Origin: Clostridia bacterium
Lineage (GTDB): Bacteria; Bacillota; Clostridia; Christensenellales; Aristaeellaceae
Assembly: GCA_017549335.1 (NCBI GenBank)
Contig: JAFYVB010000036.1
Coordinates: 26,732-90,731, forward strand
Direction of reading: 5' to 3'
DNA: 64,000 nucleotides
This document shows positions 1 through 64,000 of the stretch, piece after piece. Position 1 is the stretch's first letter. Each line of letters starts with the position of its first letter. Both the position numbers and the translations under genes were made by a program. Below the pieces are notes generated by a model. It had not been told where the DNA came from and searched no databases. It saw only the letters and a program-made list of their open reading frames with translations.

Positions 1-2
1 TG

Positions 3-1088
3 GGTCAGGTAATGGAAGGCCATAAGGCCAGCGTGTGTATCAGCGGCGCTCACGGCAAGACCACCGCATCTTCCATGCTGGCGCAGACGCTGCTTGACTG
101 CGGGCTTGATCCCGCCGTGCATATCGGCGGCAGACTGGATGCGCTGGGCGGCGGTACCCGTATCGGCGGCGAAAATGTGTTCGTAGCCGAGGCTTGCGAG
201 TTTGCAGGCAGCTTCCTGCATATGAAGCCTACGCTGGCGGTGGTGCTCAATATCGATGAGGATCATCTGGATTATTACGGCGATATGGCGCATATTGAAG
301 AGGCCTTCTTCAATTTCTGTTCGCTGGTGCCCGAAAGCGGATTGGCATTGGGCTGGGGCGAGGATGAGCGCGTGAAAAAGCTGTTCGAAAAGCTTTCCTG
401 CCGCTGCCAGACCTTCGGCTTTACCGATCAATGCGATTGGTACGCCAAGGATCTGACCTATTCCGATCACGGTGCGCCGCAGTATACGGCAGTGTTTGAG
501 GGGAAAGAGATTTGCAGCGTACAGCTGCGCGTGGCAGGAAAATTCAACGTGCTCAACAGCCTGTCTGCGCTGGCCTGCGCCTATGAGCTGGGCGCCGATA
601 TGCAAAAGGCAGCCGATGCGCTGAATAATTTTGCCGGCGTTCATCGCCGCTTTGAGCATACGGGCGATATCGACGGCGTGCATATGTATCACGATTACGG
701 TCATAATCCTGTGGAGATGCGCGGTGCGCTGTCCGTTGCCTGCGATCAGCATGCCAACCGTGTATGGGCCGTGATGCAGCCCCATACCTACAGCCGCGTC
801 AAAACGCTGTTTGACGGGTATCTCACCTGCACGGAGCAGGCGGACATCACGCTGGTGACGGATATTTATGCCGCCCGCGAAAAGGATCCGGGGGATATCC
901 ACAGCAGCATGATCGTGGAAGGAATGAAAAAGAACGGAATCAATGCCGTGCTTACGCCCACCTTTGACGATACAGAAGCCTATCTGCGTGCTCACTGGCA
1001 GCCCGGCGATCTGGTGCTGACCATGGGCTGCGGCAATATCAATCTGCTGAACGAACAGATGCAGCAGCACGGTGATACCAAAAAATAA
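3..1088 (+). CDS. murC: UDP-N-acetylmuramate--L-alanine ligase, 5' end outside window
   Basis: Adds L-alanine to UDP-MurNAc using ATP, the first step of the peptidoglycan stem peptide, in the cytoplasm. The visible 361 residues begin just before the P-loop (SGAHGKTT, where the family usually has GTHGKTT) and carry the Mur ligase middle domain (NIDEDHLDYYGD) and the C-terminal domain (HDYGHNP, then QPHTYSRV). The frame is open to the window edge and no ribosome binding site precedes the first internal ATG at 12, so the N-terminal Rossmann domain lies upstream. A strong terminator follows 8 bases after the stop. MurC fits better than MurD/E/F because of the short P-loop-proximal N-terminus and the HDYGHNP block; a Mpl-like relative cannot be excluded. 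Confidence 0.85.
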   Translation, partial: GQVMEGHKASVCISGAHGKTTASSMLAQTLLDCGLDPAVHIGGRLDALGGGTRIGGENVFVAEACEFAGSFLHMKPTLAVVLNIDEDHLDYYGDMAHIEEAFFNFCSLVPESGLALGWGEDERVKKLFEKLSCRCQTFGFTDQCDWYAKDLTYSDHGAPQYTAVFEGKEICSVQLRVAGKFNVLNSLSALACAYELGADMQKAADALNNFAGVHRRFEHTGDIDGVHMYHDYGHNPVEMRGALSVACDQHANRVWAVMQPHTYSRVKTLFDGYLTCTEQADITLVTDIYAAREKDPGDIHSSMIVEGMKKNGINAVLTPTFDDTEAYLRAHWQPGDLVLTMGCGNINLLNEQMQQHGDTKK

Positions 1089-1095
1089 ACAAAAC

Positions 1096-1126
1096 GCCGG
1101 AAAAACATGGTTTTTCCGGCATTTTT
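1096..1126 (+). terminator. Rho-independent terminator of murC
   Basis: Ten-base-pair perfect stem (GCCGGAAAAA / TTTTTCCGGC) with a five-base loop, followed by ATTTTTAT. It directly follows the murC stop. Confidence 0.85.
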
Positions 1127-1160
1127 ATGGCTTTGGATGGAAAAACGGAATATACAAGAA

Positions 1161-1200
1161 CAGGCGCAGCGGTATGATCTGCTGCGCCTGTTGACTTTTT
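1161..1200. terminator. hairpin between convergent genes, probable terminator
   Basis: Perfect ten-base-pair stem (CAGGCGCAGC / GCTGCGCCTG) with a ten-base loop. It lies just past the stop of the minus-strand glycosidase gene. The T-run is better on the plus strand (TTGACTTTTTT) than on the minus strand (TTCTTGTAT), so it may serve as a second stop for murC transcripts as well as the end of the glycosidase gene. Confidence 0.55.
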
Positions 1201-1204
1201 TCTG

Positions 1205-2098
1205 TTATTGAACTTCTTTGATCAGTACAATATCACCCAGCGGGCGGCCGTTTTTGTAAGCGGTGGAATAGATTTCCTTTTTGTGGCTGAACCACAGCAT
1301 GGAGGATTGACCGCCGTCCAGATTATAGGCTTCCTTGCAGCCGATGCTTTCCATGTAGGCGGCAAGATCTTGCAGCGTAATCCCTTTGTTCGTCTTGGCG
1401 GAATCCACCTTGCTTTGGGTCTTGCGCCCGTCTACCTGCACAAAGCAGAAATGACCGGGAGCATAATAGCCGATGGCGGAGCGGGGATTGCGGGAGCCGA
1501 TCTTATCATAATTGGAATGGAATTCCTTATAGGCTTTGCCGTTCTGATTCAGCAGAGAGGGCCCAAAGAGGAAGCAGTGCCAGATTTGTTTCTTTTCCGC
1601 CTTCAGCTTATCCTGATCGATCTCGTCGGGGCGCATGGCATCCATCACGCCGTTCTTATAGACCACGAAGATATCGCGGATGCGGTTGTGGGTGGAGCGG
1701 ATGATCTTGCCGTTGCCGGCTACCCAGCCCTTTTCGAAGTAAGCGCTGCTGTCGCCCGTCATGGCGAGAACGGCGTTGTTTTTCGTGGCAAGCTCGGTGA
1801 TCTTTTTATCGCTTACGCCCCATTTGTCGTAAGGGTAGGCGCGCTGGAAGTTCTCCATGCTGCGCACGTAGATATCGGCAACGTAGATATCGGAATCGTA
1901 TTTGCGGATCAGCTTTATTTCAATGGAGATGTCCTGGCTTTTATAGCTGTTTTTTGTGATGATGGGTTTTTCCCCTTCAGCCAGAAATTTATCGGCATAA
2001 TCAGCACTGAAATCATAGGATTTTACGTCGGTGTTATCCGCTAAAGCGATGCCGGTCATAAGGCACAAAAGCAGGATGATCGCAAACAACCGTTTCAT
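1205..2098 (-). CDS. secreted phosphodiester glycosidase family (NAGPA/DUF2233-like) protein
   Basis: 297 residues with an N-terminal signal peptide (MKRLFAIILLLCLMTGIALA) and then a phosphodiester glycosidase domain. The hallmark blocks are RNPRSAIGYY, the GRKTQ stretch and the C-terminal YNLDGGQSSMLW. Family members hydrolyse sugar phosphodiester bonds, for example in uncovering enzyme, and bacterial ones act outside the cell, probably on wall or teichoic-acid-like polymers; the substrate here is unknown. The start at 2098 was chosen because GGGAGGAACTG lies just upstream; a longer frame starting at 2158 would bury the signal peptide. It is monocistronic and has its own consensus promoter. 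Confidence 0.8.
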   Translation of the reverse strand: MKRLFAIILLLCLMTGIALADNTDVKSYDFSADYADKFLAEGEKPIITKNSYKSQDISIEIKLIRKYDSDIYVADIYVRSMENFQRAYPYDKWGVSDKKITELATKNNAVLAMTGDSSAYFEKGWVAGNGKIIRSTHNRIRDIFVVYKNGVMDAMRPDEIDQDKLKAEKKQIWHCFLFGPSLLNQNGKAYKEFHSNYDKIGSRNPRSAIGYYAPGHFCFVQVDGRKTQSKVDSAKTNKGITLQDLAAYMESIGCKEAYNLDGGQSSMLWFSHKKEIYSTAYKNGRPLGDIVLIKEVQ

Positions 2099-2129
2099 GA
2101 CAGTTCCTCCCGATGGTTTTGACCAAATT

Positions 2130-2158
2130 ATTATATTGCTATGGTATAAAAATGTCAA
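2130..2158 (-). promoter_or_regulatory. sigma-A promoter of the glycosidase gene
   Basis: On the minus strand TTGACA (2158-2153) and TATAAT (2135-2130), both perfect consensus hexamers, are separated by 17 bases, about 32 bases before the start codon. It lies back to back with the arsR promoter. Confidence 0.75.
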
Positions 2159-2174
2159 GAAATAGAAATAAAGG

Positions 2175-2225
2175 TTGACAAATATGGAAACTTAACATAT
2201 AATACATTTGAACAAGTGTTCAAAT
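2175..2225 (+). promoter_or_regulatory. sigma-A promoter and ArsR/SmtB-type operator
   Basis: TTGACA at 2175-2180, a 17-base spacer and TATAAT at 2198-2203 form a perfect consensus promoter. Starting two bases after the -10 box is a perfect inverted repeat ATTTGAACA-AG-TGTTCAAAT (2206-2225). This matches the TGAACA-NN-TGTTCA core known for SmtB/CzrA/CadC-type repressors. The operator covers the expected transcription start, so bound repressor would block initiation. Confidence 0.88.
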
Positions 2226-2244
2226 GATAATGCGAGGTAAAACA

Positions 2245-2625
2245 ATGACCGAGAAGGAAACGTTGCAGGAAAGAGATTTTTGCTGCGAATATCATCATGA
2301 ACATCCCATGCTGATCGAGGACGTGCATCAGGCGCTTGCGGCTGAAGAGGAAATGCTGCGTGCAGGAGAGCTTTTCAAGGTGCTGGGAGACGGAACGCGC
2401 ATCCGTATTCTCTTTGTATTGCTGGCGTCCGAAATGTGTGTGTGCGATCTGTCCGAAACGCTGAATATGACAGTTTCTGCCGTGTCCCATCAGCTGCGCA
2501 TTCTGCGCCAGGCGCATCTGGTGCGCTATCGCAAGGTGGGGAAGACGGTCTTTTACGCTTTGGCCGACGAGCACGTGAAAACGCTGCTTTCTCAGGGCAT
2601 TGATCATGTACGGGAGGGAGTATAA
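2245..2625 (+). CDS. ArsR/SmtB-family metal-sensing repressor
   Basis: 126-residue winged-helix repressor that likely releases DNA when it binds Zn, Cd or a similar ion. Two metal sites are visible. The alpha-3 type site is MCVCDL (ELCVCDL in the family), with a possible N-terminal helper CCEYHHEH as in CadC. The alpha-5 type site is D-x-H-x10-H-x2-E at the C-terminus (DEH...DHVRE). The recognition helix is SAVSHQLRILRQAHLV. The ATG at 2245 has GAGGT upstream; the in-frame ATG at 2224 lies inside the operator and is unlikely. It is followed after two bases by the efflux ATPase and should autoregulate both through the operator at 2206-2225. Confidence 0.9.
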   Translation: MTEKETLQERDFCCEYHHEHPMLIEDVHQALAAEEEMLRAGELFKVLGDGTRIRILFVLLASEMCVCDLSETLNMTVSAVSHQLRILRQAHLVRYRKVGKTVFYALADEHVKTLLSQGIDHVREGV

Positions 2626-2627
2626 CC

Positions 2628-4616
2628 ATGAGTAATCTGCACGATCATCATCAGCACGATAACGCCTGCTGCTGCGGCCATGAGCATCATCATGCACACG
2701 AGCATGAACACTGTGGCTGCGGCTGCCATCACGGACATGAGCATACCGATGGCTGCAACTGCGGACACGATCACGGCAATATGCAAAAGAGTGAACGCAA
2801 AAATGCCATGATGCGCATTGTTTTTGCGGCTGCTTTCATGGCCGCTGCGTTTTTGTTGCCTCTTAGCGGAGCGTACCGCGCAGCCGCATTTCTGATTCCC
2901 TATCTGATCGTTGGTTTTAAAACGCTCAAACGGGCGGCCCGCGGGATTGGATCGGGCAGCATTTTTGACGAAAGTTTTCTCATGGCGGTGGCGTCGCTGG
3001 GCGCGTTTTTCATCGGGGAATATCCCGAAGCGGTGGCAGTGATGCTCTTTAATGCGGTGGGCGAACTGTTTGAGGACAGCGCGGTACACAGAAGCCGGGA
3101 TGCGATCAAAAAGCTGATGGATATCCGTCCCGATCATGCCAATGCGGAACGCGGCGGAGAGATTGTTACGGTATCGCCTCAGGAGGTGAAGCAGGGCGAG
3201 ATCGTTGTGATCCGTCCCGGTGAACGGGTTCCCCTGGACGGCGAGATCATCGAAGGCGCAACCACGCTGGATACCTCTTCGCTGACGGGAGAAGCCGTTC
3301 CGAGAAGTGCGCAGGCGGGGGAGAATATCATCAGCGGCTGCGTGAACCTCACCGGCGCAATCCGCGTTCGCGTATCGGGCAGCTATGCCCAATCCACGGT
3401 ATCGCGCATTCTGGAGCTGGTGGAGGAAGCGGCCGAACGCAAGGCGAAAACAGAGAATCTCATTACTCGCTTCGCCCGGTATTATACGCCTGCCGTGTGC
3501 GCGCTGGCACTGCTTGTGTGCATTCTGCCGCCCATTTTCACAGGTGCAGCCTTTGCGGTATGGTTCAAGAGGGCGCTGGTTTTCCTTGTGATCTCCTGCC
3601 CCTGTGCGCTGGTGCTTTCGGTACCGCTGACCTTTTACGCCGGCATTGGCTGCGCGTCGAAAAACGGTATTCTGGTCAAGGGCTCGCATATCATTGAAGC
3701 TTTGAATAAGTGCGATACCGTGGTGCTTGACAAAACGGGTACGCTGACCGAAGGCAAGTTTGCTCTGCGCAGCATCGAAACGGAATCCTTCGATAAGGAT
3801 GCGCTGCTTTCTCTTGCGGCGCACGCGGAGAGCTTGTCTACGCATCCCATTGCCCGTGCGATCTGCGCGGCGTACGAGGGCAAAATCGATGCCGAAAAAG
3901 TGGATGCCGTAACCGAAACGGCAGGCTGCGGCGTGACGGCGCTTGTGGATGGCAAACAAGTCGCTGTGGGCAGCGCAAGGCTGATGAAGGCCGTTTGCGG
4001 GGAATTTGACGCATCGGGAAAGCCTGCGGGCATTTATGTGGCGGTGGACGGCAAATATGCCGGCGTTATGGTGATCGAAGATCAGATAAAGCAAGGCGCG
4101 GCGCAGGCGATTGCCGAGTTGAAGAAGCTGCGCGTCACCCGCACGGTGATGCTGACAGGCGACAAAGAGGAAACGGCGCAGCGTGTAGCAGAGCAGGTCA
4201 AGGTAGATCAGGTACATGCACAGCTTCTGCCTCAGGATAAAGTAACGCATGTGGAGGCGCTTTTGCACCCCGAAGGCACCCTTTTGTTTGCGGGTGACGG
4301 CGTAAACGATGCGCCTGTACTGGCCCGGGCGGACATCGGCGCGGCTATGGGCGCCATGGGCTCGGATGCGGCGGTAGAGGCTGCCGATCTGGTATTGATG
4401 GATGACGATCCCCGTAAACTGCCGCTGGCGATCCGCATTGCCCGGCGAACGGTGGGCATCGCGTGGCAGAATATTGCCTTTGCCCTTGCGGTGAAAGCGA
4501 TTGTCATGCTCCTTGGCACCTGCGGCTTAACGGGCATGTGGGAAGCGGTATTTGCCGACGTTGGAGTGATGGTGCTGGCAGTGATGAATGCCGTGCGCGC
4601 CATGAAGATCAAATAA
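2628..4616 (+). CDS. cadA: heavy-metal-translocating P1B-type ATPase (Zn/Cd/Pb export type) with His/Cys-rich N-terminus
   Basis: Pumps soft divalent metal out of the cytoplasm using ATP. 662 residues. Family motifs: TGE (SLTGEAVP), the metal-selective membrane motif SCPCALVL, phosphorylation site DKTGTLTEG, HP motif STHPIARAI, and hinge GDGVNDAPVLARADIG. CPC plus the context of a SmtB-like regulator fits Zn/Cd/Pb rather than Cu. Oddly, the usual N-terminal HMA fold (GMDCxxC) is absent; instead residues 5-50 are a run of His and Cys (for example ACCCGHEHHHAHEHEHCGCG), a likely flexible metal-collecting tail. Start at 2628 has GGGAGGGAG upstream. Second gene of a two-gene operon that ends at the hairpin at 4622. 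Confidence 0.93.
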   Translation: MSNLHDHHQHDNACCCGHEHHHAHEHEHCGCGCHHGHEHTDGCNCGHDHGNMQKSERKNAMMRIVFAAAFMAAAFLLPLSGAYRAAAFLIPYLIVGFKTLKRAARGIGSGSIFDESFLMAVASLGAFFIGEYPEAVAVMLFNAVGELFEDSAVHRSRDAIKKLMDIRPDHANAERGGEIVTVSPQEVKQGEIVVIRPGERVPLDGEIIEGATTLDTSSLTGEAVPRSAQAGENIISGCVNLTGAIRVRVSGSYAQSTVSRILELVEEAAERKAKTENLITRFARYYTPAVCALALLVCILPPIFTGAAFAVWFKRALVFLVISCPCALVLSVPLTFYAGIGCASKNGILVKGSHIIEALNKCDTVVLDKTGTLTEGKFALRSIETESFDKDALLSLAAHAESLSTHPIARAICAAYEGKIDAEKVDAVTETAGCGVTALVDGKQVAVGSARLMKAVCGEFDASGKPAGIYVAVDGKYAGVMVIEDQIKQGAAQAIAELKKLRVTRTVMLTGDKEETAQRVAEQVKVDQVHAQLLPQDKVTHVEALLHPEGTLLFAGDGVNDAPVLARADIGAAMGAMGSDAAVEAADLVLMDDDPRKLPLAIRIARRTVGIAWQNIAFALAVKAIVMLLGTCGLTGMWEAVFADVGVMVLAVMNAVRAMKIK

Positions 4617-4621
4617 AATAA

Positions 4622-4655
4622 GAGGCTGTCATTACGGCAGCCTCTTTGCTATTTG
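4622..4655. terminator. bidirectional terminator
   Basis: GAGGCTG (4622-4628) pairs with CAGCCTC (4638-4644), with T-rich sequence on the plus side. It sits between the convergent cadA-like and araD genes and can serve both. Confidence 0.7.
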
Positions 4656-4656
4656 A

Positions 4657-5346
4657 TTATTTTTGCCCATAATAGGCGTTCTTCCCGTGCTTGCGCTGAT
4701 AGTGCTTGTCAAGCAGATAAGCGTCGGCGCTTCGAGCCTCCGGACGGATGCTCTCGGTTAAGAGCGCCATGCGCGCAATCTCCTCCAGTACGACGGCATG
4801 GTACACGGCCTCGTCTGCATCTTTGCCCCATGCAAAAGGACCGTGGGAGGCTACCAGCATGGCGGGAATCTCCATGGGATCGCGTTTTCCCAGCGTTTCT
4901 GTCATCACAAGCCCTGTGTTTTTCTCGTATTCACCCTCCACCTCCTGCCGGGTCAGACGGCGGGTACAGGGGATATCGCCGTGAAAATAATCGGCATGAG
5001 TGGTGCCGTAGGCGGTGATGGGCACACCGGCCTGAGCGAAAGACGTGGCATAGGTGGAATGGGTGTGCACCACGCCGCCGATGGCCGGGCAGGCTTTGTA
5101 CAGTTCAAGGTGGGTGGGCGTGTCGGAGGACGGACGCAGATCGCCTTCGATAACGTGCCCATCAAGATCCACAACGACCATGTCTTCGGGCTTTATTTTG
5201 TCATAGGAAACGCCGCTGGGCTTGATGACCACATAGCCCGTTTCACGGTGGATGGCGCTGACGTTGCCCCATGTAAACAGCACAAGTCCGTGAGCAACCA
5301 GATCCAGATTGGCTTTGCAAACAGCTTTTTTTAACACTTCAAGCAC
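4657..5346 (-). CDS. araD: L-ribulose-5-phosphate 4-epimerase
   Basis: Interconverts L-ribulose 5-phosphate and D-xylulose 5-phosphate by a retro-aldol step with a bound divalent metal, linking arabinose or related pentose use to the pentose phosphate pathway. 229 residues, the normal family size. Visible: TWGNVSA (phosphate binding), KPSGV, the metal-binding [12 protein letters not shown] and the later HGPFAWG histidine. A GTG start at 5346 is chosen because GGAGGTG lies eight bases upstream; the longer frame has no such signal and no homology-like sequence. No araA or araB is next to it, so it acts as a single gene here. Class II aldolase relatives such as UlaF or SgbE are possible. Confidence 0.88.
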
Positions 5347-5374
5347 GGAAAAAACACCTCCGTTCGTTATCTGT

Positions 5375-5403
5375 ATCATACTGCACCGCATGGCTTTATG
5401 CAA
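5375..5403 (-). promoter_or_regulatory. predicted promoter of araD
   Basis: Minus strand TTGCAT (5403-5398), 17-base spacer, TATGAT (5380-5375), upstream of the GTG start. Confidence 0.5.
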
Positions 5404-5412
5404 GTGTTTTGA

Positions 5413-5441
5413 TTGATTTTTGCGTGGAATTATGATAGTAT
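5413..5441 (+). promoter_or_regulatory. predicted promoter of the phosphoesterase gene
   Basis: TTGATT at 5413-5418, 17-base spacer, TAGTAT at 5436-5441; back to back with the araD promoter. Confidence 0.45.
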
Positions 5442-5470
5442 GGCAATGATTTTAACGGGAGGGAAAAGAA

Positions 5471-6346
5471 ATGGACACCTTCAAACGCAAAGAAGCGCAT
5501 CAGCCCCACAGGCCGGGGAAACTGGGTCTGTTTTTCAATTCCTTTCCCGAAAAATGGAAATGGTGTTTCCCTGTGTATGCTTCACGGCAGCTGCATCTGA
5601 AGGAATATGAGATCTGCTCTTCCAAAGTCCCCGCCGCTTTTGACGGCCTGCGCATTGCCTATGCATCGGACGTTCATTACGGTGCGCTGCTGGGGGAGGC
5701 GCGGGTCACAGACCTTGCACAGCGGCTGAATGCGCTCAAGGCGGACGTGATCATCCTTGGCGGCGATTACGGCGAGGATGCAAAGCATTCTTTTCTGTTT
5801 CTCGAAAAGCTGCCGCCCCTTGAAGCAAAGCTGGCAGTCTGCGGTGTGGTGGGCAATCATGACCGTGCGGAGGGCACGGCGGAGGAGCTGTCTGCCGCCA
5901 TGGAAAAACGGGGCATTACGCCCCTTGTCAACTCCTCGCTGATGCTTAAAATCAACGGAAAAACGCTGTGCATTTGCGCCACCGATGACGTAAGCCACGG
6001 CAATCCCAAATTCAGCGAGGTGAAAGCCCAGGCGGAGGACGCCGATTTTGTGATTTACGTGCCTCATGCTCCCGACGCGCTGCAGGCTGCCAAGGAAGAG
6101 GGCGCAGGAGTCTTTTATGATCTGGCGCTGTGCGGACATACCCACGGCGGGCAAGTATCGCTCTTTGGCTTTGCGCCTTATACTGCAAGCCTGTACGGAA
6201 ACAGATACGGCAATATGTTTTTGTCGGGTCATAAGGAAGAGGATGGCGCGCACGTTATCATATCAAATGGCGTGGGTACCACATGGATGCCGCTGCGCTT
6301 GGGCGCAAAAGCACAGTATCATCTGATCACGCTGCGAAGAAAATAA
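5471..6346 (+). CDS. YkuE-like metallophosphoesterase
   Basis: 291-residue calcineurin-like phosphoesterase. The metal ligands are in order: DVH (YASDVHYG), GGDYGED, GNHDR, the single His of VPHAPDA and GHTHGGQ. YkuE-type relatives act on membrane lipids or UDP-sugar lipids and are often membrane-associated; a hydrophobic patch (WKWCFPVYA) before the domain could be peripheral, but no clear signal peptide or TM helix is visible. ATG at 5471 follows GGGAGGGAAAAGAA. Monocistronic, with a terminator right behind. The substrate cannot be inferred. Confidence 0.82.
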   Translation: MDTFKRKEAHQPHRPGKLGLFFNSFPEKWKWCFPVYASRQLHLKEYEICSSKVPAAFDGLRIAYASDVHYGALLGEARVTDLAQRLNALKADVIILGGDYGEDAKHSFLFLEKLPPLEAKLAVCGVVGNHDRAEGTAEELSAAMEKRGITPLVNSSLMLKINGKTLCICATDDVSHGNPKFSEVKAQAEDADFVIYVPHAPDALQAAKEEGAGVFYDLALCGHTHGGQVSLFGFAPYTASLYGNRYGNMFLSGHKEEDGAHVIISNGVGTTWMPLRLGAKAQYHLITLRRK

Positions 6347-6348
6347 AA

Positions 6349-6382
6349 TGAAGCCTCCCAAATGGGAGGCTTCATTATTTTT
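6349..6382. terminator. bidirectional terminator
   Basis: Perfect eleven-base-pair stem (TGAAGCCTCCC / GGGAGGCTTCA) with a four-base loop, flanked by TTATTTTT on the plus side and TTTTATTTTC on the minus side. It separates convergent genes. Confidence 0.85.
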
Positions 6383-6387
6383 GTATG

Positions 6388-7311
6388 TTATTCGCCTTCG
6401 ATAACCGCCAGCATCAGGATGCCCACGATGATGATGCCGATGAAGAGGTACTGCTTCTTGGTCAGCTTTTCCTTCAGGAAGATGCGGGAGAGGATCAGGG
6501 ATACCACGCAGACGGCGGAGATGATAGGCGCAGCCACGGCGCCGTTGCCGCTGGCCATGGCGTACACGTAGGTCAGCTGACCTGCGGTTTCGCACACGGC
6601 GGCCAGACCCTTGTCCTTCTGCTGCATCAGGTTGCCGAACTTCACACCCTTCACCTTCATGAAGATGAACAGCACAAGGCCAACCAGCGCAAAGGTCAGT
6701 TCGTAGGAGGTGTTGGCGATCAGTTCAATGGTATCTTCCGTAGCGCCGATAGCCAGCAGGGGGCTGGTTTCCATTTCGAGGAAGTAGATGTCCAGCACGC
6801 AGCCGAAAGCATCAATAAAGGCATACAGGAAGGGCATGCAGAAGGCGATGATCGCCAGCTTTTTGCCCAGACGCTGACGGCGTTTGAGATCGCCGCTGTT
6901 TTCCAGGAAGCCGATGCCCACAACGCCCACGGTGATGATGCCGATGGCCGCCCAGACCATGGCGTCCAGCTTGTCGCCCAGGAAGAGCACGCACATCAGC
7001 GAGCACATGGCGCCGGAGGTGTTCTCAATGGGATCGGAGATGGATTCTTCGATGAAGCGCATACCGAAGAAGGAGAACGCCATCGACAGGATATAGCAGG
7101 CAGAAACAGGCAGGTAGGTCAGCAGGTAGCTGGCGCTGTAGGTGAAATCTTCGGTCAGCAGGGTGTATACCGCGTGCAGACCCATCACCAGACCGACCAT
7201 AACGCAGATCTTCAGATGGCTGTACTTTTCGCGTTCAAGAGCACCCTTTTTGTAGAACAGTTCAGCAAGACCCCACAAAAGCGTGGTAGCCAGTGTATAA
7301 ATAAGCCACAT
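6388..7311 (-). CDS. DMT-superfamily (EamA-like) membrane transporter
   Basis: 307 residues with about ten hydrophobic helices arranged as two five-helix halves, typical of drug/metabolite transporters. Examples are the first helix MWLIYTLATTLLWGLAELFYKK and a last helix followed by a short tail (LFIGIIIVGILMLAVIEGE). The substrate is unknown; family members move metabolites, amino acids or sugars. The ATG at 7311 has GGAGG eight bases upstream. It is preceded by a 250-base leader with a promoter, a palindrome and a 21-codon reading frame, so expression may be regulated by a repressor or by the leader. Confidence 0.75.
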   Translation of the reverse strand: MWLIYTLATTLLWGLAELFYKKGALEREKYSHLKICVMVGLVMGLHAVYTLLTEDFTYSASYLLTYLPVSACYILSMAFSFFGMRFIEESISDPIENTSGAMCSLMCVLFLGDKLDAMVWAAIGIITVGVVGIGFLENSGDLKRRQRLGKKLAIIAFCMPFLYAFIDAFGCVLDIYFLEMETSPLLAIGATEDTIELIANTSYELTFALVGLVLFIFMKVKGVKFGNLMQQKDKGLAAVCETAGQLTYVYAMASGNGAVAAPIISAVCVVSLILSRIFLKEKLTKKQYLFIGIIIVGILMLAVIEGE

Positions 7312-7365
7312 TGTTTTTTTCCTCCGTATCAGTTCAGATGGTCAGTGAAGAAACAAATGCGGCTT

Positions 7366-7431
7366 TCATGGAAAGCCCGTGATCAGGACGATGATCTTTA
7401 TCCGCCGGCAAACGGTTTCGGATGCTGCCAT
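7366..7431 (-). CDS. possible 21-residue leader peptide
   Basis: ATG at 7431 is preceded by AAGGAGAGGAAAACG, a strong ribosome binding site, and opens a 21-codon frame (MAASETVCRRIKIIVLITGF plus P) ending at 7366. It lies on the leader of the DMT transporter gene. The next ribosome binding site is that of the transporter, 54 bases on. A small hairpin (GGCTTTC/GAAAGCC, 7361-7377) overlaps its stop. It may be a real translated leader or chance; the good Shine-Dalgarno sequence is the main support. Confidence 0.35.
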   Translation of the reverse strand: MAASETVCRRIKIIVLITGFP

Positions 7432-7463
7432 CGTTTTCCTCTCCTTTTTTTCGTGTGACTTGT

Positions 7464-7528
7464 ATTTCTGTTTCCAACGGAAACAAAAATACATACTTTA
7501 TTCTAACAGATAAACAAGGAGATTGCAA
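7464..7528 (-). promoter_or_regulatory. promoter with start-site palindrome for the DMT transporter gene
   Basis: Minus strand TTGCAA (7528-7523), 17-base spacer, TAGAAT (7505-7500). Immediately downstream is the near-perfect palindrome ATTTcTGTTTCC-aac-GGAAACAaAAAT (plus strand 7464-7490), with a perfect TGTTTCC/GGAAACA core. Its position over the expected start suggests a repressor operator; which regulator binds is unknown. Confidence 0.5.
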
Positions 7529-7559
7529 TATTTTTTTCAAAAGGGAGAGAAGGCGCGGC

Positions 7560-8120
7560 TCACAGTGCAAAAATGACGGCTCCCAGCACGGCGGAGAGGG
7601 CGATCAGTACAAGCGGGGACAGCTTTTTCCGGCGGATGCGTTTATAAATCACCTTGGTGAAAATGAGAAGGAGCATCAGAAGCAGCGCCGGAGCATCAAA
7701 GACGGCTCCTTCGGCAGCACGCACAGCCTTGTAGGTCATAAACACGCCGGTGGCGAGAATAATACCGATCATGGCGGGTTTCATGCCCTGCATAATGGCC
7801 TGCACATACTTGTTTTTGATGACGGTTTTGAGCAGACACATTAAGAGAAGAATCAGGACAAACGCAGGCAGCACCACGGAAAAGGTGGCAAGGAGGGAGC
7901 CGAAAAAGCCCGCCTGACTGCTGCCGACGTAGGTGGCGAGATTGACCATGATGGGGCCGGGGGTGCTTTCGCTCACGGCAATCATATAGCTGAGCGCCTC
8001 GTCGCTGAGCCAGCCGTAGCTGAGAACGATTTCGCGGATCAGGGGGATAGCGGCATATGCGCCGCCGAAGGAAAAGCACCCTACCTTCAGAAAACCGAGA
8101 AACAGATCAAGATAAATCAT
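7560..8120 (-). CDS. chromate transporter (CHR family), half-size subunit B
   Basis: 186 residues, all membrane. The CHR hallmarks FGGAYAAIP near the N-terminus and STPGPIMVNLATYVG are both present. Short-chain CHR proteins work as pairs of half-size units of opposite topology, giving an anion transporter (chromate efflux; the natural anion may be sulfate or another oxyanion). Its ATG overlaps the stop of the upstream half (ATGA), with AGGAGG before it, so the two are translationally coupled. Confidence 0.88.
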   Translation of the reverse strand: MIYLDLFLGFLKVGCFSFGGAYAAIPLIREIVLSYGWLSDEALSYMIAVSESTPGPIMVNLATYVGSSQAGFFGSLLATFSVVLPAFVLILLLMCLLKTVIKNKYVQAIMQGMKPAMIGIILATGVFMTYKAVRAAEGAVFDAPALLLMLLLIFTKVIYKRIRRKKLSPLVLIALSAVLGAVIFAL

Positions 8121-8689
8121 GCTTTACCTCCTTTCCTTTTCGCCAGGAAGGTGGTAAGGCTGATAAGCCCGCCCAGCAGCATGACGGCGATGGAAGAAAA
8201 GCGAATCGAAAGGAAGTTGATCATAAGCATTGCGGCGGCGGAGAGTATTACGATGCCGACAGGCAGCGGCTTTTTCTTCATCTTTTTGATCATGGTGATG
8301 CCCGCGTCGAGGATCAGCAGACCCACGCAGATCTGAATCCCCTTGAAGGCGTTGGCGATCAACGAGATCTCAAGGAAGCTGTCAAGGAAAAGCGAGATGA
8401 CAAAAATAATGATAAAGGAAGGCAAAACAATGCCAAGCGTAGTGAGAACAGCCCCCGTCAGGCCTGCCTGCTGCCAGCCTACGTAGGTAGCGCAGTTGAT
8501 GGCGATGGGGCCGGGGGTGGATTCGGCCACCACGGTGACGTTCATCATGTCATCGTGGGTGATCCACTTTTTCTTTTGTACGCAAATGTCTTCGATGACG
8601 GAGATCATGGCGTATCCGCCACCGAAGGTGAACAGACCGATCTTCATGAACGTGAGAAGAAGATCAAAAAGCAGCGCTCTTTTTTTCAC
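8117..8689 (-). CDS. chromate transporter (CHR family), half-size subunit A
   Basis: 190 residues with the same fold and motifs as its partner: FGGGYAMISVIED and STPGPIAINCATYVGW. It starts with GTG at 8689, preceded by AAAGGAG. The first gene of the two-gene operon, read from a promoter at 8743-8715. CHR pairs are usually annotated as chromate efflux, but many hosts never meet chromate, so oxyanion transport in general is the safer reading. Confidence 0.88.
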   Translation of the reverse strand: MKKRALLFDLLLTFMKIGLFTFGGGYAMISVIEDICVQKKKWITHDDMMNVTVVAESTPGPIAINCATYVGWQQAGLTGAVLTTLGIVLPSFIIIFVISLFLDSFLEISLIANAFKGIQICVGLLILDAGITMIKKMKKKPLPVGIVILSAAAMLMINFLSIRFSSIAVMLLGGLISLTTFLAKRKGGKA

Positions 8690-8714
8690 GGAAAACTCCT
8701 TTGGTTTTTTTCCT

Positions 8715-8743
8715 ATTTTATATGAAAATCTATTTTATGTCAA
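8715..8743 (-). promoter_or_regulatory. promoter of the CHR pair
   Basis: Minus strand TTGACA (8743-8738), 17-base spacer, TAAAAT (8720-8715). It abuts the terminator of the upstream lysine transport operon. Confidence 0.65.
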
Positions 8744-8769
8744 AGAAAAACCGGCAGGTTTCCTGCCGG
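8742..8769 (-). terminator. terminator of the lysine ABC transport operon
   Basis: Perfect eight-base-pair stem (CCGGCAGG / CCTGCCGG, 8751-8769), loop of three, followed on the minus strand by TTTTTCTTTG. Confidence 0.9.
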
Positions 8770-8776
8770 TGCTTTT

Positions 8777-9520
8777 TCAGAACTGTCGGTTGATGATCCT
8801 GCCGAGGAACTCCCGGGTGCGGGGATGTTCGGGCGCGGTGAACAGCTTTTCGGGCGGCGCATCCTCTGCGATCACGCCCTGATCCATGAAGATCACGCGG
8901 CTGGCCACGTCCCGGGCGAAGCTCATTTCGTGGGTGACGATGAGCATGGTCAGCTTTGCCTGCGCCAGCTGCTGCATGACAGAAAGCACTTCGCCCACCA
9001 TTTCGGGGTCAAGGGCGCTGGTGGGTTCGTCAAAAAGCAGTACCTCGGGATCCATGCACAGGGCGCGGGCGATGGCAACGCGCTGCTTCTGACCGCCGGA
9101 AAGCTGAGCGGGGCGGGCATTGCGATAGGGAGCCATGCCCACCTTTTCCAGATAGAAAACAGCCTTTTCTTCGGCTTCCTTGCGGGTGCGGTGCAATACG
9201 CGCATCTGCCCGATGACGCAGTTTTCCAGTACGCTCATGTTGGCAAACAGATTGAAGGACTGGAAAACCATGCCCACCTTGCTCAAAAACGATACGCGGC
9301 TCCGTTCGCTTTCGGTGTTTTTGCCGTGGAACAGAACAGTGCCTGCGGTGGGCTCTTCCAAACGGTTCAGGCAGCGCAGAAGGGTGGATTTACCCGAGCC
9401 TGAAGAACCGATGATGCAGATGATCTCGCCCTTTTCCACGGAAAAGGAGATGTCGCGGAGCACTTCGTGGTCACCGAAGCTCTTTTTGAGGCCGCTTACT
9501 TCAAGAATATGTTCCTGCAT
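8777..9520 (-). CDS. polar amino acid ABC transporter ATPase, probably lysine
   Basis: 247-residue ATPase of the GlnQ/HisP type that powers import. Walker [15 protein letters not shown]-loop MVFQSFNLF, signature [15 protein letters not shown], Walker [15 protein letters not shown] and the switch His IVTHEMSF are all present. Third gene of the binding protein-permease-ATPase operon; three bases separate it from the permease stop, and AAAGGAGG is its ribosome binding site. The lysine riboswitch in the operon leader points to lysine as substrate; by sequence alone only polar amino acid can be said. Confidence 0.92.
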
Positions 9521-9523
9521 ATT

Positions 9524-10309
9524 TTAGGCCTCCTTTGCATCACTGATGGTGATGGAGCTTTTGCTGTCCGACTGCGAACCGTAGATAGTATAGTTGTTTT
9601 TGCCGTCCATCCTGCGCTCGACCAGACGCAGAATACGGGTGATGGAAACGGTCAGCACCAGATAAATACAGGCGGTGATAAAAAATACTTCAAAATAACG
9701 CAGATAGGTGCCCGCGGCGGACTTGCTCATGAAGAACAGTTCGCCCACGGAAATGACGTTGAGGACGCTGGAGTCTTTGATGTTGACCACAAATTCATTG
9801 CCGATGGAGGGCATGATGTTGCGTACGGCCTGGGGCAGCACGATGCCCGTCATGCTCTGCCAGTGAGTCATGCCCATGGCATAGGCGGCTTCCTTCTGTC
9901 CCTTGTCAATGCTGATGATGCCGCCGCGAATGATCTCGGCCATGTACGCGCCGGTATTGACCGATACGATCACAACGGCTGCCACCATCACGGGCATGCG
10001 CAGATTCAGATACTGCATGGTGCCGTAGTAAATGATCATGGCCTGCACCATCATGGGCGTTCCGCGGAAGACTTCTATGTAGGCACCCAGCAGGAAATGG
10101 GCGATCTTCAGCGGGATTTTTTTATACACAGGATCGCGGCGCGATACGGGAACGGTACGCACAATGGCGACCAGCAGGCCGAGAAGAAAACCCAGCAGCG
10201 TGCCGGTCACGGCGATCATAAGCGTGATGCCTGTGCCTTTCAGGAACAGCGAGCCGTACTGGTTAAGCAAAAGCTCTACCCAGCCGAAGAAAGTAGCGGG
10301 CCTGACCAT
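9524..10309 (-). CDS. polar amino acid ABC transporter permease, probably lysine
   Basis: 261 residues with about five membrane helices and the HisMQ/GlnP-type coupling region (EIIRGGIISIDKGQKEAAYA, followed by GMTHWQSMTGIVLPQAVRNI), including the EAA loop. It forms the channel as a homodimer with the neighbouring ATPase. Start at 10309 with GGAGGATTCAC upstream; 39 bases separate it from the binding protein gene. Confidence 0.92.
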   Translation of the reverse strand: MVRPATFFGWVELLLNQYGSLFLKGTGITLMIAVTGTLLGFLLGLLVAIVRTVPVSRRDPVYKKIPLKIAHFLLGAYIEVFRGTPMMVQAMIIYYGTMQYLNLRMPVMVAAVVIVSVNTGAYMAEIIRGGIISIDKGQKEAAYAMGMTHWQSMTGIVLPQAVRNIMPSIGNEFVVNIKDSSVLNVISVGELFFMSKSAAGTYLRYFEVFFITACIYLVLTVSITRILRLVERRMDGKNNYTIYGSQSDSKSSITISDAKEA

Positions 10310-10348
10310 GTGAATCCTCCGTGACAGAATTTATCGTCGGTAATGTGT

Positions 10349-11161
10349 TTAATTATTCAGCGGCTGACGGGCAATGGCATCCAGCATCAGCTGCTCGCGG
10401 GCTGCCTGATCAATACCGTCCAGCGCGGCGTTGATCTTTTCAAGCAGCGGGCTGCCGATCTGAAGACCGATGGCGATGGCGGTATCGTCTTCGGAAGCGG
10501 TGAACCCCTGACCTTCCGAGAATTCAATAAAGGTCAGGTCGGGGTTGGCGGTCACGTCGGCCAGGGCGCCGGGACGCTCCGCCACATAGCCGTCCACAGC
10601 GCCGGCCTGCAGCGCCACCACCATGGCGGGGAAGGATTCCATAGGCATCATGTGGCGAACACCGGGGATCTGCTCCACCACGGTATCGTGGAGGGTGTTA
10701 AGCTGAGCGACAATGGCGGCGCCGCTCAGGTCGCTGAGGCTGGAGGCATTGGCATAAGCTCCGTCCTTGCGGACCACCACCACCAGCTCGCTCCGGTAAT
10801 AGTGATCGGTAAAATCAAGGGTCATGCGGCGCTTGGCAGTGGGGCTCATGCCGGCGATGATGGCGTCAATGGCGCCGCTCTGCACGGCCATGGGCAGACC
10901 GTCCCATTCGGTTTTGACAATGACAAGCTCCATGTTCAGCGCATCGGCGATCATGCGGGCGATCTGTACGTCGTAGCCGTCGGCGTAACCGCCGCCTTGA
11001 ATGGCAACGGTATATTCACCGGGCTCGGCCTGCATCCAGTTGAAAGCTGCGTAGCCGCATTCCATGCCTACGCGCAGCGTGCCGTTGGTATCGGCGACGG
11101 CGGGGGAGAAGGAGACAAGCAGCATCAGTGCGAGCAGCGACGAGAAAATTCTTGCGGTCAT
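10349..11161 (-). CDS. extracellular amino acid-binding protein, probably lysine
   Basis: 270-residue type II periplasmic-binding fold (SBP_bac_3). Visible features: signal peptide MTARIFSSLLALMLLVSFSPAVA, then LRVGMECGYAAFNW and the GYDVQIARMIADAL block; DGLPMAVQSGAIDAIIAGMS is the typical ligand-hinge segment. The start at 11161 has AAGGAGG upstream; the longer frame runs through the terminator hairpin and is not used. Unusually for a Gram-positive binding protein, there is no lipobox cysteine after the signal sequence. First gene of the operon, directly downstream of a lysine riboswitch. Confidence 0.9.
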   Translation of the reverse strand: MTARIFSSLLALMLLVSFSPAVADTNGTLRVGMECGYAAFNWMQAEPGEYTVAIQGGGYADGYDVQIARMIADALNMELVIVKTEWDGLPMAVQSGAIDAIIAGMSPTAKRRMTLDFTDHYYRSELVVVVRKDGAYANASSLSDLSGAAIVAQLNTLHDTVVEQIPGVRHMMPMESFPAMVVALQAGAVDGYVAERPGALADVTANPDLTFIEFSEGQGFTASEDDTAIAIGLQIGSPLLEKINAALDGIDQAAREQLMLDAIARQPLNN

Positions 11162-11189
11162 TGTGGTGTCCTCCTTGTTTTTTGAAATG

Positions 11190-11221
11190 AAAAAGCGGTG
11201 AAAGCCATGCGCTTTCACCGC
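11190..11221 (-). terminator. riboswitch-controlled terminator
   Basis: Perfect eleven-base-pair stem (GCGGTGAAAGC / GCTTTCACCGC, 11195-11221) with a five-base loop and then TTTTTCATTT on the minus strand. It lies between the lysine aptamer and the start codon, so lysine binding should favour it and stop transcription. Confidence 0.88.
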
Positions 11222-11261
11222 CTAAATACACCTTTGCCAAAAAGGAAAAAGGGCTTTAAAC

Positions 11262-11436
11262 ACTGAATAGCGCTCCATGGCTTTTGCCATGACAGTCAAG
11301 GCGATGTTCTCACCTTTCCCAACACAGTGTATATGCCGTATACCCTGCATTTCGGCGGCTTCCCCTTTTGGCTGCGATCGGTGCCCCGGCAGGGCTCCCG
11401 CAGCGTACTGATGTCGGCCGCGACCTCTATTCCGTT
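11262..11436 (-). ncRNA. lysine riboswitch (L-box) aptamer
   Basis: Read on the minus strand the leader holds the conserved lysine riboswitch blocks in the right order: AGAGGTCGCGGC, then AGTA, then AAAAGGGGAAGCCGCCGAA, then TTGGGAAAGGT, then ACTGTCA and finally GGAGCGCTATT. The closing P1 helix is GAATAG (about 11432-11427) with CTATTC (11270-11265). A terminator hairpin lies 40 bases past the aptamer. The known mechanism is repression when lysine is abundant. This is the main evidence that the following ABC transporter imports lysine. Confidence 0.95.
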
Positions 11437-11463
11437 CATCGTTTTTAGATGAACTTGGAAATT

Positions 11464-11492
11464 ACTATACACACGATATGTATCTTTGTCAA
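11464..11492 (-). promoter_or_regulatory. promoter of the lysine transport operon
   Basis: Minus strand TTGACA (11492-11487), 17-base spacer, TATAGT (11469-11464), about 30 bases before the aptamer. Confidence 0.75.
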
Positions 11493-11517
11493 GAATAAAT
11501 TTACACAGAAATGAAAA

Positions 11518-12438
11518 TTATTTCAGCATTTCATCCATTTCGTCGATCAGCAGGTTTTCAAACCGGGTGCTGGTGGAATTGCGGCGCGTAATGAAAAAAT
11601 AGCGGTAATGGACGATGTCGCCCGACGCCTGCCGCGCAACCAGATGATGCCTTTCAAGCAGGGAAGCGGGGAGGGGACTGGCGGTGATGTAGGCGTCATG
11701 CATACGCTCAAGCAGCAAAAGCACGCTGTCACGGCCGGATACAATGATGCTGCCCTGGGAATGGAGGGGCGTGCTCAGCTCGCTTTCAAACAGGCAGGGG
11801 GTTTCCTCCAGCGTGGATTCGAGATGAACGCGGGGATAGGGAATAAGCATTTCCTTGGTGATGACGGGAACGGAAGCGAGGGGATGATGCTTTGACATGA
11901 GCAGATGGTAGCGATAATGATCCACAATCTTATAATCCAGTTCCTTGCGGTTGAGCAGGCTGATCAGAGCAACCTCCTCATCCAGTCTGCAGCGGAAAAG
12001 ACCCGCATCGCAGATGCTGTCCGCCACGGCTTCTATCACCGCTTGACGGGGCGCCTCCTTGAGGGAAAGGCGCAGCTTGGCGTCGGGATAATTGGCGTTG
12101 AGTCGTGCGCAGAAGCGGGAAAACAATTCGCTTATATAAATGGAGGGCATGGCGTAAAGGCAGTAACGGATCTGGGTGGAGCGGTCGGGGCGGTAAAGGG
12201 ATTCCACCTTATCCACCTGCGTGATGATGCCGCGGGCGTACTGCAGAAATTCCTCGCCTTCGGGCGTAGGAATGACGCCGCGGGAAGAGCGGCGGAAAAG
12301 ACGGATGTGCAAACCGTTTTCAAGTTCGCGGATAGCCTTGCTCAGATTGGGCTGGCCCATAAAAAGATTTTCGGCGGCCTGCGTGATCGAGCCCGTTTTT
12401 GCCACTTCCAATGCGTAGCGCAAATGCTGGATATTCAT
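11518..12438 (-). CDS. LysR-family transcriptional regulator
   Basis: 306 residues. The N-terminal helix-turn-helix is standard (LRYALEVAKTGSITQAAENL, then QPNLSKAIRELE), followed by a type II binding-fold sensing domain. The ligand and targets are unknown. It lies upstream of and in the same direction as the lysine transport operon, with only about 25 bases to that operon's promoter and no terminator in between, so read-through into the riboswitch leader is possible. The ribosome binding site before 12438 is modest (GGGAG). Confidence 0.88.
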   Translation of the reverse strand: MNIQHLRYALEVAKTGSITQAAENLFMGQPNLSKAIRELENGLHIRLFRRSSRGVIPTPEGEEFLQYARGIITQVDKVESLYRPDRSTQIRYCLYAMPSIYISELFSRFCARLNANYPDAKLRLSLKEAPRQAVIEAVADSICDAGLFRCRLDEEVALISLLNRKELDYKIVDHYRYHLLMSKHHPLASVPVITKEMLIPYPRVHLESTLEETPCLFESELSTPLHSQGSIIVSGRDSVLLLLERMHDAYITASPLPASLLERHHLVARQASGDIVHYRYFFITRRNSTSTRFENLLIDEMDEMLK

Positions 12439-12470
12439 GAATCAAATGCTCCCGAAATATATTCAAAAAT

Positions 12471-12499
12471 ATATTACTATGTAAAAAAGAATATGTCAA
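12471..12499 (-). promoter_or_regulatory. promoter of the LysR gene
   Basis: Minus strand TTGACA (12499-12494), 17-base spacer, TAATAT (12476-12471). Confidence 0.6.
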
Positions 12500-12543
12500 G
12501 AAGGTCGTCCGGGACGCATATGCTCTTGGGAGGGGGGAATGCA

Positions 12544-12942
12544 ATGTCTGCGATTGTTCACGGAATCCTGAAAACGGCGGGGGATGTTTTTTTGCAGACG
12601 CCCTGCGGCGGCGTATGCATTTTGTATATCATGATGGCGGCGGATTTTTTGACAGGATTGCTGTGCGCCATGCTGGGAAAAAGCTGCAAAACAAAAAACG
12701 GCAGTTTTACACTGCCGGTATTTCTGCGGGGGATACTGCGCAAAATATTGATGCTTTTGGTGGTTTTTCTGGCTTCGCTTCTGGACGGCCTTGCCCGCTT
12801 GCAGGGTGTTTTGCAGGGCACGGCCATTTGGTTTTACATTGCCAACGAGGGATTGAGCGTAACCGAAAACCTGATGGGCATGGGCGTTCCCATTCCCGCA
12901 AGAATGCGCAATCTTCTTTCGGGAGGCGTAAAGGATGAATAA
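12544..12942 (+). CDS. phage_holin_4-type small membrane protein
   Basis: 132 residues with three to four hydrophobic helices and the holin-family pattern: YIMMAADFLTGLL near the N-terminus, a basic loop KSCKTKNGS, and the C-terminal NEGLSVTENLMGMGVPIPAR, which is typical of the toxin secretion/phage lysis holin family. ATG at 12544 follows GGGAGGGGGG. No endolysin or other phage gene is near, so this is a solitary chromosomal holin-like gene, as found in many spore formers; a role in lysis or protein export is only inferred. Confidence 0.8.
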   Translation: MSAIVHGILKTAGDVFLQTPCGGVCILYIMMAADFLTGLLCAMLGKSCKTKNGSFTLPVFLRGILRKILMLLVVFLASLLDGLARLQGVLQGTAIWFYIANEGLSVTENLMGMGVPIPARMRNLLSGGVKDE

Positions 12943-12943
12943 A

Positions 12944-12971
12944 GGGAGGCTCTTTTTTCAAAAAGCCTCCC
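12944..12971. terminator. hairpin between convergent genes
   Basis: GGGAGGC (12944-12950) pairs with GCCTCCC (12965-12971); the loop contains a T-run and A-run that can extend the stem. It separates the holin-like gene from the SASP genes. Confidence 0.6.
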
Positions 12972-12980
12972 CATTGCAGC

Positions 12981-13235
12981 TTACTTGCCGCTCATCTGGC
13001 GCTCCTGCTGCTCGATCATGCGCTTTACCATATAGCCGCCGATGTAGCCGGCCTGACGGGAGGGCAGATCGCCGTTGTAGCCGGGCTTGAGGTTGATGCC
13101 CAGTTCGCTGGCGATCTCAAACTTCATGTTGTCCAGCGCCGCGCGGGCTTCGGGAACATTGATGTTGTTGGAATTGCCGGAGCTGTTCTGCTGGTTCTGG
13201 GTAACAGGGGCCTGATTCTGCTGATTGTTATACAT
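12981..13235 (-). CDS. alpha/beta-type small acid-soluble spore protein
   Basis: 84 residues. These proteins coat spore DNA, turn it to the A-like form and protect it from UV and heat, and are degraded by the GPR protease at germination. The family core is clear: PEARAALDNMKFEIASELG, where FEIASE is the GPR cleavage region, and GDLPSRQAGYIGGYMVKRMI. The N-terminus is an Asn/Gln-rich tail (about 25 residues) longer than in the neighbour. Downstream partner of the second SASP gene, 21 bases apart with AAGGAG between. Confidence 0.95.
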   Translation of the reverse strand: MYNNQQNQAPVTQNQQNSSGNSNNINVPEARAALDNMKFEIASELGINLKPGYNGDLPSRQAGYIGGYMVKRMIEQQERQMSGK

Positions 13236-13256
13236 GATGAAAATCTCCTTTTAGTT

Positions 13257-13463
13257 TTATTTGCCGGCCATTTGCTTTTCGGCCTGTTCGATCAGTCGCT
13301 TGACCATGTAGCCGCCCACGTAACCGTTTTCGCGGCTGGTGAGATCACCGTTGTAGCCGGGCTTGTAGTTGATGCCAAGTTCCCGGGCGATCTCAAACTT
13401 CATGTTGTTGAGGGCCTGACGGGCTTCGGGTACGTTGACCTGATTGTTTGAATTCTGAGCCAT
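13257..13463 (-). CDS. alpha/beta-type small acid-soluble spore protein
   Basis: 68 residues with the same core (PEARQALNNMKFEIARELG, GDLTSRENGYVGGYMVKRLI) and a short N-terminus; normal size for the family. The ribosome binding site is GAGGAGGTGAAAGG. First gene of the two-SASP operon. I found no convincing sigma-G hexamers upstream, though transcription in the forespore is expected from the family. Confidence 0.95.
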   Translation of the reverse strand: MAQNSNNQVNVPEARQALNNMKFEIARELGINYKPGYNGDLTSRENGYVGGYMVKRLIEQAEKQMAGK

Positions 13464-13557
13464 TTCCTTTCACCTCCTCATTTCGGTACACGGCTATTTT
13501 GACCCGATCAAAGAAAAATACCCTGGCAGTTTGTGCAAGCTTTCGGAAAAACAGGGT

Positions 13558-13586
13558 TTGAAATTTGCAACGGTTTAGAGTAAAAT
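13558..13586 (+). promoter_or_regulatory. promoter of xpt
   Basis: TTGAAA at 13558-13563, 17-base spacer, TAAAAT at 13581-13586. No purine riboswitch is visible between it and the gene. Confidence 0.55.
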
Positions 13587-13630
13587 GCTGTTGCAGGAAA
13601 TAGCGTTAAAACGGACGGAGGTCATTCAAA

Positions 13631-14212
13631 ATGAAAAAACTGCGTCAGGCGATCATGGATCAGGGCAAGGGCATCGGCAGCGAGATCGTAAAAGTGGATA
13701 TGTTTCTCAATCACCGTTTGGATTCGGCGCTGATTTTTGATATGGGCATCGAACTGGCAAAGTATTTCCGCAAGGATAAGCCGACGGTTGTTTTGACCGT
13801 GGAGGCCAGCGGCATCGCCGTGGCGCTGGCAGCGGCCCACTTTCTGAATGATATTCCCGTGGTGTTTGCCAAAAAGAGCACAGCCTCCAATCAGTCGGGG
13901 GATATGCTTACCGCTGTGGCGCATTCTTTTACCCACGGCAATGATAACTGTCTGCGCGTGGACAGGCAGTATCTGCCCAAAGGCAGCCGGGTACTGATCG
14001 TGGATGATTTTCTGGCCAACGGCCAGGCGGTGGAGGCGCTGATGAGCATTGCCGAGCAGGCAGGCTGCGATGTGATCGGCGTGGGCATCGCGGTGGAAAA
14101 GGGATTTCAGGAGGGCGGAAAACGGCTGCGTGAGCGCGGCGTGAATCTCAAATCCCTTGCTGTTGTGACGCAGATCAGCGACGGGAAGATTTCTTTGGCA
14201 GAGGAAGACTGA
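13631..14212 (+). CDS. xpt: xanthine phosphoribosyltransferase
   Basis: Salvages xanthine to XMP with PRPP in the cytoplasm. 193 residues, the normal length. The PRPP-binding motif is VLIVDDFLANGQA; the N-terminal MKKLRQAIMDQGKGIG and the KKSTASNQ segment are characteristic of Xpt rather than adenine phosphoribosyltransferase. GGAGGTCATTCAAA precedes the ATG. In Bacillus the gene sits under a purine riboswitch with pbuX; here it is alone and without one. Confidence 0.93.
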   Translation: MKKLRQAIMDQGKGIGSEIVKVDMFLNHRLDSALIFDMGIELAKYFRKDKPTVVLTVEASGIAVALAAAHFLNDIPVVFAKKSTASNQSGDMLTAVAHSFTHGNDNCLRVDRQYLPKGSRVLIVDDFLANGQAVEALMSIAEQAGCDVIGVGIAVEKGFQEGGKRLRERGVNLKSLAVVTQISDGKISLAEED

Positions 14213-14229
14213 CAAAAACAGGAAATGAA

Positions 14230-14262
14230 ACGCCGGAATGCATGGATTCCGGCGTTTTTCCA
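14230..14262 (+). terminator. terminator of xpt
   Basis: Perfect ten-base-pair stem (ACGCCGGAAT / ATTCCGGCGT), six-base loop, then TTTTCC. Confidence 0.9.
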
Positions 14263-14306
14263 AAAGTAAAATATGCCAATGCGGCAGGAAGAGGCTCCTT
14301 CGCGTC

Positions 14307-14335
14307 TTGCTAAATTCCGCTTGGGCTGTTATAAT
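14307..14335 (+). promoter_or_regulatory. promoter of the beta-propeller protein gene
   Basis: TTGCTA at 14307-14312, 17-base spacer, TATAAT at 14330-14335. Confidence 0.6.
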
Positions 14336-14379
14336 AAAGTGTATTGTCTTGTCCAATGTTAGTTTAAGGAGTAGACAGC

Positions 14380-17142
14380 ATGGCTGATTTTTATGAAAAC
14401 AATGAAAACAGAGCCGGCCGTAGTGACGCCGACAAGAGCTTTCAGGTAATGCCTGAAGGCTATGTTCGCCGCCGTCGTTCGGAACGCCATAAGGGAGAGG
14501 AAGCGGCTGTTGTTCTGCCCGGGCAGGAAACTGCCGACGTGCAGCAGACCCGCGTCATGCCTGTAGTGCGCAGACAGGAAACGGAAAGCGTGCAGGATGA
14601 CCTGCAGCAGACCCGCGTGATCCCTACCCGCAAATATGCGGAAAACGATACGCCCTATCGCCGTCCTGTGCAGCAGGAAGCGGACGTACCCACTTACGGC
14701 GAGAGCGAGCGTTTCCGCGATAACCGTTATCAGGCCAATCGCGCCCAGCTGGAACAGGATCTGTATCCCGAAGAACAGAACGAATACAGCGACTATAACG
14801 ATTACGATGATGATGAGCCGCCGCGCCGCGTGTGGCCCGTGATCCTCATCTGCATCCTGCTGGTGCTTATTCTCTTTGCCGCCGGCATCTTCTTCCTGCC
14901 CAAGTTCATGGCTCGTCCTGCGGATAACTCCGGTGTTGCGGGCGTGCTCTATTCCATCCGTGATTCCGCAGAGGATGCGCTGGAAATGGTGGGCATTAAG
15001 GAAGATCCTGCGCAGATCCATTTGTTCCAGACCGGCAATACCACCGCGACGGTTGGCAGCGAAATGAAGTTCAGCATCACCACCACCAAGGCGGTGGAGA
15101 ACGTCCGCATTCAGGATGAAGCGGGCAATGAGCTGATCGGTTCCGTGCAGTGCAAGGATGCGCCCAGCAATACCACCTGGGTGGTTTCCGTGCGCTTTGA
15201 TGCGCCCTACATGGGCAATGTGTATGCTGCCGTATGCGAAGACGGTACGTGGAATACGCTGGAAAACAGCCTGACGCTGTTGGTTGCCGCGCCCACGGTT
15301 CCGCCTACCCATACGCCTGAGCCTGCGCCGGCGGTTGTGATTGCTCCCACCGACGTTCCCGTGACGGTTATGCCTGCGACCGACGTGCCCGCGCCTGTGA
15401 GCACCGTGTTTGTTGTGCCTGCGACGGTGTTTGTAACTCCCACGCCCACCGTTGCGCCCACGGCTACGCCTACCCCGACGCCTACTCCCACGCCTACTCC
15501 TACGCCTACCCCCACTCCGACGCCCACCCCCACGCCCACTCCTACGCCTACTCCCACGCCCACGCCTGTGCCCACCAATACGCCCATGCCCGTTCTGACG
15601 GCTGACGCCTCTGCCAATGCCGATCCCGGCAAGCTGAGCCTGACGCAGAATGTGTACGTCAACGGCAAGAGCACAAGCAATCTGCAGCGTGAAGAAGCGC
15701 TGACCATGAATTCTCCGGAAAACTACGCAGCCGCCGATCTGGGCGTGTTTGCCTTCCGCAATAACAGCTTCCGCCAGAATGCCTCCTTCGGTACGGTGGA
15801 AGTGGAACAGGAAAAGCTTTCCATTGAATGGAAGTATGAGTTGGGCAGCCTGCGTACGGCAGACAACGGCACGCTTTACGGCGTTGGCTGGACGGGTCAG
15901 CCCGCGATTATCAAATGGCCCATTGAAGCACGTACCCGCTTCATGAACATTTACGAAGAAAAGCGCAATGTCAGCGCCATGAAGGAAGTTATCTTCGGCG
16001 CGCTGGACGGCAAGATTCATTTCCTGGATCTGAACGACGGTAAGCCCACCCGCGATGCCATCAAGCTGGGCTATCCCATCAAATCCAGCGTGGCTGTCAA
16101 TACCGACGTTGTGCCCATGCTGGGCGTCGGTCAGGCCATTTCCAAGCTTTCCAACAAGACCGGCGATATCGGCTTCTATCTGTATAACCTGCTGGATGGC
16201 AAGGAGCTGCTCTTTATTAACGGCCGCAAGTCCAATTCCCAGAGTCAGTACGCCAGCAACGGTGCTTTTGACGGCTCCGCCATCTTCGATCGCAACGGCG
16301 GCGATACCCTGATCATCGGCGGTGAAAACGGCCTGATTTATACCGTGGGTCTCAATACCCAGTTTGATTATCTGGCAGATGAGCCCTCCATTACCGTCAA
16401 GAAGGAACAGACCGTTCTGAAAACCAAGTCCGCCAAGGAAAAGGACGCCAACGTAGGCGTTGAAACCAGCGTGGCCATGTATGATAAGTACATCTACTCC
16501 GCTGATACCTACGGCATTCTTCAGTGCATCGATTCCGACACCATGAAGGCTGTCTGGGCGGTGGACGTGGGTGATAATACCGACGCTGCCATTGCGCTGG
16601 ACTTTGATAAAAACGGCGATCTGGGCCTGTATACCGGCAATACCTCCTATGCTCGTCTGAAGGGCAAGAACCCTGTGACCATCCGCCGTTTGGATGCACT
16701 GACGGGCGAGGAAGTATGGGCCTATGAGGTGAACTGCGTTTATAACGACGATCAGTTCTCCGGCTGCAAGGCCAGCCCTGTGATCGGTGAAAACGAGATC
16801 AGCGATCTGGTGATCTTCACCGTCAACATGACGGGCGACAAGAAGTCTTCCACCGTTTTCGCACTGGACAAAATGACCGGCAAGCTTCGCTGGAAGCACG
16901 AGATCGACAGCACAGCGATTTCGTCTCCCGTTGCCGTTTACAATGAAGATGGCGAAGCCTGGATCATTCAGGCCGATCAGTCCGGCCGTCTCTTCCTGAT
17001 GGACGGCGCGACGGGCGACGTCCGCAACGTGCTTGACCTGAAGGGTGAAATTCAGGCCTCCCCTGCGGTATACATGGATATGCTGGTTATAGGCACCTGC
17101 TCCAAGGATAATGCCTATATGTACGGCGTTCGCATTCAGTGA
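14380..17142 (+). CDS. single-pass membrane protein with PT-repeat stalk and PQQ-like beta-propeller
   Basis: 920 residues, of unknown function. Order: a charged cytoplasmic N-terminus (about 1-150) with two copies of a QQTRV motif (VQQTRVMP, LQQTRVIP); one membrane helix (about 151-176, VWPVILICILLVLILFAAGI); an extracellular Ig-like region; a (Thr-Pro)n stalk at about 354-404; then a propeller built of PQQ-like blades, recognisable by LRWKHEID, VWAYEVN and AVWAVDVG repeats with DGATGDV-type turns. Such propellers are scaffolds for binding; here it would be displayed outside the membrane. AAGGAG precedes the ATG. It is closed by a terminator and has its own promoter. Confidence 0.75.
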   Translation: MADFYENNENRAGRSDADKSFQVMPEGYVRRRRSERHKGEEAAVVLPGQETADVQQTRVMPVVRRQETESVQDDLQQTRVIPTRKYAENDTPYRRPVQQEADVPTYGESERFRDNRYQANRAQLEQDLYPEEQNEYSDYNDYDDDEPPRRVWPVILICILLVLILFAAGIFFLPKFMARPADNSGVAGVLYSIRDSAEDALEMVGIKEDPAQIHLFQTGNTTATVGSEMKFSITTTKAVENVRIQDEAGNELIGSVQCKDAPSNTTWVVSVRFDAPYMGNVYAAVCEDGTWNTLENSLTLLVAAPTVPPTHTPEPAPAVVIAPTDVPVTVMPATDVPAPVSTVFVVPATVFVTPTPTVAPTATPTPTPTPTPTPTPTPTPTPTPTPTPTPTPTPTPVPTNTPMPVLTADASANADPGKLSLTQNVYVNGKSTSNLQREEALTMNSPENYAAADLGVFAFRNNSFRQNASFGTVEVEQEKLSIEWKYELGSLRTADNGTLYGVGWTGQPAIIKWPIEARTRFMNIYEEKRNVSAMKEVIFGALDGKIHFLDLNDGKPTRDAIKLGYPIKSSVAVNTDVVPMLGVGQAISKLSNKTGDIGFYLYNLLDGKELLFINGRKSNSQSQYASNGAFDGSAIFDRNGGDTLIIGGENGLIYTVGLNTQFDYLADEPSITVKKEQTVLKTKSAKEKDANVGVETSVAMYDKYIYSADTYGILQCIDSDTMKAVWAVDVGDNTDAAIALDFDKNGDLGLYTGNTSYARLKGKNPVTIRRLDALTGEEVWAYEVNCVYNDDQFSGCKASPVIGENEISDLVIFTVNMTGDKKSSTVFALDKMTGKLRWKHEIDSTAISSPVAVYNEDGEAWIIQADQSGRLFLMDGATGDVRNVLDLKGEIQASPAVYMDMLVIGTCSKDNAYMYGVRIQ
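15447..15583 (+). repeat. CCTACNCC-type tandem repeat encoding the Thr-Pro stalk
   Basis: Degenerate six-base repeats (ACGCCT/ACTCCC and variants) code for (Thr-Pro)n. Synonymous variation between copies argues for selection at protein level, while the repeat remains a slippage target. Confidence 0.85.
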
Positions 17143-17153
17143 GGAAATAATTG

Positions 17154-17188
17154 GAAAAGAGAAGCCCGAAGCGGCTTCTCTTTTCTCA
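17154..17188 (+). terminator. strong hairpin between the propeller gene and glpK
   Basis: Perfect thirteen-base-pair stem (GAAAAGAGAAGCC / GGCTTCTCTTTTC), six-base loop. The T-rich 3' arm and TCAAG follow; glpK starts only 22 bases later. Confidence 0.8.
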
Positions 17189-17207
17189 AGATAAAGGAGT
17201 GTATTTC

Positions 17208-18707
<1,500 letters not shown>

Positions 18708-18722
18708 CTGATAAAAAATCAA

Positions 18723-18750
18723 AGGGAACGCTTTGCGTTCTCTTTTTTTT
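18723..18750 (+). terminator. terminator of glpK
   Basis: AGGGAACGC pairs with GCGTTCTCT around a three-base loop, followed by eight T. Confidence 0.85.
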
Positions 18751-19486
18751 ATTGTAATATGTCTGCAGCATCATATCGCCCCGGCGGCTGCGAAAGGAGC
18801 CATTGCGCACATCTGAGCGCGCCTCTTGCGAATATGCTGCGGTTTTCGGCGGTGTGGAGCAAAATAAGGTGCTCATCCTGTCCGTAAAAGCCCGCTTCAT
18901 GGCTGCCGCAAAGCGAGCCGCCGCGCAGGGCATGAAGGCCGATCTCCTGCTTTTCCCGCTTTTGAAGGGCGGTATAGCGTCCGTAAATGGGCTTGGAATC
19001 GGGGGAAGACAGGGCGCTTAACAACATCAGAGCGGTGCCGCCCGGGGCATCTGCCTTTTGGTTGTGGTGTCGCTCGATGATCTCGATATCAAAATCGGGC
19101 AGATAGGCTTTGGCCTGCATGCAAAGCTTTTTGAGCGCTTGAATGCCGAGGCTGAAATTGGCGGATTGCAGCAGGGGAATGCTGTGTGCGGCGGCGTTGA
19201 GCATCTTTTCATGGGCAGATTCAAGGCCGGTGGTGCCAACAATAAGCGGCAGATTCTGTTCCAATGCAAAACGAAGGGTCTGCATCAGATGCGCAGCGCG
19301 GGAAAAATCAATGATCATATCGGCTTTTTCATGGCATAAAGCATAGGAGGAGTAGAGCGGAAAATCGCTCTGCTCCTCCGTTTTTACATCGATGCCCGCG
19401 ACGGGCTCGAAACCGTATTCACGGCTCAAGGTAGCTGTTTCTTTGCCCATGCGACCGGCGGCGCCGGAAATGATCAGCTTTCTCAA
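18749..19486 (-). CDS. dapB: 4-hydroxy-tetrahydrodipicolinate reductase
   Basis: Reduces the DapA product to tetrahydrodipicolinate with NAD(P)H, for diaminopimelate and lysine. 245 residues. The N-terminal nucleotide fold is IISGAAGRMGKE; the family signature is ERHHNQKADAPGGTALML, with catalytic His and Lys. It starts with TTG at 19486, its TTGA overlapping the dapA stop, with AAAGGGG upstream: translational coupling. Last gene of asd-dapA-dapB. In spore formers the same pathway supplies dipicolinate. Confidence 0.93.
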   Translation of the reverse strand: MRKLIISGAAGRMGKETATLSREYGFEPVAGIDVKTEEQSDFPLYSSYALCHEKADMIIDFSRAAHLMQTLRFALEQNLPLIVGTTGLESAHEKMLNAAAHSIPLLQSANFSLGIQALKKLCMQAKAYLPDFDIEIIERHHNQKADAPGGTALMLLSALSSPDSKPIYGRYTALQKREKQEIGLHALRGGSLCGSHEAGFYGQDEHLILLHTAENRSIFARGALRCAQWLLSQPPGRYDAADILQ

Positions 19487-20370
19487 TTCGGGAGCAGCCC
19501 CTTTTCATTCATTGCTGCCCATAGTATGCGTCGGTTTTCCTCTTTCATGCGTACAAGGGGAAGCCGGACTTCGCTGCTACATAGCCCGCACAGCGCCAGC
19601 GCTTCCTTGACGGGCACGGGGCTGGTTTCGATAAACAGCGCGTCGGTCAGTTCTTTCAAATGCTTTTGCCGCGCTTCGGCGGCGGCAATATTGCCTGCGG
19701 CAACGTCGCGGAAGAGCTTGACGGTCTCTGCGGGAATGAGATTTGAAAGCACGGAGATCAGCCCCATGGCGCCCAGCCGCAGCGCGGAGCAGTTCAGCTC
19801 ATCGCTGCCGCAGTAAAGGGGAAGGGGACAGGCGCGCAGCATTTCGGCAATGACGTTCAGGCTGCCGCCTGCTTCTTTGATGCCGCAGATGTTGGGGTGG
19901 TGCGACAGCTTTTCAACGGTGGCGGGCTGCATGGTCATCCCCGTTCGGGAGGGGACGTTATAGAGAAGAACGGGCAGCTTGCTTTCCGAGGCGATGCGCT
20001 GGAAAAATACAACCAAGCCTTCCTGTGTCGTTTTGTTGTAATAGGGGGTGACGCACAGCTGGGCGTCGGCGCCCAGATCATAAGCGATTTTGGCCTTTTC
20101 CAGCGTATGAGGCAGATGGTTGCTGCCTGTGCCGGCGATGACCTTAACACGTTGGTTGATCCGTTTGATGCAATGGCGCAAAACCAGCGTCCATTCTTCG
20201 TCGGACAAGGTACTGGGCTCGCCTGTTGTGCCGCAAATCAAAAGCGCCGGAACGCCTGCTTCGATTTGTCTTTCGATGAGTACGTCCAGCGCTTTGAGAT
20301 CCACCTTGCCATTTGTAAAGGGTGTGACCAGTGCCGTGCAGACGCCGGTGAACACAGGATTTAAGGACAA
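19483..20370 (-). CDS. dapA: 4-hydroxy-tetrahydrodipicolinate synthase
   Basis: Condenses pyruvate with aspartate semialdehyde. 295 residues, TIM barrel. The pieces seen: TALVTPF, GTTGEPSTLS (substrate carboxylate binding), YNVPSRTGM with the proton-relay Tyr, and the Schiff-base lysine in ICGIKEAGG. TTG start at 20370 with AGGAGGG upstream. Middle gene of the lysine operon. Confidence 0.95.
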   Translation of the reverse strand: MSLNPVFTGVCTALVTPFTNGKVDLKALDVLIERQIEAGVPALLICGTTGEPSTLSDEEWTLVLRHCIKRINQRVKVIAGTGSNHLPHTLEKAKIAYDLGADAQLCVTPYYNKTTQEGLVVFFQRIASESKLPVLLYNVPSRTGMTMQPATVEKLSHHPNICGIKEAGGSLNVIAEMLRACPLPLYCGSDELNCSALRLGAMGLISVLSNLIPAETVKLFRDVAAGNIAAAEARQKHLKELTDALFIETSPVPVKEALALCGLCSSEVRLPLVRMKEENRRILWAAMNEKGLLPN

Positions 20371-20402
20371 AGCGGTCCCTCCTTATGAAATTGTGGAGAC
20401 GA

Positions 20403-21494
20403 TCAGATACGGTGCTTGATATAGCCCGCCGCGCACAGGTATTCGGCGCTCAGCACGCCGCCGCCCGCCGCGCCGCGAAGCGTATTGTGGGACAGGCAGA
20501 CAAAGCGGTAATCAAACAGGCTGTCTTCGCGCAGTCTGCCGATGGTCACGCCCATGCCGCGCTCAAAATCGCGGTCAAGCTTGGTCTGGGGGCGGTTATC
20601 CTCCTCGAAATACTTGAGGAAGGGCGTGGGCGCGGAGGGGAGCTTCAGCTTCTGCGCTTCGGTTTCCCAGTTGGCCCAGCGAGCCTTGATCTCATCCATG
20701 GTGGGCTTTTTCTTGAAGGTAACGCTTACAGCCGCCATATGACCGTCGCTGACGGGCACGCGCAGGCACTGGGCGCTGATGACGGGCTCCGCGGCATGAA
20801 CGATGGCATTGCCTTCTTCGTTGACCTTGCCCCAGATCTTCAGCGGTTCCTGCTCGCTCTTTTCTTCCTCGCCGCCAATGTAGGGTATGACGTTGTCGAC
20901 CATTTCAGGCCAGGTATCAAAAGTTTTTCCTGCGCCGCTGATAGCCTGATAGGTGCAGACGCTGATTTTTTCAATGCCGAAATCCAGCAGAGGAGTCAGC
21001 GCGGGCACATAGCTCTGGATGGAGCAGTTGGGCTTAACGGCTACAAAGCCGGTATCCGTGCCCAGACGCTTTTGCTGGGCGGGGATAATGCGGGCATGGT
21101 CAAAGTTGATCTCGGGGATCAGCATGGGAACGTCGCTCACCAGACGGCAGGCGGAGTTGTTGCTGACTACGGGCGTGCCCGAGGCTGCATATTTTTCTTC
21201 CAACTCGCGGGTAGCGGCCTTGTCCATGGCGATGGCGCAGAAGACGAAATCCACCAGCGCGTTCATGCCGTCGATATCGTAAGCGTCACGCATTTTCATC
21301 AGCCGCATTTTTTCGGGAACGGGGCAGTCAAAGGCCCAGCGGCCGCCCAGTGCTTCTTCATAGGTTTTGCCGGTGCTGCGGGGGCTGGCTGCCAGCGCGG
21401 TTACTTCAAACCAGGGGTGATCGTTCAAAAGCATGGCAAAACGCTGACCCACCATTCCGGTAGCGCCGATGATGCCGACTCTGTATTTTTTCAT
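20403..21494 (-). CDS. asd: aspartate-semialdehyde dehydrogenase, archaeal/fungal-like type
   Basis: Reduces aspartyl phosphate to aspartate semialdehyde with NADPH, the branch point to lysine, threonine and methionine. 363 residues. NADP fold GIIGATGMVGQRF, catalytic cysteine in KPNCSIQSY, and the His of RVPVSDGHMAAVSV. The length and the QAISGAGK block fit the archaeal/fungal-like Asd subtype found in many Clostridia rather than the shorter enterobacterial one. The start at 21494 follows GGAGGGATTTTT. First gene of the operon. Confidence 0.93.
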   Translation of the reverse strand: MKKYRVGIIGATGMVGQRFAMLLNDHPWFEVTALAASPRSTGKTYEEALGGRWAFDCPVPEKMRLMKMRDAYDIDGMNALVDFVFCAIAMDKAATRELEEKYAASGTPVVSNNSACRLVSDVPMLIPEINFDHARIIPAQQKRLGTDTGFVAVKPNCSIQSYVPALTPLLDFGIEKISVCTYQAISGAGKTFDTWPEMVDNVIPYIGGEEEKSEQEPLKIWGKVNEEGNAIVHAAEPVISAQCLRVPVSDGHMAAVSVTFKKKPTMDEIKARWANWETEAQKLKLPSAPTPFLKYFEEDNRPQTKLDRDFERGMGVTIGRLREDSLFDYRFVCLSHNTLRGAAGGGVLSAEYLCAAGYIKHRI

Positions 21495-21550
21495 AAAAAT
21501 CCCTCCGACATATCTTATGCGGCAGATGAAAAACTGCTGCGGATAAACCG

Positions 21551-21579
21551 ATGGTAGCACGCGGAAATGACAAAGTCAA
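21551..21579 (-). promoter_or_regulatory. promoter of the asd-dapA-dapB operon
   Basis: Minus strand TTGACT (21579-21574), 17-base spacer, TACCAT (21556-21551). The leader is only about 50 bases, so no lysine riboswitch is present here, unlike at the transporter. Confidence 0.55.
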
Positions 21580-21615
21580 CCGATTGCAGAAAGCAGAGCA
21601 GAAAAAGAACGAAAA

Positions 21616-23871
21616 TTATCTGAAACGCAGGGCGCGCTTGACGGAAAGACGGAGTTTTTGCCACAAATTAAGCCTTTCTTCCAGCGCCTGATAGATATCT
21701 TTCATGGAATCTGACATTTCTTTTCTCACGCTGTGACGTCCGTAGCGGATCGAAGATACCGTTTCTGCAGCTTCTGTCATATGCATTCCCAGCGTTCTTT
21801 CGGCGCGGGCGGCAAACTGAAGAGGCGTTTCTGCAGGAAGAGGTGCGCAGCGCAGAATGCCCATGCACAGCAGGGAGGCATACCAAAGAATGAGGAAAGC
21901 CTGTGTGTCTGTGGATGCTTTTTGCGCGCGAAGCATGGGATGGGTGGAACGGATGCGCCACGCCAAAAGCAGGATCAGAGCGATCAGCAGCAAGAGCAGC
22001 AGCCACGGAAGCGGCGGTTCACTGTCCGCAGGGGGCGGCGTCTGTTCAGGTTCCGGGGTCGGCGTAGCTTCGGGCGGCTCGTTTTCGGGTTCGGGGGTCG
22101 GCGTTTGCTCGTCCTGAACGGGCGGCTCGGGGGTGGGCGTTGGCGGCTGCGACTGAGGCGGCGGGGGCGTGGGCGTCTGGAAACCGGACTGCGGCGGCGT
22201 ATTTTCGTTGCTGCGATCCGGCTCGTCAACGGCTGCGGTGGCGTCAAAGGTGATCCAGCCTACGCCGTTCAAATATACTTCGGTCCACGCATGGGCGTTT
22301 TTGCCTGTTACCGTGGCAATGCCGCTTCCGTCGGGCCTTGCGACGTACCCTTCGATATAGCGGGCAGGCAGGCCGGCAATGCGGCACAAAACGGTCATTG
22401 CCGTGGCAAAATAGGTGCAGTACCCCTTTTTCTCGGCCAGCAGGAACCAGGCTGCAAAGTCAACGGATTGCGGCGGCGTCTGCACGTCCAGCGAGTAATC
22501 ATAATGCGTTTTGAGATAATCGCGGAGGGCGACGGCTTTTTCCCATGGTGTGGTACAGCCGCGGGTGGCAAGGGCGGCGATGTCGAAAATTTCTTTCTGA
22601 ATATGGGAGGGCAGACGGGTGTACAGTTCACGCATCTGTGCATACTGCGGATCGGGAGCGTAGGCGTTTGCCTTGACCAGCATGGCCATGCCGGCATCGG
22701 TGGCTTTCATGGGCAGATAACGCACGGCATAGGTATCGTTTGGTTGCAGATTGCGGGTGATGAAAATTTCGGTGCTGTCATTGAAATAGCCCACCATATT
22801 TTCACCGAGCGAAAGCGCTCTCATGCGCTGGGGAACAAAGACAGTGCTTGCGCTGCCTGTCAGCATGGTGACGGTCAGCTGCTTTTCCTCCTGTGCGGAG
22901 AGCAGCGGATAATCCATTTCAAACAGTTTGGCGCGCAGGGATTTGTTATGCGCTGCCTCCCAGCCGCGGCGGGTATCGCCGATAGAGTCATACCATGCGC
23001 CGCCGGTGTAGGTATCAAGCACGGTGCCGCGCAGATAGGCGGTTTCCGAGGTTTCCACGCGCATGACCTTATGATCATTGGGCGACACTTTTCCGCCCAG
23101 CTGGGAATTGCCCATGGGCATCCAGCCGTCACTGGCCAGCGTATAGCGTGCGCGCTCTTCGGTGAAGAAAAGATGATCGTCTATGTAGTTTTTGATGTTT
23201 TGCGCAGCTTCTGCCATTTTGGGATGCACGGTACCCTCTTCGGGGGCGATCAAAAGCGCCAGCAGGCAGAAAACAAGGGCGATGGGCAGCGCCAAAGGCG
23301 TGAGCGTGCGGGGCGTATGCACCTCGGATACTTTTTCGTAGCTGTGAGAAAAGGCGTAGTGCAGCGCAAGGGCAGGCAATACGGGCAGCATATACAGCGC
23401 ATATTGCTGGATGCCCAATACCGATACTTCGGTCAGCAGCAGGAGAAAAATGAAAAACGGTGAGAAAGAATCACAGTCGGGCGTTGAAACAACGTAGGCC
23501 AACAGAGAAAGATAAACGGCCAGCTGCACACACAGTACGTTGCTGTACAGTGCCAGCGCGGGAGAAACCTTTGAAAAGGCAAGGGCAAGGATCTGCACGA
23601 CCGCCACGGAATCGTGAAGGAAGCCTGCGCCGAAAAGGAACATGGCGGCCTGCGAAATGAAAAATACAAAAACAGCCCAGCCCAACAGCTTTTTTCTCAG
23701 CGACAGGACGCCGAAAAATACGCTCAGTGCGCTGCACAGAAGGATATATCGCGGCAAAAGAAAGGAGAGATTGGCAGCACACAGCTGCGGCATGCCCATA
23801 CCCAAAGCCCAAAGCAGGGCGGAGATTGCCCGCAGCGCAGCGCCGTATACATTTTTAAGCGGGCGTGACAT
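21616..23871 (-). CDS. membrane transglutaminase-like protein (TgpA/YebA type)
   Basis: 751 residues. An N-terminal set of about six membrane helices is followed by an extracellular transglutaminase-like papain fold with the Cys-His-Asp triad in KGYCTYFATAMTVLCR, NAHAWTEVYL and WITFDATA (about residues 480-545). Next come a Pro/Thr/Glu-rich linker, one more helix (LPWLLLLLLIALILLLAW) and a cytoplasmic tail. Function is not settled in the family; cross-linking or proteolysis at the cell surface is presumed. Start at 23871 with GGAGG upstream; it overlaps the DUF58 gene by 17 bases. Last gene of MoxR-DUF58-TGase. Confidence 0.88.
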   Translation of the reverse strand: MSRPLKNVYGAALRAISALLWALGMGMPQLCAANLSFLLPRYILLCSALSVFFGVLSLRKKLLGWAVFVFFISQAAMFLFGAGFLHDSVAVVQILALAFSKVSPALALYSNVLCVQLAVYLSLLAYVVSTPDCDSFSPFFIFLLLLTEVSVLGIQQYALYMLPVLPALALHYAFSHSYEKVSEVHTPRTLTPLALPIALVFCLLALLIAPEEGTVHPKMAEAAQNIKNYIDDHLFFTEERARYTLASDGWMPMGNSQLGGKVSPNDHKVMRVETSETAYLRGTVLDTYTGGAWYDSIGDTRRGWEAAHNKSLRAKLFEMDYPLLSAQEEKQLTVTMLTGSASTVFVPQRMRALSLGENMVGYFNDSTEIFITRNLQPNDTYAVRYLPMKATDAGMAMLVKANAYAPDPQYAQMRELYTRLPSHIQKEIFDIAALATRGCTTPWEKAVALRDYLKTHYDYSLDVQTPPQSVDFAAWFLLAEKKGYCTYFATAMTVLCRIAGLPARYIEGYVARPDGSGIATVTGKNAHAWTEVYLNGVGWITFDATAAVDEPDRSNENTPPQSGFQTPTPPPPQSQPPTPTPEPPVQDEQTPTPEPENEPPEATPTPEPEQTPPPADSEPPLPWLLLLLLIALILLLAWRIRSTHPMLRAQKASTDTQAFLILWYASLLCMGILRCAPLPAETPLQFAARAERTLGMHMTEAAETVSSIRYGRHSVRKEMSDSMKDIYQALEERLNLWQKLRLSVKRALRFR

Positions 23872-24997
23872 AGCATACCTCCACAAGACACTGCTGCAGC
23901 TGCATGACCAAGGGCCTGTCCTCTTCGCTGTCGGGCGTGCGGGTGATCAGATAGACGCGGGCGTTGGGACCCATCCGGCGGATGTGGGAAATGCCTTCCA
24001 CGATATTTACGTCAAGATGGGTTGTTACAATGACCGTAGCTCCTGTCTGGCGCATACGGCGCAGTTCCAGCCGCAATACGCGGTCGAAGGAAAGCTCTTC
24101 CTCAAAGGTCTGGCAGGCCAGCATTTCCTGCAGGCGGGGCAGGTCTTCTGTTTGCTTGGAGTAGAATTCCTGTGCCCTTGTGCCGTACAGCGGCATACGC
24201 ACGGGGGAATGCCCTTTCAGCTGCATGCTGATCACCGAAAGCGCCGTTTCGCACAGCGTATCGCGAAGAGTAAGGGCTTCTTCGGTATCATGGGCATTGG
24301 GACGGCTCAGATCCAGCAATACCAGCGTATCGGGGGGAGCCGGCATTTCAAATCTGCGGACGATCAGCTCTTTTTTACGGGCGGAGAGCTTCCAGTGGAT
24401 GCGCTTGAGGGCGTCGCCCGTGCGGTAAGCGCGGGTATCCTCGGGGGAGGCAAGATCCTCGGAGGTGCGGTTCTGCAGCGCTTGCCCGTCGTCGTTTGAA
24501 TAAAAGCGGAGTTTTTCCACGTCAAAAGCGCGGGGCAGCACCATCATTTGGCAGCTGTCCGCGTTTTTACGGCGAATGCGGAAAAGACCGAAAATATCGT
24601 AAAAAGCGTACTGGGTGATCTCTGCGGAAAACACGCCTACATGCTGGGTAGGCAGCGCAACGGCGAAAGTGATTTCTTCCCGGCGGGAAGGCTGCTCGTC
24701 ATAATGATAGACGGCGTCGCCTACTTTTACCGAAATCTCCACCGGATAAACGGGCAGAAAACCGCGCTTTCCCACGGTGATGAGCATGCTTTCTTCATCG
24801 CCTCTGGGAATACGGCTGTTTTCCATCCGGCAGGAAACGGTCAGCGAGCGCTTTGACAAAAGCACGCTGATCAGTCCGTAAATCAGCGCAAGCAAGCCAA
24901 ACAAGGCAGCCAGATAAAAGATCCGGTTGCCCAGCGACATCCCGTAGACCAGTGCGGACAGGGACATCACAAGGATGGTGCGTCCGCGCCCCGTCAC
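23855..24997 (-). CDS. DUF58 family protein
   Basis: 380 residues with two N-terminal hydrophobic segments (LALIYGLISVLL region) and then a DUF58/vWA-like domain. The DUF58 signature is RAYRTGDALKRIHWKLSARK followed by ELIVRRFE, and the vWA-like MIDAS-position sequence is LVLLDLSRP. These proteins pair with MoxR ATPases, probably in assembling surface or metal-containing complexes. It overlaps the MoxR gene by four bases (ATGA). Confidence 0.9.
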   Translation of the reverse strand: MTGRGRTILVMSLSALVYGMSLGNRIFYLAALFGLLALIYGLISVLLSKRSLTVSCRMENSRIPRGDEESMLITVGKRGFLPVYPVEISVKVGDAVYHYDEQPSRREEITFAVALPTQHVGVFSAEITQYAFYDIFGLFRIRRKNADSCQMMVLPRAFDVEKLRFYSNDDGQALQNRTSEDLASPEDTRAYRTGDALKRIHWKLSARKKELIVRRFEMPAPPDTLVLLDLSRPNAHDTEEALTLRDTLCETALSVISMQLKGHSPVRMPLYGTRAQEFYSKQTEDLPRLQEMLACQTFEEELSFDRVLRLELRRMRQTGATVIVTTHLDVNIVEGISHIRRMGPNARVYLITRTPDSEEDRPLVMQLQQCLVEVCYVTPA

Positions 24998-25947
24998 GGA
25001 AGCTTCACGGGTACGGGAACGCTTGAAAGAAGGGACAGAAGGATCTGCTGCGGAGAATGTCCCTTCATGCGTGCCTCGGGAGAAAGAATCAGACGGTGGG
25101 AAAGCACGGGTAGCGCCATGCGCTTGACGTCATCGGGAAGGATATAATCCCGGCCTGCCAGTACGGCGCAGGCCTGGGCGGCACGGATCAGCGCGATGGC
25201 GCCGCGGGGCGATACGCCCAGCAGCAGCGAGGGATGATTGCGGGTATGGGCGGCGATCTGCGCCACATAGGAGCGCACTTCGCGGCTGCAGTACACCTGC
25301 CCCACCGCTTCCTGCATGGCGAGGATATCCGCCGTGCCGCATACGGGAGAAAGCGTCTGCAGGGGAGAAACCTGACCGGAATAGCGCTCCAGAACGTCCA
25401 TTTCCTCCTCAATGGAGGGATAGCCGATGGCAATGCGCAGGAAAAAACGGTCCATCTGCGCTTCGGGCAGAGGATAGGTGCCTACAAAATCCACCGGGTT
25501 TTGGGTAGCCAGCACCATAAAAGGACGGGGCAGGGGATGGGTAACGCCGTCCACAGTGACCTGTCCCTCTTCCATGACCTCCAGAAGGGAGGACTGGGTT
25601 TTGGGCGAGGTACGGTTGATCTCGTCCGCCAGTACGATCTGACTCATGACGGCGCCGGGCTTGAATTCCATTTCACCCGTCTGCAAAGAGGGCATGGTAA
25701 AACCGGTGATATCGCTGGGCATAACGTCGGGCGTAAACTGAATGCGCTTGAAGGAACAGGCCAGCGAGCGCGCCAGCGCCGCAGCCAGCGTGGTTTTGCC
25801 AACGCCCGGCACGTCTTCGATCAGCACATGGCCCTTGCACAAAAGCGCAATGAGCGCCAATTCGATGGCCTCATCCTTGCCGACGATGACCTGACGGATG
25901 TTGCGCTGCAGGGAATATACGAGAGAACGAACCTGATTTTGTTGCAT
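24994..25947 (-). CDS. MoxR-family AAA+ ATPase
   Basis: 317 residues. Walker A GVPGVGKTTLA, Walker B LADEINRTSPKTQSSLLEVM with the MoxR-typical EGQVTVDG after it, sensor 1 ATQNPVDFVGTYPLPEAQ and the C-terminal lid. Chaperone-like ATPase that works with the DUF58 partner. First gene of the operon; AAGGAGCCATT precedes ATG 25947. Confidence 0.95.
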   Translation of the reverse strand: MQQNQVRSLVYSLQRNIRQVIVGKDEAIELALIALLCKGHVLIEDVPGVGKTTLAAALARSLACSFKRIQFTPDVMPSDITGFTMPSLQTGEMEFKPGAVMSQIVLADEINRTSPKTQSSLLEVMEEGQVTVDGVTHPLPRPFMVLATQNPVDFVGTYPLPEAQMDRFFLRIAIGYPSIEEEMDVLERYSGQVSPLQTLSPVCGTADILAMQEAVGQVYCSREVRSYVAQIAAHTRNHPSLLLGVSPRGAIALIRAAQACAVLAGRDYILPDDVKRMALPVLSHRLILSPEARMKGHSPQQILLSLLSSVPVPVKLP

Positions 25948-25992
25948 AATGGCTCCTTGATCGGTGAAAAAAGTACAGTTTGTTTCGCTTAC

Positions 25993-26021
25993 AGTATACC
26001 CCGAAAGCGCGATTTTTTCAA
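25993..26021 (-). promoter_or_regulatory. promoter of the MoxR operon
   Basis: Minus strand TTGAAA (26021-26016), 17-base spacer, TATACT (25998-25993). Confidence 0.6.
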
Positions 26022-26121
26022 TGTTTCCGCCTTTTTTGCGAAATATTTACAAAGTTTTGCCCTTTCTTGCCTTTTTTTCTGCCTGATACAAAGAAAAGTA
26101 TAATTGTTTTGCGTCTTTTCT

Positions 26122-26150
26122 TTGTTATTTGGCGCAAAATATGTTATAAT
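26122..26150 (+). promoter_or_regulatory. promoter of the DUF624-like gene
   Basis: TTGTTA at 26122-26127, 17-base spacer, TATAAT at 26145-26150. Confidence 0.6.
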
Positions 26151-26183
26151 GTTTTTTGTATTATGCCCATTGGAGGTTTTACT

Positions 26184-27215
26184 ATGTTTGGACGCTTGAT
26201 GAACAGTTATTATTACGGAAAAAGCGGAAAAGGCGATTATCGCAAAGAGGATCTGCCCAAGAACCGTTGGCAGCTTTTCTGGGAAATGCTGCGCGTACGC
26301 CTGTCGGGTATCTGCCGTGTAAACCTGATGACCTGCATTTTGTGGATTCCCATGATGCTGGTGATCATGTCGTTGCTGATCAACCCCATTGTTTCCGCAA
26401 ATGATATTAGGCCTGTGGCGGATGAGGCAACGGGAAACAGCTACATTGCGCTGGTATACGATCCGGTGACCAATGAAGCGGGCGAAGTGGTTTCCGAAGG
26501 GCTGATCACTCCTCTGAGCGGTGTGATGTCCACGTTCTTCCTTTTCCTGTTTCCCTGTATTCTGATCACCGGCCCTGCGCAGGCGGGCATGGCTTATGTT
26601 ATGCGCAACTGGGCGCGTGACGAGCATGCTTTCCCCTGGTCTGATTTTAAGGATGCGGTGAAGGACAACTGGAAGCAGGCCCTGGGCATCTCCGCCATCA
26701 CCGGCCTTCTGCCATATATCGTGTATGTGGCCTACAATTTCTATTCGCAGATGCAGACAGACAAAGGCATGTTCTTTATGCTGCCCCAGATGCTGGTGAT
26801 AGTAGTGGCTGTCGTGTGGATTCTGGCGCTGGTCTTCTTCTATCCGCTGATGGTCAGCTACAGAATGTCTTTCGGTCAGCTGATTAAAAACGGCTTTGTG
26901 CTGGCGATCGGCCGTCTGCCCTTTGTTATCGCCATCCGTGCAGCAGCGCTGTTGCCCGCGATTATTGCCATTGCCGTTATGTTCCTGTCCAACTCCTGGC
27001 TGTATGCTCTGCTGGCCCTGGCTGCCTACTACATCTTCATTGGCAACGGCCTGAGCCGCTTTATCTTTGCATCCTTCACCAACGGCGTGTTTGATAAATT
27101 TATCAATTCCCACATCGAGGGCGTTCAGATCAACCGCGGTCTGGCGCAGGAAGAGGAAGATGATTTTGAGGAAGAAGAGGAAGAGGATATGCCTTCCGCC
27201 AATCTTCCCCAATAA
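26184..27215 (+). CDS. polytopic membrane protein, DUF624/YesL-like
   Basis: 343 residues, about six membrane helices. The stretch LITGPAQAGMAYVMRNWARD followed by HAFPWSDF resembles the DUF624 (YesL) signature. A soluble insert between helices one and two (about 75-110) and a strongly acidic C-terminal tail (EEEEDDFEEEEEED) are distinctive. Function unknown; YesL homologues are sometimes linked to sugar transport, but no sugar gene is near. Start at 26184 with GGAGG; the long upstream extension of the frame is AT-rich promoter DNA. Confidence 0.6.
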   Translation: MFGRLMNSYYYGKSGKGDYRKEDLPKNRWQLFWEMLRVRLSGICRVNLMTCILWIPMMLVIMSLLINPIVSANDIRPVADEATGNSYIALVYDPVTNEAGEVVSEGLITPLSGVMSTFFLFLFPCILITGPAQAGMAYVMRNWARDEHAFPWSDFKDAVKDNWKQALGISAITGLLPYIVYVAYNFYSQMQTDKGMFFMLPQMLVIVVAVVWILALVFFYPLMVSYRMSFGQLIKNGFVLAIGRLPFVIAIRAAALLPAIIAIAVMFLSNSWLYALLALAAYYIFIGNGLSRFIFASFTNGVFDKFINSHIEGVQINRGLAQEEEDDFEEEEEEDMPSANLPQ

Positions 27216-27257
27216 GAGGACGCAAACAGGCGCATACTGCTATGCGGAGGTGATAAA

Positions 27258-27422
27258 ATGCATCCGCATAGAGAGGAAATGTATTTGAAATACCGCGCCG
27301 CGCAGGAACTCGGATTGATGGATAAGCTTTTGCGTGTAGGCTGGGCCGGGCTCTCCGCCAAGGAAACGGGGCGTGTGGGCGGTATGGTCAGGCAGATGAA
27401 AAAAGCGGGAAAGGAGCCGTAA
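27258..27422 (+). CDS. short alpha/beta-type small acid-soluble spore protein
   Basis: A 54-residue frame with GCGGAGGTGATAAA before its ATG. The core KYRAAQELGLMDKLLRVGWA plus GLSAKETGRVGGMV matches the clostridial SASP variant (usual form: KYEIAQELGL...GWxGLTAKESGRIGG). The GPR cleavage-site Glu seems replaced by Arg-Ala (YRAAQE instead of YEIAQE). It is followed after one base by a methyltransferase gene. A possible sigma-G-like promoter is CAATA (27210-27214), 18 bases, CATACT (27233-27238). A spore protein by family, with DNA protection as expected role. Confidence 0.8.
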   Translation: MHPHREEMYLKYRAAQELGLMDKLLRVGWAGLSAKETGRVGGMVRQMKKAGKEP

Positions 27423-27423
27423 A

Positions 27424-28176
27424 ATGTACACAGCGTTTGCCTCGGTTTATGACCGGCTGATGGATAACGTGGATTACGATAAGTGGGCGCAGTATTATGC
27501 GCATCTGCTGGCAGTATCCGGCATAAAGCGCGGCCGCGTATGCGAATGCGCCTGCGGCACGGGCTCCCTGACGCTTCGGCTTGCAAAGCTGGGATATCAG
27601 CTGACGGGCGTTGATCTGAGTCAGGAAATGCTCTCCGTTGCGGCGGATAAAGCCAGAAAAAGCGGTGTGACGGTGCCCTTTGTCAAGCAGGATATGTGCA
27701 ACCTTACGCTCCACCGCAGACAGGATGCCATCCTTTGCACCTGCGACGGGCTGAATTATTTGTTAAAGCCCGAAAAGGTGCGTAAATTTCTGACAGCGGC
27801 TTATCGGGCGCTTATGCCGGGCGGCGTGCTGATCCTGGATATTTCAACGCCTTATAAGCTTGAAAATATTCTGGGAAACCGCACCTTGGGCTGTCAGGAT
27901 GAGGACGTCAGTTATGTCTGGCAGAACACATGGCATCCCCGCACACACACGGTGGATCTCAATTTGTCCATCTTCGTGAAAAATGAAGAGGGCAGCTACG
28001 CACGCTTTGAGGAAAAACAGACCCAGCGGGCGCATACCATGGAAGAAATGAAAAAATATCTGGAATACACCGGATTTACAGCAATACGCTTTTACGGTGA
28101 TCAAACAAAACGTGCCCCCAAAGAAAACGAAGTGCGCTGGCACATCCGTGCCGTAAAGCCAAAGGAGAAAAAATGA
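27424..28176 (+). CDS. class I SAM-dependent methyltransferase
   Basis: 250 residues. The SAM-binding motif I is VCECACGTGSLTLRLA, the acidic end of beta-2 is TGVDLSQEML, motif IV area CTCDGLNYL and the following LMPGGVLILDIST are standard. The N-terminal YTAFASVYDRLMDNVDY is frequent in a Firmicutes family of unknown substrate. The ribosome binding site lies within the end of the SASP gene (AAAGGAGCCGT). Its stop overlaps the hslO start (ATGA). The substrate cannot be inferred. Confidence 0.87.
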   Translation: MYTAFASVYDRLMDNVDYDKWAQYYAHLLAVSGIKRGRVCECACGTGSLTLRLAKLGYQLTGVDLSQEMLSVAADKARKSGVTVPFVKQDMCNLTLHRRQDAILCTCDGLNYLLKPEKVRKFLTAAYRALMPGGVLILDISTPYKLENILGNRTLGCQDEDVSYVWQNTWHPRTHTVDLNLSIFVKNEEGSYARFEEKQTQRAHTMEEMKKYLEYTGFTAIRFYGDQTKRAPKENEVRWHIRAVKPKEKK

Positions 28177-29069
28177 TCAACCATCCTTTTCAGGAACGCG
28201 ACGCCCTGCTGCGCATGACCGTATGCGGCGGTCAGGCAAGAGTTCTTTTGATGCGTACCACGCAGATGGCCCAGAAGGCGGGCGATCTGCATAATGCCTC
28301 CGACGTGGCCATCGCCGCCATGAGCCGCCTGATGACGGGCACGGCCATGCTGGGTGTGATGCTCAAGGAGGATACCGCCAATACCACCGTGATTGTGGAC
28401 GGCGGCGGCCCCGGCGGCCGCATGACCTGCGTTGCCCACGGCGGCAGTGTGAAAATCAGCATGATGAATCCCCAAATGGAGCTGCCTGCCCTTGCGGACG
28501 GCAGACCCGACGTAGCCGGCCTGATCGGCAAAAACGGTACGCTCACCGTGATCCGTGATTACGGCGTGGGCGAGCCCTACATCGGCAAGACCGAATTGAT
28601 CTCCGGCGAGCTGGGCGAGGATTTCGCAGCGTACTATACCTCCTCCGAGCAGACGCCCTCCATCGTTTCGCTGGGCGCCATCGTTCATGAGGGCATGGTG
28701 CTCTCCGCCGGCGGCGTGCTGGTGCAGGCATTGCCCGGCTGCAGCGCCAAAACGCTGGAAATGCTGGATATGCGCGCCATGCTGTTCTCCGGCATCAGCC
28801 GCGATCTGTTTGAAGATCCGCTGGATGAGCTGGCCGACCGCTGGTTCAAGGATATGGATATGGTCAAACTGGGCCGTCAGCCCTTGGAATACCGCTGCGA
28901 CTGCAGCCGTGAAAAGGCGCTCAGGATGCTCAAAACCGTGGGCCGTCAGCAGCTGCTGGAAATGCTGGAAGAGGATCACGGCGCGGAAATGACCTGCCAT
29001 TTCTGCCATACCACCCATACGTTCAATGAAGACGATCTCAAGGCGCTGCTGAGCAGCGGTATGAATTGA
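28173..29069 (+). CDS. hslO: redox-regulated chaperone Hsp33
   Basis: 298 residues. Under oxidative stress Hsp33 loses zinc, forms disulfides and becomes an ATP-independent holdase in the cytoplasm. The four zinc cysteines are present as CxC (YRCDCSREK) and CxxC (MTCHFCHTTH) near the C-terminus. N-terminal domain: GGGPGGRMTCVAHGGSVK and the GLIGKNGTLTVIRDYG stretch. Its ATG overlaps the methyltransferase stop. Confidence 0.96.
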   Translation: MINHPFQERDALLRMTVCGGQARVLLMRTTQMAQKAGDLHNASDVAIAAMSRLMTGTAMLGVMLKEDTANTTVIVDGGGPGGRMTCVAHGGSVKISMMNPQMELPALADGRPDVAGLIGKNGTLTVIRDYGVGEPYIGKTELISGELGEDFAAYYTSSEQTPSIVSLGAIVHEGMVLSAGGVLVQALPGCSAKTLEMLDMRAMLFSGISRDLFEDPLDELADRWFKDMDMVKLGRQPLEYRCDCSREKALRMLKTVGRQQLLEMLEEDHGAEMTCHFCHTTHTFNEDDLKALLSSGMN

Positions 29070-29086
29070 TGCGGCAGGAGGAATTC

Positions 29087-30673
29087 ATGCCCAATATCGT
29101 ATCGCTGGATATGCCCTCCGCCTACTGGAAGGAGAAGGCGCAGCGTGCCCGCCGTGCAGGGGATCTGGATGAGGCTGTCCGGCTGTTTCGTGCCGCGCTT
29201 CGCAAGAAGGATGACGCACCGACCCGCCGTGAGCTGGCTGAAGTATATGCCGATATGCGCTCCTATACCGTTTCCTGCCGGCTGTACCTCAAAAATCTGG
29301 CCCTTGACGCCAACGATTCCGACAGCCTGTACGGCCTTGCCCGCAATTATTCCCTGATGGGCGATGAAAACGGCATGGCAGACCTGCTGGATATGTATCT
29401 GCGCATGGCGCCCTGCGGCGAAAAGGCGGATTCTGCACGGGATATTCTGTGGCGTTTGCCCAGAGCCGAAAAGGAGAAAAAGCGCACCCGCCGTGCGCGG
29501 ACGCTGTATTATCACGCGCTGGACAGAATGCATTCCACCGATGAAGCCTACAAAACGGCAAAGAAGTCGTGGAAGCGCGGGCATTTGCCCGAAACGGCGC
29601 AGTTGCTCAGTGAATTGTATCTTCGCCGCGGAAACGCCGAAAAAGCACGGATCTATGCAGCCCATGCCGCCCAGCAAATGCCGGGAGAAGTGCCCGTGCG
29701 CCTGCTTTTGGCAAGCGCCCTGCATGTGGAAGGCATGGAGCACGCCTGCCGCAGCGCCTTGCAGGAAGCGGCAAAGCGCTGTGAGACCCATGCGCAGACC
29801 GCGCTTTTCTGCCAGCAATGCATGATGCTGGGCTGTGCGGATATCGCAGTGGAACAAATGGAAGAACGCGCTGCAAAAATGCCGGGAAGCGCCGAAACGC
29901 TGCTTTTGCTGGCGCTGTCATTGCGGGCTTTGGGCGGCGCGGAGGATCGCGTAGAGAAGCTTTTGCACACGATTGCCGCTATTGACGAAGAAGATCAGCT
30001 GGTGCGCGCCATGATTGAAGTGCCTCCGGAAGAAGGGGAAAGCGATCAGGCGCATTCCCTCCGGCTTTTGCGCTATATGAGCGAAAAGCTGCAGATCGAT
30101 GAGGCTGCCGAAAAGGACGCGGAGCTGATGCATACAGAGCTTTTGCGTCTGATGCGCGTACCGCTGCCGGGGGTCAAGGAGTTTGCCATTCGCCTGATGC
30201 TGAGGCTGGGGGATGAAGAAGCCCTGCGGCTTGCGCTGGTGGAGGATGATCTGCCCTCGCCTGTGATTTCTTCCATTCTTGCGGCGCTGAAGAAAATGGG
30301 TTCGCCCATGCCGTGTTTTGCCAAAATGGAGGGCAAGCTGTGCCTGCTTCCGCCGCGCACCCGCCCGCCCTATGACGCTGACCTTCACGGGCTGTTGCGC
30401 AGGCTTCTGTGTAAGCTCAAGGGGGAAGCTGATCTGCATCTTATGATCCGCTGCGTGCCCGAAGCATGGCGCACATTGCCCGAAAGCGCGAAAAAGCATT
30501 ATGCCCGGGAAAAGGATGACGTATGGCTCAGCGCCTTTGCGGCCTATGTGCATCTGCGGAGCGGCAGGATGGAAGAAGCGGAAAAATGGATTGATCAGAG
30601 CAAACGCCCGCTGCGTACGGGCAGAGCATATATGCAGCTTGTCAGGAGGACAAAAACCAATGAAGTGCATTGA
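29087..30673 (+). CDS. tetratricopeptide-repeat protein of unknown function
   Basis: 528 residues, soluble, helical, with TPR-like repeats in the N-terminal two thirds (for example AGDLDEAVRLFRAALRKKDD and GNAEKARIYAAHAAQQMPGE). No signal peptide or membrane helix, so cytoplasmic. The start at 29087 is set by AGGAGG seven bases upstream. It overlaps the next gene by 14 bases and runs in one unit with the two genes behind it. TPR proteins are scaffolds; no partner can be named from sequence. Confidence 0.7.
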   Translation: MPNIVSLDMPSAYWKEKAQRARRAGDLDEAVRLFRAALRKKDDAPTRRELAEVYADMRSYTVSCRLYLKNLALDANDSDSLYGLARNYSLMGDENGMADLLDMYLRMAPCGEKADSARDILWRLPRAEKEKKRTRRARTLYYHALDRMHSTDEAYKTAKKSWKRGHLPETAQLLSELYLRRGNAEKARIYAAHAAQQMPGEVPVRLLLASALHVEGMEHACRSALQEAAKRCETHAQTALFCQQCMMLGCADIAVEQMEERAAKMPGSAETLLLLALSLRALGGAEDRVEKLLHTIAAIDEEDQLVRAMIEVPPEEGESDQAHSLRLLRYMSEKLQIDEAAEKDAELMHTELLRLMRVPLPGVKEFAIRLMLRLGDEEALRLALVEDDLPSPVISSILAALKKMGSPMPCFAKMEGKLCLLPPRTRPPYDADLHGLLRRLLCKLKGEADLHLMIRCVPEAWRTLPESAKKHYAREKDDVWLSAFAAYVHLRSGRMEEAEKWIDQSKRPLRTGRAYMQLVRRTKTNEVH

Positions 30674-31589
30674 TTTTGACAAGGCATTTTCCATGTTCGC
30701 GATGAAGTGGTTCAAGGATCATGCCAAGGACTATAAGAATTACGACGCCATGGAAGCAGCCATGCCCGACGTGTATGCCGTTTTTCTGGATACGCCTGCC
30801 GATTTTCTGGCGCATCAGAAGCCCGGCGAGTATTTTGAAGCGTATGACGACGCCAAGATGCTCATTGACTGGATGGAGGACTACTTCAAGCAGCGTGTGC
30901 CCGTGCCGGATATGCTGCTCAACCGCATCGTAACGCTGGGCGAAGACGCTGAGCGCCGTTTGGTTGCCATGCTCAAAAAAGAGCGCACCCCGCAGGAAGC
31001 GCGCATGACCGCGGTATCCCTGCTGCAGGAGCTGGTCAGCACCCAGCCTATGGATCTGTACATTGAATGGCAGAAAAACCGTCAGGCCGATGACGAACTG
31101 TGCGACGCGGCGGCCGAAAGTCTGGCGCAGATGGGCACACAGGCTGTTGAGGCCATGCTCAAAGCGCTGCCCGAGTGCAATGATTTCGGCTGCGAGGCGC
31201 TGTGCGGTGTGTTGTCCTATTATCCCGATGAAAGCGGCGAAGTGCTGAAGCACCTTCTCCGTCTGATCCGCAAGGAGAATGCCAATATCGCTGTGCTGGC
31301 GGGCTATCTGGGCCGTCTCGGCGATGAAAAAGCGCTGGAAACGCTGATTGAGCTGTCCCTTGACGGCGACGTTTCCTACCTCGATTACATCGAGCTGCGC
31401 TCTGCCATTGAGACGCTGGGCGGCGATGCTCCCGAGCGTGAATTTGACGAAAGCGATCCCGAATACGAGGCGATGGCACGGCTTCAGATGCCCTTCCACA
31501 AGAACAATGCGGAAGCGGATGAAGATCCCGATTCTCCCGATGCGCCTGAAATTCCCGACGGACCTGTGGATGGAGAATATCTGCAATGA
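30660..31589 (+). CDS. helical-repeat (HEAT-like) protein of unknown function
   Basis: 309 residues, acidic and helical. The middle part shows HEAT-like helix pairs (DAAAESLAQMGTQAVEAMLK, AVLAGYLGRLGDEKALETLI). The tail is acidic and Pro-rich (EADEDPDSPDAPEIPDGPVD). No signal or membrane helix. AGGAGG lies before the ATG at 30660 inside the end of the upstream gene. Its stop overlaps the start of the next gene (ATGA), so all three genes are likely translationally coupled. Confidence 0.65.
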   Translation: MKCIDFDKAFSMFAMKWFKDHAKDYKNYDAMEAAMPDVYAVFLDTPADFLAHQKPGEYFEAYDDAKMLIDWMEDYFKQRVPVPDMLLNRIVTLGEDAERRLVAMLKKERTPQEARMTAVSLLQELVSTQPMDLYIEWQKNRQADDELCDAAAESLAQMGTQAVEAMLKALPECNDFGCEALCGVLSYYPDESGEVLKHLLRLIRKENANIAVLAGYLGRLGDEKALETLIELSLDGDVSYLDYIELRSAIETLGGDAPEREFDESDPEYEAMARLQMPFHKNNAEADEDPDSPDAPEIPDGPVDGEYLQ

Positions 31590-33481
31590 TCTGTGAACGC
31601 TGCAGAAAAGAAGCGACAAACGGCGCGCATATGTGCCCGCACTGCGGTGCGCCGCTGCGCCCTTCCAGGGGGCAGAGCGGTTCTGCCGCCATGCGTCAGG
31701 GCAGAACCTACGAGCCGACGCCGGTGTATCAGCCGCCGGTCGATCCCGAAAACGTGCTGCAGGATACGCTCAGCGGCAGCCGTTATCATGCGTCCGAAAA
31801 TCCTTCCCGTCAGCAGCGGGAACGCCGTGCGCAGCCTGCCCGATCCCAAAGCAGGCGCCATGTGTCCCGTCACGCCCGTGCCGCCGTTACGGCGAAGCAG
31901 GGCAAGAATGCCATGAACCGCAGCGTCAATACCGCTATGCTGATTGCGGTGCTGCTTTGCATCCTCATGATTGCGGCGGTGGCGCTGTTTATCGTGGCCA
32001 TCCGTACGACGCCGGGGCATATGTTCCTGATGAACGCCGTACAGGGGGATGAAGAGAAGGAAGCAAAGGTCGTTGTGATGATCGGTGAGGAAGCGGCAGC
32101 CAAAACGCTGTGGAAGATTGGCACCGATCTGATCGACCAGGGCTATATCGACCGATCCATCGAAACCTATCAGCGCGCCTATGAAATGTATCCCGATATT
32201 GACGGGCTGTATGAGTATCTGCTGATGCTGGCGGAAGCCTATGAAGCGGGCGGCAGAATGAGCGACGCTGAGGGCGTATATCATCAGCTGTATACGCAGG
32301 TGGATAAAAAGAATCCCATGGCCTATCGCTATGCCATTTCCATCATGATGGATCAGGAGCGTCTGTTTGAAGCCACTGACCTGATGAAGCTGGCTTTTGA
32401 GAATACGGGCGAAATGAGCTTTAAATCCCAGCGTGATCAGCTGGTGCCCCAGGCGCCTACCGCTTCTCTGAGCGCAGGCCAGTACAAGATCGATCAGGTC
32501 ACCGAGCTGCTCTCGCCTCAGGGATACGATATTTATTATCTGATCAACGATACCGAAAGCGAGCTGCCCGAAGGCGGCAGGCTGTATACCGATCCCATCA
32601 AAATGCCGGAAGGCACGTATAATATCCGTGCCGTGTGCGTATCAACTGCGCTGATCAGCGATGAAGTGACCATCAAGTACACGATTTCGCTGCCTTCGCC
32701 CGGTGCGCCGAAAGCCAGGCTTGCCCCCGGCGAGTATGACCGCCAGCAGCGCGTTTATCTGTACGCGGTGGATGAAAACGGCAAGCAGAGTACGCTGGAA
32801 AAAGAGAAGCTGACCGTCTATTACACCATTGACGGCACGGTGCCCAACAGCGATTCGCCCATTTATACCAATGAAGGCATCCTGCTGCCCGGCGGTCGCG
32901 TGAAGCTGCGCGCCGTATCGGTGAATGAGCACGGCAAGGTATCCAACGAGCTGCTGATGGAGTATCGCATCAACGTGAAGTTCAAGAATTTCTTCCGCGA
33001 TACGGAGGATCAGTTCAAGAACTTTACCGTGGGCAAGACCACTTATGAGCAGTTCAGGAAGACCTATGGCGCAGGCGAGGCGGAAGAGATCGCCGACAGC
33101 AATGTGATCAGCGGAAAGGCCATCAAGGTAACCTATGACTGGGGCGAAGCGCGTTTTGTCAAGGATGGCGAAGGGCTGTATTACGTCCGCACCAACGCTT
33201 CTTCCATGACGGGACCGCGCAATTCCAAAGTGGGTATGGAGCTGGATGACCTTACGGCGCTGTTCCGCGATATGGGTCAGGTGGCCAATGCAAAGGGCAA
33301 CCGCAGCCTTTACTGGGACGAGTATACCGGCGCGGGCAAGTACTGGAAGGAAACGGATGAGCTTGCCCGGGTGGAGTATACGTATCTGCGTGAGGATGGC
33401 GGCGAAACGCTGCTGACCTACCGTATTAAAAACGGAAAAGTCGTTGAGATCAGCATGATGATCTCCGGCGGCGAAGTATAA
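31586..33481 (+). CDS. zinc-ribbon, single-TM protein with TPR and chitobiase-like domains
   Basis: 631 residues. Order: N-terminal zinc ribbon (CERCRKE...MCPHCGAP, residues 3-25), basic Arg/Gln-rich linker, one membrane helix (about 114-135, TAMLIAVLLCILMIAAVALF), TPR-like repeats (about 165-270), two CHB_HEX_C-type Ig-like domains (YYLINDTESELPEGGRLYTD; YYTIDGTVPNSDSPIYTNEG) and a C-terminal region of unknown fold. With a positive zinc ribbon inside and the rest outside it could link cytoplasmic partners to the wall. Typical of proteins annotated as chitobiase/hexosaminidase C-terminal domain; no catalytic domain is present. Confidence 0.75.
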   Translation: MICERCRKEATNGAHMCPHCGAPLRPSRGQSGSAAMRQGRTYEPTPVYQPPVDPENVLQDTLSGSRYHASENPSRQQRERRAQPARSQSRRHVSRHARAAVTAKQGKNAMNRSVNTAMLIAVLLCILMIAAVALFIVAIRTTPGHMFLMNAVQGDEEKEAKVVVMIGEEAAAKTLWKIGTDLIDQGYIDRSIETYQRAYEMYPDIDGLYEYLLMLAEAYEAGGRMSDAEGVYHQLYTQVDKKNPMAYRYAISIMMDQERLFEATDLMKLAFENTGEMSFKSQRDQLVPQAPTASLSAGQYKIDQVTELLSPQGYDIYYLINDTESELPEGGRLYTDPIKMPEGTYNIRAVCVSTALISDEVTIKYTISLPSPGAPKARLAPGEYDRQQRVYLYAVDENGKQSTLEKEKLTVYYTIDGTVPNSDSPIYTNEGILLPGGRVKLRAVSVNEHGKVSNELLMEYRINVKFKNFFRDTEDQFKNFTVGKTTYEQFRKTYGAGEAEEIADSNVISGKAIKVTYDWGEARFVKDGEGLYYVRTNASSMTGPRNSKVGMELDDLTALFRDMGQVANAKGNRSLYWDEYTGAGKYWKETDELARVEYTYLREDGGETLLTYRIKNGKVVEISMMISGGEV

Positions 33482-33491
33482 TACAGAACTT

Positions 33492-33530
33492 CACGGGAAA
33501 TGCGGCAAAACGCTGCGTTTCCCGTGTTCT
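33492..33530 (+). terminator. terminator-like hairpin ending the hslO-to-31586 run
   Basis: CACGGGAAA (33492-33500) pairs with TTTCCCGTG (33518-33526), with an inner GCGGC/GCTGC pairing; followed by TTCTTTGG, a weak T-run. Confidence 0.6.
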
Positions 33531-33543
33531 TTGGGAGAGAACG

Positions 33544-34230
33544 ATGTTTTTGAATCGGCTCCTGCCGCTGCGGGATGAAAAATACGCGGCTTTTCAGAGA
33601 AAACTGCTGCCGACGGTGAAGGCTGATCTGATTCTCGGCGTGCGTACGCCCGCGCTGCGTGAACGGACAAGGGAAATAAAAAATACGCAGGAAGCTGAAA
33701 TGTTTCTTTCTGCGCTGCCCCATAAAACCTTTGAAGAAAACCAGCTGCATGCCTTTCTTATCGCCGAAATAACGAATTTTGAAGAGGCTTTGCACGCGGT
33801 GAATGCCTTTTTGCCCTATGTGGATAACTGGGCTACCTGCGACCAATTGCGCCCCAAAGCATTCAAAAAAGAAAAAGAGCGGCTGCTGAGTGCCATTAAC
33901 GTCTGGTTGTGCTCAGAGCATCCGTATACGATTCGCTTTGGCATCGAAATGCTGATGTGCCATTTTATGGATGAAGCCTTTGACACGGCGCATCTTGGAC
34001 AGGTGGCTGCGGTCACATCGCAGGCGTATTATGTAAAAATGATGACTGCGTGGTACTTTGCTACGGCGTTGACCAAACAGTACGATGCCGCGCTGCCCTA
34101 TATTGAAAACAGGCTGCTGGATCCATGGACGCACAACAAAGCCATTCAGAAGGCGCGGGAAAGCCGCTGCATTCCTCAGGAAAGAAAGGAGCATCTTGCA
34201 TCCTGCAGGGTGAGGGATATACAGATATGA
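33544..34230 (+). CDS. AlkD-like DNA alkylation repair protein
   Basis: 228 residues, all-helical ALK-repeat protein. AlkC/AlkD enzymes remove N3- and N7-alkylated bases from DNA without base flipping. Family features: KADLILGVRTPALRE near the N-terminus, NWATCDQLRPK in the middle, ERLLSAINVWLCSEHPYTIR and WYFATALTKQYDAALPYIE, then NKAIQKARESRCIPQERKE near the C-terminus. GGGAGAG lies before ATG 33544. The stop overlaps the start of the nucleotidyltransferase gene (ATGA). Confidence 0.88.
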   Translation: MFLNRLLPLRDEKYAAFQRKLLPTVKADLILGVRTPALRERTREIKNTQEAEMFLSALPHKTFEENQLHAFLIAEITNFEEALHAVNAFLPYVDNWATCDQLRPKAFKKEKERLLSAINVWLCSEHPYTIRFGIEMLMCHFMDEAFDTAHLGQVAAVTSQAYYVKMMTAWYFATALTKQYDAALPYIENRLLDPWTHNKAIQKARESRCIPQERKEHLASCRVRDIQI

Positions 34231-35006
34231 CAGATGAAAAACGGGCGTGGCTGCTGCTGGAAGAGATCAAAGACGCCTGTATTGATATTCTGGGCGACCG
34301 GCTGACGGGGATTTACGTTCACGGTTCGCTGGCGTTCGGCTGTTTTACATGGGCGACGGGCGATATCGATTTTCTGATTGTTGCGCAGCATGAAATGACA
34401 CAGGCGGAAAAGGAAGCGCTTATTCGGCTTTTGCTGGGTGCAGAAGACCGTGCGCCGTCAAAAGGGTTTGAAATGAGCGTGATGCGACGGCAGGATTGCG
34501 AAGCGTTTGTGCATCCTGCGCCTTACGAACTGCATTATTCCAAGGCGTACCGAAGGGAATACCAGGAGGATCTCTCTTTCTGGTGCCGCAAAATGTGCGG
34601 CGTGGATGAAGACCTTGCAGCGCATATAACGGTGCTGAAGGCGGTGGGAAAAACGCTGTATGGCCCGCCTCTGGAGCAAGTGTTCGGCGATGTGCCACCG
34701 CGGGATTACCTCAAAAGCATTCTCTTTGACGTGGAAAATGCGCGGGAGGATGTTTGGGAGAATCCGGTGTATGTCACGCTGAATTTGTGCCGTGTGCTTG
34801 GGTATATGAAGGAGCGGCTTGTGCTGTCCAAGAAGACGGGCGCGCTGTGGGGGATGGAGAATCTGCCGTCATCCTGCCGCACGCTGATCCGAGGGGCGCT
34901 TGCGTGCTACGAAGGAAATAAATGTGAAATCAATTTGCAGCAGGCTGCGGATTTTGCGGATTACGCCTTGCGGCAAATTGAAAAAATGACGCAAAATGAC
35001 ACCTGA
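34227..35006 (+). CDS. aminoglycoside adenylyltransferase-like nucleotidyltransferase (AadA/ANT family with DUF4111)
   Basis: 259 residues. The Pol-beta-type nucleotidyltransferase motif is clear (HGSLAFGCFTWATGDIDFLI, with GS and DxD), and the C-terminal helical DUF4111 domain contains NLCRVLGYMKERLVLSKKTG as in ANT(3'')/ANT(9). Enzymes of this group adenylate streptomycin or spectinomycin. Many chromosomal homologues are not proven resistance genes. Start at 34227 rather than the upstream frame because of GTGAGGG and the overlap with the previous stop. No mobile element is nearby. Confidence 0.75.
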   Translation: MTDEKRAWLLLEEIKDACIDILGDRLTGIYVHGSLAFGCFTWATGDIDFLIVAQHEMTQAEKEALIRLLLGAEDRAPSKGFEMSVMRRQDCEAFVHPAPYELHYSKAYRREYQEDLSFWCRKMCGVDEDLAAHITVLKAVGKTLYGPPLEQVFGDVPPRDYLKSILFDVENAREDVWENPVYVTLNLCRVLGYMKERLVLSKKTGALWGMENLPSSCRTLIRGALACYEGNKCEINLQQAADFADYALRQIEKMTQNDT

Positions 35007-35022
35007 ACAGCTCGATTGTGTA

Positions 35023-35051
35023 TTGACGAGCACAACAGATGAACGTACAAT
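35023..35051 (+). promoter_or_regulatory. promoter of the TIM-barrel isomerase gene
   Basis: TTGACG at 35023-35028, 17-base spacer, TACAAT at 35046-35051. Confidence 0.65.
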
Positions 35052-35104
35052 AAGAGAAAGAGAAAAATATAAACCCGTTTTGCGGTTACAAGGAGGAAAT
35101 ATCA

Positions 35105-36094
35105 ATGAAGCGTCCTGTCAATATCTGCTCCGGTCAGTTCGGCGATCTGCCGCTGGAGGAACTGTGCCGCGTCATGCATGAAATCGGCTACAACGGCATC
35201 GAAATCGCCACGCAGGCGCATCTGGATGTTCGCCGCGCCATCGAAAGTGAAGAATACCGTAACGAAGTGCTGGGCACCTTGGCCAAGTACGATATGCATA
35301 TTGGCGCCATTTCTGCCCATCTGATCGGTCAGTGTGTGGGCGATAACTGGGATCCCCGTCTGGATAATTTTGCGCCCGCCGATTGCAAGGGCAATCCCGA
35401 AGCCATCCGCGCCTGGGCGATCGAAGAAATGAAGAATGTTGCCCGCGCCGCCAAGCTGCTGGGCGTCAAGGTCGTCACCTGCTTCCTGGGCTCTCCCATC
35501 TGGGCGTGGTGGTATTCCTTCCCGCAGACCACGCAGGAAATGGTGGATGCAGGCTTTAACAAGATCAAGGAGCTGTGGACGCCCATTTTCGACGTGTATG
35601 ATGAGTGCGGTGTGAAGCTGGCGCTGGAAGTGCATCCCACCGAGATCGCCTTTGACTATTACAGCACCAAGAAATTGTTTGAAACCATCGATTACCGTCC
35701 CACGCTGGGTCTGAACTTTGACCCCAGCCATTTGCTTTGGCAGGGCGTGGATCCCCAGACCTTCCTGCATGACTTCGCCGACCGCGTATATCACGTGCAC
35801 ATGAAGGACGTGAAGCTCCGCCGTGACGGCAAGGCGGGCATTCTGGGCTCTCATATCGAATTTGGTGATACCCGCCGCGGCTGGAACTTTGTTTCGCTGG
35901 GACACGGCGATGTGGACTTTGACGGCATCATCCGCGAGCTGAACCAGATGGGCTACCACGGCCCGCTGTGCGTGGAATGGGAAGACAGCGGCATGGACCG
36001 TATGTTCGGCGCCGAGGAAGCCTACGAATTCACCAGGAAGATCAATTTCGAGCCTTCCACCTTCGCCTTTGATTCTGCGCTCAAGCGCGACTGA
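35105..36094 (+). CDS. sugar phosphate isomerase/epimerase (xylose isomerase-like TIM barrel)
   Basis: 329 residues, AP-endonuclease-2/xylose isomerase-like barrel. Metal-ligand blocks: ALEVHPTEIAFD (Glu, His), GLNFDPSHLLWQG (Asp, His), VYHVHMKDVK (His) and CVEWEDSG (Glu). Close relatives in Clostridia are annotated as sugar phosphate isomerases; substrate unknown. ATG 35105 has AAGGAGGAAATATCA upstream. Monocistronic, between its promoter and terminator. Confidence 0.85.
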   Translation: MKRPVNICSGQFGDLPLEELCRVMHEIGYNGIEIATQAHLDVRRAIESEEYRNEVLGTLAKYDMHIGAISAHLIGQCVGDNWDPRLDNFAPADCKGNPEAIRAWAIEEMKNVARAAKLLGVKVVTCFLGSPIWAWWYSFPQTTQEMVDAGFNKIKELWTPIFDVYDECGVKLALEVHPTEIAFDYYSTKKLFETIDYRPTLGLNFDPSHLLWQGVDPQTFLHDFADRVYHVHMKDVKLRRDGKAGILGSHIEFGDTRRGWNFVSLGHGDVDFDGIIRELNQMGYHGPLCVEWEDSGMDRMFGAEEAYEFTRKINFEPSTFAFDSALKRD

Positions 36095-36103
36095 TGACAA
36101 AAG

Positions 36104-36137
36104 AAAACCGCTCCGATGGATCAGGGCGGTTTTTTTA
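36104..36137. terminator. bidirectional terminator
   Basis: AAAACCGC (36104-36111) pairs with GCGGTTTT (36126-36133), with partial inner pairing (CGAT/ATC); followed by T-runs on both strands. Confidence 0.75.
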
Positions 36138-36692
36138 TTTGGGCAGCCGGCGGATCAGTGATTCGCCGTTTTCTTTCAGCCATTTTTGCTGCAGCTTGTA
36201 ACCTGGAAGGAGTCTTTTCACCTCCGCCCAGAAAGCAGGGGAATGGTTCATTTGCTTGAGATGACACAGCTCATGCACGATCACATAGTCAATGACTTCG
36301 GGCGGTGTGAGCATCAGCAGACAGTTGAAATTCAGATGGCCTTTGCCGGAACAGCTGCCCCAGCGGGTGCGCTGGCAGCGGATGGTGATGCGTCCGCAGG
36401 GGACGCCCAGCCTATGGGCAAAGAATTCCACACGTGGAGGAAGAAGCGTACGCGCACGACAGACGAGGGCGTCGATTTCCTGCGGGGTAAAGGGCGTGAC
36501 GGCAGGCTTGTTCTGAAGATCGAGCAGTTTCTTTTGGATCCAATCCGCTTTGCCGGATACCATGCGCTCGACCTCAATGGAGGGCAGAAACAGGGGACAG
36601 CGCACCTCAACAAGACCCCCGTCCAAAACACGGATCGAGAGGGATTTGCGATTGCTCCTGACAACGGAATAGGAAAAAGAAAGGGGCTGCAT
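36135..36692 (-). CDS. YgjP-like (DUF45) M48-type metallopeptidase family protein
   Basis: 185 residues. The zinc motif HELCHLKQMNHSPAFW (HExxH plus downstream His) and the RWGSCSGKGHLNFN block define the YgjP/DUF45 family. No signal peptide, so cytoplasmic; the substrate is unknown. The start at 36692 has GGAGATACC before it; the longer frame lacks a ribosome binding site. Convergent with the isomerase gene. Confidence 0.87.
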   Translation of the reverse strand: MQPLSFSYSVVRSNRKSLSIRVLDGGLVEVRCPLFLPSIEVERMVSGKADWIQKKLLDLQNKPAVTPFTPQEIDALVCRARTLLPPRVEFFAHRLGVPCGRITIRCQRTRWGSCSGKGHLNFNCLLMLTPPEVIDYVIVHELCHLKQMNHSPAFWAEVKRLLPGYKLQQKWLKENGESLIRRLPK

Positions 36693-36883
36693 GGTATCTC
36701 CTGACAAAAAAATAATCGGACTGGTCAAAAACCGCCCAACAAATACATCATAACACAAGGAGAATCGCTTGTAAAGAGGTTTGGTGCATTTTCTCCCGGT
36801 TGCTAAAAAACGGGCTTTGATAGGTGCAAAAAGTTTATGCATTCTGCCGTCTATGCAAAAATCCCCGGTTATGGTATATTATA

Positions 36884-37199
36884 GACACAAGGAAGAGGTG
36901 ATACCAGTGTACAGGTAAAACCCCCGATGGTTCAGCGGAGAGTGAAATATAAGAGAAAAACTGAACCGACAGATGGAAGCTTTCAGCAAAAAGTTTCAAG
37001 AAAACCTTCCAAGAAGTGAGAATGAAAGCGGATCGTGTAAAGAAACGATCAAGAGGGAAGAAAGCCGGAAACGACCTGAAAGAGTTCGTCTGAATCTGCA
37101 GAAAGAGAGGTTGACTACATAGTGGATATCAAGATAGCAGCGAAATAACCCTTGGCGGTCAAAGTGATTAGTTGAACCGTCAAGGGTTATTTCATTTTT
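36884..37199 (+). ncRNA. candidate structured non-coding RNA with intrinsic terminator
   Basis: No convincing gene lies between 36693 and 37275. Within it, about 315 bases on the plus strand are strikingly purine-rich and hold several hairpins: TACC/GGTA (36902-36917), GGTTCAG/CTGAACC (36929-36967), GGAAG/CTTCC (36975-37010), GATCGT/ACGATC (37031-37050), and a final long stem AAATAACCCTTG/CAAGGGTTATTT (37143-37192) followed by CATTTTT, a terminator. A TATATT box at 36875-36880 could be the -10. There is no plus-strand gene downstream, so this is not a leader. Two short frames (30 codons from 36927, 49 from 36973) lack ribosome binding sites. Not tmRNA, 6S, SRP or RNase P RNA by the features I know; the class is unknown. 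Confidence 0.6.
37143..37199 (+). terminator. terminator of the candidate RNA
   Basis: Twelve-base-pair perfect outer stem AAATAACCCTTG / CAAGGGTTATTT with an inner GGT-CAA / TTGaACC pairing, then CATTTTTGG. Confidence 0.8.
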
Positions 37200-37231
37200 G
37201 GATTCTCTGGCCCATGGCCTTTTTTTATTGC

Positions 37232-37260
37232 AAAAAAAAAGCTCCGTCCGAAGGCGGAGC
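37232..37260 (-). terminator. terminator of the BMP-family gene
   Basis: Minus strand GCTCCG / CGGAGC stem (37260-37241) followed by a run of nine T. Confidence 0.88.
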
Positions 37261-37275
37261 GTATATGCATATTGA

Positions 37276-38382
37276 TTACTGCAGGGGAGCGGTGGCCTGC
37301 TGCTTGATGGCAACCCAACCGTCGGGATCGGCTTCAACGCTGAAGATCTCGATCTCGCCCGCGGCAACCTTTTCGCCCAGAGAGGCTACTTCGGCGCGGA
37401 TGGTTTCGGGAACCATGGCCTTGTACTGATCGTTGTCAGCCAGACCGACGATGCCCTCGGCCAGACCGCCCACAATGCACTTGCCGCCGGGGAAGGTGCC
37501 GTCCAGAACGCTCTTGTAGGCGTTGACAACGGCCTGATCGTAAGCCTTGAAGAAGGAGGTGACGATGGTGGCGCGCTGAGCGTCATCGGTCACGGTGAGG
37601 GTCTGGTCGGCGTCAACGCCGAAGGAATAGCGGTTGGCAGCGGCAGCAGCGGCGAATACGCCAAGGCCGGAACCGCCGGAAACCTGCCAGATCACGTCAA
37701 CGCCGTCGGCGTACATGGCAGCGGCCTTATCCTGAGCAACGGACATGAAGGAGGGGATGAAATCGCCGGTGTAGTCGATGTATACCTGAACGCCGTTGGC
37801 GATGGCGGCAGTGCAGAAGGAGCCGGCAAATTCGTTCAGACCGGGCACGTCAACGCCCAGGATGATGCCGACCTTCTTGTCGGCATTGGCCAGAGGCATA
37901 TCGCTGACGGTGATCTTGCTGGCCAGATAGCCGGCCAGATAACCCATATCGGCAACGGAGTAGCAAACGCCGTAAACGTTGCTCAGCGCGGGATCTTCGA
38001 TCTTCTGCAGGTCGGCGCTGAAGAACTTCTGCTCGGGGTACTGCTGGGCAGCCAGCATCATGGCACCGGTGCACTCGGCGCCGCAGGTGACGATCAGGTC
38101 ATACTTGCCGGAGGCAGCAGCGTCGGTGAAGAAGGGGTTGAAGTTGGAATGATCGGCGCCCATTTCGCCACCACCCATTTCGATCACGTCAGCGGTGATG
38201 CCGGGATACATGGAGGCGACCAGGTCGATACCGGCCTTGGTGGCGTCAAAATAGCTGCCGTCGCCAAGACGGGGAACCAGCAGCAGGATGCCCTTGGGCT
38301 GGGTTTCGGCGGTAGCGGGAGAGAAGGACAGGAGCAGAACCAGACACAGAGCAAGAGAGATCAGCTTGGCCAGACGATTCAT
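37276..38382 (-). CDS. BMP-family (PnrA-like) substrate-binding protein, orphan
   Basis: 368 residues. Signal peptide MNRLAKLISLALCLVLLLSF then SPATA; family sequence LVPRLGDGSYFDATKAGIDL, DLIVTCGAECTGAM, VYGVCYSVADMGYLAGYLAS and the ligand loop SFGVDADQTLTVTDDAQRA. BMP proteins bind nucleosides, sugars or autoinducer-like ligands for ABC importers. No ATPase or permease gene is adjacent, and there is no lipobox cysteine. The ATG at 38382 follows GGAGG. Expression is probably controlled by an operator overlapping its promoter. Confidence 0.9.
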   Translation of the reverse strand: MNRLAKLISLALCLVLLLSFSPATAETQPKGILLLVPRLGDGSYFDATKAGIDLVASMYPGITADVIEMGGGEMGADHSNFNPFFTDAAASGKYDLIVTCGAECTGAMMLAAQQYPEQKFFSADLQKIEDPALSNVYGVCYSVADMGYLAGYLASKITVSDMPLANADKKVGIILGVDVPGLNEFAGSFCTAAIANGVQVYIDYTGDFIPSFMSVAQDKAAAMYADGVDVIWQVSGGSGLGVFAAAAAANRYSFGVDADQTLTVTDDAQRATIVTSFFKAYDQAVVNAYKSVLDGTFPGGKCIVGGLAEGIVGLADNDQYKAMVPETIRAEVASLGEKVAAGEIEIFSVEADPDGWVAIKQQATAPLQ

Positions 38383-38411
38383 GGATACATCCTCCGTTTA
38401 TTGTTTGTTTC

Positions 38412-38462
38412 GTTCGATTAAACGAACAAATGCATGATAACACTATATAATGTTCGTGTCAA
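38412..38462 (-). promoter_or_regulatory. promoter and palindromic operator of the BMP gene
   Basis: Minus strand TTGACA (38462-38457), 17-base spacer, TATCAT (38439-38434). Downstream of the -10 is the palindrome GTTCG-N6-CGAAC (38412-38427); another half site (CGAAC) follows the -35 in the spacer, and a further ACGAACA lies upstream near 38492-38500. Spacing suggests a repressor that binds GTTCG half sites; the regulator is not in the window. Confidence 0.6.
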
Positions 38463-38504
38463 TATTTGTAAATGTTAAATTTTGGAATAAATTGTTCGTG
38501 AATA

Positions 38505-38550
38505 ATAAAAAAGAACGCTTCTTTCCGTCAGTGGAAAAAGGCGTTCTTTT
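38505..38550 (-). terminator. terminator of the nrdD-trxB unit
   Basis: AAGAACGC (38511-38518) pairs with GCGTTCTT (38541-38548); minus strand continues into TTTTTTATT. Confidence 0.8.
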
Positions 38551-38568
38551 CTGCGTATTTTTTGATGA

Positions 38569-39504
38569 TTACATCTGATCCACATAGCTGCACGCGGCAA
38601 CGGCGGCAACGGAGCCGTCGGCGGCTGCGGTGGTCAGCTGGCGGACGGTCTTTACGCGGCAATCGCCTGCCACGAAAATGCCCGGCACGTTGGTGCGGCA
38701 ATCCTCGCCCGCCACGATGAAGCCCTGCTCGTTCAGGGTGATCAGATCGCGGAAGGGCTCGTTATCCGCCATACGGCCGATGCAGACGAACAGGCCGTCC
38801 ATGGGAAGGGAGGATTTTTCGCCGGTTTCGGGATGGGTCAGTTCAAGGCCGGTGAGATGGCTGTCGCCCAAAAGCGCCGTAACCTTGCGGCTGGGGAGCA
38901 GACGGATATTGCTGCGCGCTTGCATGGCGTCAAGCTCTTTTTGATCACAGGTAAAGTGATCGAAAAGCTGAATGACGGTGACGGATTTGCACAAGTCGCT
39001 CAGGAACACGGCGGCCTGCGAAGCGCTGTTGCCGCCGCCGATGACGGCCACGTCCTGCCCTTTGTGGAAGGCGCCGTCGCACAGAGCGCAGTAGGAAATG
39101 CCGTGACCAACCAACTGATCTTCGCGCTCAACGCCCAAAGGACGGTGCTTGGCGCCGCTGGCGATGATAACGGCCTTGCCCGTAAACTGCTTTTTTCCGG
39201 TGTCGGCGATGAAAAGATCATTTTCCTTACGGAGAGAAACGATCTCTTCCAGTTCGATCTCCGCTCCCAGATCCAACGCCTGCGAAAGCAGTGCATCGGT
39301 CAGCTGATTGCCGCTGACGGCAGGGATGCCGGGGAAGTTATCTACCCGCGGGGAAGAGGTGATCTGTCCGCCGAAGGTTTCCTTCTCGAGGATCAGCGCG
39401 CTCTTGCCGGCGCGGAGGGCATAAAGGGCGGCGGTGAGCCCTGCCATACCGCCGCCAATGATGAGAATATCCGCAGAGGGTGTATTCATCATAAATTGAT
39501 TCAC
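38569..39504 (-). CDS. trxB: thioredoxin reductase-like flavoprotein
   Basis: 311 residues, pyridine nucleotide-disulfide oxidoreductase. FAD motif IIGGGMAGLTAALYALRAGK, redox-active CALC in YCALCDGAFHK, second nucleotide motif AVIGGGNSASQAAVFL, and the C-terminal FVAGDCRVKTVRQLTTAAADG. It passes electrons from NAD(P)H to a thioredoxin-like partner; directly upstream is an NrdD with such a domain fused on, which makes that domain the likely partner. GTG start at 39504 overlaps the nrdD stop (GTGA) and no Shine-Dalgarno sequence is visible, so translation is coupled. An ATG at 39489 is an alternative start. Confidence 0.88.
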   Translation of the reverse strand: MNQFMMNTPSADILIIGGGMAGLTAALYALRAGKSALILEKETFGGQITSSPRVDNFPGIPAVSGNQLTDALLSQALDLGAEIELEEIVSLRKENDLFIADTGKKQFTGKAVIIASGAKHRPLGVEREDQLVGHGISYCALCDGAFHKGQDVAVIGGGNSASQAAVFLSDLCKSVTVIQLFDHFTCDQKELDAMQARSNIRLLPSRKVTALLGDSHLTGLELTHPETGEKSSLPMDGLFVCIGRMADNEPFRDLITLNEQGFIVAGEDCRTNVPGIFVAGDCRVKTVRQLTTAAADGSVAAVAACSYVDQM

Positions 39505-41888
39505 GCTTTCTGAGAGGTGTAGGTTTCGATGAAGCCCTTGATGTTGGAGGCGTTGGCATACAGCACGGTCTGACCGTTGCTGATGACCGCCAGCGTGGGC
39601 GCCTGCTGAACACCGTATTCGCGGGTCAGGCCGGCATGCTCTTCGGCGTCGATCTTTTCGTAGGCGATCCCGGCCTTATCCAGCAGCATGCAGGCCATGC
39701 GGCAGTTGGGGCAGGTCTTGGTGGTGAAGAGCAGCAGACGATCCTGAGCAGGAGCGGCAACGGGAGTGGGCACGCTCACGCCTTCGGAAGACAGAGGGCC
39801 AACGTGGGTGAGATGGGACTTTTCAATGTTATAGACCTTGCGATCCTTGAACTCCTGAGTCTTACCGGCGTTCCAGTTCTGCACGGGACGGTAGTAACCG
39901 GTGATGCGGCTGTACACTTCGGTCTTTTCGCCGCACTCGGGGCAAACATACTGTTCGCCGGCGATGTAGCCGTGGTTCTTGCACACCGAGTAGGTGGGAG
40001 ACATGGTGTAGTAGGGCAGACGGTAGTTCTCGGCGATCTTGCGCACCAGGGTGGCGGCAGCACGCCAATCGGGCAGCTTTTCGCCCAGGAAGGCGTGGAA
40101 GACGGTGCCGGAGGTGTAAAGGGTCTGCAGCTCGTCCTGGATATCCAGCGCGGAGAAGATATCCTCGGTGTAGCTTACGGGCAGATGCGAGGAGTTGGTG
40201 TAGTAGCAATCGCCGTTCATGTTGGCGGTGATGATGTCGGGGTACATCTTCAGGTCGTGCTTGGCCAGACGATAGGAGGTGGATTCGGCGGGGGTAGCTT
40301 CCAGATTGAACAGCTCGCCGCCGTACTGCTCCTGATAGTCGCTCAGGCGTTCACGCATATGGTTGAGCACCTTGCGGGTGAACAGCTGGGCTTTTTCGGT
40401 GGTCATATCGGCACGCAGCCACTTGGCGTTGAGGCAGGCTTCGTTCATGCCCACCAGACCGATGGTGGAGAAGTGGTTGTCGAAGGTGCCCAGATAACGC
40501 AGGGTGTAGGGATACAGACCCTCGTTCATCAGCTTGGTGATGACGGTGCGCTTGATGTGCAGGGAGCGGGCGGAGATGTCCATCATGTGATTGAGGCGCT
40601 TGAAGAAGTCTTCCTCGTTCTCGGCCAGATAGGCGATGCGGGGGATGTTGATGGTAACAACGCCCACGGAGCCCGTGCTTTCGCCGCTGCCGAAGAAGCC
40701 GCCGCTCTTTTTGCGCAGTTCGCGCAGGTCAAGGCGCAGTCTGCAGCACATGGAGCGCACGTCGTTGGGTTCCATATCGCTGTTGATATAGTTGGAGAAG
40801 TAGGGGGTGCCGTACTTGGCGGTCATTTCAAAGAGCAGACGGTTGTTTTCGGTCTCGCTCCAGTCGAAATCGCGGGTGATGGAATAGGTGGGGATGGGAT
40901 ACTGGAAGCCGCGGCCGTTGGCGTCGCCTTCGATCATGGTTTCGATGAAGGCGCGGTTGATCATGTCCATTTCGGCCTTACAGTCGCCGTAGGTGAAATC
41001 CATTTCCTTGCCGCCCACGATGGCAGGGAGGTTCTTCAGGTCATTGGGAACCACCCAGTCCAGCGTTACGTTGCTGAAGGGAGCCTGCGTACCCCAGCGG
41101 GAGGGGATGTTCACGCCGTAAATGAAGGACTCGATGCACTTTTTCACTTCGTCATAGGAAAGGTTATCCACCTTGACGAAGGGAGCAAGGTAAGTATCGA
41201 AGGAAGAGAATGCCTGAGCGCCGGCCCATTCATTCTGCATGATGCCCAGGAAGTTGACCATCTGGTTGCAAAGGGAGGCCAGGTGCTTGGCGGGCTTGGA
41301 GGTGATCTTGCCGCGTACGCCGCCCAGACCTTCCATGATCAACTGCTTGAGAGACCAGCCGGCACAGTAGCCGGTGAGCATGGACAGGTCGTGCAGGTGG
41401 ATGGCAGCAGAGCGATGCGCCTCGGCGATCTCCTGATCGTAGATCTCGCTCAGCCAATAGTTGGCGGTGATGGCGCCGCTGTTGCTGAGGATCAGGCCGC
41501 CCACAGAATAGGTGACGGTGGAGTTTTCCTTCACGCGCCAGTCGCTGGAGTCCAGATAGCTGTCCACCAGATCCTTGTAGTTGAGCATGGCAGCCTTGAC
41601 GTTGCGCACCTTTTCACGCTGCTTGCGGTAGAGGATGTACGCCTTGGAAACGGCAGTATAGCCGGCCTGGCTGAGCACGTGCTCCACGCTGTCCTGAATA
41701 TCTTCCACGCTGATGATATTGTCCTTGATCTTGGGAGCGAAATCGCTGGTGACCTTCAGCGCAAGCAGATCGATGACGGTGGGGTGGAAAGCGACATTTT
41801 CCGCTTCAAAGGCCTTGGTGATGGCCACGGAGATCTTCGCGATATCGAAATCGGCAATCGTGCCGTCGCGTTTCATGACGTTATACAT
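39501..41888 (-). CDS. nrdD: anaerobic ribonucleoside-triphosphate reductase fused to a thioredoxin-like domain
   Basis: Class III glycyl-radical enzyme making dNTPs without oxygen. 795 residues. Order: ATP-cone regulatory domain (about 1-90), reductase barrel with active-site cysteines around 380 (RSMCCRLRLD), zinc site VCKNHGYIAGEQYVCPECG near 635-655, glycyl-radical motif RITGYY near 660, then a linker (PTPVAAPAQ) and a thioredoxin/glutaredoxin-like domain (about 710-795) with CPNC. The fused domain is absent from the standard enzyme. Start at 41888 with GAGAGGAC upstream. Coupled to trxB. Confidence 0.95.
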   Translation of the reverse strand: MYNVMKRDGTIADFDIAKISVAITKAFEAENVAFHPTVIDLLALKVTSDFAPKIKDNIISVEDIQDSVEHVLSQAGYTAVSKAYILYRKQREKVRNVKAAMLNYKDLVDSYLDSSDWRVKENSTVTYSVGGLILSNSGAITANYWLSEIYDQEIAEAHRSAAIHLHDLSMLTGYCAGWSLKQLIMEGLGGVRGKITSKPAKHLASLCNQMVNFLGIMQNEWAGAQAFSSFDTYLAPFVKVDNLSYDEVKKCIESFIYGVNIPSRWGTQAPFSNVTLDWVVPNDLKNLPAIVGGKEMDFTYGDCKAEMDMINRAFIETMIEGDANGRGFQYPIPTYSITRDFDWSETENNRLLFEMTAKYGTPYFSNYINSDMEPNDVRSMCCRLRLDLRELRKKSGGFFGSGESTGSVGVVTINIPRIAYLAENEEDFFKRLNHMMDISARSLHIKRTVITKLMNEGLYPYTLRYLGTFDNHFSTIGLVGMNEACLNAKWLRADMTTEKAQLFTRKVLNHMRERLSDYQEQYGGELFNLEATPAESTSYRLAKHDLKMYPDIITANMNGDCYYTNSSHLPVSYTEDIFSALDIQDELQTLYTSGTVFHAFLGEKLPDWRAAATLVRKIAENYRLPYYTMSPTYSVCKNHGYIAGEQYVCPECGEKTEVYSRITGYYRPVQNWNAGKTQEFKDRKVYNIEKSHLTHVGPLSSEGVSVPTPVAAPAQDRLLLFTTKTCPNCRMACMLLDKAGIAYEKIDAEEHAGLTREYGVQQAPTLAVISNGQTVLYANASNIKGFIETYTSQKA

Positions 41889-41944
41889 GGATGCGTCCTC
41901 TCTTTTGTCCTTTGTCCCGCCGGCTGCTCCGGCCGGGCTTATAC

Positions 41945-41973
41945 AACATACCATATATTGTGTCCGGTGTCAA
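41945..41973 (-). promoter_or_regulatory. nrdD promoter overlapped by an NrdR-box-like site
   Basis: Minus strand TTGACA (41973-41968), 17-base spacer, TATGTT (41950-41945). The plus-strand sequence ATACCATATATTGTGT at 41948-41963 matches 14 of 16 positions of the NrdR consensus ACACWATATATWGTGT and covers the spacer and -10, where bound NrdR would block RNA polymerase. Confidence 0.75.
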
Positions 41974-41990
41974 TATGTAGAACGAAAAAA

Positions 41991-42018
41991 TAAAAAGACA
42001 CACAATATGTTGTGTGTC
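41991..42018 (-). terminator. nrdG terminator hairpin that is also an NrdR-box-like site
   Basis: GACACACAA / TTGTGTGTC (41997-42018) with a four-base loop, then TTTTTATTTTTT on the minus strand. Its centre ACACAATATGTTGTGT (42000-42015) matches the NrdR consensus at 15 of 16 positions. Centre-to-centre distance to the promoter site is 52 bases, about five helical turns. Confidence 0.75.
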
Positions 42019-42034
42019 TTTCTAAAAGGTGTTG

Positions 42035-42730
42035 TTAAATGCCGCGGATGGATGCAAGGGGCAGATAAGGCCGCAGAATGCCGATAAACCGCTGTAATTT
42101 CTCCTGAGAGGGCGGTGTAAGACCTTTGTGAAGAACTGCATCGGATTCCACATAAGGCTGTAAGAAGTATTTTTCGGCCCCCTGCAGCCACTTGCCTGTT
42201 TCTTCCATATCTTCGTCCCGGTGAAGCTCATCTGCAACGGTGGTGCGGAATTCAAAAGAAATTTTGTTTTCTTTTAAAAGCGCCGCGCTTTCGCGGACGG
42301 GGGAAAGATCAAAATGCGGTATGCCCACCGTCATGGCGTAACGGTCGGGAGCATTCTTGATATCCATGGCCACCATGTCCAGAAGCCCTTCATCGATCAG
42401 ATGGCGCAGCTTGTCGGGGTAGGTGCCGTTGGTATCCAGCTTTACAAGGAAGCCCATGGCGCGAACATGGAGGATAAAATCCCTGAGCTCATCGTGCATC
42501 AGCGGCTCGCCGCCCGTGATGCATACGCCGTCCAGCGTGCCCCGCCTTTTGTAAAGGAAAGCAAGCACGTCTTCGGCAAGGATGGGATTCTCCGGCGCAC
42601 GGCAGGCGTCCAGCAGCGAAGAATTGTGGCAGAAAGGGCAGCGCAGGTTGCAGCCTTGGGTAAAAAGCGTGCAGGCGGTGTGCTGCGGATAATCCAGCAG
42701 CGTGAGCTTCTGTAAACCGGCAAACAGCAT
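42035..42730 (-). CDS. nrdG: anaerobic ribonucleotide reductase activating protein
   Basis: Radical SAM enzyme that installs the glycyl radical on NrdD. 231 residues. The 4Fe-4S motif is CNLRCPFC (CxxxCxxC) with NSSLL after it; GGEPLMHDEL and KLDTNGTYPDKL are typical. It belongs to the NrdG2-like subtype (LQKLTLLDYPQHTACTLF). The start at 42730 follows AGGAGGGTGCAGAA. Upstream of nrdD rather than downstream, with its own terminator. A TATAAT box lies at 42766-42761. Confidence 0.93.
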   Translation of the reverse strand: MLFAGLQKLTLLDYPQHTACTLFTQGCNLRCPFCHNSSLLDACRAPENPILAEDVLAFLYKRRGTLDGVCITGGEPLMHDELRDFILHVRAMGFLVKLDTNGTYPDKLRHLIDEGLLDMVAMDIKNAPDRYAMTVGIPHFDLSPVRESAALLKENKISFEFRTTVADELHRDEDMEETGKWLQGAEKYFLQPYVESDAVLHKGLTPPSQEKLQRFIGILRPYLPLASIRGI

Positions 42731-42830
42731 TTCTGCACCCTCCTTTTTAAGCCGAGGATGATTATACCATCTTGGCAGCCGAAAAGGAATGGAAAAAAAG
42801 GTTAAAGAATGGATAAAGAGGGATATATTT

Positions 42831-45314
42831 TTATTTAGTCTGCGCATCAAAGGAAAGCGCGTCGGCGGATTTGGATTCGTCGGGGACGGCGCTGAAGAAA
42901 TCCTTGATGGAATCCCACAGACCGATGCCTGCAGCGGGGGTGCGCGCCTGGGCGATTTGCACCGATTGCGTGCCTTCCAGCAAAATGCCGTTTTGCAGCA
43001 GCTCCCGGTGCACGGGGATCACACGGTAGGTGTATACCGTGCCCGCGCGGGCTGCGGTATCGGCATAATAAAGCGTTTGACCTGCGGTGGCGTTCAGCTC
43101 GGTCAGCACAATGCTCTCGCCTGCGCTGTCCCGCTGGATGCGCAAAAGGGCGTTTTCTGCCGGGGTGATGCACAAAACCGGCGCGCCGCTTTCATTATGT
43201 GTAATATAGAAGGCTTTGGGGGATGCGGGCGGCTTCCACGCCGTTGAACGCTTGGAAAGCTTGTTGGTTTTGATGAATACTTCGGAATACTTGTAGGAGT
43301 CGGGGGTCAGATCGGTGGCCAGCATGGCTTCGCCCAACAGCTCGACGCTGGCACGGTCCACCGTCTGCCAGACGATGTTATCCACCGTGCGGAATGCGGG
43401 CTTGCTTTTGCCGGAATAGGCGGATTTGAAAAAACTTGCGGCCAGCGCCGCCGTATAATCGCCGCCTGACACCCAGGACGCCAGACGGTGATTCTGATCG
43501 GGATTGTCAAAGCCCATCCAGAAGGCGGTGGAGATCTCGGCGTTGTAGGCAGCCATCCAGATATCCCGGTTTCCGCCGTTTTCCATATTGACGGTGCCTG
43601 TTTTGCCGGCTACGGGGGTGCCGGCTGCCGAAAGCTTGGCGCCCGTGCCCGAAGACGTGACCGACTGCAGAAGGCTGGTCATCAGGTAGGCTGTTTCCTC
43701 GCTGAGAACCCGCTGTCCTCTTGAAAAGTGACGGTAGAGCACGTTGCCCTGCGCATCTTCGATCCTGCGGATGAAATAAGGCGTATAATACGTTCCGCCG
43801 TTGGCGAAAGGAACATAGGCGGCTGCCAGCTGTACGGGGGATACGCCGTAGGTCAGCGAGCCCAGCGCCAGTGAAAGCCCCCAGTCGCTGTCGGTCAGAG
43901 GGATCCCCACCTTCTCAAGATAGGCGCGCCCCGCACCGACGCCGATCTGATCCAGCATGCTGACGGCAGCCACATTCATGCTCCATTTGAGAGCCTCGCG
44001 CACGGTGACGTAGCCGTGATAGTTATAGCCTGCGTTGCGGGGCGCATAGCCGCCGGCAAAGGTGGTGGGGGTATCGTTCAGGACGGTGGCTGCGGTTGCA
44101 CCGTAGTTTTCGATGGCAGGAGCGAATACAGCCAGGGGCTTTAAGGCAGAACCGGGCTGACGGCGCATTTGCGTGGCGCGGTTAAGTCCTCGCTGAACGC
44201 TGTATTCCCGACCGCCCACAACGCATCGCACTGCGCCGCTTTCCGTATCGATGCACGCCATGGCGCTTTGCGCTTTTTCGCCGTCGGAGGCGTTTTCGGG
44301 GAAAACGGAGGCGGATTGGAACTGCTTGTCCGCAATGGCCTGATAGGCGGGGTCGAGCGCTGTGTAAATGCGGTAGCCGCTGCCCAGCAGCTGATCGCCC
44401 GAAATGCCCAGCAGCTGAGCGGCCTCATCCATGACGGCGTCCATATACCAGCCATAGGTGTTTTCGCGCACAGGCTGGGGGATGATCACAATCTCTTCCG
44501 CAATGGCTGCGGCGTGATCTTCGGGGGACAGCAGGCCGTTTTCCAGCATGGTATCAAGGATGTAACGGCGGCGGGAGGCATTGTTTTCCGCGTTCAGATG
44601 GGGTGCGTAAGCCGACGGCGCTTTGATGACGGCAGCCAGTGTGGCAGCCTGAGCAGGGGTCAGCGTGGCGGCGGTGGCGCCGAAATATGTGCGGGCAGCT
44701 GCCTCGATGCCGTATGCGCCGCGCCCGAAATACACATAATTCAAATACATTTCAAGGATCTCATCCTTGGTGCACTGCGCTTCCAGCTGCAGGGCAAGAT
44801 ACACTTCCTCCAGCTTTCGGGCAATGGTTTTTTCGCTGGAGAGATGCGTCAGCTTGACCAGCTGCTGGGTGATGGTGCTGGCGCCCTCGGAAAAGCCGCC
44901 CGAGCGGAGATTGGCCATCACCGCGCCGAAAATGCGCACGATGTCAAACCCCGGATGCTTGTAAAAGCGCAGGTCTTCGGCGGCGATAAAGGCGTTTTTG
45001 ACGTGATCGGGCACTTCGCTTAAACGGATGAGCGTGCGGTCTTCGCTGCCTTTGAGAACACTGACGACTTCATCGTTCCTGTCGTAAACGGCGCCTGTCT
45101 GCGCCACAGACGTGATGCGCTCAAGATCCAGTTTCTGCCAGGAGGGAACGTCAAAGATATAGTAGCCGGCAACAAGCGACAGGATGACCAGCGCGGAGAA
45201 TATCAAAAGGAAATTGCGCAGGAAGTGCCGTTTCTTTTTGCCTTCGTATCGGATCAGCAGTTTTTTGTCTTCCCGCTCCCGGAATTTATCCAGCTTTTTT
45301 TCTTCGCGGCGCAC
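42831..45314 (-). CDS. class A penicillin-binding protein (PBP1A-like)
   Basis: Bifunctional peptidoglycan synthase, about 827 residues. One N-terminal membrane helix (FLLIFSALVILSLVAGYYIF); glycosyltransferase family 51 domain with EDLRFYKHPGFD, GASTITQQLVK and KLEEVYLALQLE; transpeptidase domain with RQPGSALKP (active-site SxxK), SMN and KTGTVN; C-terminal Fn3-like module and linker. The start is probably GTG at 45314 (AAAGGGGTG upstream); GTG at 45323 is the alternative. Monocistronic. Confidence 0.93.
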   Translation of the reverse strand: MRREEKKLDKFREREDKKLLIRYEGKKKRHFLRNFLLIFSALVILSLVAGYYIFDVPSWQKLDLERITSVAQTGAVYDRNDEVVSVLKGSEDRTLIRLSEVPDHVKNAFIAAEDLRFYKHPGFDIVRIFGAVMANLRSGGFSEGASTITQQLVKLTHLSSEKTIARKLEEVYLALQLEAQCTKDEILEMYLNYVYFGRGAYGIEAAARTYFGATAATLTPAQAATLAAVIKAPSAYAPHLNAENNASRRRYILDTMLENGLLSPEDHAAAIAEEIVIIPQPVRENTYGWYMDAVMDEAAQLLGISGDQLLGSGYRIYTALDPAYQAIADKQFQSASVFPENASDGEKAQSAMACIDTESGAVRCVVGGREYSVQRGLNRATQMRRQPGSALKPLAVFAPAIENYGATAATVLNDTPTTFAGGYAPRNAGYNYHGYVTVREALKWSMNVAAVSMLDQIGVGAGRAYLEKVGIPLTDSDWGLSLALGSLTYGVSPVQLAAAYVPFANGGTYYTPYFIRRIEDAQGNVLYRHFSRGQRVLSEETAYLMTSLLQSVTSSGTGAKLSAAGTPVAGKTGTVNMENGGNRDIWMAAYNAEISTAFWMGFDNPDQNHRLASWVSGGDYTAALAASFFKSAYSGKSKPAFRTVDNIVWQTVDRASVELLGEAMLATDLTPDSYKYSEVFIKTNKLSKRSTAWKPPASPKAFYITHNESGAPVLCITPAENALLRIQRDSAGESIVLTELNATAGQTLYYADTAARAGTVYTYRVIPVHRELLQNGILLEGTQSVQIAQARTPAAGIGLWDSIKDFFSAVPDESKSADALSFDAQTK

Positions 45315-45388
45315 GTTATACACCCCTTTCGGCGGTAGTGTATCCCGGTTCGGGCGAAATCATTTACAATTTGGCCTTTGGTTATGCA

Positions 45389-45417
45389 TTGCCTGATAAC
45401 AGAAATTATGGTATACT
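45389..45417 (+). promoter_or_regulatory. promoter of the secreted protein gene
   Basis: TTGCCT at 45389-45394, 17-base spacer, TATACT at 45412-45417. Confidence 0.55.
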
Positions 45418-45454
45418 TTGTTTGGAAATCCCTGTGCGAAAGGAGAGGCTGTGC

Positions 45455-45982
45455 ATGAAAAAGCGCATTCTGGCGTTGCTGCTTGTGTGTATGCTGGGTG
45501 CTGCACCTGCCTTTGCCGCCAGCTATACGGCCAAGGTAAAGGGCGGCGCGCTGTTTACACTGCAATACGATGACCGTGCCTATGCGCTGGATCAGTACAG
45601 CTATTTGAACAGCGTTTTCAACGGAACGTGGTTCTTTATTTTATACAACGGACAGCATTCGGTGGATTGCGGTCTGGAGCATACCGACCGCGGCTTTGGC
45701 ACGACGCTGCGCGGTGCATCTCAAACGGTGCTGGATGAATATACGTCTGTTGTGTGCGCGGCGGCGAACGGAACGGCGGTTGAAATCTATTGGGCCGGCA
45801 AGCAGCCTTTCGTCATTGTTTCCGCAAACCGTCCCGGAATCGGTCAGGTATATTATGCCGAAACAGTGATCGGCGGCAATGCGGTGTATTTTGAAGTCTA
45901 CAATATGAGCACCGGTGCGGCGGACGAAAGCGGCCTGGCAGCGCTCAAGGAAGTTCTCAGCGGATTTTCCGCACTGAGGTAA
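45455..45982 (+). CDS. secreted protein of unknown function
   Basis: 175 residues: signal peptide MKKRILALLLVCMLGAAPAF with AA, cleaved probably before SYTAKVKG, then one beta-rich domain rich in Tyr and Gly with two Cys that could pair. I do not recognise a family. Start at 45455 because of AAAGGAGAGG; the upstream frame crosses the promoter. Own promoter and terminator: a single-gene unit. Confidence 0.7.
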   Translation: MKKRILALLLVCMLGAAPAFAASYTAKVKGGALFTLQYDDRAYALDQYSYLNSVFNGTWFFILYNGQHSVDCGLEHTDRGFGTTLRGASQTVLDEYTSVVCAAANGTAVEIYWAGKQPFVIVSANRPGIGQVYYAETVIGGNAVYFEVYNMSTGAADESGLAALKEVLSGFSALR

Positions 45983-45998
45983 TGCATATTATAAAGGA

Positions 45999-46027
45999 AA
46001 ACCGTCGGTGTTTACCGACGGTTTTTT
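45999..46027. terminator. bidirectional terminator
   Basis: AAACCGTCGGT pairs with ACCGACGGTTT around a four-base loop, followed by TTTTTTG. It separates convergent genes. Confidence 0.85.
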
Positions 46028-46035
46028 GTGTGCGA

Positions 46036-47430
46036 TCAATTGGCTTTGTTCAGCGGATTCCATTTTCCGCGTTTGTAATGAATGAGCAGAAGCACAAACA
46101 GCAGGATGTTGTGGGCGATCATACACGACCAGGCGGAGATCATCCCCATGCCCAGATACTTTGTGCAGATAAAGGTGCCCACGATGCGCACGCCCCACAT
46201 GCCCAGCACGTTATAGATAAAGGCGTTCATTGTATCGCCCACGCCTTGCAAAATCCCCTCGATGACGATGGATACGCCGTATACGGGCTCGGTGAGCGCC
46301 ACCATGCGCAGAACGGCGGCTCCCAAAAGGATCACGGCGGCGTCAGATGTGAACAGCTGCATCATGCCGGGGGCGAAGAGATAGAGCAATCCGCCCGAAA
46401 CAACCATCAGTGAAACCTCAATGAGGAGCAGCATCTGCGCCAGATCGCGCATACGGCGCTTATCCTTCATGCCCACGGTATTGCCGGCAAGTGTGGCGGC
46501 AGCCGCCTGCATACCGTAGCCGGGAATATAAAAGGCGGATTCCACGGTGTTGGCGATGCTGTGGGCGGCGGTGGCCACGGTGCCCAGTGCGTTGATCATG
46601 GAGGCGAAGGCGACGTAGCCAAAGGATGTGGCAAAACGCTGCAGCGCGGCGGGGAGCGCCACTTTCAAACAGGGGCGCAGCACGGTCATATCGGGCTTGA
46701 ACGTTTGCCCTTTGGGCGAAATGACGGGGTGCTTCCACAGTTTATAGGTCATGCCCAAACCGCCCAATGCTAAGGAAACCGCACTTGCGATGGCAGCGCC
46801 ATCGATCCCCAAGCCCGCACCGTACAGCGACAGGCTTTGCCCGAAAAACATCACCGTGCGTGCGGGATAAATCAAAATGAAATTCAGCACGATGTTGACG
46901 AGATTCATCAGAAGGCTGATGATCATAGGCGTTTTGGTATCACCCGATGCACGCAGCAGCGTGGCGAAAACCATGGAGGCCGCTCGCGGCAGCATGGGAA
47001 TATATAAAATGAAAAAGTAGCGGGCGGCGGCGTCTGCGATCCGGGGATCGGCGTGCATCCAAAGCGGGATCTGCTTGTGCAAAAGCAGGGGAATAACGGT
47101 AAAGACGATACCTGCCGCCAGCGTGACCGATACGGCCTGTGCGGAGGCCTGTTTGGCGCGCTTTTCGTTGCCTGCGCCGATCTCACGGGCAATGAAAAAC
47201 AAAAATCCCACGCCCAGCGCCATGACCGTGCCGCTGATCAGCCAGCCCAAGGTGGTGGTGACGCCCACGGCAGCTGTGGCTTCTGCACCCAGACGGCCTA
47301 CCATAGCGGCGTCGATATACTGCACTGCCGTCTGCAAAAGCTGTTCCAGCATGGTGGGCCATGAAAGCGCCCAGATGACAGGCAGGAGCGCTCCTTTTCC
47401 TTTTTTGAAAGAGGAAAGAATGTTTTTCAT
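46036..47430 (-). CDS. MATE-family efflux transporter
   Basis: 464 residues with twelve hydrophobic helices in two halves. Typical first helix start LLPVIWALSWPTMLEQLLQT with AVQYIDAAMVGRLGAEATAA, and the repeat VTTTLGWLISG. Exports drugs or metabolites with Na+ or H+ gradient; substrate unknown. ATG at 47430 with AGAGGT ten bases upstream; the preceding TTG (47433) is the alternative start. Confidence 0.9.
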   Translation of the reverse strand: MKNILSSFKKGKGALLPVIWALSWPTMLEQLLQTAVQYIDAAMVGRLGAEATAAVGVTTTLGWLISGTVMALGVGFLFFIAREIGAGNEKRAKQASAQAVSVTLAAGIVFTVIPLLLHKQIPLWMHADPRIADAAARYFFILYIPMLPRAASMVFATLLRASGDTKTPMIISLLMNLVNIVLNFILIYPARTVMFFGQSLSLYGAGLGIDGAAIASAVSLALGGLGMTYKLWKHPVISPKGQTFKPDMTVLRPCLKVALPAALQRFATSFGYVAFASMINALGTVATAAHSIANTVESAFYIPGYGMQAAAATLAGNTVGMKDKRRMRDLAQMLLLIEVSLMVVSGGLLYLFAPGMMQLFTSDAAVILLGAAVLRMVALTEPVYGVSIVIEGILQGVGDTMNAFIYNVLGMWGVRIVGTFICTKYLGMGMISAWSCMIAHNILLFVLLLIHYKRGKWNPLNKAN

Positions 47431-47468
47431 CAAATGCAGTACCTCTGGGAAAATCGTTTACAGGCGAA

Positions 47469-47497
47469 AGCATACCGCATCCGTGGGGGAATGTCAA
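47469..47497 (-). promoter_or_regulatory. promoter of the MATE gene
   Basis: Minus strand TTGACA (47497-47492), 17-base spacer, TATGCT (47474-47469). Confidence 0.65.
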
Positions 47498-47574
47498 TGT
47501 TTTTGTAAAGTCTGTATAGTCATCGCGGGGAATGTATGATATACTTAAAAATACCAAAGAAGGAGGGGAAAGGG

Positions 47575-47820
47575 ATGCGCTGCGGATGCCTTGAGTGCGG
47601 TGCTTTTATGGTACACGCCGAGGATAAGGATATTTGTGTATGCCCCGATTGCGGCTGGCGCTGTGAAGCCTGCCTTGGCACCAATACGGTGGTAAGCAAG
47701 GAAAGGCTGAAGGATCTGAAATTTATCCAGTGGATCGCCCGCGATATAGAAAAGGCGCAGGACGCCATTGATAAAGGAAACCCTGTGGAGGATGAGGAGG
47801 ACGCTGACGCATGGCGGTAA
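47575..47820 (+). CDS. small zinc-ribbon protein
   Basis: 81 residues with seven cysteines in CxxC-type pairs (MRCGCLECG, CVCPDCGWRCEAC), so probably binds one or two zinc ions; then a helical part (LKDLKFIQWIARDIEKAQDA) and an acidic tail. No family function is known to me. Start at 47575 with GGAGGGGAAAGGG upstream. It overlaps the TSUP gene by ten bases, which suggests co-translation. Confidence 0.7.
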   Translation: MRCGCLECGAFMVHAEDKDICVCPDCGWRCEACLGTNTVVSKERLKDLKFIQWIARDIEKAQDAIDKGNPVEDEEDADAWR

Positions 47821-48566
47821 CGGCCTCGATGTATCTGATCGTGCTGCCGCTGTGCTTTTGCGCGGCGGTGATTGACGCCATTGGCGGCGGAGGCGGATTG
47901 ATCAGCCTGCCGGCCTATATGGTGGCGGGACTGCCTGCCAATCTGGCTTCGGGCAGCAACAAGCTTTCGGCGTCCTTTGGCACGCTGATCGCTGCCGTCA
48001 AGTTCCTCAGAAGCAAAAAAGTACTGTTGCTGCCCGCGCTTTTTGCGGTGGCAGGCGCCATTCCCGGTGCTTATCTGGGCGCGGAGCTGCTGGCAAGAAC
48101 GCCTGAGCATATTCTGAAGCTGGTGCTGCTTTCGGTGATCCCGTTCATGGCGCTGGTGATGCTTCTCAAACGCAACGCTCCCGAACGCAAGCTGCGGATG
48201 ACCCGCGGAAAGTATGCGCTGTGCGTGCTGACGGGGCTCGTGATCGGCTTGTACGACGGCTTTTGCGGACCGGGTACGGGAACGCTTCTGATCATGGGCT
48301 TTACATGGATCGTGGGGATGGATACCGTAACGGCCTCGGGCAGTGCAAAGATCGTAAATCTCGCATCCAATATCAGCGCGCTGATCTCGCATGCACTGAA
48401 CGGCAATATTCTTTTTGCTTTGGCTGTGCCTGCCATGCTGTGCGCGGCTGCGGGCGGATATCTGGGCTCGTATCTGGCCATCAAAAAGGGCGCAAAATTT
48501 GTGCGCATCGTCATGCTCCTGATGATGATCGCGCTGGTGATCAAACTGTTTATCGATTATCTGTAA
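47811..48566 (+). CDS. TSUP-family (TauE/SafE) membrane transporter
   Basis: 251 residues, about eight helices. Family features: IDAIGGGGGLISLPAYM near the N-terminus with the following GLPANLASGSNKLSASFGT, and the second repeat GLYDGFCGPGTGTLLIMGF with TASGSAKIVNLASNISAL. These transport sulfite, sulfoacetate or related sulfur anions; the exact substrate is unknown. GGAGG lies before the ATG in the zinc-ribbon gene. Confidence 0.88.
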   Translation: MAVTASMYLIVLPLCFCAAVIDAIGGGGGLISLPAYMVAGLPANLASGSNKLSASFGTLIAAVKFLRSKKVLLLPALFAVAGAIPGAYLGAELLARTPEHILKLVLLSVIPFMALVMLLKRNAPERKLRMTRGKYALCVLTGLVIGLYDGFCGPGTGTLLIMGFTWIVGMDTVTASGSAKIVNLASNISALISHALNGNILFALAVPAMLCAAAGGYLGSYLAIKKGAKFVRIVMLLMMIALVIKLFIDYL

Positions 48567-48579
48567 GTGAGGTTTTTAT

Positions 48580-49476
48580 ATGGAAAGAAAACCCCGCATG
48601 ATCGCCGTGGTGGGTACCAATGCCTCGGGCAAAAGCGGCCTTGGCATTGCGCTGGCCAAGCATTTCGGCGGCGAGGTGATCTCTGCCGATTCCCGTCAGG
48701 TCTATAAGGGGCTTGATCTTGGCAGCGGCAAGGTGACGGAAGAGGAAATGCAAGGGGTCAGACACCATCTCCTGGACGTGTGCGAGCCCGGACAGTTCTT
48801 CTCCATGGCGGATTTTCAGCGTCTTTCCTATGAGGCGGCGGATGACATCATTGCCCGCGGAAAAACGCCCTTTATCGTAGGCGGCACCGGGCTGTATGTG
48901 GATTCTGTGTGCGACGGGTATCTCTTGTCTGATATTGAGCCTGATCTCAAATATCGCCGCGAGCTTGAAAAGCTGGAGACCGAGGCGCTTTTTGCCATGC
49001 TTTTAAAGGCGGATCCCGATACCGGGATCGATCCCCGCAACCGTAACCGCGTAATGCGCGCGCTGGAAAAAATGCACGACGGCGATATCCGTACCGATAC
49101 CAAAGCGCCGCGCTACGACGTGCTGCGGTTGGGCGTTACGTGGGATCGGGAAACGCTGTGCCGCCGCATTGACGAGCGGCTGGAAAAGCGTATGGACGAG
49201 GGGATGCTCAGCGAAGTCCAGAGGCTGATTGACAGCGGCGTGACCCGGGATTTTCTCTACAGGCTGGGGCTTGAGTATCGCTATATCATGCAGTATCTCC
49301 TTGGCGAGATCCCCCAAAAGGAAGTCATGCTGGACGAGCTTGCCAAGGCCATCAAGCGCTTTGCCAAGCGGCAGATGACCTGGTTCCGCCGGGACAAGAG
49401 CATCATCTGGCTGGATATGCAGGCTGATCCCTTCGGGCAGGCGAAGGCGGAGATCGAAAAATTCCTGCAGGCGTGA
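48580..49476 (+). CDS. miaA: tRNA dimethylallyltransferase
   Basis: Transfers dimethylallyl to A37 of tRNAs that read U-starting codons. 298 residues. P-loop GTNASGKSGLG, DSRQVYKGLD, HHLLDV, GGTGLYVDS, the RNRVMRALE segment and the C-terminal KRFAKRQMTWFRRD are all standard. 13 bases after the TSUP gene. No mutL or hfq neighbour. Confidence 0.95.
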   Translation: MERKPRMIAVVGTNASGKSGLGIALAKHFGGEVISADSRQVYKGLDLGSGKVTEEEMQGVRHHLLDVCEPGQFFSMADFQRLSYEAADDIIARGKTPFIVGGTGLYVDSVCDGYLLSDIEPDLKYRRELEKLETEALFAMLLKADPDTGIDPRNRNRVMRALEKMHDGDIRTDTKAPRYDVLRLGVTWDRETLCRRIDERLEKRMDEGMLSEVQRLIDSGVTRDFLYRLGLEYRYIMQYLLGEIPQKEVMLDELAKAIKRFAKRQMTWFRRDKSIIWLDMQADPFGQAKAEIEKFLQA

Positions 49477-49507
49477 TACGAATAAAATAAAAGACAGAGA
49501 GGATTTA

Positions 49508-50590
49508 ATGATGAAGAAGCTGAGAATCGGTATGGTTGGCGCCGGCAATATTGCCAAGACCCATCTTGCGGCTTATCGCAATGTGGAAAATGCGGAAATC
49601 GTAGCGATCTGCGATATCAACGCCGACCGTTTGGCTGCCACCGCTGCGAAATTCGGCATTGAAAAGACCTATACCAGCGAAACGGAAATGCTGAAAAATG
49701 AACAGCTGGACGCCGTTGACGTATGCGTTTGGAACTGCAATCACGCGGTTTGTTCCATCGAAGCGCTGAACGCCGGCAAGCATGTTTTGTGTGAAAAGCC
49801 CATGGCTACCAACGCTGCCGAAGCGCAGGAAATGCTGGATGCCGCGAAAAAGAATAATCGCCTGCTGATGATCGGCTTTGTTGTGCGCTTCTGCGACGAG
49901 TCCAGAATCACCATGGACTTTATCAATAACGGCTATCTGGGCGATATTTACTACTCCAAGGCCACCTACCTGAGAAGGCACGGCGCTCCCGGCGGCTGGT
50001 TCTGTGATAAGTCCCGTTCTGCCGGCGGCCCTGTGATCGATCTGGGCGTTCACGTGATCGACATCACCCGCTACATGATGGGCAAGCCCAAGGCGCTGAG
50101 CGTTTATGCCTCCACCGCCGACCTGCTCAAGAACAGACCTTACCTCAAGACTGACGTGGGCTGGAAGCCCGATGACGCCAGGAAGGACGATATCTACGAC
50201 GTGGAAGACTTCGCCGTGGCGCTGATCAAATATGAAGGCAACAAGACCACGCTGCTGGAAACCAGCTACAGCCTCAACGGCCAGTCTGCCGTCAATAAGG
50301 AACTGTTTGGCACCAAGGGCGGCGTGAAGCTTTGCCAGAAGACCCACGATAACCCCACCACCATGACCATCAGCACCGTCGTTAACGATTATCTGGCGGA
50401 TATCACCCCTGACATTAACCGTTATATTGACCATAAGGAACAGTTCACCGCCGAAATGGAGCACTTTGTGGATTGCTGCCTCAACGGCACACCCTGCAAT
50501 GCCTCTGCCGAAGACGGCCTTGAGATCATGAAGATCCTTGACGCCATCTACGAATCCGCCAGAACCGGCCACGAAGTTATCATCAAGTAA
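49508..50590 (+). CDS. Gfo/Idh/MocA-family oxidoreductase
   Basis: 360 residues, NAD(P)-dependent sugar or inositol-type dehydrogenase. Rossmann motif GMVGAGNIAKTHLAAYRN, catalytic EKP (HVLCEKPMATN), and the second-domain DLGVHVIDITRYMMG with active-site His. Start at ATG 49508 or 49511, with AGAGGATTTA upstream. Followed after 20 bases by a TIM-barrel isomerase, which forms a probable sugar or polyol catabolic pair; the sugar is unknown. Confidence 0.88.
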   Translation: MMKKLRIGMVGAGNIAKTHLAAYRNVENAEIVAICDINADRLAATAAKFGIEKTYTSETEMLKNEQLDAVDVCVWNCNHAVCSIEALNAGKHVLCEKPMATNAAEAQEMLDAAKKNNRLLMIGFVVRFCDESRITMDFINNGYLGDIYYSKATYLRRHGAPGGWFCDKSRSAGGPVIDLGVHVIDITRYMMGKPKALSVYASTADLLKNRPYLKTDVGWKPDDARKDDIYDVEDFAVALIKYEGNKTTLLETSYSLNGQSAVNKELFGTKGGVKLCQKTHDNPTTMTISTVVNDYLADITPDINRYIDHKEQFTAEMEHFVDCCLNGTPCNASAEDGLEIMKILDAIYESARTGHEVIIK

Positions 50591-50610
50591 GATACCTATC
50601 GGAGGATTCT

Positions 50611-51462
50611 ATGTATAATTTCCCCATCGGAGCCATGCTTGACTCCTTCAGAATGGAAACCCGCGAAGCGGTGAAGGCTGCTGCTGCCATTGGTGTGCAG
50701 GGTCTGCAGATGTACGCCACCAGGGGCGAAAATTCTCCTGAGAACCTGACCGGCGAAAAGCGCAAGGAGCTGCTACGCTTTGTGAAGGACAACGGTCTTG
50801 TTTTCTCCGCCATCTGCGGCGATCTGGGCAAGGCCTTCATCTACCGCGAAAGAAATATTGAGCTGATCGATAAGTCCAAGCGCATCATGGAACTGGCCAA
50901 GGAGCTGGAAACCGACGTGGTGACCACCCACATCGGCGTAATCCCTGCGGATAAGACCTGCGATCGCTATAAGATCATGCAGGAGGCGGCCTACGAGCTT
51001 GCGCAGTATGCCGACGGTATGAACGCGCATTTTGCCATTGAGACCGGCCCTGAAGTGGCTGTTACCCTCAGAGCCTTCCTGGATGATCTGCACTCCACCG
51101 GCGTTGCCGTCAATATGGATCCTGCAAACTTCGCCATGGTCACCAGGGATGACCCGGTCAAGGCTGTTTATACCCTGGGCAAGTACATCGTTCATACCCA
51201 TGCCAAGGACGGCGTCAATCTCAAACTCTGCGATCCGGAAAGCGTGTATTCCGAAATGGATCACGGCGCCTGGGACAGCGAGCCTGCCTTCAGGGAAGTG
51301 CCGCTGGGTCAGGGCGCGGTGGATTTCCCCGCCTACCTCAAGGCGCTGGAGGACGTGGGCTTCAAGGGGTTCCTCACCATCGAGCGCGAGGTGGGCAGCG
51401 ATCCCGCCGGCGATATCCGCATGGCTGCCGACTATCTCAAGAGCCTGATCAAAAAGTACTGA
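50611..51462 (+). CDS. sugar phosphate isomerase/epimerase (TIM barrel)
   Basis: 283 residues. Ligand blocks: VTTHIGVIP, FAIETGPEVAVT (Glu), VAVNMDPANFAM (Asp), YIVHTHAKDG (His) and FLTIERE (Glu). Same fold family as the protein at 35105 but clearly distinct. GGAGGATTCT precedes the ATG. Second gene of the pair with the Gfo/Idh oxidoreductase; terminator follows. Confidence 0.86.
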   Translation: MYNFPIGAMLDSFRMETREAVKAAAAIGVQGLQMYATRGENSPENLTGEKRKELLRFVKDNGLVFSAICGDLGKAFIYRERNIELIDKSKRIMELAKELETDVVTTHIGVIPADKTCDRYKIMQEAAYELAQYADGMNAHFAIETGPEVAVTLRAFLDDLHSTGVAVNMDPANFAMVTRDDPVKAVYTLGKYIVHTHAKDGVNLKLCDPESVYSEMDHGAWDSEPAFREVPLGQGAVDFPAYLKALEDVGFKGFLTIEREVGSDPAGDIRMAADYLKSLIKKY

Positions 51463-51472
51463 TTCATAAACT

Positions 51473-51510
51473 AAGCCTCCTCTGGCGGTGTGCCGGGGAG
51501 GCTTTTTTTA
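51473..51510. terminator. terminator
   Basis: AAGCCTCC (51473-51480) pairs with GGAGGCTT (51497-51504), inner GGC/GCC; TTTTTTTA on the plus side. It overlaps the stop of the DUF3343 gene. Confidence 0.85.
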
Positions 51511-51777
51511 CATTAGGGGGGATATTTGCGGCCGGGCGTGGCCGTCTCTTACCACAGAATAAAAGCCGATGAGGTTAGAGAGCCTTGTCTGCCGATAGAC
51601 TTCAAAGACCTGTGTTTTATCCCTTAAGTCAAACTGCACGCTCAGCCCGCAGCCGATGGAAACATCGCGGGGAGTGGAGATGACCTGACTGTGTATACCC
51701 GCTCGTCTGAGAGCGCCTTCAAAGCGCATGACCTGCTGCCTTGACCGAAAGGCGGCAATGCCGAATGTTTCCTGCAT
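51508..51777 (-). CDS. DUF3343 protein (putative Se/S carrier-like)
   Basis: 89 residues. The DUF3343 pattern is clear: IAAFRSRQQVMRFEGALRRA, then STPRDVSIGCGLSVQF. The conserved SxGCG cysteine might carry a persulfide or selenide. Family members often neighbour SelD, YedF or cysteine desulfurase-like genes; here a class V aminotransferase is divergent. Start at 51777 with GGGAGGTC upstream. Confidence 0.85.
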   Translation of the reverse strand: MQETFGIAAFRSRQQVMRFEGALRRAGIHSQVISTPRDVSIGCGLSVQFDLRDKTQVFEVYRQTRLSNLIGFYSVVRDGHARPQISPLM

Positions 51778-51849
51778 GATGAATGACCTCCCATAAATGC
51801 TCATAGAATCCTATGAAGATGAGTGCGTATGTGTGCGGGAGGAACAAAG

Positions 51850-52980
51850 TTGATTTATCTTGATAATGCGGCAACCAGCTGGCCAAAGCCTGTGAGCGTA
51901 CTGCGGGCGGCAGCCGGTGTGCAGGAAAAGCCTTTCGGAAATCCGGGACGCGGAGGACACCGCGCATCCCTGTGCGCAGGGCGTGTGGTATATGCCTGCC
52001 GCGAGGAAGCGGCAAGGTATTTGAACTGCGTGCCCGAACAGGTGATTTTTACCCTCAACTGTACCGATGCCATCAACATGGCGCTGCGCGGTTTTCTGCA
52101 TCGGGGAGATCATGTGCTGATTTCCCACGACGCCCACAACGCCGTGATGCGTCCGCTGTGCGGCATGGAAAGGCGGGGCGAAATCAGCCTGAGCGTATTG
52201 CGGGCGGGCGAAGATGGCCTGATCGCTCCCGGTGCTGTTGACGAAGCGGTAACGCCGATGACGGCCCTGTGCGTCATCACCCATGCAAGCAATGTAACAG
52301 GTACGCTGCAGCACGCCGATGAACTGACAAATGCCTGTCACCGATACGGAATCCCCGTGCTGCTGGACGCTGCGCAGACTGCGGGAACGGTGGATATCGC
52401 CGCAACGAAAGCGGATCTGATCGCCATGCCCGGCCATAAAGGGCTTTTGGGGCCTATGGGCACAGGGATTTTGTATGTGGCCGATCACATGGATCTTCGT
52501 CCCTTGCGGGAGGGAGGTACGGGCTCCAGCAGCGAAAGCGTGTATCAGCCCGAAATGCTGCCCGACCGCTTTGAGAGCGGCACTATGCCGCTGCCTGCCA
52601 TTGCCGGACTTTTGCAGGGGATTCGTTTCGTGCGGGAGCACGGAGCGGACATTCACCGTTACGAGGTGCAGCTGATCGACGAATTGCGTGCAGGGCTTGA
52701 AAACGTCGGAAATGTGATCGTATACGGTGATCGGCAGGCGCCGCACGTGGGGGTGCTGAGCTTCAATATCAGAGGATTGGAAAGCGCCGAAACGGCAGAT
52801 TTATTGGATCGGGCGGGGTTTTGTCTCCGCGGAGGCTTGCACTGTGCGCCGGGAATGCATATGTATCTGGGCACCGAAGGCACGGTGCGTGCAAGCGTCG
52901 GCCCCTTCTCAACCGGTCGGGAGATCGATCTTTTGATCGAAGAAGTTGCAAAAATTGCGAAAAGAAAAGCTGAATTGTAA
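51850..52980 (+). CDS. cysteine desulfurase-like class V aminotransferase
   Basis: 376 residues, PLP-dependent. The N-terminal LIYLDNAATSWPKP is typical of the cysteine desulfurase family. PLP aspartate LLDAAQTAG, Schiff-base lysine MPGHKGLLGPMGTG, and the C-terminal cysteine loop CLRGGLHCAPGMHMYLG. It resembles the TIGR01977-type subfamily linked to selenium or sulfur metabolism. It starts at TTG 51850 with GGGAGGAAC upstream. Divergent from the DUF3343 gene with a 72-base shared promoter region. Confidence 0.88.
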   Translation: MIYLDNAATSWPKPVSVLRAAAGVQEKPFGNPGRGGHRASLCAGRVVYACREEAARYLNCVPEQVIFTLNCTDAINMALRGFLHRGDHVLISHDAHNAVMRPLCGMERRGEISLSVLRAGEDGLIAPGAVDEAVTPMTALCVITHASNVTGTLQHADELTNACHRYGIPVLLDAAQTAGTVDIAATKADLIAMPGHKGLLGPMGTGILYVADHMDLRPLREGGTGSSSESVYQPEMLPDRFESGTMPLPAIAGLLQGIRFVREHGADIHRYEVQLIDELRAGLENVGNVIVYGDRQAPHVGVLSFNIRGLESAETADLLDRAGFCLRGGLHCAPGMHMYLGTEGTVRASVGPFSTGREIDLLIEEVAKIAKRKAEL

Positions 52981-53018
52981 AAATATTGGGATTTACCGCT
53001 GTTTCCTCTATTTGTCAC

Positions 53019-53047
53019 TTGATTTTTTGTGACGGATTTATTACAAT
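53019..53047 (+). promoter_or_regulatory. promoter of the L,D-transpeptidase gene
   Basis: TTGATT at 53019-53024, 17-base spacer, TACAAT at 53042-53047. Confidence 0.55.
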
Positions 53048-53084
53048 ATTTTACGAAACTCAAACGAAGCACGAGGTACATCCC

Positions 53085-54764
53085 ATGAAGAAGCAACTAT
53101 GGATTTACATATATTTGCTGCTTGCTTTTACTTTTTGCGCATGCGCGGAAGTGATTGTTCCCACCAAAGTACCGGAAGGCTATGCAGAAGCAACGGAAAC
53201 GCCGGTCCCCACCGCTACGCCTGCGCCCACTGCTACGCCTGAACCTGACGTATCGCTGCGTTTCGGCGACAAGAATGATGAGGTGCTCCGGCTGCAGACA
53301 AGGCTGAAGGAACTGTGCTATTACAACGGCCCGCTCAGCGGTCAGTTTGCCGAGGTCACACGTAATGCCGTCAAGGAAGTGCAGAAGAATTACGGCCTGC
53401 CCCAGACCGGTGTTGCCGATGCCAAGACCCAGGAGATCATCTACGGCGAGTGCTACCGCGCGCTGTCCTACGGCATGAGCGGCGAAGACGTGAAAAAGAT
53501 GCAGGACAGGCTGGCAGACTATACGCTTTATAGCGATAAATCCAGCGGAAACTTCCTGAAAAACACCCGTACCGCGGTCAGCACATTCCAGAAGCTGTGC
53601 GGTATTGAGCAGACAGGCGTTGCAGACGTGGAAACGCTCAAACTCCTGTATTCCGGTACGGTGCCTCTTCCCACGCCTACGCCTACGCCGGAACCGACGC
53701 CTGTTCCTACGCCCACGCCTACGCCTGATCTTACCTTCAAGGGAAATCTGGAGTACGGCAGCACGGGCGCCCGTGTGAAGCTCCTGCAGGAGCGTTTGCT
53801 GGAACTGGGTTTCTATGAAGGCAAGGTAACCACGGGCTTCTATGAGCGCACCTCCACGGCAGTCAAAGCTTTCCAGAAGCATAATGCTCTTTCGCCGGAT
53901 GGCATCGTGGGCAGAACCACATGGACGGCGCTGTTCTCCGATCAGGCCGTTCCTGCAAGCGCAACGCCTGCACCGCCTACGCCTGTGCCTTATTTCATCG
54001 AAGTAGACGTGAAGAATCAGGTAACGAAAATCTTTACGCTGGATGAAAAGGGTGAGTATACCAACCTCTACAAAACCTTTATCTGCTCCACCGGCACCAG
54101 AGGCTATCCCAGCGACGTGGGTACGTGGACGCTCTCGGGACGCCGCGCACGCTGGGCGAATTTCCCCAAGTGGGGCGGCGGAACGGCGCAGTATTGGACA
54201 AAGATCAACGAAAGCATTGCGTTCCATTCGGTTTTGTACCGCGAATACGATGAAACGCAGCTGGTTGAAAGCTCCTACTGGGATCTGGGTTCCCGCGCCT
54301 CCCACGGCTGTATCCGCCTGACGGTGCATGACGCCAAATGGATTTATGAAAACTGCCGCGAAGGCGTGAAGGTTTGGATCCATGAGGATGCGGCCAGCGA
54401 TCCGGAGCTGATGTATGCCGTTAAGCCCGGCGCCATCAATCCCGATACCCACCGCAATTATGTAACGCCTACGCCTTCGCCGGCGCCTGCGTATAACAGC
54501 CACCAGCCGCCGGCAGAAAAGCGGCAGATGAAGGTGGGCAGCAAGGGCGCTGACGTATACTGGGTGCAGATGCGTCTCAAGGAACTGGGCTACTACACGG
54601 GCACCGTTACCGGTGAGTACCGTGCGGGCACGCAAAAAGCGGTCAAGGCGTATCAAAAGGCCAACGGCCTGACGGTCGACGGCGTTGCAGGTCCCAAGAC
54701 GCTGACAAAGCTTTATAACGACGCGCTCAAGCAGCCCACGCCCACACCGAATCCCAAAAAGTAA
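53085..54764 (+). CDS. exported L,D-transpeptidase with four peptidoglycan-binding domains
   Basis: 559 residues. Signal sequence (KKQLWIYIYLLLAFTFCACA), a PT linker, PG_binding_1 domains at about 58-115, 123-187 and 226-288 (each with a GxxGxxVxxLQxxL-like start), a YkuD domain at about 300-440 with the catalytic SHGCIRLT, and a fourth PG-binding domain at about 478-545. It would make 3-3 cross-links or attach proteins in the wall. AGGTACATCCC lies before the ATG; the Shine-Dalgarno sequence is weak. Own promoter and terminator. Confidence 0.92.
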   Translation: MKKQLWIYIYLLLAFTFCACAEVIVPTKVPEGYAEATETPVPTATPAPTATPEPDVSLRFGDKNDEVLRLQTRLKELCYYNGPLSGQFAEVTRNAVKEVQKNYGLPQTGVADAKTQEIIYGECYRALSYGMSGEDVKKMQDRLADYTLYSDKSSGNFLKNTRTAVSTFQKLCGIEQTGVADVETLKLLYSGTVPLPTPTPTPEPTPVPTPTPTPDLTFKGNLEYGSTGARVKLLQERLLELGFYEGKVTTGFYERTSTAVKAFQKHNALSPDGIVGRTTWTALFSDQAVPASATPAPPTPVPYFIEVDVKNQVTKIFTLDEKGEYTNLYKTFICSTGTRGYPSDVGTWTLSGRRARWANFPKWGGGTAQYWTKINESIAFHSVLYREYDETQLVESSYWDLGSRASHGCIRLTVHDAKWIYENCREGVKVWIHEDAASDPELMYAVKPGAINPDTHRNYVTPTPSPAPAYNSHQPPAEKRQMKVGSKGADVYWVQMRLKELGYYTGTVTGEYRAGTQKAVKAYQKANGLTVDGVAGPKTLTKLYNDALKQPTPTPNPKK

Positions 54765-54770
54765 ACAAAA

Positions 54771-54803
54771 AAACAATCCCGAAATACTTCGGGATTGTTT
54801 TTT
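54771..54803. terminator. bidirectional terminator
   Basis: Thirteen-base-pair perfect stem AAACAATCCCGAA / TTCGGGATTGTTT, four-base loop, T-runs on both sides. Confidence 0.92.
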
Positions 54804-54811
54804 TCGGTAAA

Positions 54812-56596
54812 TCAATCGGCGCAGCCCGATTCGGTATACATGGCGTAGAGCGAAGCGTAAAGGCCGCCTTTTTGCATCAGCTCTTTGTGGGTGCCTGTTT
54901 CCTGAATGCCATCCTCCGTCAGCACCCAAATGCTGGAAGCATTGCGGATGGTGGTCAGGCGATGGGCGATGGTGAAGGTGGTGCGCCCCTTCGCCAGATC
55001 TTCCAGAGATTTCTGCACCAGCCGCTCGCTTTCGTTGTCCAGCGCGCTGGTGGCTTCGTCCAGAATAAGAACGGGGGGATTCTTCAGGAACACGCGGGCG
55101 ATGGAAATGCGCTGCTTCTGACCGCCGGAGAGCTTCACGCCGCGCTCGCCCACATAGGTATCGTAGCCGTTGGGCAGCTGCTCGATGAAGGCGTGCGCGC
55201 CGGCCTTCTTGGCGGCCTCGATCACTTCCTCGCGGGTGGCGTCCAATTTGCCGTAGGCGATGTTATCGGCCACGGTGCCCGAGAAGAGATAAACTTCCTG
55301 CTGCACCATGCCGATGCTGTCGCGCAGGGATTTGAGAGTGACGGTGCGGATGTCGCGGCCGTCCAGGGTGATGGCACCTTCGGTCACGTCATAGAAGCGG
55401 GGGATCAGGTTGCAAAGCGTGGTCTTGCCGCCGCCGGAGGGGCCGACGATGGCCACGTTTTCGCCTGCCTTGACCTGCATATTCAGGTGATGGATCACCT
55501 CGTGACCGGTATCGTCATTGTAGTGGAAGCCCACGTCTTCAAAGCCGATGTCGCCGTGCACGTTCTCAATGGGCGTGGCGTCGGGAGCATCCTGAATATC
55601 CACGGGGGTATCCATGATCTCGCAGAAGCGCTCGATACCCGTCATACCGCGCTGGAACTGCTCGGTAAAGGTGACGATGGTGCGGATGGAGGTCAGCAGC
55701 GTGTTGACGTACAGCAGATAGGCCATGTATTCGCCTACGCTGATCTTGCCGTTCAGCAGGAACAGCGCGCCGGCGACCACCACCACGATGTACATCAGGC
55801 CGTCAAAAAGCCTTGTAGCAGTACCGTGACCGGCCATGTAGGTGTACTGCTTCTTTTTCATGTTCAGGAAAATGAGATTGCCTTTGCCGAACTTCACTTT
55901 TTCCCGTTCCTCATTGGCAAAGGATTTCACCACGCGCACGCCCAGCAGGCTGTCTTCCACCTGCGCGTTGATCTCGCCCACCTGATGGCGTGCTTCCTTG
56001 AAGGCTTCACGCATTTTGCCGCTGAAATACTTGGTGCAGATCATCATGAAGGGCAGGATCAGGAAGATCATCAGCGTCAGCGGCACATTCATCCCCATGA
56101 GGATAACGAAGGCGACGATGGCCTTGATGCCTGAGATCAGGAAGTTTTCGGGGCCGTGATGGGCGAATTCCGTGATGTCAAACAGGTCGCTGGTGATGCG
56201 GGACATCAATTGACCCACCTTGGCGTTGTTGTAGAAATTAAAGGAGAGCCGCTGCAGATGGGCAAACAGATCGGTACGCATATCCGTTTCGATCTTTGAA
56301 CCCATGATATGTCCCTGAGACTGCATATAGTAGTTGGCTGCGCTGTCGATGACGCGGAGCAGGATATACAAAAGTCCCAGACGGATAACCAAACTGAGGG
56401 TCAATACGGCGCCGGGATCGGCACCGGCTGCGCCGTCGGTGATGCGGCGGACGATCAGCGGCAGCACCAGTTCGCATACCGTTGTCAGTGCTGCAGCCAG
56501 AAGATCCAGCACGAGAAGCCCTTTGTATTTTTTGAAATATGGCAGGAAGCGGCGCAGCAGATGGCTCATTTTCATGCTGCCGGATTGCTTGCTCAT
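54812..56596 (-). CDS. ABC exporter (membrane and ATPase domains fused)
   Basis: 594 residues: six membrane helices (about 20-310) then an ATPase with Walker A GPSGGGKTTLC, signature [15 protein letters not shown], Walker B VLILDEATSALD and switch TIAHRLTT. MsbA/LmrA-type lipid or multidrug exporter; acts as a homodimer. AAGGAGTACAAACCC precedes the ATG. Twenty bases after the gene at 56617, so probably the last gene of the rph operon. Confidence 0.93.
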   Translation of the reverse strand: MSKQSGSMKMSHLLRRFLPYFKKYKGLLVLDLLAAALTTVCELVLPLIVRRITDGAAGADPGAVLTLSLVIRLGLLYILLRVIDSAANYYMQSQGHIMGSKIETDMRTDLFAHLQRLSFNFYNNAKVGQLMSRITSDLFDITEFAHHGPENFLISGIKAIVAFVILMGMNVPLTLMIFLILPFMMICTKYFSGKMREAFKEARHQVGEINAQVEDSLLGVRVVKSFANEEREKVKFGKGNLIFLNMKKKQYTYMAGHGTATRLFDGLMYIVVVVAGALFLLNGKISVGEYMAYLLYVNTLLTSIRTIVTFTEQFQRGMTGIERFCEIMDTPVDIQDAPDATPIENVHGDIGFEDVGFHYNDDTGHEVIHHLNMQVKAGENVAIVGPSGGGKTTLCNLIPRFYDVTEGAITLDGRDIRTVTLKSLRDSIGMVQQEVYLFSGTVADNIAYGKLDATREEVIEAAKKAGAHAFIEQLPNGYDTYVGERGVKLSGGQKQRISIARVFLKNPPVLILDEATSALDNESERLVQKSLEDLAKGRTTFTIAHRLTTIRNASSIWVLTEDGIQETGTHKELMQKGGLYASLYAMYTESGCAD

Positions 56597-56616
56597 GGGT
56601 TTGTACTCCTTTTCGG

Positions 56617-57111
56617 TCAGTCGGTAAATTGCAGGACGCCCAAGCTTTCAAGGGAACGGGCGGCATCGTAGATAACTGCGTAGGCGGCGTCGGTATTGCC
56701 AAAGTACAGGGCGTTTTTCAATTCGCCTTCAAAGACGGCAGCTGTCATGTCGCCGATGAGGTAACATTTGCCGGCGGGGGAAAAGGCGTCTTCCCGCAGC
56801 AGAGCGGCGGCATTTGCGGGGCGAACGGCCTTGACGGTGCAGCCGCTGCTGTCAAACCACGTAAAGATTCTGGCAACGCCGCCGGGGTATTCGCTGTCTG
56901 TCACCTGACCGCTGCCAAACGTGGAATAATACGGAACGGAGGCGCCGAATCTTAAAGCAAGACGGGAAAGATCCTGTCCGCTTTCGTATCCGGCGTGAGC
57001 GATCTTTTCATTCTTTGCGGGAGAAAGGGGATCTTTGCTCACCGACAGCAGAAAAAGCGAAAACACGGTCATGCCGATTATGAGAAACAGGAAAGAGAAA
57101 AGACGTTTCAT
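56617..57111 (-). CDS. exported or membrane-anchored protein of unknown function
   Basis: 164 residues with an N-terminal hydrophobic segment (FSFLFLIIGMTVFSLFLLS) and an extracytoplasmic domain. I do not recognise a family with confidence; it resembles small lipoprotein-less accessory proteins such as DUF4358 types, which is a guess. Coupled to the upstream gene by ATGA overlap, with AAGGAGAC before the ATG. Confidence 0.6.
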   Translation of the reverse strand: MKRLFSFLFLIIGMTVFSLFLLSVSKDPLSPAKNEKIAHAGYESGQDLSRLALRFGASVPYYSTFGSGQVTDSEYPGGVARIFTWFDSSGCTVKAVRPANAAALLREDAFSPAGKCYLIGDMTAAVFEGELKNALYFGNTDAAYAVIYDAARSLESLGVLQFTD

Positions 57112-57458
57112 TTTTGTCTCCTTGGCGGGCGTTTGCGGATCTCATCTCCTGCGCATGCGCCGATCACTGCCGCCACAAGCGTGAAAATGCAGGGAAGGGC
57201 AGGCGGAGTAAGTCCCCATAGCAGCCATGCGGTCAGATAGATGCAAAAGGGCATCAGCGCGCAGAAAAAGGCGCTTGCCCCCTGCTTTGCCGCCCACAGC
57301 GGAAGGAAAAAGGAAAGCGAGGGATAGAGAAGGTGTGAGCAGAAAAACGACAGCGCCGCAGCGGTATCTCCCGGCCAAAGATGCATGACCATGGGCAAAA
57401 ATGCGGCAAGCAGAAGCAAAACCGTTTCCGAAAGCCAAAGGAGCAAAGATTTTTTCAT
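57108..57458 (-). CDS. small membrane protein
   Basis: 116 residues, about four hydrophobic helices, basic C-terminus (EIRKRPPRRQK). No family recognised. Its ATG at 57458 (or GTG at 57461) overlaps the stop of the phosphodiesterase gene, with GGAG upstream. Part of the rph operon by overlap. Confidence 0.6.
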   Translation of the reverse strand: MKKSLLLWLSETVLLLLAAFLPMVMHLWPGDTAAALSFFCSHLLYPSLSFFLPLWAAKQGASAFFCALMPFCIYLTAWLLWGLTPPALPCIFTLVAAVIGACAGDEIRKRPPRRQK

Positions 57459-57925
57459 CACAACAGCTCCGCAGTGAAATCGCCCCGGTCATCCACCGTG
57501 ATTACGGCGCAGCGAGCGGTATAGAGGCAGGCTCCGGGATTGATCAGCAGCACGCCTTGATGACAGCCGCAGTAGGGAACGTGCGTGTGCCCGAAACAGG
57601 CGATCTGCGCTCCCTTTGCCGCGGCAGCGTCTGCCAAGATTTCAAGCCCTTGCTTTACGCTGAAGCGATGACCGTGGGTAATGAAAAAACGGGGTTTTCC
57701 GATGCTCAGCAGCTTCCCTTCTTCGTAGGGACAGGACCAGCCGTCATTGTTGCCTCGCACGATCACGGTCTGCATGATCTGGCCTGCCAGTGCCTCGGCG
57801 TCGCGTCCGCCGTCGCCGCAGTGGATCAGACAGTCAAGCTTGCCGCCGGCTTCCATCTTCATCAGCGCCTGGGAAAGATGTCCGCGGTCGCCGTGGGTGT
57901 CGGATACGACGCCTATGCGCTTCAC
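57458..57925 (-). CDS. YfcE/MJ0936-type metallophosphoesterase
   Basis: 155 residues. Metal-binding motifs: GVVSDTHGD, HCGDGGRD, RGNNDG, THGHR and GHTHVPY. Family members are phosphodiesterases of broad specificity in the cytoplasm. It starts with GTG at 57925, overlapping the rph-fusion stop (GTGA). The linkage to the nucleotide hydrolase fusion is common in Firmicutes. Confidence 0.88.
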   Translation of the reverse strand: MKRIGVVSDTHGDRGHLSQALMKMEAGGKLDCLIHCGDGGRDAEALAGQIMQTVIVRGNNDGWSCPYEEGKLLSIGKPRFFITHGHRFSVKQGLEILADAAAAKGAQIACFGHTHVPYCGCHQGVLLINPGACLYTARCAVITVDDRGDFTAELL

Positions 57926-59229
57926 AGCAGCTTCAGCGCCTTTTCCATGGCGCGGGCGCGGTGGCTGACGGCGTTTTTCATTTCGGCAGACATTTCGGCA
58001 TAGGTCTGGCCGTTTTCATATTCAAAATAGGGATCATAGCCGAAGCCGATCTTGCCGCGGGGGGCGGTGGTGATGATGCCGGGGCATTCGCCGCGGACGA
58101 CCTGCGTGGGCTTGAAGGGAGAGGCGATAGCGATGCAGCTGACAAACTGCGCCGTGCGCTCTTCGCGGGGAACGTCCTTCATTTTTTCCATGAGAAGGGC
58201 ATTGTTATCCGCGTCGCAGTGCTGATCGCCGGCAAAACGGGCGGAATGCACGCCGGGGGCGCCGCCCAGGAAATCAACGGCAAGACCGCTGTCATCGGCA
58301 AGGGTGAGATAGCCCGTGGCACGGCAGACGGCTTCCGCTTTGATGGCGGCATTTTCTTCAAAAGTATTGCCGTTTTCGTCAATTTCATCCGTAAAGCCCG
58401 CTTCACGCATGGAGATCACGCGATACTTGCCGCCCAGCATGGCGGAAAGCTCTTCGATCTTGTGGGCGTTGTTGCTGGCCAGCACCAGCGTCTGCTTGGG
58501 CGCGATGAGACAGGCGGCGTCGCCCAGGGCTTCCCGCTGACACTGCATCAGCTTTTCGCAGCCGCTTTCACCCAGCTGCAAAAGCGTATCCAGTTCTTTG
58601 CGGGAGAAGGCGCGGCCTTCGCCGGTGCCCTGCAGCTCGATGAACTCGCCGCATTCGTTCATAACAAAGTTCATATCGGTATCGGCGCTGCTGTCTTCAA
58701 CGTAGCAAAGGTCAAGACAGGGAGTGCCTTCCACCACGCCGGCGCTGACGGCGGCGATCTGGTGGATGATGGGGGATTCCTTCAGTTTGCCTTCTTTGAT
58801 CAGACGGTCGATGGCGCAGGCGAGCGCCACGAAACCGCCGGTGATGGAAGCGGTGCGCGTGCCGCCGTCGGCTTCCAGAACATCACAGTCGATGGTGATG
58901 GTGCGCTGACCGAGACGCTCGCGATCCACGGCCTGACGCAGTGCGCGGCCGATCAGACGGCTGATCTCAACGCCGCGGCCGTCTTTTTTAACGCCGTCGC
59001 GCTGCTTGCGGCGGCCGGTGGAAGCGGGCAGCATGGAGTATTCGGCTGTGAGCCAGCCGCAGTTTTTATCCCGCAGGAAGGGCGGAACGCTCTCTTCCAC
59101 GGACGCGGTGCAAATCACACGGGTGCCGCCTGTTTCGATCAGGCAGCTGCCGTATGCGGTAGATACAAAGCCGGTGGTGATACGGTGTTCGCGGGGCATT
59201 TCGGGCGTACGTCCGTCTTTACGAATCAT
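57922..59229 (-). CDS. rph: ribonuclease PH fused to XTP/dITP pyrophosphatase (Ham1/RdgB)
   Basis: 435 residues. RNase PH part, about 1-240: MIRKDGRTPEMPREHRITTG, GWLTAEYSMLPASTGRRKQR, then DVLEADGGTRTASITGG and DMNFVMNECGEFIELQGTGEG. It trims tRNA 3' ends phosphorolytically. RdgB part, about 245-435: LVLASNNAHKIEELSAML, ADDSGLAVDFLGGAPGVHSA, IGFGYDPYFEY, EMKNAVSHRARA. It hydrolyses non-canonical NTPs (ITP, XTP). The two are often adjacent or fused in Firmicutes; the fusion is seen directly here as one open frame. ATG 59229 with GGAGGATG upstream. Confidence 0.94.
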   Translation of the reverse strand: MIRKDGRTPEMPREHRITTGFVSTAYGSCLIETGGTRVICTASVEESVPPFLRDKNCGWLTAEYSMLPASTGRRKQRDGVKKDGRGVEISRLIGRALRQAVDRERLGQRTITIDCDVLEADGGTRTASITGGFVALACAIDRLIKEGKLKESPIIHQIAAVSAGVVEGTPCLDLCYVEDSSADTDMNFVMNECGEFIELQGTGEGRAFSRKELDTLLQLGESGCEKLMQCQREALGDAACLIAPKQTLVLASNNAHKIEELSAMLGGKYRVISMREAGFTDEIDENGNTFEENAAIKAEAVCRATGYLTLADDSGLAVDFLGGAPGVHSARFAGDQHCDADNNALLMEKMKDVPREERTAQFVSCIAIASPFKPTQVVRGECPGIITTAPRGKIGFGYDPYFEYENGQTYAEMSAEMKNAVSHRARAMEKALKLL

Positions 59230-59265
59230 TTTTTCATCCTCCGAATATTGTTGCGCTTTGATATT

Positions 59266-59294
59266 ATTCTATCCTTATTTTTGCTTTAAGTCAA
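59266..59294 (-). promoter_or_regulatory. promoter of the rph-fusion operon
   Basis: Minus strand TTGACT (59294-59289), 17-base spacer, TAGAAT (59271-59266). Confidence 0.65.
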
Positions 59295-59310
59295 CGCGCG
59301 GAGAAAAGGA

Positions 59311-59334
59311 AAACGGCGGAAATACATTCCGCCG
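59311..59334 (-). terminator. terminator of the CotH-like gene
   Basis: CGGCGGAA / TTCCGCCG perfect stem (59314-59334), five-base loop, then TTTTCCTTTTC on the minus strand. Confidence 0.85.
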
Positions 59335-59341
59335 CATGATT

Positions 59342-61051
59342 TTACTTTTTGAGCCAGATGGAATCGAGATACTTCATGCGTCCCTTGAGGAAGGTGCGCA
59401 GGTATTCGATGTTTTCCTTATAATTGGCGCCTGTTTTTACAGGGAAGCTTTCGTCGTTGAAGGTGCGCCAGCGGGTGAAGTTCATGGCGGCGGAGGAGGT
59501 CATAAAGTCGCGATAATCGTCCAGCGACCGCATTTCATCCATGGCTCCGTCGGCTTCTCTCAGCCCCAGAAGCACTTCAAGGCAGGGGCGGAAGCGCAGC
59601 TCATAGGCTTCCATGACGGCTTCCACAAATTCCTCGTGCTCGTAAAGCTTGGGCCACCAGTAGTATTTTTCAAAATCGTCGGCGGCGGCATGGAGACCGC
59701 TGGTGTTCACAAGGGTTTTCTTGTAGTAGGCGCTGGTGTAATTGCCGTAGGCATTGTCAAAGTCCCATACGGGGCCGAACTGCAGCTTGTCGTTGTTGAA
59801 ATCGGTATCCTTGAAGATGTAGAAGCTGGATTTGTTGGCGTCCAGATTCTTGGTGATCTCCTCGATGATGTATTTGCCCACCAGCGAATCCTTATCGGCG
59901 ATTTCGAAGAAATGCTTGCCGGTGACAGGATCGATGCCGTCCTTGGCCCAGATAGCGTTCTCAAAGGATTGAACGAGGGAGGAGATATAAGCGAGCTGTT
60001 CTTTGGAAATGTATTCGGGCGATTTGAGCTGAACCGCCTGTCCGTGCTCGGTCACAAAACCGGTGGCGGACTGCGTATAGCGGTCTTCAAGCTCCAGCTG
60101 CATGAGATAACCGCCGGTGATATCTTCGGGGTTATTGGGGATGGCGTAATAGCTGCCTGTACCCTTGGCATAGGCGTGGGTGCCCGAGTGCTTATATTCA
60201 TTCAGGGGCTTTGCATTCACCGATTCGGTCAATTCTTCCAGATCCTGAATGCCAACGCGGGATTTGTTGATCTGAATTTTTTCGGTCAGAAGATATGTGC
60301 CGTAGTACTGATGGTTCACATAAACGTCTGCATTGCGGTATTCCACGGTGCCGGGAAGGTGGCAGGCAAAGGCCATATCGTAGGCGATGGCGTTGCGGAG
60401 CAGGGAATTGTCCATGTAGTTGGCAATGAGCAGCCACGTTTTGCTTGACCCCATGCCCAGCATATTGTAGCCGTCGTTGAGACGGATATGGAACGATTTC
60501 TTATTGGGATAGAAAGAATAGTTTCCGCGGACGCGGACATAATCAAAATCGTTGCTGTATACTTTTTTGCCTTCGCTTGTGATAACGCACAGCGTGCCGC
60601 CTTCACGGTGAGTCTTGCTTTCGGAGATGTAGGTGATGTTGCCCGATTCGGTGGTGAGATAGACGCTGTCCAGCGTTTCCGATTGCATGACGGTGACTTC
60701 GTAATAGTTGCTGCCGTTGCGCAGGGTCACGGTTTTCCCGGGGGTGAAAACGTCGGTAACGGAGTTGTTTTCCACTTTTTCGGAGCCTGTGGAGAAGGAA
60801 TTCGCAGAGCCGGTGAAATGTACGTACAGATTGCTTGCATCAACGCCGGCGGGCAGGAAAAGATAATACTTGCTGCCGCGCTTGAACCATTCGATGGCCT
60901 GCGGGGGAAGGGCGGAAGGATCGGCGGGTACGCCGTGGGAAGCATCCCACACGTACAGATGGCTGATAGTGGCTGCCTGCGCCGCAGTGCAGGAGAAACA
61001 CATCAGAAGAAATATCCATAAAGGCAGCAATGTGCGGAAAGCTCTGCGCAT
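59342..61051 (-). CDS. secreted CotH-type protein kinase-like protein
   Basis: 569 residues: signal peptide MRRAFRTLLPLWIFLLMCFS with CTAAQA, an N-terminal Ig-like part, then the CotH domain. Characteristic pieces: RVRGNYSFYPNKKSFHIRL, WLLIANYMDNSLLRNAIAYD, DVYVNHQYYGTYLLTEKI and GPVWDFDNAYG, the last holding the catalytic Asp-like motif. CotH proteins are atypical kinases that phosphorylate spore coat proteins in Bacillus, and some relatives act outside the cell; here the signal peptide points to export. ATG 61051 with GGAGG upstream. Confidence 0.88.
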   Translation of the reverse strand: MRRAFRTLLPLWIFLLMCFSCTAAQAATISHLYVWDASHGVPADPSALPPQAIEWFKRGSKYYLFLPAGVDASNLYVHFTGSANSFSTGSEKVENNSVTDVFTPGKTVTLRNGSNYYEVTVMQSETLDSVYLTTESGNITYISESKTHREGGTLCVITSEGKKVYSNDFDYVRVRGNYSFYPNKKSFHIRLNDGYNMLGMGSSKTWLLIANYMDNSLLRNAIAYDMAFACHLPGTVEYRNADVYVNHQYYGTYLLTEKIQINKSRVGIQDLEELTESVNAKPLNEYKHSGTHAYAKGTGSYYAIPNNPEDITGGYLMQLELEDRYTQSATGFVTEHGQAVQLKSPEYISKEQLAYISSLVQSFENAIWAKDGIDPVTGKHFFEIADKDSLVGKYIIEEITKNLDANKSSFYIFKDTDFNNDKLQFGPVWDFDNAYGNYTSAYYKKTLVNTSGLHAAADDFEKYYWWPKLYEHEEFVEAVMEAYELRFRPCLEVLLGLREADGAMDEMRSLDDYRDFMTSSAAMNFTRWRTFNDESFPVKTGANYKENIEYLRTFLKGRMKYLDSIWLKK

Positions 61052-61081
61052 TGGTACATCCTCCAAAACAAAATCCCTTAT

Positions 61082-61110
61082 ATTATAACATAAGGACGGA
61101 AATGCTGCAA
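61082..61110 (-). promoter_or_regulatory. promoter of the CotH-like gene
   Basis: Minus strand TTGCAG (61110-61105), 17-base spacer, TATAAT (61087-61082). Confidence 0.6.
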
Positions 61111-61222
61111 GAAAAGGGCGTGTAAAACAGGGTGTATTTATTTGACAGAAAAAAGGATTACCGTGTACGCGAAAAACGCGGAAAGGTGTCGCTTCAGGTT
61201 ATATAGTGGCCGAATATGCCAT

Positions 61223-61251
61223 TTATACAGAGGGGCTTTTCATGGTATAAT
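61223..61251 (+). promoter_or_regulatory. promoter of glgP
   Basis: TATAAT at 61246-61251 with a weak -35 (TTATAC, 61223-61228) 17 bases upstream. Confidence 0.5.
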
Positions 61252-61279
61252 AAACAGGATTATGATTTGGAGGGGTTTC

Positions 61280-63700
61280 ATGCCTACCACCGCTTTTGAT
61301 AAAGAGTCCATCAAAAAGTCGATTATCGGCAAGCTTCAGCGCTATAACGGCCGTACGCTGGAGGATGCCACCGAGCAGCAGATTTATCAGGCCGTCGCGT
61401 CCACCATCCGCGATCAGATCATGCAGAAATGGGTCTCTGCCCGCGAGCAGGACAAGACCTATATGGGCAAGCGCCTGTACTATCTTTCCGTTGAGTTCCT
61501 CATGGGCCGCAGCCTGCATTGCAACGCTGTGAACCTGTGCTCCATGGAAAATGTGCGCGAAGCGCTGATGGAGCTGGGCATCAACTGGCGCCATATCATC
61601 CGTGAAGAGCCCGAACCCGGTCTTGGCAACGGCGGTCTGGGCCGTCTTGCCGCCTGCTTCCTTGATTCTCTGGCTTCCGTCGAACTGCCCGCCATGGGCT
61701 GCTCCATCCGCTATGAGTACGGTCTGTTCCGTCAGCGCATCGTGGACGGTCAGCAGGTGGAAGTGCCCGATAACTGGCTGGAAAACGGCAACGTTTGGGA
61801 AGTGCCTTCTCCCGATGATACTGTGGAAGTGCGCTTCGGCGGCCAGGTGGAGACCGTGCAGGAAAACGGCCGTACCAACTACCGTCTGAACAACTGCCGC
61901 AGCGTGATGGCCGTGCCCTATGATATGCCTATCGCGGGCTATGACTGCAATACTGTCAATACCCTGCGCCTGTGGCGTCCCCGCAGCGTAAAAGAAAACC
62001 TGAATCTGGGCGCCTTCTCTTCCGGCGATTACGAAAAGGCCATGCAGCAGGATTTGGCTTCCATCATCAGCAAGGTACTGTATCCCGAAGACAGCCACTA
62101 CGGCGGCAAGAGCCTGCGTCTGACGCAGCACTACTTCTTCACCAGCGCCACGCTTCAGTACGCTGTGAAGGACTTCAAGCGCCGTTTCGGCACCCGCTTC
62201 AATCTGATGCCCGAAAAGATGACGGTGCATATCAACGATACCCATCCCGGTCTTGCCATTCCCGAACTGATGCGCATCCTCATGGACGAAGAAGGCCTTG
62301 GCTGGGACGAAGCGCAGGCCATCGTCAGCAAGACTGTTGCCTACACCAACCATACCGTGCTTTCCGAAGCCCTTGAAAAGTGGCCCGAAAACATGGTCAA
62401 GGAGCATCTGCCCCGCATCTATATGATCCTGGAGGAGATGAACCGCCGTCTGTGCGCCCGCCTTTGGAATGCCTTTCCCGGCGACTGGGACCGCATTGCC
62501 AAGATGGCCATCATCGCCTACGGTCAGGTGCACATGGCCAATATGTGCGTGGCCATGAGCTATTCCGTCAACGGCGTCAGCCGCCTGCACGGCGATATCC
62601 TCAAGGCGGATACCTTCAACGATTACTATCAGCTGATGCCCGAAAAGTTCGGCTATATCACCAACGGCATCACCCATCGCCGCTGGCTGATGGCCTGCAA
62701 CACCCATTTGCGTGATCTGATCACCAGCGCCATCGGCGACAAGTGGTACAAGCATCCCGAATACCTGCGCGAGCTGGCTCCCTTTGCGAACGACGCTGCT
62801 TTCCGCGCCGAGTTTGAAAAGGTGAAGCGCTTTAACAAGCACCAGTTCAACCATATGCTGGAGCTGCGTCAGGGCATGACGGTGGATGAGGACTTCCTCT
62901 TTGACACCCAGTGCAAGCGCCTGCATGAGTACAAGCGTCAGCTGCTCAATGCGCTGCATATCCACGTGCTGTACAATCGCATCATGGACGATCCCAATTA
63001 CACCATGGTGCCCCGCGTGTTCATCTTCGGCGCCAAGGCCAGCCCCGGCTACTACAAGGCCAAGCTGATCATCCGCTACATTCTGGCGCTGTCCAAGATG
63101 ATCGACAAGTCTCCCCGCGCCCGCAAGATGCTGCGTGTGGTGTTCGTGGAAAACTACGACGTTTCCGCCGCCGAAGCCATCATGCCTGCCACCGATCTTT
63201 CCGAGCAGCTGTCCACTGCCGGCAAGGAAGCCAGCGGCACGGGCAACATGAAGTTCATGATGAACGGCGCGCTGACCATGGGTACCATGGACGGCGCCAA
63301 TGTGGAAATCTACGAGCAGGTAGGCGAAGACAACATTTACATCTTCGGTATGCGCGCCGATACCGTTGCCGCGCTGGAGCGCGAAGGCGGCTACAACCCG
63401 CTGCATATCTTTGAGAACAACGCCGAAGTGCGCCGCGCGCTGACCCAGATGATCGACGGCACCCTGATGCCCGACAGCCCCACCGCGCTGCAGGAGCTGT
63501 ATCACGATATGCTCTTCAATGACCGCTACTTCGTCATGAAGGACTTCGGCAGCTACTCCATGGCCCAGCGCCGCGTGAACGAGGATTACCTCGACCGCGA
63601 CAAGTGGCTGCGCATGGCAGTGCTCAACACCGCCAACTCCGGCATCTTCTCTTCCGACCGCACCATTCGCGAGTACAACGAGAAGATCTGGCACATCTGA
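61280..63700 (+). CDS. glgP: glycogen/starch phosphorylase
   Basis: Phosphorolyses alpha-1,4-glucan to glucose 1-phosphate. 806 residues, full length. Blocks: GNGGLGRLAACFLDS, the substrate-loop IRYEYGLFRQ, HINDTHPGLAIPELMRIL, the PLP lysine in EASGTGNMKFMMNGALTMGT and the C-terminal DGANVEIYEQVGEDNIYIFG. ATG 61280 follows GGAGGGGTTTC; the longer frame upstream crosses the promoter. Single gene; other glg genes are not in the window. Confidence 0.97.
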   Translation: MPTTAFDKESIKKSIIGKLQRYNGRTLEDATEQQIYQAVASTIRDQIMQKWVSAREQDKTYMGKRLYYLSVEFLMGRSLHCNAVNLCSMENVREALMELGINWRHIIREEPEPGLGNGGLGRLAACFLDSLASVELPAMGCSIRYEYGLFRQRIVDGQQVEVPDNWLENGNVWEVPSPDDTVEVRFGGQVETVQENGRTNYRLNNCRSVMAVPYDMPIAGYDCNTVNTLRLWRPRSVKENLNLGAFSSGDYEKAMQQDLASIISKVLYPEDSHYGGKSLRLTQHYFFTSATLQYAVKDFKRRFGTRFNLMPEKMTVHINDTHPGLAIPELMRILMDEEGLGWDEAQAIVSKTVAYTNHTVLSEALEKWPENMVKEHLPRIYMILEEMNRRLCARLWNAFPGDWDRIAKMAIIAYGQVHMANMCVAMSYSVNGVSRLHGDILKADTFNDYYQLMPEKFGYITNGITHRRWLMACNTHLRDLITSAIGDKWYKHPEYLRELAPFANDAAFRAEFEKVKRFNKHQFNHMLELRQGMTVDEDFLFDTQCKRLHEYKRQLLNALHIHVLYNRIMDDPNYTMVPRVFIFGAKASPGYYKAKLIIRYILALSKMIDKSPRARKMLRVVFVENYDVSAAEAIMPATDLSEQLSTAGKEASGTGNMKFMMNGALTMGTMDGANVEIYEQVGEDNIYIFGMRADTVAALEREGGYNPLHIFENNAEVRRALTQMIDGTLMPDSPTALQELYHDMLFNDRYFVMKDFGSYSMAQRRVNEDYLDRDKWLRMAVLNTANSGIFSSDRTIREYNEKIWHI

Positions 63701-63707
63701 TAAAAAA

Positions 63708-63741
63708 CAGGGCCTTGGTTGATCCAAGGCCCTGCTTTTTT
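63708..63741 (+). terminator. terminator of glgP
   Basis: Perfect eleven-base-pair stem CAGGGCCTTGG / CCAAGGCCCTG, five-base loop, then CTTTTTTT. Confidence 0.93.
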
Positions 63742-63744
63742 GAA

Positions 63745-63775
63745 AACTCCCCACCAATGGTGGGGAGTTGATTTT
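63745..63775 (-). terminator. terminator of the sortase-anchored protein gene
   Basis: Perfect eleven-base-pair stem AACTCCCCACC / GGTGGGGAGTT, three-base loop; minus strand continues TTTTC. Confidence 0.75.
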
Positions 63776-63776
63776 G

Positions 63777-64000
63777 TTATGCTTCGTTCTTCCGGTGGAT
63801 AATTACCGTCATGCCGATCATGCCGACCAGTGCCATCGCGGCGAGGAGTGCGAAGTTCGTGCTGTCGCCGGTCTGGGGGATTTGGGGAACGGTTGCTTCG
63901 TATACGGCGACATACTCGCAGTCCGCACTTGCGGCGGTCACTGCAGGCGACCAGCCCTTGAAAGTATAGGTATACTTGTCATCCGCCGGTCTGGTGGGCG
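63777..64000 (-). CDS. sortase-anchored surface protein, C-terminal end only
   Basis: The visible 74 residues end a protein whose start lies beyond the window. An InlB-like repeat end (YTYTFKGWSP followed by YVAVYEATVP) is followed by a sorting signal IPQTGDS, a hydrophobic helix (FALLAAMALVGMIGMTVII) and a positively charged tail HRKNEA. This is the LPXTG-class layout with Ile for Leu. The protein would be linked to peptidoglycan by a sortase. Confidence 0.85.
   Translation of the reverse strand, partial: PTRPADDKYTYTFKGWSPAVTAASADCEYVAVYEATVPQIPQTGDSTNFALLAAMALVGMIGMTVIIHRKNEA

What the first reader, a model, noticed from the sequence alone, without database searches (positions are those of the whole stretch)
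36693..37275. Candidate new structured RNA in a 580-base gene-free stretch
Seen: a purine-rich plus-strand segment with at least four stem-loops, a possible -10 (TATATT), a 12-bp terminator and no downstream gene in the same direction. The base composition differs sharply from the GC-rich genes around it. Known large RNAs (tmRNA, RNase P, SRP, 6S) are not recognised. It could be a member of an orphan class such as raiA-type RNA, or new. Two short reading frames inside (30 and 49 codons) lack ribosome binding sites, so a small protein is less likely but not excluded.
Basis: partly seen in the sequence, partly recalled or inferred. Interest (0 to 1): 0.75.

Follow-up and report, generated by a model that had tools for sequence, protein, structure and literature searches.

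The report
Small RNA gene with two micro-ORFs
A stretch of a bacterial genome that looked empty holds what appears to be a stand-alone RNA gene, absent from the RNA-family library we searched, which carries an extremely short reading frame at each end of a variable folded middle and has relatives in other bacteria.

Summary
Confirmed and extended. Window about 36,888-37,199 (+) is a stand-alone RNA gene with its own promoter and terminator and no Rfam 15 match. I found 25 members (window included) in 20 genomes, two of them named: Vescimonas fastidiosa and a MAG labelled Oscillospiraceae. What is shared is the two ends, not the fold. 5': a ribosome-binding site and, in 19 of 25 (1.1 expected from shuffles), a start-stop minigene (window GTG TAC AGG TAA). 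3': in 25 of 25 a second site and an 8-10 codon frame (commonest form MLDIKSEQK) whose stop codon lies in the foot of the terminator. The distance between them varies, 87-431 nt. A divergent promoter at 136-153 bp accompanies 23 of 25; its transcript starts TTGGG in 18. Window and G008: neighbour protein 57% identical, micro-ORF and terminator 100%. It is not raiA (a separate raiA is in the genome); no sign of a CsrA sponge or of antisense pairing of the two RNAs. Best reading: a ribosome-bracketed RNA, stabilised at the 5' minigene, that makes a micropeptide. No transcript or peptide was measured; selection on the peptide is significant only in a subset chosen after seeing the data, outside the window's family.

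The parts
36852..36880 (+). Promoter of the RNA: weak -35 TATGCA (36852-36857), 17-nt spacer ending in TGG, -10 TATATT (36875-36880); start of transcription inferred near 36887
   Evidence: aligned by eye with promoters of the other members; not listed by the consensus scan
36889..36902 (+). 5' ribosome-binding site AAGGAAGAGGTGAT
   Evidence: 32 of 33 bases of 36888-36920 identical in G008
36907..36918 (+). Start-stop minigene GTG TAC AGG TAA
   Evidence: equivalents in 19 of 25 members, starts ATG 13 / GTG 6, stops TAA 13 / TAG 6; 1.1 of 25 expected from shuffles
36919..37091 (+). Variable folded core with a predicted long-range stem (CAGAUGGA..GCUUUCAG / CUGAAAGA..UUCGUCUG)
   Evidence: z -2.7; 79% identical to G008 plus 101 bases inserted there
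37101..37110 (+). 3' ribosome-binding site GAAAGAGAGG
   Evidence: GAAAG(A/C)GAGG in 24 of 25 members, GAAAGAGGGG in G554
37122..37148 (+). Micro-ORF GTG GAT ATC AAG ATA GCA GCG AAA TAA (8 codons and stop)
   Evidence: 8-10 codon frame in 25 of 25 members, stop directly before CC(C) of the terminator; identical in G008
37142..37199 (+). Intrinsic terminator; 5' arm 37142-37159, 3' arm 37176-37193, T run 37195-37199; the micro-ORF stop lies in its 5' arm
   Evidence: compensatory pairs in relatives
36747..36775 (-). Divergent promoter TTTACA (36775-36770), 17 nt, TATGAT (36752-36747)
   Evidence: equivalents at 136-153 bp in 23 of 25 members
36704..36740 (-). Start of the divergent transcript, GTTGGGCGG..., with a weak hairpin and T run ahead of the YgjP-like gene (tiny RNA or attenuated leader)
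   Evidence: terminator-like hairpin in 19 of 25 members, 5.9 expected from shuffles

Best explanation
The stretch is a stand-alone RNA gene of a family found here in 20 genomes. RNA polymerase starts near 36,887 and stops at about 37,199, giving an RNA of about 310 nt (read from conserved sequence; no transcript was measured). Ribosomes are expected to bind at both ends. At the 5' end they find a strong site and a start-stop minigene; I infer that a ribosome held there shields the RNA from 5' exonuclease (RNase J1), as STAB-SD sites and some minigenes do elsewhere. At the 3' end they would translate an 8-10 codon frame ending in the foot of the terminator; frames about this short can be translated repeatedly without the ribosome leaving, so I infer that the gene makes a micropeptide, MLDIKSEQK or close to it in most of the wider class and MDIKIAAK in the window. 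The variable core spaces the two sites and folds locally. The divergent promoter at near-fixed distance belongs to the same module and makes either a tiny RNA or an attenuated leader of the neighbouring gene.
For: 25 members with the same order of parts. The stop next to the terminator is TGA in 18, TAA in 4, TAG in 3, and pairing arms change together. A one-base (G163c) and a three-base length difference fall between ribosome site and start codon; inside the frame lengths differ by whole codons only. Minigene starts and stops interchange while the codons between vary; 19 of 25 seen against 1.1 expected from shuffles of the same 48 nt. In G835 the site-plus-minigene unit is triplicated, two copies ending TAA and one TAG. 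Window against G008: neighbour protein 57% identical, 5' block 97%, core 79% with 101 inserted bases, micro-ORF and terminator 100%, DNA beyond 35%. Synonymous variants in 13 members outside the window's family and G436: 8 of 15 variant codons against 0.22 expected, P 0.008; frames +1 and +2 (11 sequences) give 1 of 8 and 2 of 9. Precedents, passages read: PMC6495379, PMC4113751, PMC8708949.
Against: No transcript or peptide was measured. Over all 25 members the synonymous excess is not significant (8 of 30, P 0.26); the subset of 13 was chosen after seeing the sequences, and variants are not independent. In the window's family only L-D-x-K (D-x-K in window and G008) holds, so the peptide may not be the product there. 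6 of 25 members lack the minigene, and the G554 one has a weak ribosome site. The fold of the core is only modestly better than chance. Members are sporadic: 6 of 308 family genomes after dropping two weak rows, 2 of 11 in the genus. Members share descent, so the shuffle controls overstate the independence.
Confidence: 0.5

Rival explanations
1. A trans-acting structured or base-pairing small RNA: the variable core is the working part, fast-evolving or exchanged to meet different targets, and the ribosome sites only stabilise the RNA.
For: The core folds (z -2.7; whole Vescimonas RNA z -5.0, terminator included). Vescimonas and G554 share much of a core. In an alignment of 8 members, 5 share CGCCUUUUG (G700 a variant), which the consensus fold pairs with a CAAAAGG-like stretch. 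Neighbour genes differ between the loci read.
Against: Core sequence and length (87-431 nt from 5' site to micro-ORF) are not shared between most families, while the micro-ORF is. No targets were sought.
Confidence: 0.25
2. A transcription attenuator: translation of the micro-ORF to its stop codon opens the terminator foot and lets polymerase read into a downstream gene.
For: The stop codon lies at the foot of the terminator in 25 of 25 members, as in uORF attenuators.
Against: In the window the next gene is convergent, so nothing on the plus strand follows. DNA downstream is unrelated in G008. In Vescimonas spoVAC follows on the same strand about 200 bases on; downstream genes of the other members were not surveyed.
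Confidence: 0.1
3. A divergent type I toxin-antitoxin-like pair: the tiny divergent RNA controls the long RNA, whose minigene or micropeptide is toxic.
For: Near-fixed divergent layout in 23 of 25; tandem copies in G163; minigenes ending in AGG, AGA or CGG in 11 of 19, and short minigenes can be toxic (PMC8708949 passages).
Against: Predicted pairing of the tiny RNA with its own long RNA is hardly better than with those of other members (22 members, mean -19.5 against -18.6 kcal/mol, mean rank 9.5 of 22). The peptide is very short and charged.
Confidence: 0.1

Closest known systems
mccA, the 7-codon microcin C precursor gene (PMC6495379, passages read)
   Same: A very short frame behind a strong ribosome site, on a short RNA ended by a terminator; reiterative translation shown there in vitro
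   Different: I recognised no mcc genes beside the members whose neighbours I read, but ran no profile search; the peptide lacks the C-terminal Asn required there (except G163b); extra 5' minigene, core and divergent promoter
STAB-SD of cry3A mRNA (PMC4113751, passages read)
   Same: A ribosome site near the 5' end that could block RNase J1
   Different: [quoted passage not shown] here a start and a stop codon follow in 19 of 25
Regulatory minigenes of axe-txe and LEE1 (PMC8708949, passages read)
   Same: Two-codon frames with a ribosome site in a leader
   Different: Those regulate a main gene downstream; here the only later frame is the 8-10 codon one
fthC motif uORF candidate (PMC11109978, passages read)
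   Same: Ribosome site, AUG, and often a stop codon in the following stem
   Different: Exclusive to Streptococcus and ahead of one gene type; this RNA has no constant downstream gene in the loci read
raiA RNA, ModT (Rfam RF03072; PMC11706538, start of abstract in listing only)
   Same: A stand-alone RNA in Bacillota
   Different: No match of the window RNA to the model, and a separate raiA in the same genome

Membership tests
raiA RNA (RF03072) | Match to the covariance model above its cut-off | tested here: not met
   No match of the RNA; a separate raiA above cut-off in 15 of 25 genomes searched, G000 and G008 among them; 0 of 14 control genomes
tmRNA, RNase P, SRP RNA, 6S RNA | Match to Rfam or ARAGORN models | tested here: not met
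CsrA/RsmA sponge RNA | Excess of GGA motifs | tested here: not met
   GGA not significantly above shuffles in 5 members tested (window 7 seen, 7.4 expected). Among eight motifs tried, CGGA was in excess in the middle of the window RNA (3, P 0.008) and of G163c (6, no dinucleotide shuffle of 500 as many)
Type I toxin-antitoxin | Antisense complementarity between the two RNAs | tested here: inconclusive
   cognate pairs hardly better than non-cognate in 22 members
Type I toxin-antitoxin | Small hydrophobic toxin frame | tested here: not met
   frames of 8-10 codons, charged, e.g. MLDIKSEQK
Leader (uORF) attenuator | Regulated gene directly downstream on the same strand | tested here: not met
   none in the window, the next gene is convergent; other members not surveyed
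mccA-like micro-gene | Short frame with strong ribosome site followed by terminator | tested here: met
mccA-like micro-gene | Adjacent MccB-like modification gene | not tested
   Neighbours were only read as ORFs; no profile search for MccB was run
Dual-function small RNA | Translated ORF plus RNA-level regulation | not testable with these tools
   Needs ribosome profiling and target tests

The most novel reading that the evidence does not exclude
A categorically new kind of gene: a ribosome-bracketed RNA that holds ribosomes at both ends on frames too short to make a protein (start-stop minigene at 5', 8-10 codon frame fused to the terminator at 3'), with a freely exchangeable core between, driven from a divergent promoter pair of near-fixed length. 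It would work as a translation sensor or ribosome trap, or as a micropeptide factory with one of the shortest conserved coding sequences known.
Probability: 0.35. Interest if true: 0.87.

Novelty: categorically new. Interest (0 to 1): 0.72.

Why it matters
Gene finders and RNA-family searches are both likely to miss such a gene: its frames are too short to be called and its core is too variable for one covariance model. If it is translated, it adds a conserved frame of 8-10 codons and a natural start-stop minigene, both hard to explain by ordinary coding or ordinary small-RNA function. It gives directly testable questions: does a 5' minigene stabilise RNA in Firmicutes, and does a conserved micropeptide of about nine residues act?

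Tried and rejected
Not supported: antisense relation of the two RNAs. Phage or plasmid origin: one query (271 bases of G436) gave no match in 50,697 phage records, and three exact patterns none in viral contigs; in plasmid records the only related RNA is that of Vescimonas, a second weak row lying in a sortase gene. Longer pairing of the 5' site to 16S rRNA was an idea from recalled sequence only; the one script that looked for a 16S 3' end in the loci held then found none.

Rows dropped. G205 (E 4.5e-4; read, no ribosome site or micro-ORF) and G243 (E 0.11; read on one strand only); further rows there are opposite-strand echoes of members; 20 of 245 genomes, 21 places; 8 places are members; 10 of the other 13 were read and lack the context, several in what by recall is nusA; L178, L182 and L188 were not read; the backward control pattern gave 6 matches. 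G150, G191 and G284 are two-mismatch rows in what reads as coding DNA; backward control 1 match. L070, four mismatches, not a member. Searches list many rows between E 0.01 and 10 that I take for chance.

Controls against: for G436a and G436b the divergent promoter hexamers score no better than shuffles (25% and 32% of 60 as good), G554 likewise (77%); G554 and G877 have no divergent promoter at the common distance.

Literature: STAB-SD; RNA discovery; peptide and DNA strings, 0 papers; minigenes; start-stop, micropeptide; mccA. I saw no description of this RNA in these listings or in the passages read; supplementary files were not read.

Full report
What was checked. Rfam 15 at gathering cut-off gives only a lysine riboswitch elsewhere in the window; the permissive search of the stretch lists sub-threshold hits. 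The RNA 36,889-37,197 folds at -88.7 kcal/mol, z -5.9, no shuffle of 100 as good; the core alone gives z -2.7, 2 of 200 as good.

Relatives. A DNA search in 60 related genomes found one clear homologue besides the window itself, G008 of the same genus; 2 of 11 genus genomes have it. Over 308 family genomes the DNA search added G163 of another genus, which holds two tandem copies, 5' blocks 670 bases apart, and a third at a contig end. A covariance model of the 3' domain from four sequences over the same 308 found 8 genomes at E 0.5 or better; 6 are accepted: G000, G008, G163, G220, G011, G219, the last two with two copies each. A second model from nine sequences over 396 order genomes found 4 at E 0.01 or better: G000, G459, G436 (two copies) and G554. 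One query against 72,556 plasmid records found the named strain Vescimonas fastidiosa MM35, NZ_AP023416.1, between a TetR gene and spoVAC, with no annotation under the match. With that RNA as query, 8 of 291 class genomes matched at E 1e-4 or better. A short pattern over 245 class genomes matched 20; 8 are members, one of them (G768) new. One more member, in a MAG labelled Oscillospiraceae (L064, JAGAMQ010000106.1), is 1 of 80 YgjP loci fetched; there too the RNA stands divergent to the YgjP-like gene. That makes 25 members in 20 genomes. These are lower bounds: many genomes are incomplete and filters were strict. No call names the window's organism; the two named members are filed under Clostridia or labelled with a clostridial family, and I infer the same class for the window.

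Anatomy. By eye, all 25 members have promoter-like hexamers (TTGNAA-like, about 17, TATAAT-like; weak in several, the window included) just ahead of a purine-rich 5' ribosome site. In 19 of 25 a start codon, one or two sense codons and a stop follow: ATG 13, GTG 6; TAA 13, TAG 6; three codons with the start in 15, two in 4; dinucleotide shuffles of the same 48 nt give 1.1 of 25. G220, both copies of G011 and of G219, and G459 lack it. In G835 the unit occurs three times at 45-46 nt spacing. At the 3' end GAAAG(A/C)GAGG (24 of 25; GAAAGAGGGG in G554) is followed after several bases by an 8-10 codon frame in 25 of 25; its stop directly precedes CC(C) of the terminator. From 5' site to micro-ORF the distance is 87-431 nt. 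Parts of the middle are shared by Vescimonas and G554 and by five or six of eight aligned members.

Is the 3' frame read by ribosomes? For: the stop is TGA, TAA or TAG at one place, and terminator pairs change on both sides; length differences other than whole codons fall between ribosome site and start. Vescimonas and G554 differ in six codons, five of them silently (TTA/CTG, GAT/GAC, ATC/ATT, GAA/GAG, GGG/GGA) and one by an amino acid (AGT/AAT). In 13 members outside the window's family and G436, 8 of 15 variant codons are synonymous against 0.22 expected, P 0.008; over all 25 it is 8 of 30, P 0.26. That subset was drawn after seeing the sequences and the binomial treats related variants as independent. 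So selection on the peptide is supported in the wider class and not shown in the window's own family, where the L, D and K codons hold (D and K in the window and G008) and the rest drifts.

The divergent side. In 23 of 25 members promoter-like hexamers facing away put their start 136-153 bp from the 5' site; G554 (179) and G877 (86) do not fit. TTGGG follows exactly seven bases after the -10 in 18 of 25, against 0 in 60 shuffles of each region. For most members the hexamers beat nearly all shuffles; for G436a, G436b and G554 they do not. A terminator-like hairpin follows in 19 of 25, with 5.9 expected from shuffles. In the genus 8 of 11 genomes have a YgjP-like match; in the six of these without the RNA I see no such promoter in the 420 bases upstream, by eye, so the promoter seems to belong to the RNA module. 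A TTCTCC-centred element recurs between the promoters (by eye, not tested). Predicted pairing between the two RNAs shows no clear cognate preference.

Constraint in the window's own lineage. Between the window and G008 the neighbouring protein is 57% identical. The 5' block is 97% identical, the core 79% with 101 bases inserted, the micro-ORF and terminator 100%, the DNA between the promoters 60%, the DNA beyond the terminator 35%.

How it may work. Read from sequence: a conserved stand-alone transcription unit with two micro-frames. Inferred: a ribosome at the 5' minigene protects the RNA, as described for STAB-SD and minigenes (passages in PMC4113751 and PMC8708949); the short 3' frame is translated over and over, as shown in vitro for the 7-codon mccA frame (passages in PMC6495379), yielding a micropeptide. 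Which of RNA or peptide is the working product is open; I give the combined reading 0.5.

Known or not. No Rfam 15 match in the window stretch or at cut-off in nine relatives' loci (the permissive search of Vescimonas gave only sub-threshold hits). The literature searches did not show it; supplements of the RNA-discovery papers were not read, so an unnamed candidate there is possible.

Noticed in passing
window 11260-11437 (-): Lysine riboswitch, 115.8 bits.
   Followed up: no
L127 185-1250 (G163:C41): Two whole copies of the module in tandem, each with its own divergent promoter, with quite different cores.
   Followed up: partly
L166 (G835), minus strand, 1532-1685: Threefold tandem repeat of ribosome site plus ATG TTC CGG stop.
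   Followed up: yes
between the divergent promoters, window about 36,790-36,815: A TTCTCC..CAAAAA-like element at a similar place in many members; possibly an operator.
   Followed up: no
L169, L170, L171 (G711, G738): A stretch just downstream of the RNA recurs elsewhere in these genomes; nature unknown.
   Followed up: no
L175, L176, L181, L189, L192: The short search pattern also hits coding DNA that reads ..DIKS.. (nusA by recall); the likeness to the micropeptide DIKSE is probably chance.
   Followed up: no
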